Source: Calditrichota bacterium
Lineage (GTDB): Bacteria > Calditrichota > Calditrichia > RBG-13-44-9 > J042
NCBI GenBank assembly: GCA_013150955.1
Contig: JAADJD010000047.1
Coordinates: 1 to 8,995, forward strand
DNA: 8,995 nt
Direction of reading: 5' to 3'
The position numbers and the translations under genes were made by a program. The first letter of the stretch is position 1. Every line of letters begins with the position of its first letter. Shown piece after piece: positions 1 to 8,995 of this stretch. A model generated the notes under the pieces. The model saw only the letters and a program-made list of their open reading frames with translations, made no database searches and was not told the DNA's origin.

Positions 1-3
1 CGT

Positions 4-10
4 CCCCCCT
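4..10 (-). promoter_or_regulatory. G-rich ribosome binding site for a gene off the left edge
   Basis: Read on the minus strand this is AGGGGGG, followed by only three more bases (ACG) before the window ends. It lies about 15 bases downstream of the start expected from the promoter at 30-58, so it is placed as a Shine-Dalgarno sequence for a leftward gene whose start codon is outside the window. The TPR-SLH lipoprotein gene in this window uses a similar G-run site (GGGGGGAAG), which supports the reading. The gene itself cannot be seen. Confidence 0.4.
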
Positions 11-29
11 ATCTTCTTGTTTTTATTTA

Positions 30-58
30 ATTATACGGGGTTTTTGCTTGTTTTGCAA
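30..58 (-). promoter_or_regulatory. Leftward sigma70-type promoter for a gene outside the window
   Basis: On the minus strand there is TTGCAA (58-53) as -35, a spacer of exactly 17 bases, and a perfect TATAAT (35-30) as -10. Transcription would start near position 22-24, leaving a short leader with the G-rich ribosome binding site at 10-4. It points away from the window, and the four-gene operon to the right ends in its own terminator at 148-175. So the left-hand gene is probably a separate transcription unit. The assignment rests on sequence match alone. Confidence 0.55.
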
Positions 59-147
59 AGAAAATTTTTGATCGATTAAATCAAAGGTTTCTACAATTTA
101 TTTGTGATCACTTGTGCCATTTGCGGGTTAAAGCATCATCTGAATTT

Positions 148-175
148 AAATAAAACAGCCCGCCAGAGAGCGGGC
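148..175 (-). terminator. Rho-independent terminator of the four-gene operon
   Basis: On the minus strand a perfect six-base-pair GC stem, GCCCGC (175-170) and GCGGGC (163-158), encloses the six-base loop TCTCTG and is followed at once by the T-rich tract TGTTTTATTT (157-148). It begins 30 bases after the TAA of the CsgG-family gene. This is the classic intrinsic terminator layout, and it marks the end of the minus-strand operon. Confidence 0.85.
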
Positions 176-204
176 AAATCGAAAAAGTGCTTTCATGGAA
201 TCGG

Positions 205-1110
205 TTACCTGATCCTTACCAGATCGCCTACCTTAAATCCCGATCCCGAAATAATCACTGCCTTACAGGCACGGCCATCTCCAATATCGCGGATCACACG
301 AATGCGCCCTACCCTATATTCCTCGCTACCCAAGGAAAGTCCGGTATCGGGATCAATAATTTCCTCGCCCGGAGAATAGACCACAAATTCCATCCCCGGC
401 TGTACTCCACCCCGGGATCCCGGCTTCATGTACAGGGTACTGTCCGGGTTAACTTTAATGATCTTCCCCTGCCAGGGAATGCGCGCCATCGCCCGATCGA
501 TGATGCGCACGCACTGTTCAATGGCTTTTCTGGCTGCTTTTCCCAGAATGGTTTGATCCCAGGTGGTGGGATTGCCAAAATCGATATCCTCAAAACGAAC
601 GTGATCCAGGCTGGTGGAGGTGGCCTCCCCGACGGCCGATTCGGCCATGACAATTTCGCCCGTCTGGGAATTGACCAGGCGGATGTCCACCACGGCACGG
701 GCTTTTCTTCGGGAAATTGCTCCACCGATTCCAATCCGACCCAGTGCTCCGCCAATTTTCGTCTCTTTCTGACCGAACTCGGTCACACTCCCGGTGACGA
801 TAAGCTCGACCCCCAGCAGCTTACCCACACGGGCAGCGCTTTGCGCGGTTACCATACCCGACATGCCTAAGGATTGTTCCTGCAAAACCTTTTCCAGCTC
901 CTGACGCTCAATCACAATAAACTTGCCGCTCTTTACCAGCTGGGTGATGAGCATGTCGGCCAACCCGGTTCCAATGTTATGTCCGTATCCGCTGCGATCC
1001 TCAAAATTAATCACCGCAACCCGCTTTTTTAGACCGGACAAATCCTGTCCTGTCACTCCGATTAGTAAAATCTGGAGGCCAAACAGTATCAGAAAAAGGT
1101 GGCGTAACAT
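205..1110 (-). CDS. CsgG-family outer-membrane assembly protein with extra C-terminal domain
   Basis: The product has 301 residues. A hydrophobic signal sequence (about residues 5-21) ends in VTG without a lipobox cysteine, unlike Escherichia coli CsgG, which is a lipoprotein. Residues 28-210 look like a CsgG domain: RVAVINFED at the first strand, then LADMLITQL and FIVIERQELEKVLQEQ, then GKLLGVELIVTGSV. The stretch after that (GGALGRIGIGG, then VVDIRLVNSQTGEIV) resembles the part of CsgG that forms its membrane beta-hairpins, so pore formation is possible. Residues 211-301 form an added beta-rich domain (GSRGGVQPGM, YRVGRIRV, FKVGDLVRI) resembling the C-terminal domain of FlgT. The ATG at 1110 is preferred because the GAGAG ribosome site lies five bases before it; the GTG at 1113 is too close to that site. 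The ATG shares one base with the upstream TGA (TGATG), suggesting translational coupling. No curli genes are nearby, so the substrate is unknown. Confidence 0.85.
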   Translation of the reverse strand: MLRHLFLILFGLQILLIGVTGQDLSGLKKRVAVINFEDRSGYGHNIGTGLADMLITQLVKSGKFIVIERQELEKVLQEQSLGMSGMVTAQSAARVGKLLGVELIVTGSVTEFGQKETKIGGALGRIGIGGAISRRKARAVVDIRLVNSQTGEIVMAESAVGEATSTSLDHVRFEDIDFGNPTTWDQTILGKAARKAIEQCVRIIDRAMARIPWQGKIIKVNPDSTLYMKPGSRGGVQPGMEFVVYSPGEEIIDPDTGLSLGSEEYRVGRIRVIRDIGDGRACKAVIISGSGFKVGDLVRIR

Positions 1111-2303
1111 CACGGCTCTCTTTTTAGTTTAATGACCAGCGAGTTCTGAGAGACATTCAATATTTCCACACGATAGGGAGAAAAATCTTTTAAAGCCAGC
1201 TCCTCTGCAATCTGACTGGCCTTGCCGGTAACCTCCACATCCAGCAAAGCCACCGTGCCGGTGAATTCACGCTGATAAATATTCTTAACGCCGCGGACAT
1301 ACGATTTCATCATATTCCGGAATTTTACCAGATCTGCATAGGAGGGGATGTCCAGAATACGAATCTGGATGGTGGTACCGCTGTACACATCTTTTTGCCA
1401 GACCTGAACAATCTTCCTGGTCAGGTCTTCTGCAGCCAGACGGGCCGCTTTCTGAAGTGCGCGGGTCCCGCCGTTTAGGGGATCGATGTGGGCCGCGGCG
1501 GCTTGCTGACTGGTGGTCGCAATGATGCGGCCATCATCGGCACGAATGGCCCGCAGATTGATGGTGGCCTGCACGGAAACCAATCCCGCCTGACGTACCA
1601 CACTGGGCACATTGGCCGCTGGTTTGGATACCGCCTTGCCGATGATGAGCAATTCCGCTCCGCTCTCCAGAGCAATGGACTTTGCCGAATTCACATCCCC
1701 TTCAATGGCTGCCATGATCGCGTCGCGCTTAATCTTCCGCATCACCACGTTCCGATCCACAAAGGTAAACCCTTTGTTCATAAGCTCGTTCATCAATTCC
1801 GTTTCGGTCGTATTCATATCGATTTGGAAGGTGGCGTGATGTTCATCCATGTTTCGCTCATCCACCAGCACCATCAGGCGAGGCATGCCTTTTCGGGTCA
1901 TCAGCAGGCCCAGCGCCTGCAAATCACTTTCCAGATCGGACTTTTTCACCACCGCCTCAATGGTCACTTCCAGAATATTTTCTCCCCGCCGTGCCCGGTT
2001 CAACACCCGATAGGTCTTGACATACCCACGACTCTGGCTGTAAATATTGCTTTCCACCACCTGATAATTCTGCACCAGCACATCAGATTGAATGAGCGTT
2101 CCCACCACCTGCTCAACCGCCATGCGTAACGCATTGGCGATGGCATCGTCTTCCGCTTTGGCTTCATCTCCAGCTAAGATCACCCCCACTCCTTTCACGA
2201 TAACCGATTGCTCACCTTCCATCTGCTGAGCAACAGCGGGGATTCCCAAAAGAATCCCCACCATTACCACACTGAAAATAACGGGTCTGATTATTATCTT
2301 CAT
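1110..2303 (-). CDS. FlgT-like secreted protein (FlgT N-terminal, middle and C-terminal-type domains)
   Basis: The product has 397 residues and a signal peptide ending near PAVAQQ (about residue 26). Residues 33-125 show the FlgT N-terminal-type pattern: VIVKGVGVI, then an acidic AEDDAIANALRMAVEQVVG helix, a SRGYVKTYRVL strand, and VTIEAVVKKSDLESDL. Residues about 130-300 read as a CsgG/TolB-like alpha-beta domain (RLMVLVDERN, FTFVDRNVV, GAELLIIGKAV, DDGRIIATTS). Residues 303-397 form a third domain with alternating strands. In Vibrio, FlgT has this kind of three-part plan and builds the H-ring around the flagellar basal body, but no flagellar gene is present here, so a flagellar role is not claimed. 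The ATG is preceded by AGGA nine bases upstream. The gene follows the TPR-SLH gene by 31 bases and overlaps the CsgG-family gene by one base. The domain assignment is by pattern and needs profile confirmation. Confidence 0.8.
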   Translation of the reverse strand: MKIIIRPVIFSVVMVGILLGIPAVAQQMEGEQSVIVKGVGVILAGDEAKAEDDAIANALRMAVEQVVGTLIQSDVLVQNYQVVESNIYSQSRGYVKTYRVLNRARRGENILEVTIEAVVKKSDLESDLQALGLLMTRKGMPRLMVLVDERNMDEHHATFQIDMNTTETELMNELMNKGFTFVDRNVVMRKIKRDAIMAAIEGDVNSAKSIALESGAELLIIGKAVSKPAANVPSVVRQAGLVSVQATINLRAIRADDGRIIATTSQQAAAAHIDPLNGGTRALQKAARLAAEDLTRKIVQVWQKDVYSGTTIQIRILDIPSYADLVKFRNMMKSYVRGVKNIYQREFTGTVALLDVEVTGKASQIAEELALKDFSPYRVEILNVSQNSLVIKLKREP

Positions 2304-2334
2304 TTTCCGTGGTCCTGTTTCATTGGTTCCCCAT

Positions 2335-3489
2335 TTACAACTGAGCCTTCAACCGCCGGATGATATTCAGCGCTTCCGTACCCGAGACCGGCTCCAGTGG
2401 TCGAAATGTGCCATCGTCAAACCCCGGGATGATGTTTCGGGTGGAAACCAGCATGATGGCATTGAAGATGGGACTGGTGTTGTTTACATCCGAAAATGGA
2501 GAGGTACTGCCAAAGAATTTGGTTTCCAGGGAGGAATCGTTCCAGTAACGTACCAGGAATTTTTCAATCAAACGCGCAAACTCCGCACGGTTGACCACCT
2601 CATCGGGTCGGAAATTGCCATCGGGGTACAATTCCAGCACATTTTTCTGAAGGGCTTCCTGAATAAAGGAACGTGCCCAGTGATTTTGCGGTACATCCGG
2701 TGGCAGGGGATTTTGTGGTCCTGCCGGTTCTTTCTTCCCCATCACGCTGCTGGTAGGGGGACGGAATTTTGCTGTCTGAGGCCCGGTGGACTGCCGAAAG
2801 ATCTTATCCAGTGGCAATTCCAGTACAAATAGCACCGCAACATCGGCGCGGGTAATGGCCTTTTGTTTGGCAATTTTCCGAAGTTCCGGCCGTTGCCCCG
2901 ATATTGCGGCCTTGTATTCAGCCAGTTGCTTGATCGCACGATCGGCCCGCATGTTGGTCTTGTCGATCTCCAGCACCCGCATGTAAGCATTCTGGGCTTC
3001 ATCGTAGCGATCGGCTTCTTTGTATATATCTCCCAGTGTCAAATAGGCTTCAATCGTTGCCCGCCGCTTGTCGGGCACCGTAGATTTTGGGATATCCTTA
3101 ATGGCTTTCTGGGCCTCTTTAATCGCATCCTCAAATTTCCCCTGTTTGGCATACACCTTTGCACGAACAATTTTGGCCAGCACCCACTTGTCATCCAGAT
3201 CCAGCGCCTTTTCTATTGACTTTAATGCCGCGGTCAGGTTCCCCTGTTCTAAATACACCCAGGCCATGCCTTCGTAAGCCGGGGCATATTTCGGATCCAG
3301 GCTATTGGCCTGTTTAAATTCAAACATGGCATCATCCAGTTTCTCCTTATCCAGCAAGTCTTTTCCCCGGGTGTAATGAATATCTGGTGAATCCACCACG
3401 GACATGGCCTTCCGTGCCTTCTGGCCTCCACCACAACCCAGTAATATGCCCAGAAATACTATGACGGTCCATTTCAGAAATGTACGCAT
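2335..3489 (-). CDS. TPR and SLH domain lipoprotein
   Basis: The product has 384 residues from the chosen start. The N-terminus has two basic residues, a hydrophobic stretch and the lipobox LLGC with the acylated cysteine at residue 19, so export as a lipoprotein is expected. Residues about 36-190 hold roughly four tetratricopeptide repeats (for example AMFEFKQANSLDPKYAPAYEG, AALKSIEKALDLDD and YDEAQNAYMRVLEIDK). A half SLH unit, AITRADVAVLF, starts near residue 211. Two fuller SLH repeats follow: DVPQNHWA (265) to YPDGNFRP (288) and NRAEFARLI, then SPFSDV (330) to DDGTFRP near the C-terminus. TPRs bind partner proteins and SLH domains bind cell-wall polymers, so a scaffold between the outer membrane and the wall is likely. 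The start at 3489 puts the lipobox at the usual distance and has GGGGGGAAG just upstream. The longer TTG (3513) and ATG (3504) starts would give an unusual leader and remove the gap to the upstream gene. Confidence 0.85.
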   Translation of the reverse strand: MRTFLKWTVIVFLGILLGCGGGQKARKAMSVVDSPDIHYTRGKDLLDKEKLDDAMFEFKQANSLDPKYAPAYEGMAWVYLEQGNLTAALKSIEKALDLDDKWVLAKIVRAKVYAKQGKFEDAIKEAQKAIKDIPKSTVPDKRRATIEAYLTLGDIYKEADRYDEAQNAYMRVLEIDKTNMRADRAIKQLAEYKAAISGQRPELRKIAKQKAITRADVAVLFVLELPLDKIFRQSTGPQTAKFRPPTSSVMGKKEPAGPQNPLPPDVPQNHWARSFIQEALQKNVLELYPDGNFRPDEVVNRAEFARLIEKFLVRYWNDSSLETKFFGSTSPFSDVNNTSPIFNAIMLVSTRNIIPGFDDGTFRPLEPVSGTEALNIIRRLKAQL

Positions 3490-3493
3490 ATTT

Positions 3494-3502
3494 CTTCCCC
3501 CC
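3494..3502 (-). promoter_or_regulatory. G-run ribosome binding site that decides the lipoprotein start
   Basis: GGGGGGAAG on the minus strand ends four bases before the ATG at 3489. It lies in the 16-base gap after the TAA of the upstream gene. Starting at the alternative ATG (3504) would place this site inside the coding region. It is an imperfect Shine-Dalgarno sequence that depends partly on G-U pairing, and it resembles the one at the left edge of the window. Confidence 0.5.
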
Positions 3503-3505
3503 ATT

Positions 3506-4411
3506 TTAATCAAGAATGATCATGACTTTACACTGTTCCAGAAAATTTAGATTCTGCGCGGCCTGACGAATCAGCTGAGCATCGGCATTGCTAATAACCA
3601 CATCGGTGCGATTGGGTCCCGTTGCCCGTAATGCTTTAACGATCATGGGATTATCGGCCACCCGCTCATTCGTGCGCGCCCGATTGATGTCCTTTTCATA
3701 TCCCACCACGCCAATTTGCACCGCATATTCCCGGCTGACGTTACCGGTTCCATAAACTTCATTGCCCATCTCGTCCACAATTTTTGGGGACAGAGCCGGA
3801 CGTACTCCCAACCCACGCGCATCGATGATCAAACCACTGTACACCACACCCGGACGTGCGGCCGGTGTGGGTGCACCGGATGGACTGGATGGCGGGGGAA
3901 CCGGATAATTCTGGGGATAGGGCTTGCCTGCAGGCCAGGGCTGTCCACACAACGGACATACCTGTGGGGCGGGAGACGCACCCGATTGTTGGGGAACATT
4001 CAGGAAGATTTCATAGAATGCCGACAGAGGCACCTCCACATCCACTTCCACATCCCCGGTAGACACATACCGAATGTCTACCACCCGATAATTTCGCACC
4101 ACACCTTCCACCTTGGTTCGAATAACATCGCTGGTTAACATCATATTTTCCACGGTGGTTTCGGAATTCACATAAACCCCTTTTACAATCTGCAAGATAT
4201 TCCGTAAGGCCACCACTTTTGCGGCTTCAATTGCCGAAGCCCTTTGTGCACCGGGTGGGAGGTTGGGATTTGGTGCGCCGATACCGGTGGCGCGTACCAC
4301 CTGAGCCGTCCAATCAATACCCCCAAAATTATTCAACTGCTGGTAATACTGTGAGTAACCCGCAACAAACCCCACCAACAATAGAAACGCAACAATAGCA
4401 CGATGTCTCAT
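3506..4411 (-). CDS. LPP20/FlgT-N-like secreted protein with proline-rich linker
   Basis: The product has 301 residues and is the first gene of the operon. A signal peptide covers about residues 1-20 (VAFLLLVGFVAGYSQ), with no lipobox. Residues 33-135 follow the LPP20/FlgT N-terminal pattern: WTAQVVRATGIG, then an AIEAAKVVALRNILQIVKG helix, then VEGVVRNYRVVDIRY and VEVDVEVPLSAFYE. A single CPLCG knuckle (Cys152 and Cys155) opens a proline-rich linker of about 35 residues. The C-terminal domain (about 192-301) begins YSGLIIDARGLGVRPALSP, contains EVYG, DNPMIVKA and DVVISNADAQLIR, and ends with a strand after Cys294. That C-terminal pattern recurs in LPP20-type envelope proteins. The start is secure: TAGGAGGT lies six bases before the ATG. 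Its exact function is unknown; a structural role in an outer-membrane or periplasmic complex with its operon partners is inferred. Confidence 0.8.
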   Translation of the reverse strand: MRHRAIVAFLLLVGFVAGYSQYYQQLNNFGGIDWTAQVVRATGIGAPNPNLPPGAQRASAIEAAKVVALRNILQIVKGVYVNSETTVENMMLTSDVIRTKVEGVVRNYRVVDIRYVSTGDVEVDVEVPLSAFYEIFLNVPQQSGASPAPQVCPLCGQPWPAGKPYPQNYPVPPPSSPSGAPTPAARPGVVYSGLIIDARGLGVRPALSPKIVDEMGNEVYGTGNVSREYAVQIGVVGYEKDINRARTNERVADNPMIVKALRATGPNRTDVVISNADAQLIRQAAQNLNFLEQCKVMIILD

Positions 4412-4417
4412 TTCTGA

Positions 4418-4425
4418 ACCTCCTA
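4418..4425 (-). promoter_or_regulatory. Strong ribosome binding site of the operon's first gene
   Basis: TAGGAGGT on the minus strand is a near-perfect complement to the 16S rRNA tail and sits six bases before the ATG at 4411. It is the strongest site in the window and fixes the first gene's start. Confidence 0.85.
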
Positions 4426-4452
4426 AATGATTTTAACTGGGAATTAGTGCGC

Positions 4453-4474
4453 AAAAATATATTGGGATGCCCAA
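4453..4474 (-). terminator. Short hairpin between tRNA and operon, possible weak terminator
   Basis: On the minus strand TTGGG (4474-4470), loop CAT, CCCAA (4466-4462) is followed by TATATTTTTG. The five-base-pair stem with a T-rich tail could end or attenuate tRNA transcription before the operon. The stem is short, so read-through is likely. The same place also offers TATATT as a possible -10 box for the operon, but without a convincing -35 sequence. Confidence 0.3.
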
Positions 4475-4484
4475 AACATCTTTG

Positions 4485-4496
4485 TGATAATTATCA
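4485..4496. promoter_or_regulatory. 12-bp perfect palindrome TGATAATTATCA, possible operator
   Basis: TGATAATTATCA is perfectly self-complementary and lies 74 bases upstream of the operon's first start codon, just downstream of the tRNA gene. The half-site TGATAA resembles that of Fur-type boxes, but the spacing (6-0-6) differs from the usual 7-1-7 arrangement. It is an operator candidate only; AT-rich DNA produces such palindromes by chance. Confidence 0.25.
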
Positions 4497-4535
4497 ATAT
4501 GAATCATTATGCTGGAGAATTATTAAAAGCGTTTG

Positions 4536-4608
<73 letters not shown>

Positions 4609-4614
4609 TTGTTT

Positions 4615-4649
4615 ATTATAATTTAAAAAAAATATTATCGGATAATCAA
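4615..4649 (-). promoter_or_regulatory. Possible tRNA-Gly promoter
   Basis: On the minus strand TTGATT (4649-4644) is followed after 17 bases by TTAAAT (4626-4621), which would start transcription a few bases before the tRNA. A perfect TATAAT (4620-4615) overlaps the same area but sits only six bases before the mature tRNA end and has no matching -35 box. The region is strongly AT-rich, so the choice is uncertain. Confidence 0.35.
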
Positions 4650-4752
4650 GCGAATATTTTACCCCTTTTCCTTTAATTTATTATCTTTTACAAAGTTAGC
4701 CAGTAACCATTGCCAAAAAAAATTAAAAATCGTTTTGTTACCGGATTATCAT

Positions 4753-4781
4753 TTGTTCATCCTGTAAATCATCGTTATATT
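4753..4781 (+). promoter_or_regulatory. Candidate promoter of the protease gene
   Basis: TTGTTC (4753-4758) and TATATT (4776-4781) are separated by exactly 17 bases. Transcription would begin near 4788, giving a leader of about 45 bases that ends in the ribosome binding site at 4821-4826. This placement also argues against the longer reading frame starting at 4710, which would begin upstream of the promoter. Confidence 0.5.
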
Positions 4782-4820
4782 TATTTATATTCGTTTAATT
4801 CCAATTTGGGTCTAAATCAT

Positions 4821-4826
4821 AAGGAG
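4821..4826 (+). promoter_or_regulatory. Ribosome binding site that decides the protease start
   Basis: AAGGAG is followed by six bases and then ATG at 4833. No comparable site precedes the TTG at 4710 that opens the longer frame, and the protein from 4833 begins directly with a signal peptide. Confidence 0.85.
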
Positions 4827-4832
4827 AAACAT

Positions 4833-7800
4833 ATGCGGGGTTACGGTTTCGTATTGTTGTTAGTCATAAGCTTTGTTGTCTTTGTATCAGCACGGGACAT
4901 TCGCGACCAAGGGAACAACTCATCCGCATCTCAGAACCCGGATCCCAACACACCGGTGGTACTTTCTGCTCAGGAACCTCAGTACCTTCCCGGGGTAATT
5001 GTGGTTAAATTAAAAATGGAAAGTGCGGATTTTCAGTACTCCATAAAAGACGGCAAGGTGCAAACCGCATTTGCCGATATAAATGAAGCCATTCAAAAAT
5101 TTAATGTTCACAAAATCCACCAACCCTTTCCTCCTTCAAAGAAATTCAGGCGCAAAACCGCACGCGCCGATCTCACCCGAATTCGATATTTCTATTTTGA
5201 CAAGAGCCAGGATGTGCTGGAAGTCGCAAAATACTTCAATCAACTTCCCAACGTCATCTACGCGGAACCGTTGGAAATACATTATCCTTTGGAAGTACCA
5301 AACGACCCCAAATACAGCAAACAATGGCACTTTCAAAATATTAATGCTGAAGCTGCATGGGATTTGCAGCATGGTGACACAACCATAATCATTGCCATTA
5401 TTGATACAGGTGTAGATCTGGACCATCCAGATATTCAAGCAAATTTATGGACTAATCCTGGAGAAATTCCTGGAAATGGTATAGATGATGATGGGAACGG
5501 ATACATCGACGACATCCATGGCTGGGATTTTGTTGGAGCCGACATTAATAACAGAACACCTGATGGGGATCCAGATCAAAAGTACGATTCTCACGGTACG
5601 CACGTGGCCGGGATTGCCAATGCGGTTACAAATAACGGTTTAGGAATTGCGGGCATGGCCTGGAATTGCCGCATCATGGTAACCAAACATGCACCCGATG
5701 CCGAAAGCACAAGCATTTATTACGGATATGATGGTATTACATATGCTGCGGAAAACGGTGCGGATATTATAAATTGTAGTTGGGGAAGCGGAAGATACTC
5801 TCAATATGGTCAGGAAATTATCAATTACGCTTATGACCTCGGTGCTTTAGTTGTGGCAGCTGCTGGTAACGATGGTCCCGGTGGCACTTATTCTCCACCC
5901 GATACACCGCCTCCACACTATCCTTCGTCTTACGAACATGTTCTGTCGGTCGCGGCAACAAACAGCAGAGATGAAATTACCTCTTGGTCTTATTACGGTC
6001 CTACAGTAGATGTTGCGGCACCCGGAGAAGCCATATATAGCACCATCCCCAGTAGCTCCGGTGTGTATGATTTAGCATATGGGGCCATCAGCGGTACCTC
6101 TATGGCTTCACCTTTAGTTGCTGGCTTAGCGGCTTTGGTAAAAAGCGCTTTCCCAGATTGGGGGCCGGATCAAATCACCTCCCAGATTATAAATAGTGCG
6201 GATGATATCAGTTCAATTGGGAAAAATCGTTCCTATATTGAGGCTGGAGGATATGGATCGGGACGAATCAATGCGTATAAAGCAATTTCTTTAGAAGCTA
6301 AGCCGCAATTTGAGATCGTGAGAATAGTTTATAACGATTCATTGGGTGGCAATGGAAACCTCACTCCTGAACCCGGCGAAACGATTGATATCATTATTTA
6401 TTTTAAAAACACCTGGGGAAATGCGACGGATGTTCAAATAAATTTAGGCGTTTCAGATTACGCCGTGAATTTATTGGATAATAACGCAAATGTTGGAGAT
6501 GTTCCCGGTGGGGCCTCCATATTTAATAATAAAAATGATGTTTTCCGTATCGAAATTTTACCAGATGTTTTACCACATATCGTAGAATTGCAATTTACTT
6601 TCTCAGACGCTAATGGATTTACTCAGACCTTCTCGAAAAAATTTTCCATTCGGCCAATGGTACTTTTTGTAGACGACGATGATGGTATTAATAATATTGA
6701 ATCGTATTATACGGAAATATTGGATAGTTTGAATATTGTTTATGAATATTGGGAACATGTGGGCAAGGAATTGCCCTCTGATTTATTGTTAAAATATCCA
6801 GTTGTAATCTGGGCCTGTGAATGGACATTTCCGAGTTTAAATCAAAACGATCGGGATGAAATTGCTAAATATCTGGACAGTGGGGGTAAGCTGTTTATTT
6901 CGGGCCAGGACATCGGCTGGGATTTAGCGGATCCCACAGGCGCTTCTGTACCCAATGAATATGGGAGATCCAACGGTGCTTCTCGAACTTTCTACGAAAA
7001 TTATTTAAGGGCTGAATACATCTCGGATCAATCCCAGTACAACAAATTAAGCGGCCAAGCTTCTGATCCGATCGGGGATGGATTATCATTTTCTGTATAT
7101 CAACCTGGCCGCACATCTAAACAACAATTCCCCAGCGAAGTCCATCCAATCAATGGATCTGTTTCTATTTTTAATTATCCTAATGGATTGAGCGGGGCAA
7201 TAAGATATTCAAATGGATATCGATTGGTCTATTTTGCATTTGGTGGATTTGAAGCAATTGTAGAAAAAAGCGTACGAGACATTGTAATGCCAAGAGTAAT
7301 AAATTGGCTAAATGGATTTTCAATTACTCACGAACCATTAAAAGACACAGAAGACTTAACTAACAGTTATCCGGTTATCGCAAACGTCCATTCCGCAGTC
7401 GATTCTTTGGTTAAAATAGAACTTTACTGGAACACCCAAGATCAATTCCCATATCAAAAAATACCAATGACTGAAGTGGAACCAGGAAAATATTTAGCTG
7501 AAATTCCGCCTCCACAAAGCCCAACAGACATTCATTATTTCATTTACGTGGAATCTGAAAAAGGAACATATGCACCCATTGTAAAATACAAGTTTCACGC
7601 CGGTCCAGACGAGGTTCCTCCTGTCATTACCCTAATATCTCAGCCACAAAGAAATACGATCAATTTGAATCAAGCATTTCAATTCACAATAAAGGCCGAG
7701 GACAACATAGGAATCGATACAACGACAGCGAAACTTCACTATTGGAGAGCAGGACAAACAGAGCAAGTCATAAATATGGACTTTATAGGGGATAATCAGT

Positions 7801-8708
7801 TTATTGGATCGTTTTCTGTTTCCCCAATAGAACCACGGACACGCTACATTTACTATTATTTTTCAATTAATGATATCTCTTCCAATCGCAACCTTGCGGT
7901 ATCCGATACTTTCTTTTTCTCGGACACCACGGAATTAATCGATGATTTTGAAGAAAACAACCCTAAATGGGATCTTGGAAAGTATTGGGATTATTCGAGT
8001 TCGAGAAGACATTCCGGGCAGCGATCCATTTCGGATAGTCGGATTGGGAAATATAAAAACAATACCAGAGACTCATTAACTTACTTAGACTTTTTCGATT
8101 TAAGATATGTTAAATCGGCATGGATTGATTATTATATCCGTTATGACCTTGAAAGGAACAAAGATTTTCTATATTTTCAGATTACACCTGACAGTGGACA
8201 AAGCTGGATTACATTAAAAGAATATACGGGCAGGAGGGGAAGCTTTGTACCGGATACGGTATATATTAACCAATTTACAGGTGAACAGTATGAACACGTA
8301 GGTTTCCGCTTCCTATTGGTCACCGATTCAACCGGTACAGCAGATGGAGTGTATATTGATGATATATCAATTACCGTATCAAATCAAAAAATTACTTCAA
8401 TAAGCCTGAAAGGTATACCATCAATACCCGAAAAATATTATTTAAGGCAGAATTTCCCCAACCCGTTTAATCCAATAACAACCATTGAATTTGGTCTTCC
8501 TAAAAACAGTGAAATCCGTTTAGAAATATTCAACATACTTGGACAAAAAATACGGATCCTTGCGAGTGGTCTCTATAAACCGGGACATTATAAGGTTAAA
8601 TGGGATGGTAGAAATGATCAGGGAATCCCGGTACCCTCTGGGATTTATTTTTACCGGTTATCTACGAATAACTTTGTAACCATTAAAAAAATGATCCTAA
8701 TGAGATAA
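4833..8708 (+). CDS. Secreted multidomain subtilisin-like (S8) serine protease with T9SS sorting domain
   Basis: The product has 1291 residues. A signal peptide covers about residues 1-20 (FVLLLVISFVVFVSA). Residues about 45-150 form an inhibitory propeptide-like region (YLPGVIVVKLK). The S8 catalytic domain (about 157-488) has Asp191 in IDTGVD, His254 in SHGTHVAG, oxyanion Asn346 in AAAGNDG and Ser423 in SGTSMASP, so it should be active. An acidic insert, DDDGNGYIDD (218-227), probably binds calcium. A CARDB-like beta domain follows (491-605), then a glutamine-amidotransferase-like fold (about 607-830) whose elbow reads SGQDIGW (690-696) without the usual cysteine. Two Ig-like regions come next (about 841-1030), then a MAM or jelly-roll domain (1037-1180). 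The tail carries the T9SS type A motif NFPNPFNP (1207-1214), ending GIYFYRLSTN plus a basic strand. It is expected to be exported by Sec, then T9SS, with the tail removed. It is a separate unit, divergent from the tRNA and operon, and more AT-rich. Function beyond extracellular proteolysis is unknown. Confidence 0.92.
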   Translation: MRGYGFVLLLVISFVVFVSARDIRDQGNNSSASQNPDPNTPVVLSAQEPQYLPGVIVVKLKMESADFQYSIKDGKVQTAFADINEAIQKFNVHKIHQPFPPSKKFRRKTARADLTRIRYFYFDKSQDVLEVAKYFNQLPNVIYAEPLEIHYPLEVPNDPKYSKQWHFQNINAEAAWDLQHGDTTIIIAIIDTGVDLDHPDIQANLWTNPGEIPGNGIDDDGNGYIDDIHGWDFVGADINNRTPDGDPDQKYDSHGTHVAGIANAVTNNGLGIAGMAWNCRIMVTKHAPDAESTSIYYGYDGITYAAENGADIINCSWGSGRYSQYGQEIINYAYDLGALVVAAAGNDGPGGTYSPPDTPPPHYPSSYEHVLSVAATNSRDEITSWSYYGPTVDVAAPGEAIYSTIPSSSGVYDLAYGAISGTSMASPLVAGLAALVKSAFPDWGPDQITSQIINSADDISSIGKNRSYIEAGGYGSGRINAYKAISLEAKPQFEIVRIVYNDSLGGNGNLTPEPGETIDIIIYFKNTWGNATDVQINLGVSDYAVNLLDNNANVGDVPGGASIFNNKNDVFRIEILPDVLPHIVELQFTFSDANGFTQTFSKKFSIRPMVLFVDDDDGINNIESYYTEILDSLNIVYEYWEHVGKELPSDLLLKYPVVIWACEWTFPSLNQNDRDEIAKYLDSGGKLFISGQDIGWDLADPTGASVPNEYGRSNGASRTFYENYLRAEYISDQSQYNKLSGQASDPIGDGLSFSVYQPGRTSKQQFPSEVHPINGSVSIFNYPNGLSGAIRYSNGYRLVYFAFGGFEAIVEKSVRDIVMPRVINWLNGFSITHEPLKDTEDLTNSYPVIANVHSAVDSLVKIELYWNTQDQFPYQKIPMTEVEPGKYLAEIPPPQSPTDIHYFIYVESEKGTYAPIVKYKFHAGPDEVPPVITLISQPQRNTINLNQAFQFTIKAEDNIGIDTTTAKLHYWRAGQTEQVINMDFIGDNQFIGSFSVSPIEPRTRYIYYYFSINDISSNRNLAVSDTFFFSDTTELIDDFEENNPKWDLGKYWDYSSSRRHSGQRSISDSRIGKYKNNTRDSLTYLDFFDLRYVKSAWIDYYIRYDLERNKDFLYFQITPDSGQSWITLKEYTGRRGSFVPDTVYINQFTGEQYEHVGFRFLLVTDSTGTADGVYIDDISITVSNQKITSISLKGIPSIPEKYYLRQNFPNPFNPITTIEFGLPKNSEIRLEIFNILGQKIRILASGLYKPGHYKVKWDGRNDQGIPVPSGIYFYRLSTNNFVTIKKMILMR

Positions 8709-8757
8709 TGATATTTTACTTTTACTTAAAATCATGCATAATCTGGGGTTAAAGCGA

Positions 8758-8787
8758 TGTGAATAATATAAGTGTGAATAATATAAG
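8758..8787. repeat. Perfect 15-bp tandem direct repeat (two copies)
   Basis: TGTGAATAATATAAG occurs at 8758-8772 and again at 8773-8787 with no gap. It lies 49 bases after the protease stop codon in AT-rich non-coding DNA. The identity of both copies suggests a recent duplication by slippage or a target-site-like event. No protein-binding role can be claimed. Confidence 0.9.
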
Positions 8788-8831
8788 AATAACTCGTTGT
8801 GCTATTTTTGGATAAAATAAGTATTTAGAAA

Positions 8832-8847
8832 AACCGTTAAAACGGTT
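8832..8847. repeat. Inverted repeat AACCGTT-AA-AACGGTT (REP-like hairpin 1)
   Basis: Seven-base arms AACCGTT and AACGGTT flank two bases. A related 16-mer recurs at 8970-8985, matching at 13 of 16 positions. No T-tract follows, so it is not a canonical terminator, though it is the first strong hairpin after the protease gene and might protect or end that transcript. Confidence 0.75.
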
Positions 8848-8877
8848 AATCATAAATCCGGTTACGTTATCCATTCA

Positions 8878-8893
8878 CCTGGCTGAAGCCAGG
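8878..8893. repeat. Inverted repeat CCTGGC-TGAA-GCCAGG (REP-like hairpin 2)
   Basis: Perfect six-base-pair arms enclose the tetraloop TGAA (seven base pairs with a two-base loop is also possible). It is GC-rich within AT-rich flanks, which is typical of REP-like palindromes. On the plus strand it is followed by AGTTAATATAAAAT, which is not a T-tract. Confidence 0.75.
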
Positions 8894-8919
8894 AGTTAAT
8901 ATAAAATCTCATTCATGAA

Positions 8920-8939
8920 CACCCAGTTTTCTCGGGGTG
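8920..8939. repeat. Imperfect inverted repeat CACCC...GGGTG (REP-like hairpin 3)
   Basis: Arms CACCC-AG and CT-CG-GGGTG enclose the loop TTTT, with a two-base CG bulge on the 3' side. It ends immediately before the next inverted repeat, which suggests a composite element and not an isolated hairpin. Confidence 0.6.
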
Positions 8940-8994
8940 GACAACTCCGATAACAATAATAAATCACAGAACCGTTTTATCGGTTTGAGTTGTC
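8940..8994. repeat. Long imperfect inverted repeat at the right edge (REP-like hairpin 4)
   Basis: GACAACTC (8940-8947) pairs exactly with GAGTTGTC (8987-8994). Inside, CGATAA (8948-8953) pairs with TTATCG (8977-8982), leaving GTTT as a bulge. An alternative inner hairpin, AACCG-TTTTAT-CGGTT (8970-8985), is a diverged copy of the palindrome at 8832-8847. The element reaches the window end and may continue. Confidence 0.65.
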
Positions 8995-8995
8995 T

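Follow-up and report, generated by a model that had tools for sequence, protein, structure and literature searches.

In Vibrio, the proteins FlgO, FlgP and FlgT make the H-ring, which is required for outer-membrane penetration and anchoring (PMC7990780). FlgP rings are held by an inserted β-hairpin, which follows the SHS2 helix and precedes the second strand; across the family, FlgT included, ring formation correlates with this insertion (PMC12222027). How evolution equipped flagellar motors with outer-membrane rings is still an open question, and the operon described here, from a Calditrichota bacterium, is a candidate source of them. Its component families are already known, while the five-gene cluster itself was not found in the literature searched, which was open-access only and incomplete.

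The window, that is, the whole analysed stretch of 8,995 nucleotides, is one entire contig (C16) of a 4.07-Mb genome that is 99.7% complete. Four genes, numbered here from the upstream end, are closely packed in the same direction (Table 1). The spacing is 16 nt between genes 1 and 2 and 31 nt between genes 2 and 3, and genes 3 and 4 overlap by one base in the sequence TGATG, or by 4 nt if gene 4 starts at GTG 1113. A hairpin similar to the one 3' of gene 4 occurs at the matching place in the sister genome. The tight minus-strand quartet, the strong ribosome binding site, the one-base overlap and the terminator had all been listed in the initial annotation and were confirmed from the sequence. 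The export signals it had assigned to all four products also agree, by inspection, with the N-termini, and among these products only the TPR-SLH protein (gene 2) has a lipobox cysteine. A tRNA-Gly(CCC) gene is located upstream of the four-gene cluster. The gene of a T9SS-tagged subtilase, also upstream, was excluded from the cluster as a divergent and inconstant neighbour.

Table 1. Features of the gene cluster, with positions numbered along the window
Feature	Positions	Strand	Remarks
Shine-Dalgarno sequence AGGAGGT, perfect AGGAGG	4418..4424	-	6 nt before the gene 1 ATG at 4411; read from the sequence
Gene 1: exported; N-terminal FlgP/LPP20 (SHS2-like) domain including the hairpin-insert region, and C-terminal Tp0624-D2 domain	3506..4411	-	
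Gene 2: TPR and two SLH repeats, outer-membrane-type lipoprotein	2335..3489	-	Pfam, lipobox
Gene 3: exported FlgT-like/LipL46-like protein; FlgT_N-type domain, TolB-N/CsgG-like middle, C-terminal alpha/beta domain	1110..2303	-	
Gene 4: exported CsgG-domain protein with C-terminal FlgT_C/TsaP-like domain	205..1110	-	
Intrinsic terminator-like hairpin 3' of gene 4	158..175	-	7 pairs, 6 GC, U-rich tail

The operon had been taken to consist of four genes, whereas the full cluster holds five. In most relatives whose contig extends past the cluster, the next gene encodes a FecR-domain protein (about 250 residues, Pfam 8e-15). In some of these relatives, no more than about 10 bp separate its start from the gene before it, and in the genus of the window it follows a gap of about 200 bp with a terminator. 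In the window's own genome, the FecR gene is found on another contig (C57:517-1281), near that contig's start; therefore, the window cuts the cluster, its contig simply ending, and we infer that C16 and C57 adjoin.

Gene 1 matched Pfam LPP20 (1.1e-6). The profile of its family, compared with the PDB, matched Tp0624 of Treponema (2.8e-17) over both domains, and the D1-D2 arrangement of Tp0624 aligns end to end with gene 1. The model of the C-terminal domain superposed on Tp0624 (5jir) with a Z score of 17.1 at 1.7 Å over 112 residues; this part of Tp0624 is D2, which was reported as a new fold (PMC5104382). Tp0624 has an OmpA-like third domain, whereas no OmpA domain was found in gene 1 (Pfam), and cell-wall binding may here sit on a separate partner, the SLH lipoprotein.

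The profile of the N-terminal domain of gene 1 matched two FlgP proteins: a 171-residue lipoprotein in the C. jejuni motor structure 9hmf (5e-12), identified as FlgP from title and annotation, and Vibrio FlgP (2e-8). Gene 1 thus shares with FlgP of the Campylobacter basal disk a sequence-level homology over the helix, the hairpin insert and strand 2, and its profile aligned to FlgP (9hmf) without gaps across the stretch from the SHS2 helix to strand 2. The gene 3 profile was likewise ungapped through the hairpin-insert stretch. Gene 1 differs from the basal-disk protein by the added Tp0624-D2 domain and by having no lipobox, and the PflA/PflB context of the basal disk was not seen for the operon here. 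The monomer model of gene 1 has low confidence at the hairpin-insert stretch; this would be compatible with a segment that becomes ordered on oligomerisation alone, but it is no proof.

The NCBIfam profile of Leptospira LipL46 (NF033164) matched gene 3 over its full length (1.5e-20), at 73 bits, far below the equivalog cut-off of 400 bits. Full-length matches were also obtained for all 28 aligned relatives, and hence for 29/29 members of the family. No machine role for LipL46 was described among the papers listed. Pfam FlgT_N was detected in 18 of the 29 family members (best 6.9e-12). The FlgT_N matches, and those to FlgT_C reported below, came from scanning family members; the window proteins alone gave neither in Pfam, and the window's own gene 3 showed a weak match to LPP20 (0.0047). 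A Foldseek search with the gene 3 model (pLDDT 78.7) returned FlgT as both top matches (1.7e-10 and 2.6e-10), one being a 352-residue chain from the Vibrio LPHT ring that we take to be FlgT, the other FlgT 3w1e. The whole-model TM-scores to FlgT were low, 0.25-0.28, which may reflect domain orientation. The FlgO profile weakly matched two members of the gene 3 family.

Gene 2 contains SLH (3.4e-24) and TPR (2.6e-23) domains according to Pfam, and its lipobox reads LLGC-GGG, with Cys19 invariant in 16 relatives. The main match of gene 4 was Pfam CsgG (2.9e-37). The profile of its C-terminal domain matched TsaP, a type IV pilus secretin-associated protein (1e-8), and FlgT_C was found in 3 of 13 C-terminal domains of the gene 4 family (best 3.6e-6). 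TsaP itself has LysM, while gene 4 has the CsgG domain instead and no LysM (Pfam). FlgO weakly matched one relative of gene 4 (0.0016). The FlgT-C-like part had been described as fused to CsgG, and the FlgT_C and TsaP matches bear this out. The more general reading of the locus as FlgT, LPP20 and CsgG modules gained support from the FlgT_N and Foldseek results and from the FlgP-related domain of gene 1, for which it is now sharpened to a FlgP-like domain followed by Tp0624 D2.

The gene order was identical in the 17 Calditrichota loci inspected, for the complete set or for whatever part of it lies on the contig, with the CsgG gene absent in three, and this conservation rules out chance. Secondary matches at two further loci (L002 and L048) were rejected as second operon copies, being other LPP20-TPR and FecR genes. 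When genome contigs were scanned with the gene 3 family, relatives turned up under the titles Nitrospinota, WOR-3, Deltaproteobacteria, Syntrophaceae, Myxococcales, Armatimonadetes and Phycisphaerae, and the order was also found in Nitrospinota-titled and unassigned MAGs. In profile searches, gene 3 relatives at E <= 1e-10 were present in 121 of 297 genomes for the phylum to which the Syntrophaceae locus belongs, and in 95 of 195 for the one that also includes the Myxococcales locus.

Twenty loci from each of these two groups, labelled Desulfobacterota-type and Myxococcota-type as inferred from the seed loci, were picked among strong matches, so their rates do not apply to either phylum as a whole. 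All five families stand together in 10/20 Desulfobacterota-type loci, where the five-gene order recurs. The Myxococcota-type loci carry a three-gene core of FlgP-like, FlgT-like and FecR genes, with FecR adjacent in 19/20 and the gene 1 type present in 17/20; the TPR-SLH and CsgG genes are absent from all 20. In-frame fusions of gene 3 to a FlgP-like domain that lacks D2 occur in seven loci and suggest physical association; FlgQ of C. jejuni resembles a repeat of two FlgP units (PMC12222027). The initial annotation had proposed a search for the same neighbourhood in other genomes. The order proved to be kept across phyla and to occur without flagella or CsgF; it is therefore neither unique to this genome nor always linked to flagellar loci, and the initial reading is not refuted by the condition it had set itself.

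The reading that we favour, and to which we give about an even chance, is that the cluster is related to the outer-membrane ring module of flagella, known from the Vibrio H-ring (FlgP/FlgT/FlgO) and the Campylobacter FlgP basal disk, yet works independently of a flagellum, as a ring or scaffold tethered to peptidoglycan. The ring mechanism is proposed mainly because of the parallel with the Vibrio H-ring. Both have a FlgP-like domain, FlgT_N with a TolB-like middle, and a CsgG/FlgO-type protein with a FlgT_C domain, all exported, and the N and M domains are joined in one protein in Vibrio FlgT as in the gene 3 family. In Vibrio, FlgT_C is joined to N and M, whereas here the FlgT_C-like domain sits on the CsgG protein and the modules are split over two proteins. 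In further contrast to the H-ring, the operon adds TPR-SLH and FecR partners, lies outside flagellar loci and is also present in hosts without detectable flagella. As it is found across phyla, often without detectable flagella, it probably encodes a ring or scaffold distinct from the flagellar ones, not yet described and situated between outer membrane and cell wall.

In such an assembly, the exported FlgP-like and FlgT-like proteins would come together via their SHS2-hairpin domains into rings or disks on the periplasmic side of the outer membrane; the CsgG/FlgT_C protein, being FlgO-like, would form a further ring layer. The TPR-SLH lipoprotein would serve as the anchor in the outer membrane and tie the structure to the cell wall via its SLH repeats, with FecR as a putative periplasmic partner. 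The whole might act as an envelope reinforcement or as a bushing around some trans-envelope machine. Oligomerisation and function are here what we infer by carrying ring formation over from distant homologues. Points against this reading are the other roles that the CsgG/TolB fold serves, as in LpoB, TolB and LptE, the low TM-scores to FlgT, and the weak LPP20 and absent FlgT_N match of the window's own gene 3.

The FlgP/FlgT/FlgO-like composition would also suit a true flagellar accessory, a variant of the H-ring or basal disk secondarily kept after the loss of flagella, and FlhA is indeed present elsewhere in the window's genome, whose only LPP20-family Pfam matches are the two in the cluster. 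We nevertheless regard this explanation as improbable in view of the distribution of the operon. Of 40 Calditrichota genomes, 20 gave a strong match to gene 1 or gene 3, and 11 of these 20 have an FlhA match, weak and partial in one of them; the other nine have no detectable FlhA, that is, none or partial weak matches in unrelated-looking frames. Among the 20 operon-free genomes, 15 have FlhA, so no positive association between operon and FlhA was observed (Fisher p = 0.32; 0.19 without the weak case). The operon is present without an FlhA match in G031, rated 100% complete, and in G039, a single 4.06-Mb contig, and it is missing from most members of the largely flagellated family f4. FlhA was also undetected in 12 of 19 remote host genomes, many of which may be incomplete, so that single absences are soft. 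The initial annotation had noted no flagellar gene; this holds for the operon flanks read, where none was recognised, and not for the genome as a whole, which has FlhA.

A CsgG-type outer-membrane secretion channel that exports a fibre or protein and has a periplasmic collar made up of the other proteins appears still harder to maintain, although the CsgG match of gene 4 spans the regions forming membrane hairpins in E. coli CsgG; both regions align with the operon members, which look more charged there. In an alignment with CsgG of E. coli K-12, the lipobox cysteine was absent in 13/13 operon members, and no lipobox-like motif was seen in 19 gene 4 members. The E. coli segment FKPYPASNF, which we take from CsgG structures to be the pore constriction, corresponded to a gap in the same 13/13. 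Gene 4 thus shares the CsgG domain with the E. coli protein and differs in the missing lipobox, the deleted constriction loop and the extra C-terminal domain, and the first two of these make a curli-type channel unlikely. The CsgE/F partner genes and a substrate gene are absent from the cluster, CsgF was found in only one of 40 Calditrichota genomes (G036), and the CsgG gene itself is missing from the three Calditrichota clusters and the Myxococcota-type loci mentioned above. Of the "secretion or ring complex" suggested initially, secretion is the weaker half. Somewhat more credible, yet unlikely, is a penicillin-binding protein (PBP) activator or Tol/Lpo-like system, in which peptidoglycan synthesis or outer-membrane attachment would be regulated, with no ring, by a TPR lipoprotein comparable to LpoA together with a protein of TolB/LpoB fold. 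Gene 4 matched LpoB (5e-6) and TolB_N (0.0016) in Pfam, the middle domain of gene 3 has the TolB/CsgG/PelC fold and aligned with TolB (Z 11.5) and LpoB (Z 8.8), and gene 2 combines TPR with wall-binding SLH. However, the CsgG/TolB fold is common to many families, the TPR of gene 2 is generic, and no neighbouring PBP gene was noticed at the loci read. The similarity to FlgT_N, FlgP and FlgT_C would also be left unexplained.

Under the flagellum-independent ring reading, the conserved operon would let such rings be studied without a motor, for example in Myxococcota with tractable laboratory species, and the cluster would give a first context for the orphan envelope proteins Tp0624 and LipL46. 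More tentatively, it is possible that the operon represents a widespread, undescribed non-flagellar ring or scaffold machine of the outer membrane, whose parts (FlgP, FlgT, FlgO and the domain shared with TsaP) were recruited into flagellar H-rings, basal disks and pilus collars.

A scan of the phylum with PF16538 returned mostly TPR-CsgG-FlgT_C proteins outside the operon. As CsgG-FlgT_C architectures occur elsewhere in the phylum, the fusion is neither peculiar to the operon nor diagnostic of it.

A second CsgG, recognised by a strong match (2.5e-65), was found in another Calditrichota genome, G036, where it lies on contig C119 (L096, L126) within 3.5 kb of CsgF. The two genes probably form a curli cluster, and they are separate from the G036 copy of the operon. 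TPR-CsgG/TolB-FlgT_C proteins occur repeatedly at other sites in the phylum (L086, L088, L089, L092), next to an adenine phosphoribosyltransferase-like and/or an OmpP1/FadL-like gene.

Within the genome under study, G000, one more protein, encoded outside the operon, combines a TPR-like region with an N-domain of weak LPP20 similarity, and a second FecR-like protein is encoded approximately 28 kb from the flagellar FlhA on the same contig. The odd, apparently non-coding sequence of about 500 bp located 5' of the FecR gene on contig C57, which differs from the gap of about 200 bp at the corresponding place in the sister genome, may be an insertion that broke the assembly.

In the delta-proteobacterial loci L070, L072 and L079, the gene for the small lipoprotein-like protein adjoins FecR and a pgsA-like gene, and also what looks like a thrS-infC-rplT cluster. 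In the window, the subtilase gene is divergent from the operon; the TTG at 4710 that is given as its start codon probably lies upstream of the true one, and the C-terminal tail of the protein is of the type IX secretion/FlgD-Ig sorting kind.

Coordinates of the features around the operon and at related loci
Feature	Location	Strand	Remark
Small lipoprotein-like protein, another family	L070 3512-4156		directly after gene 3 (FlgT-like)
Small lipoprotein-like protein, another family	L072 1581-2219		directly after gene 3
Small lipoprotein-like protein, another family	L079 7424-8029		directly after gene 3
tRNA-Gly(CCC)	window 4535-4608	-	immediately upstream of operon, same direction
Subtilase, secreted	window 4830-8708	+	Peptidase_S8 8e-58
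LPP20-like/TPR-like protein	L002 1474-2493		G000
Second FecR-like protein	L048 1462-2148		G000, C63
Sequence 5' of FecR gene	L047 1-516		G000, C57
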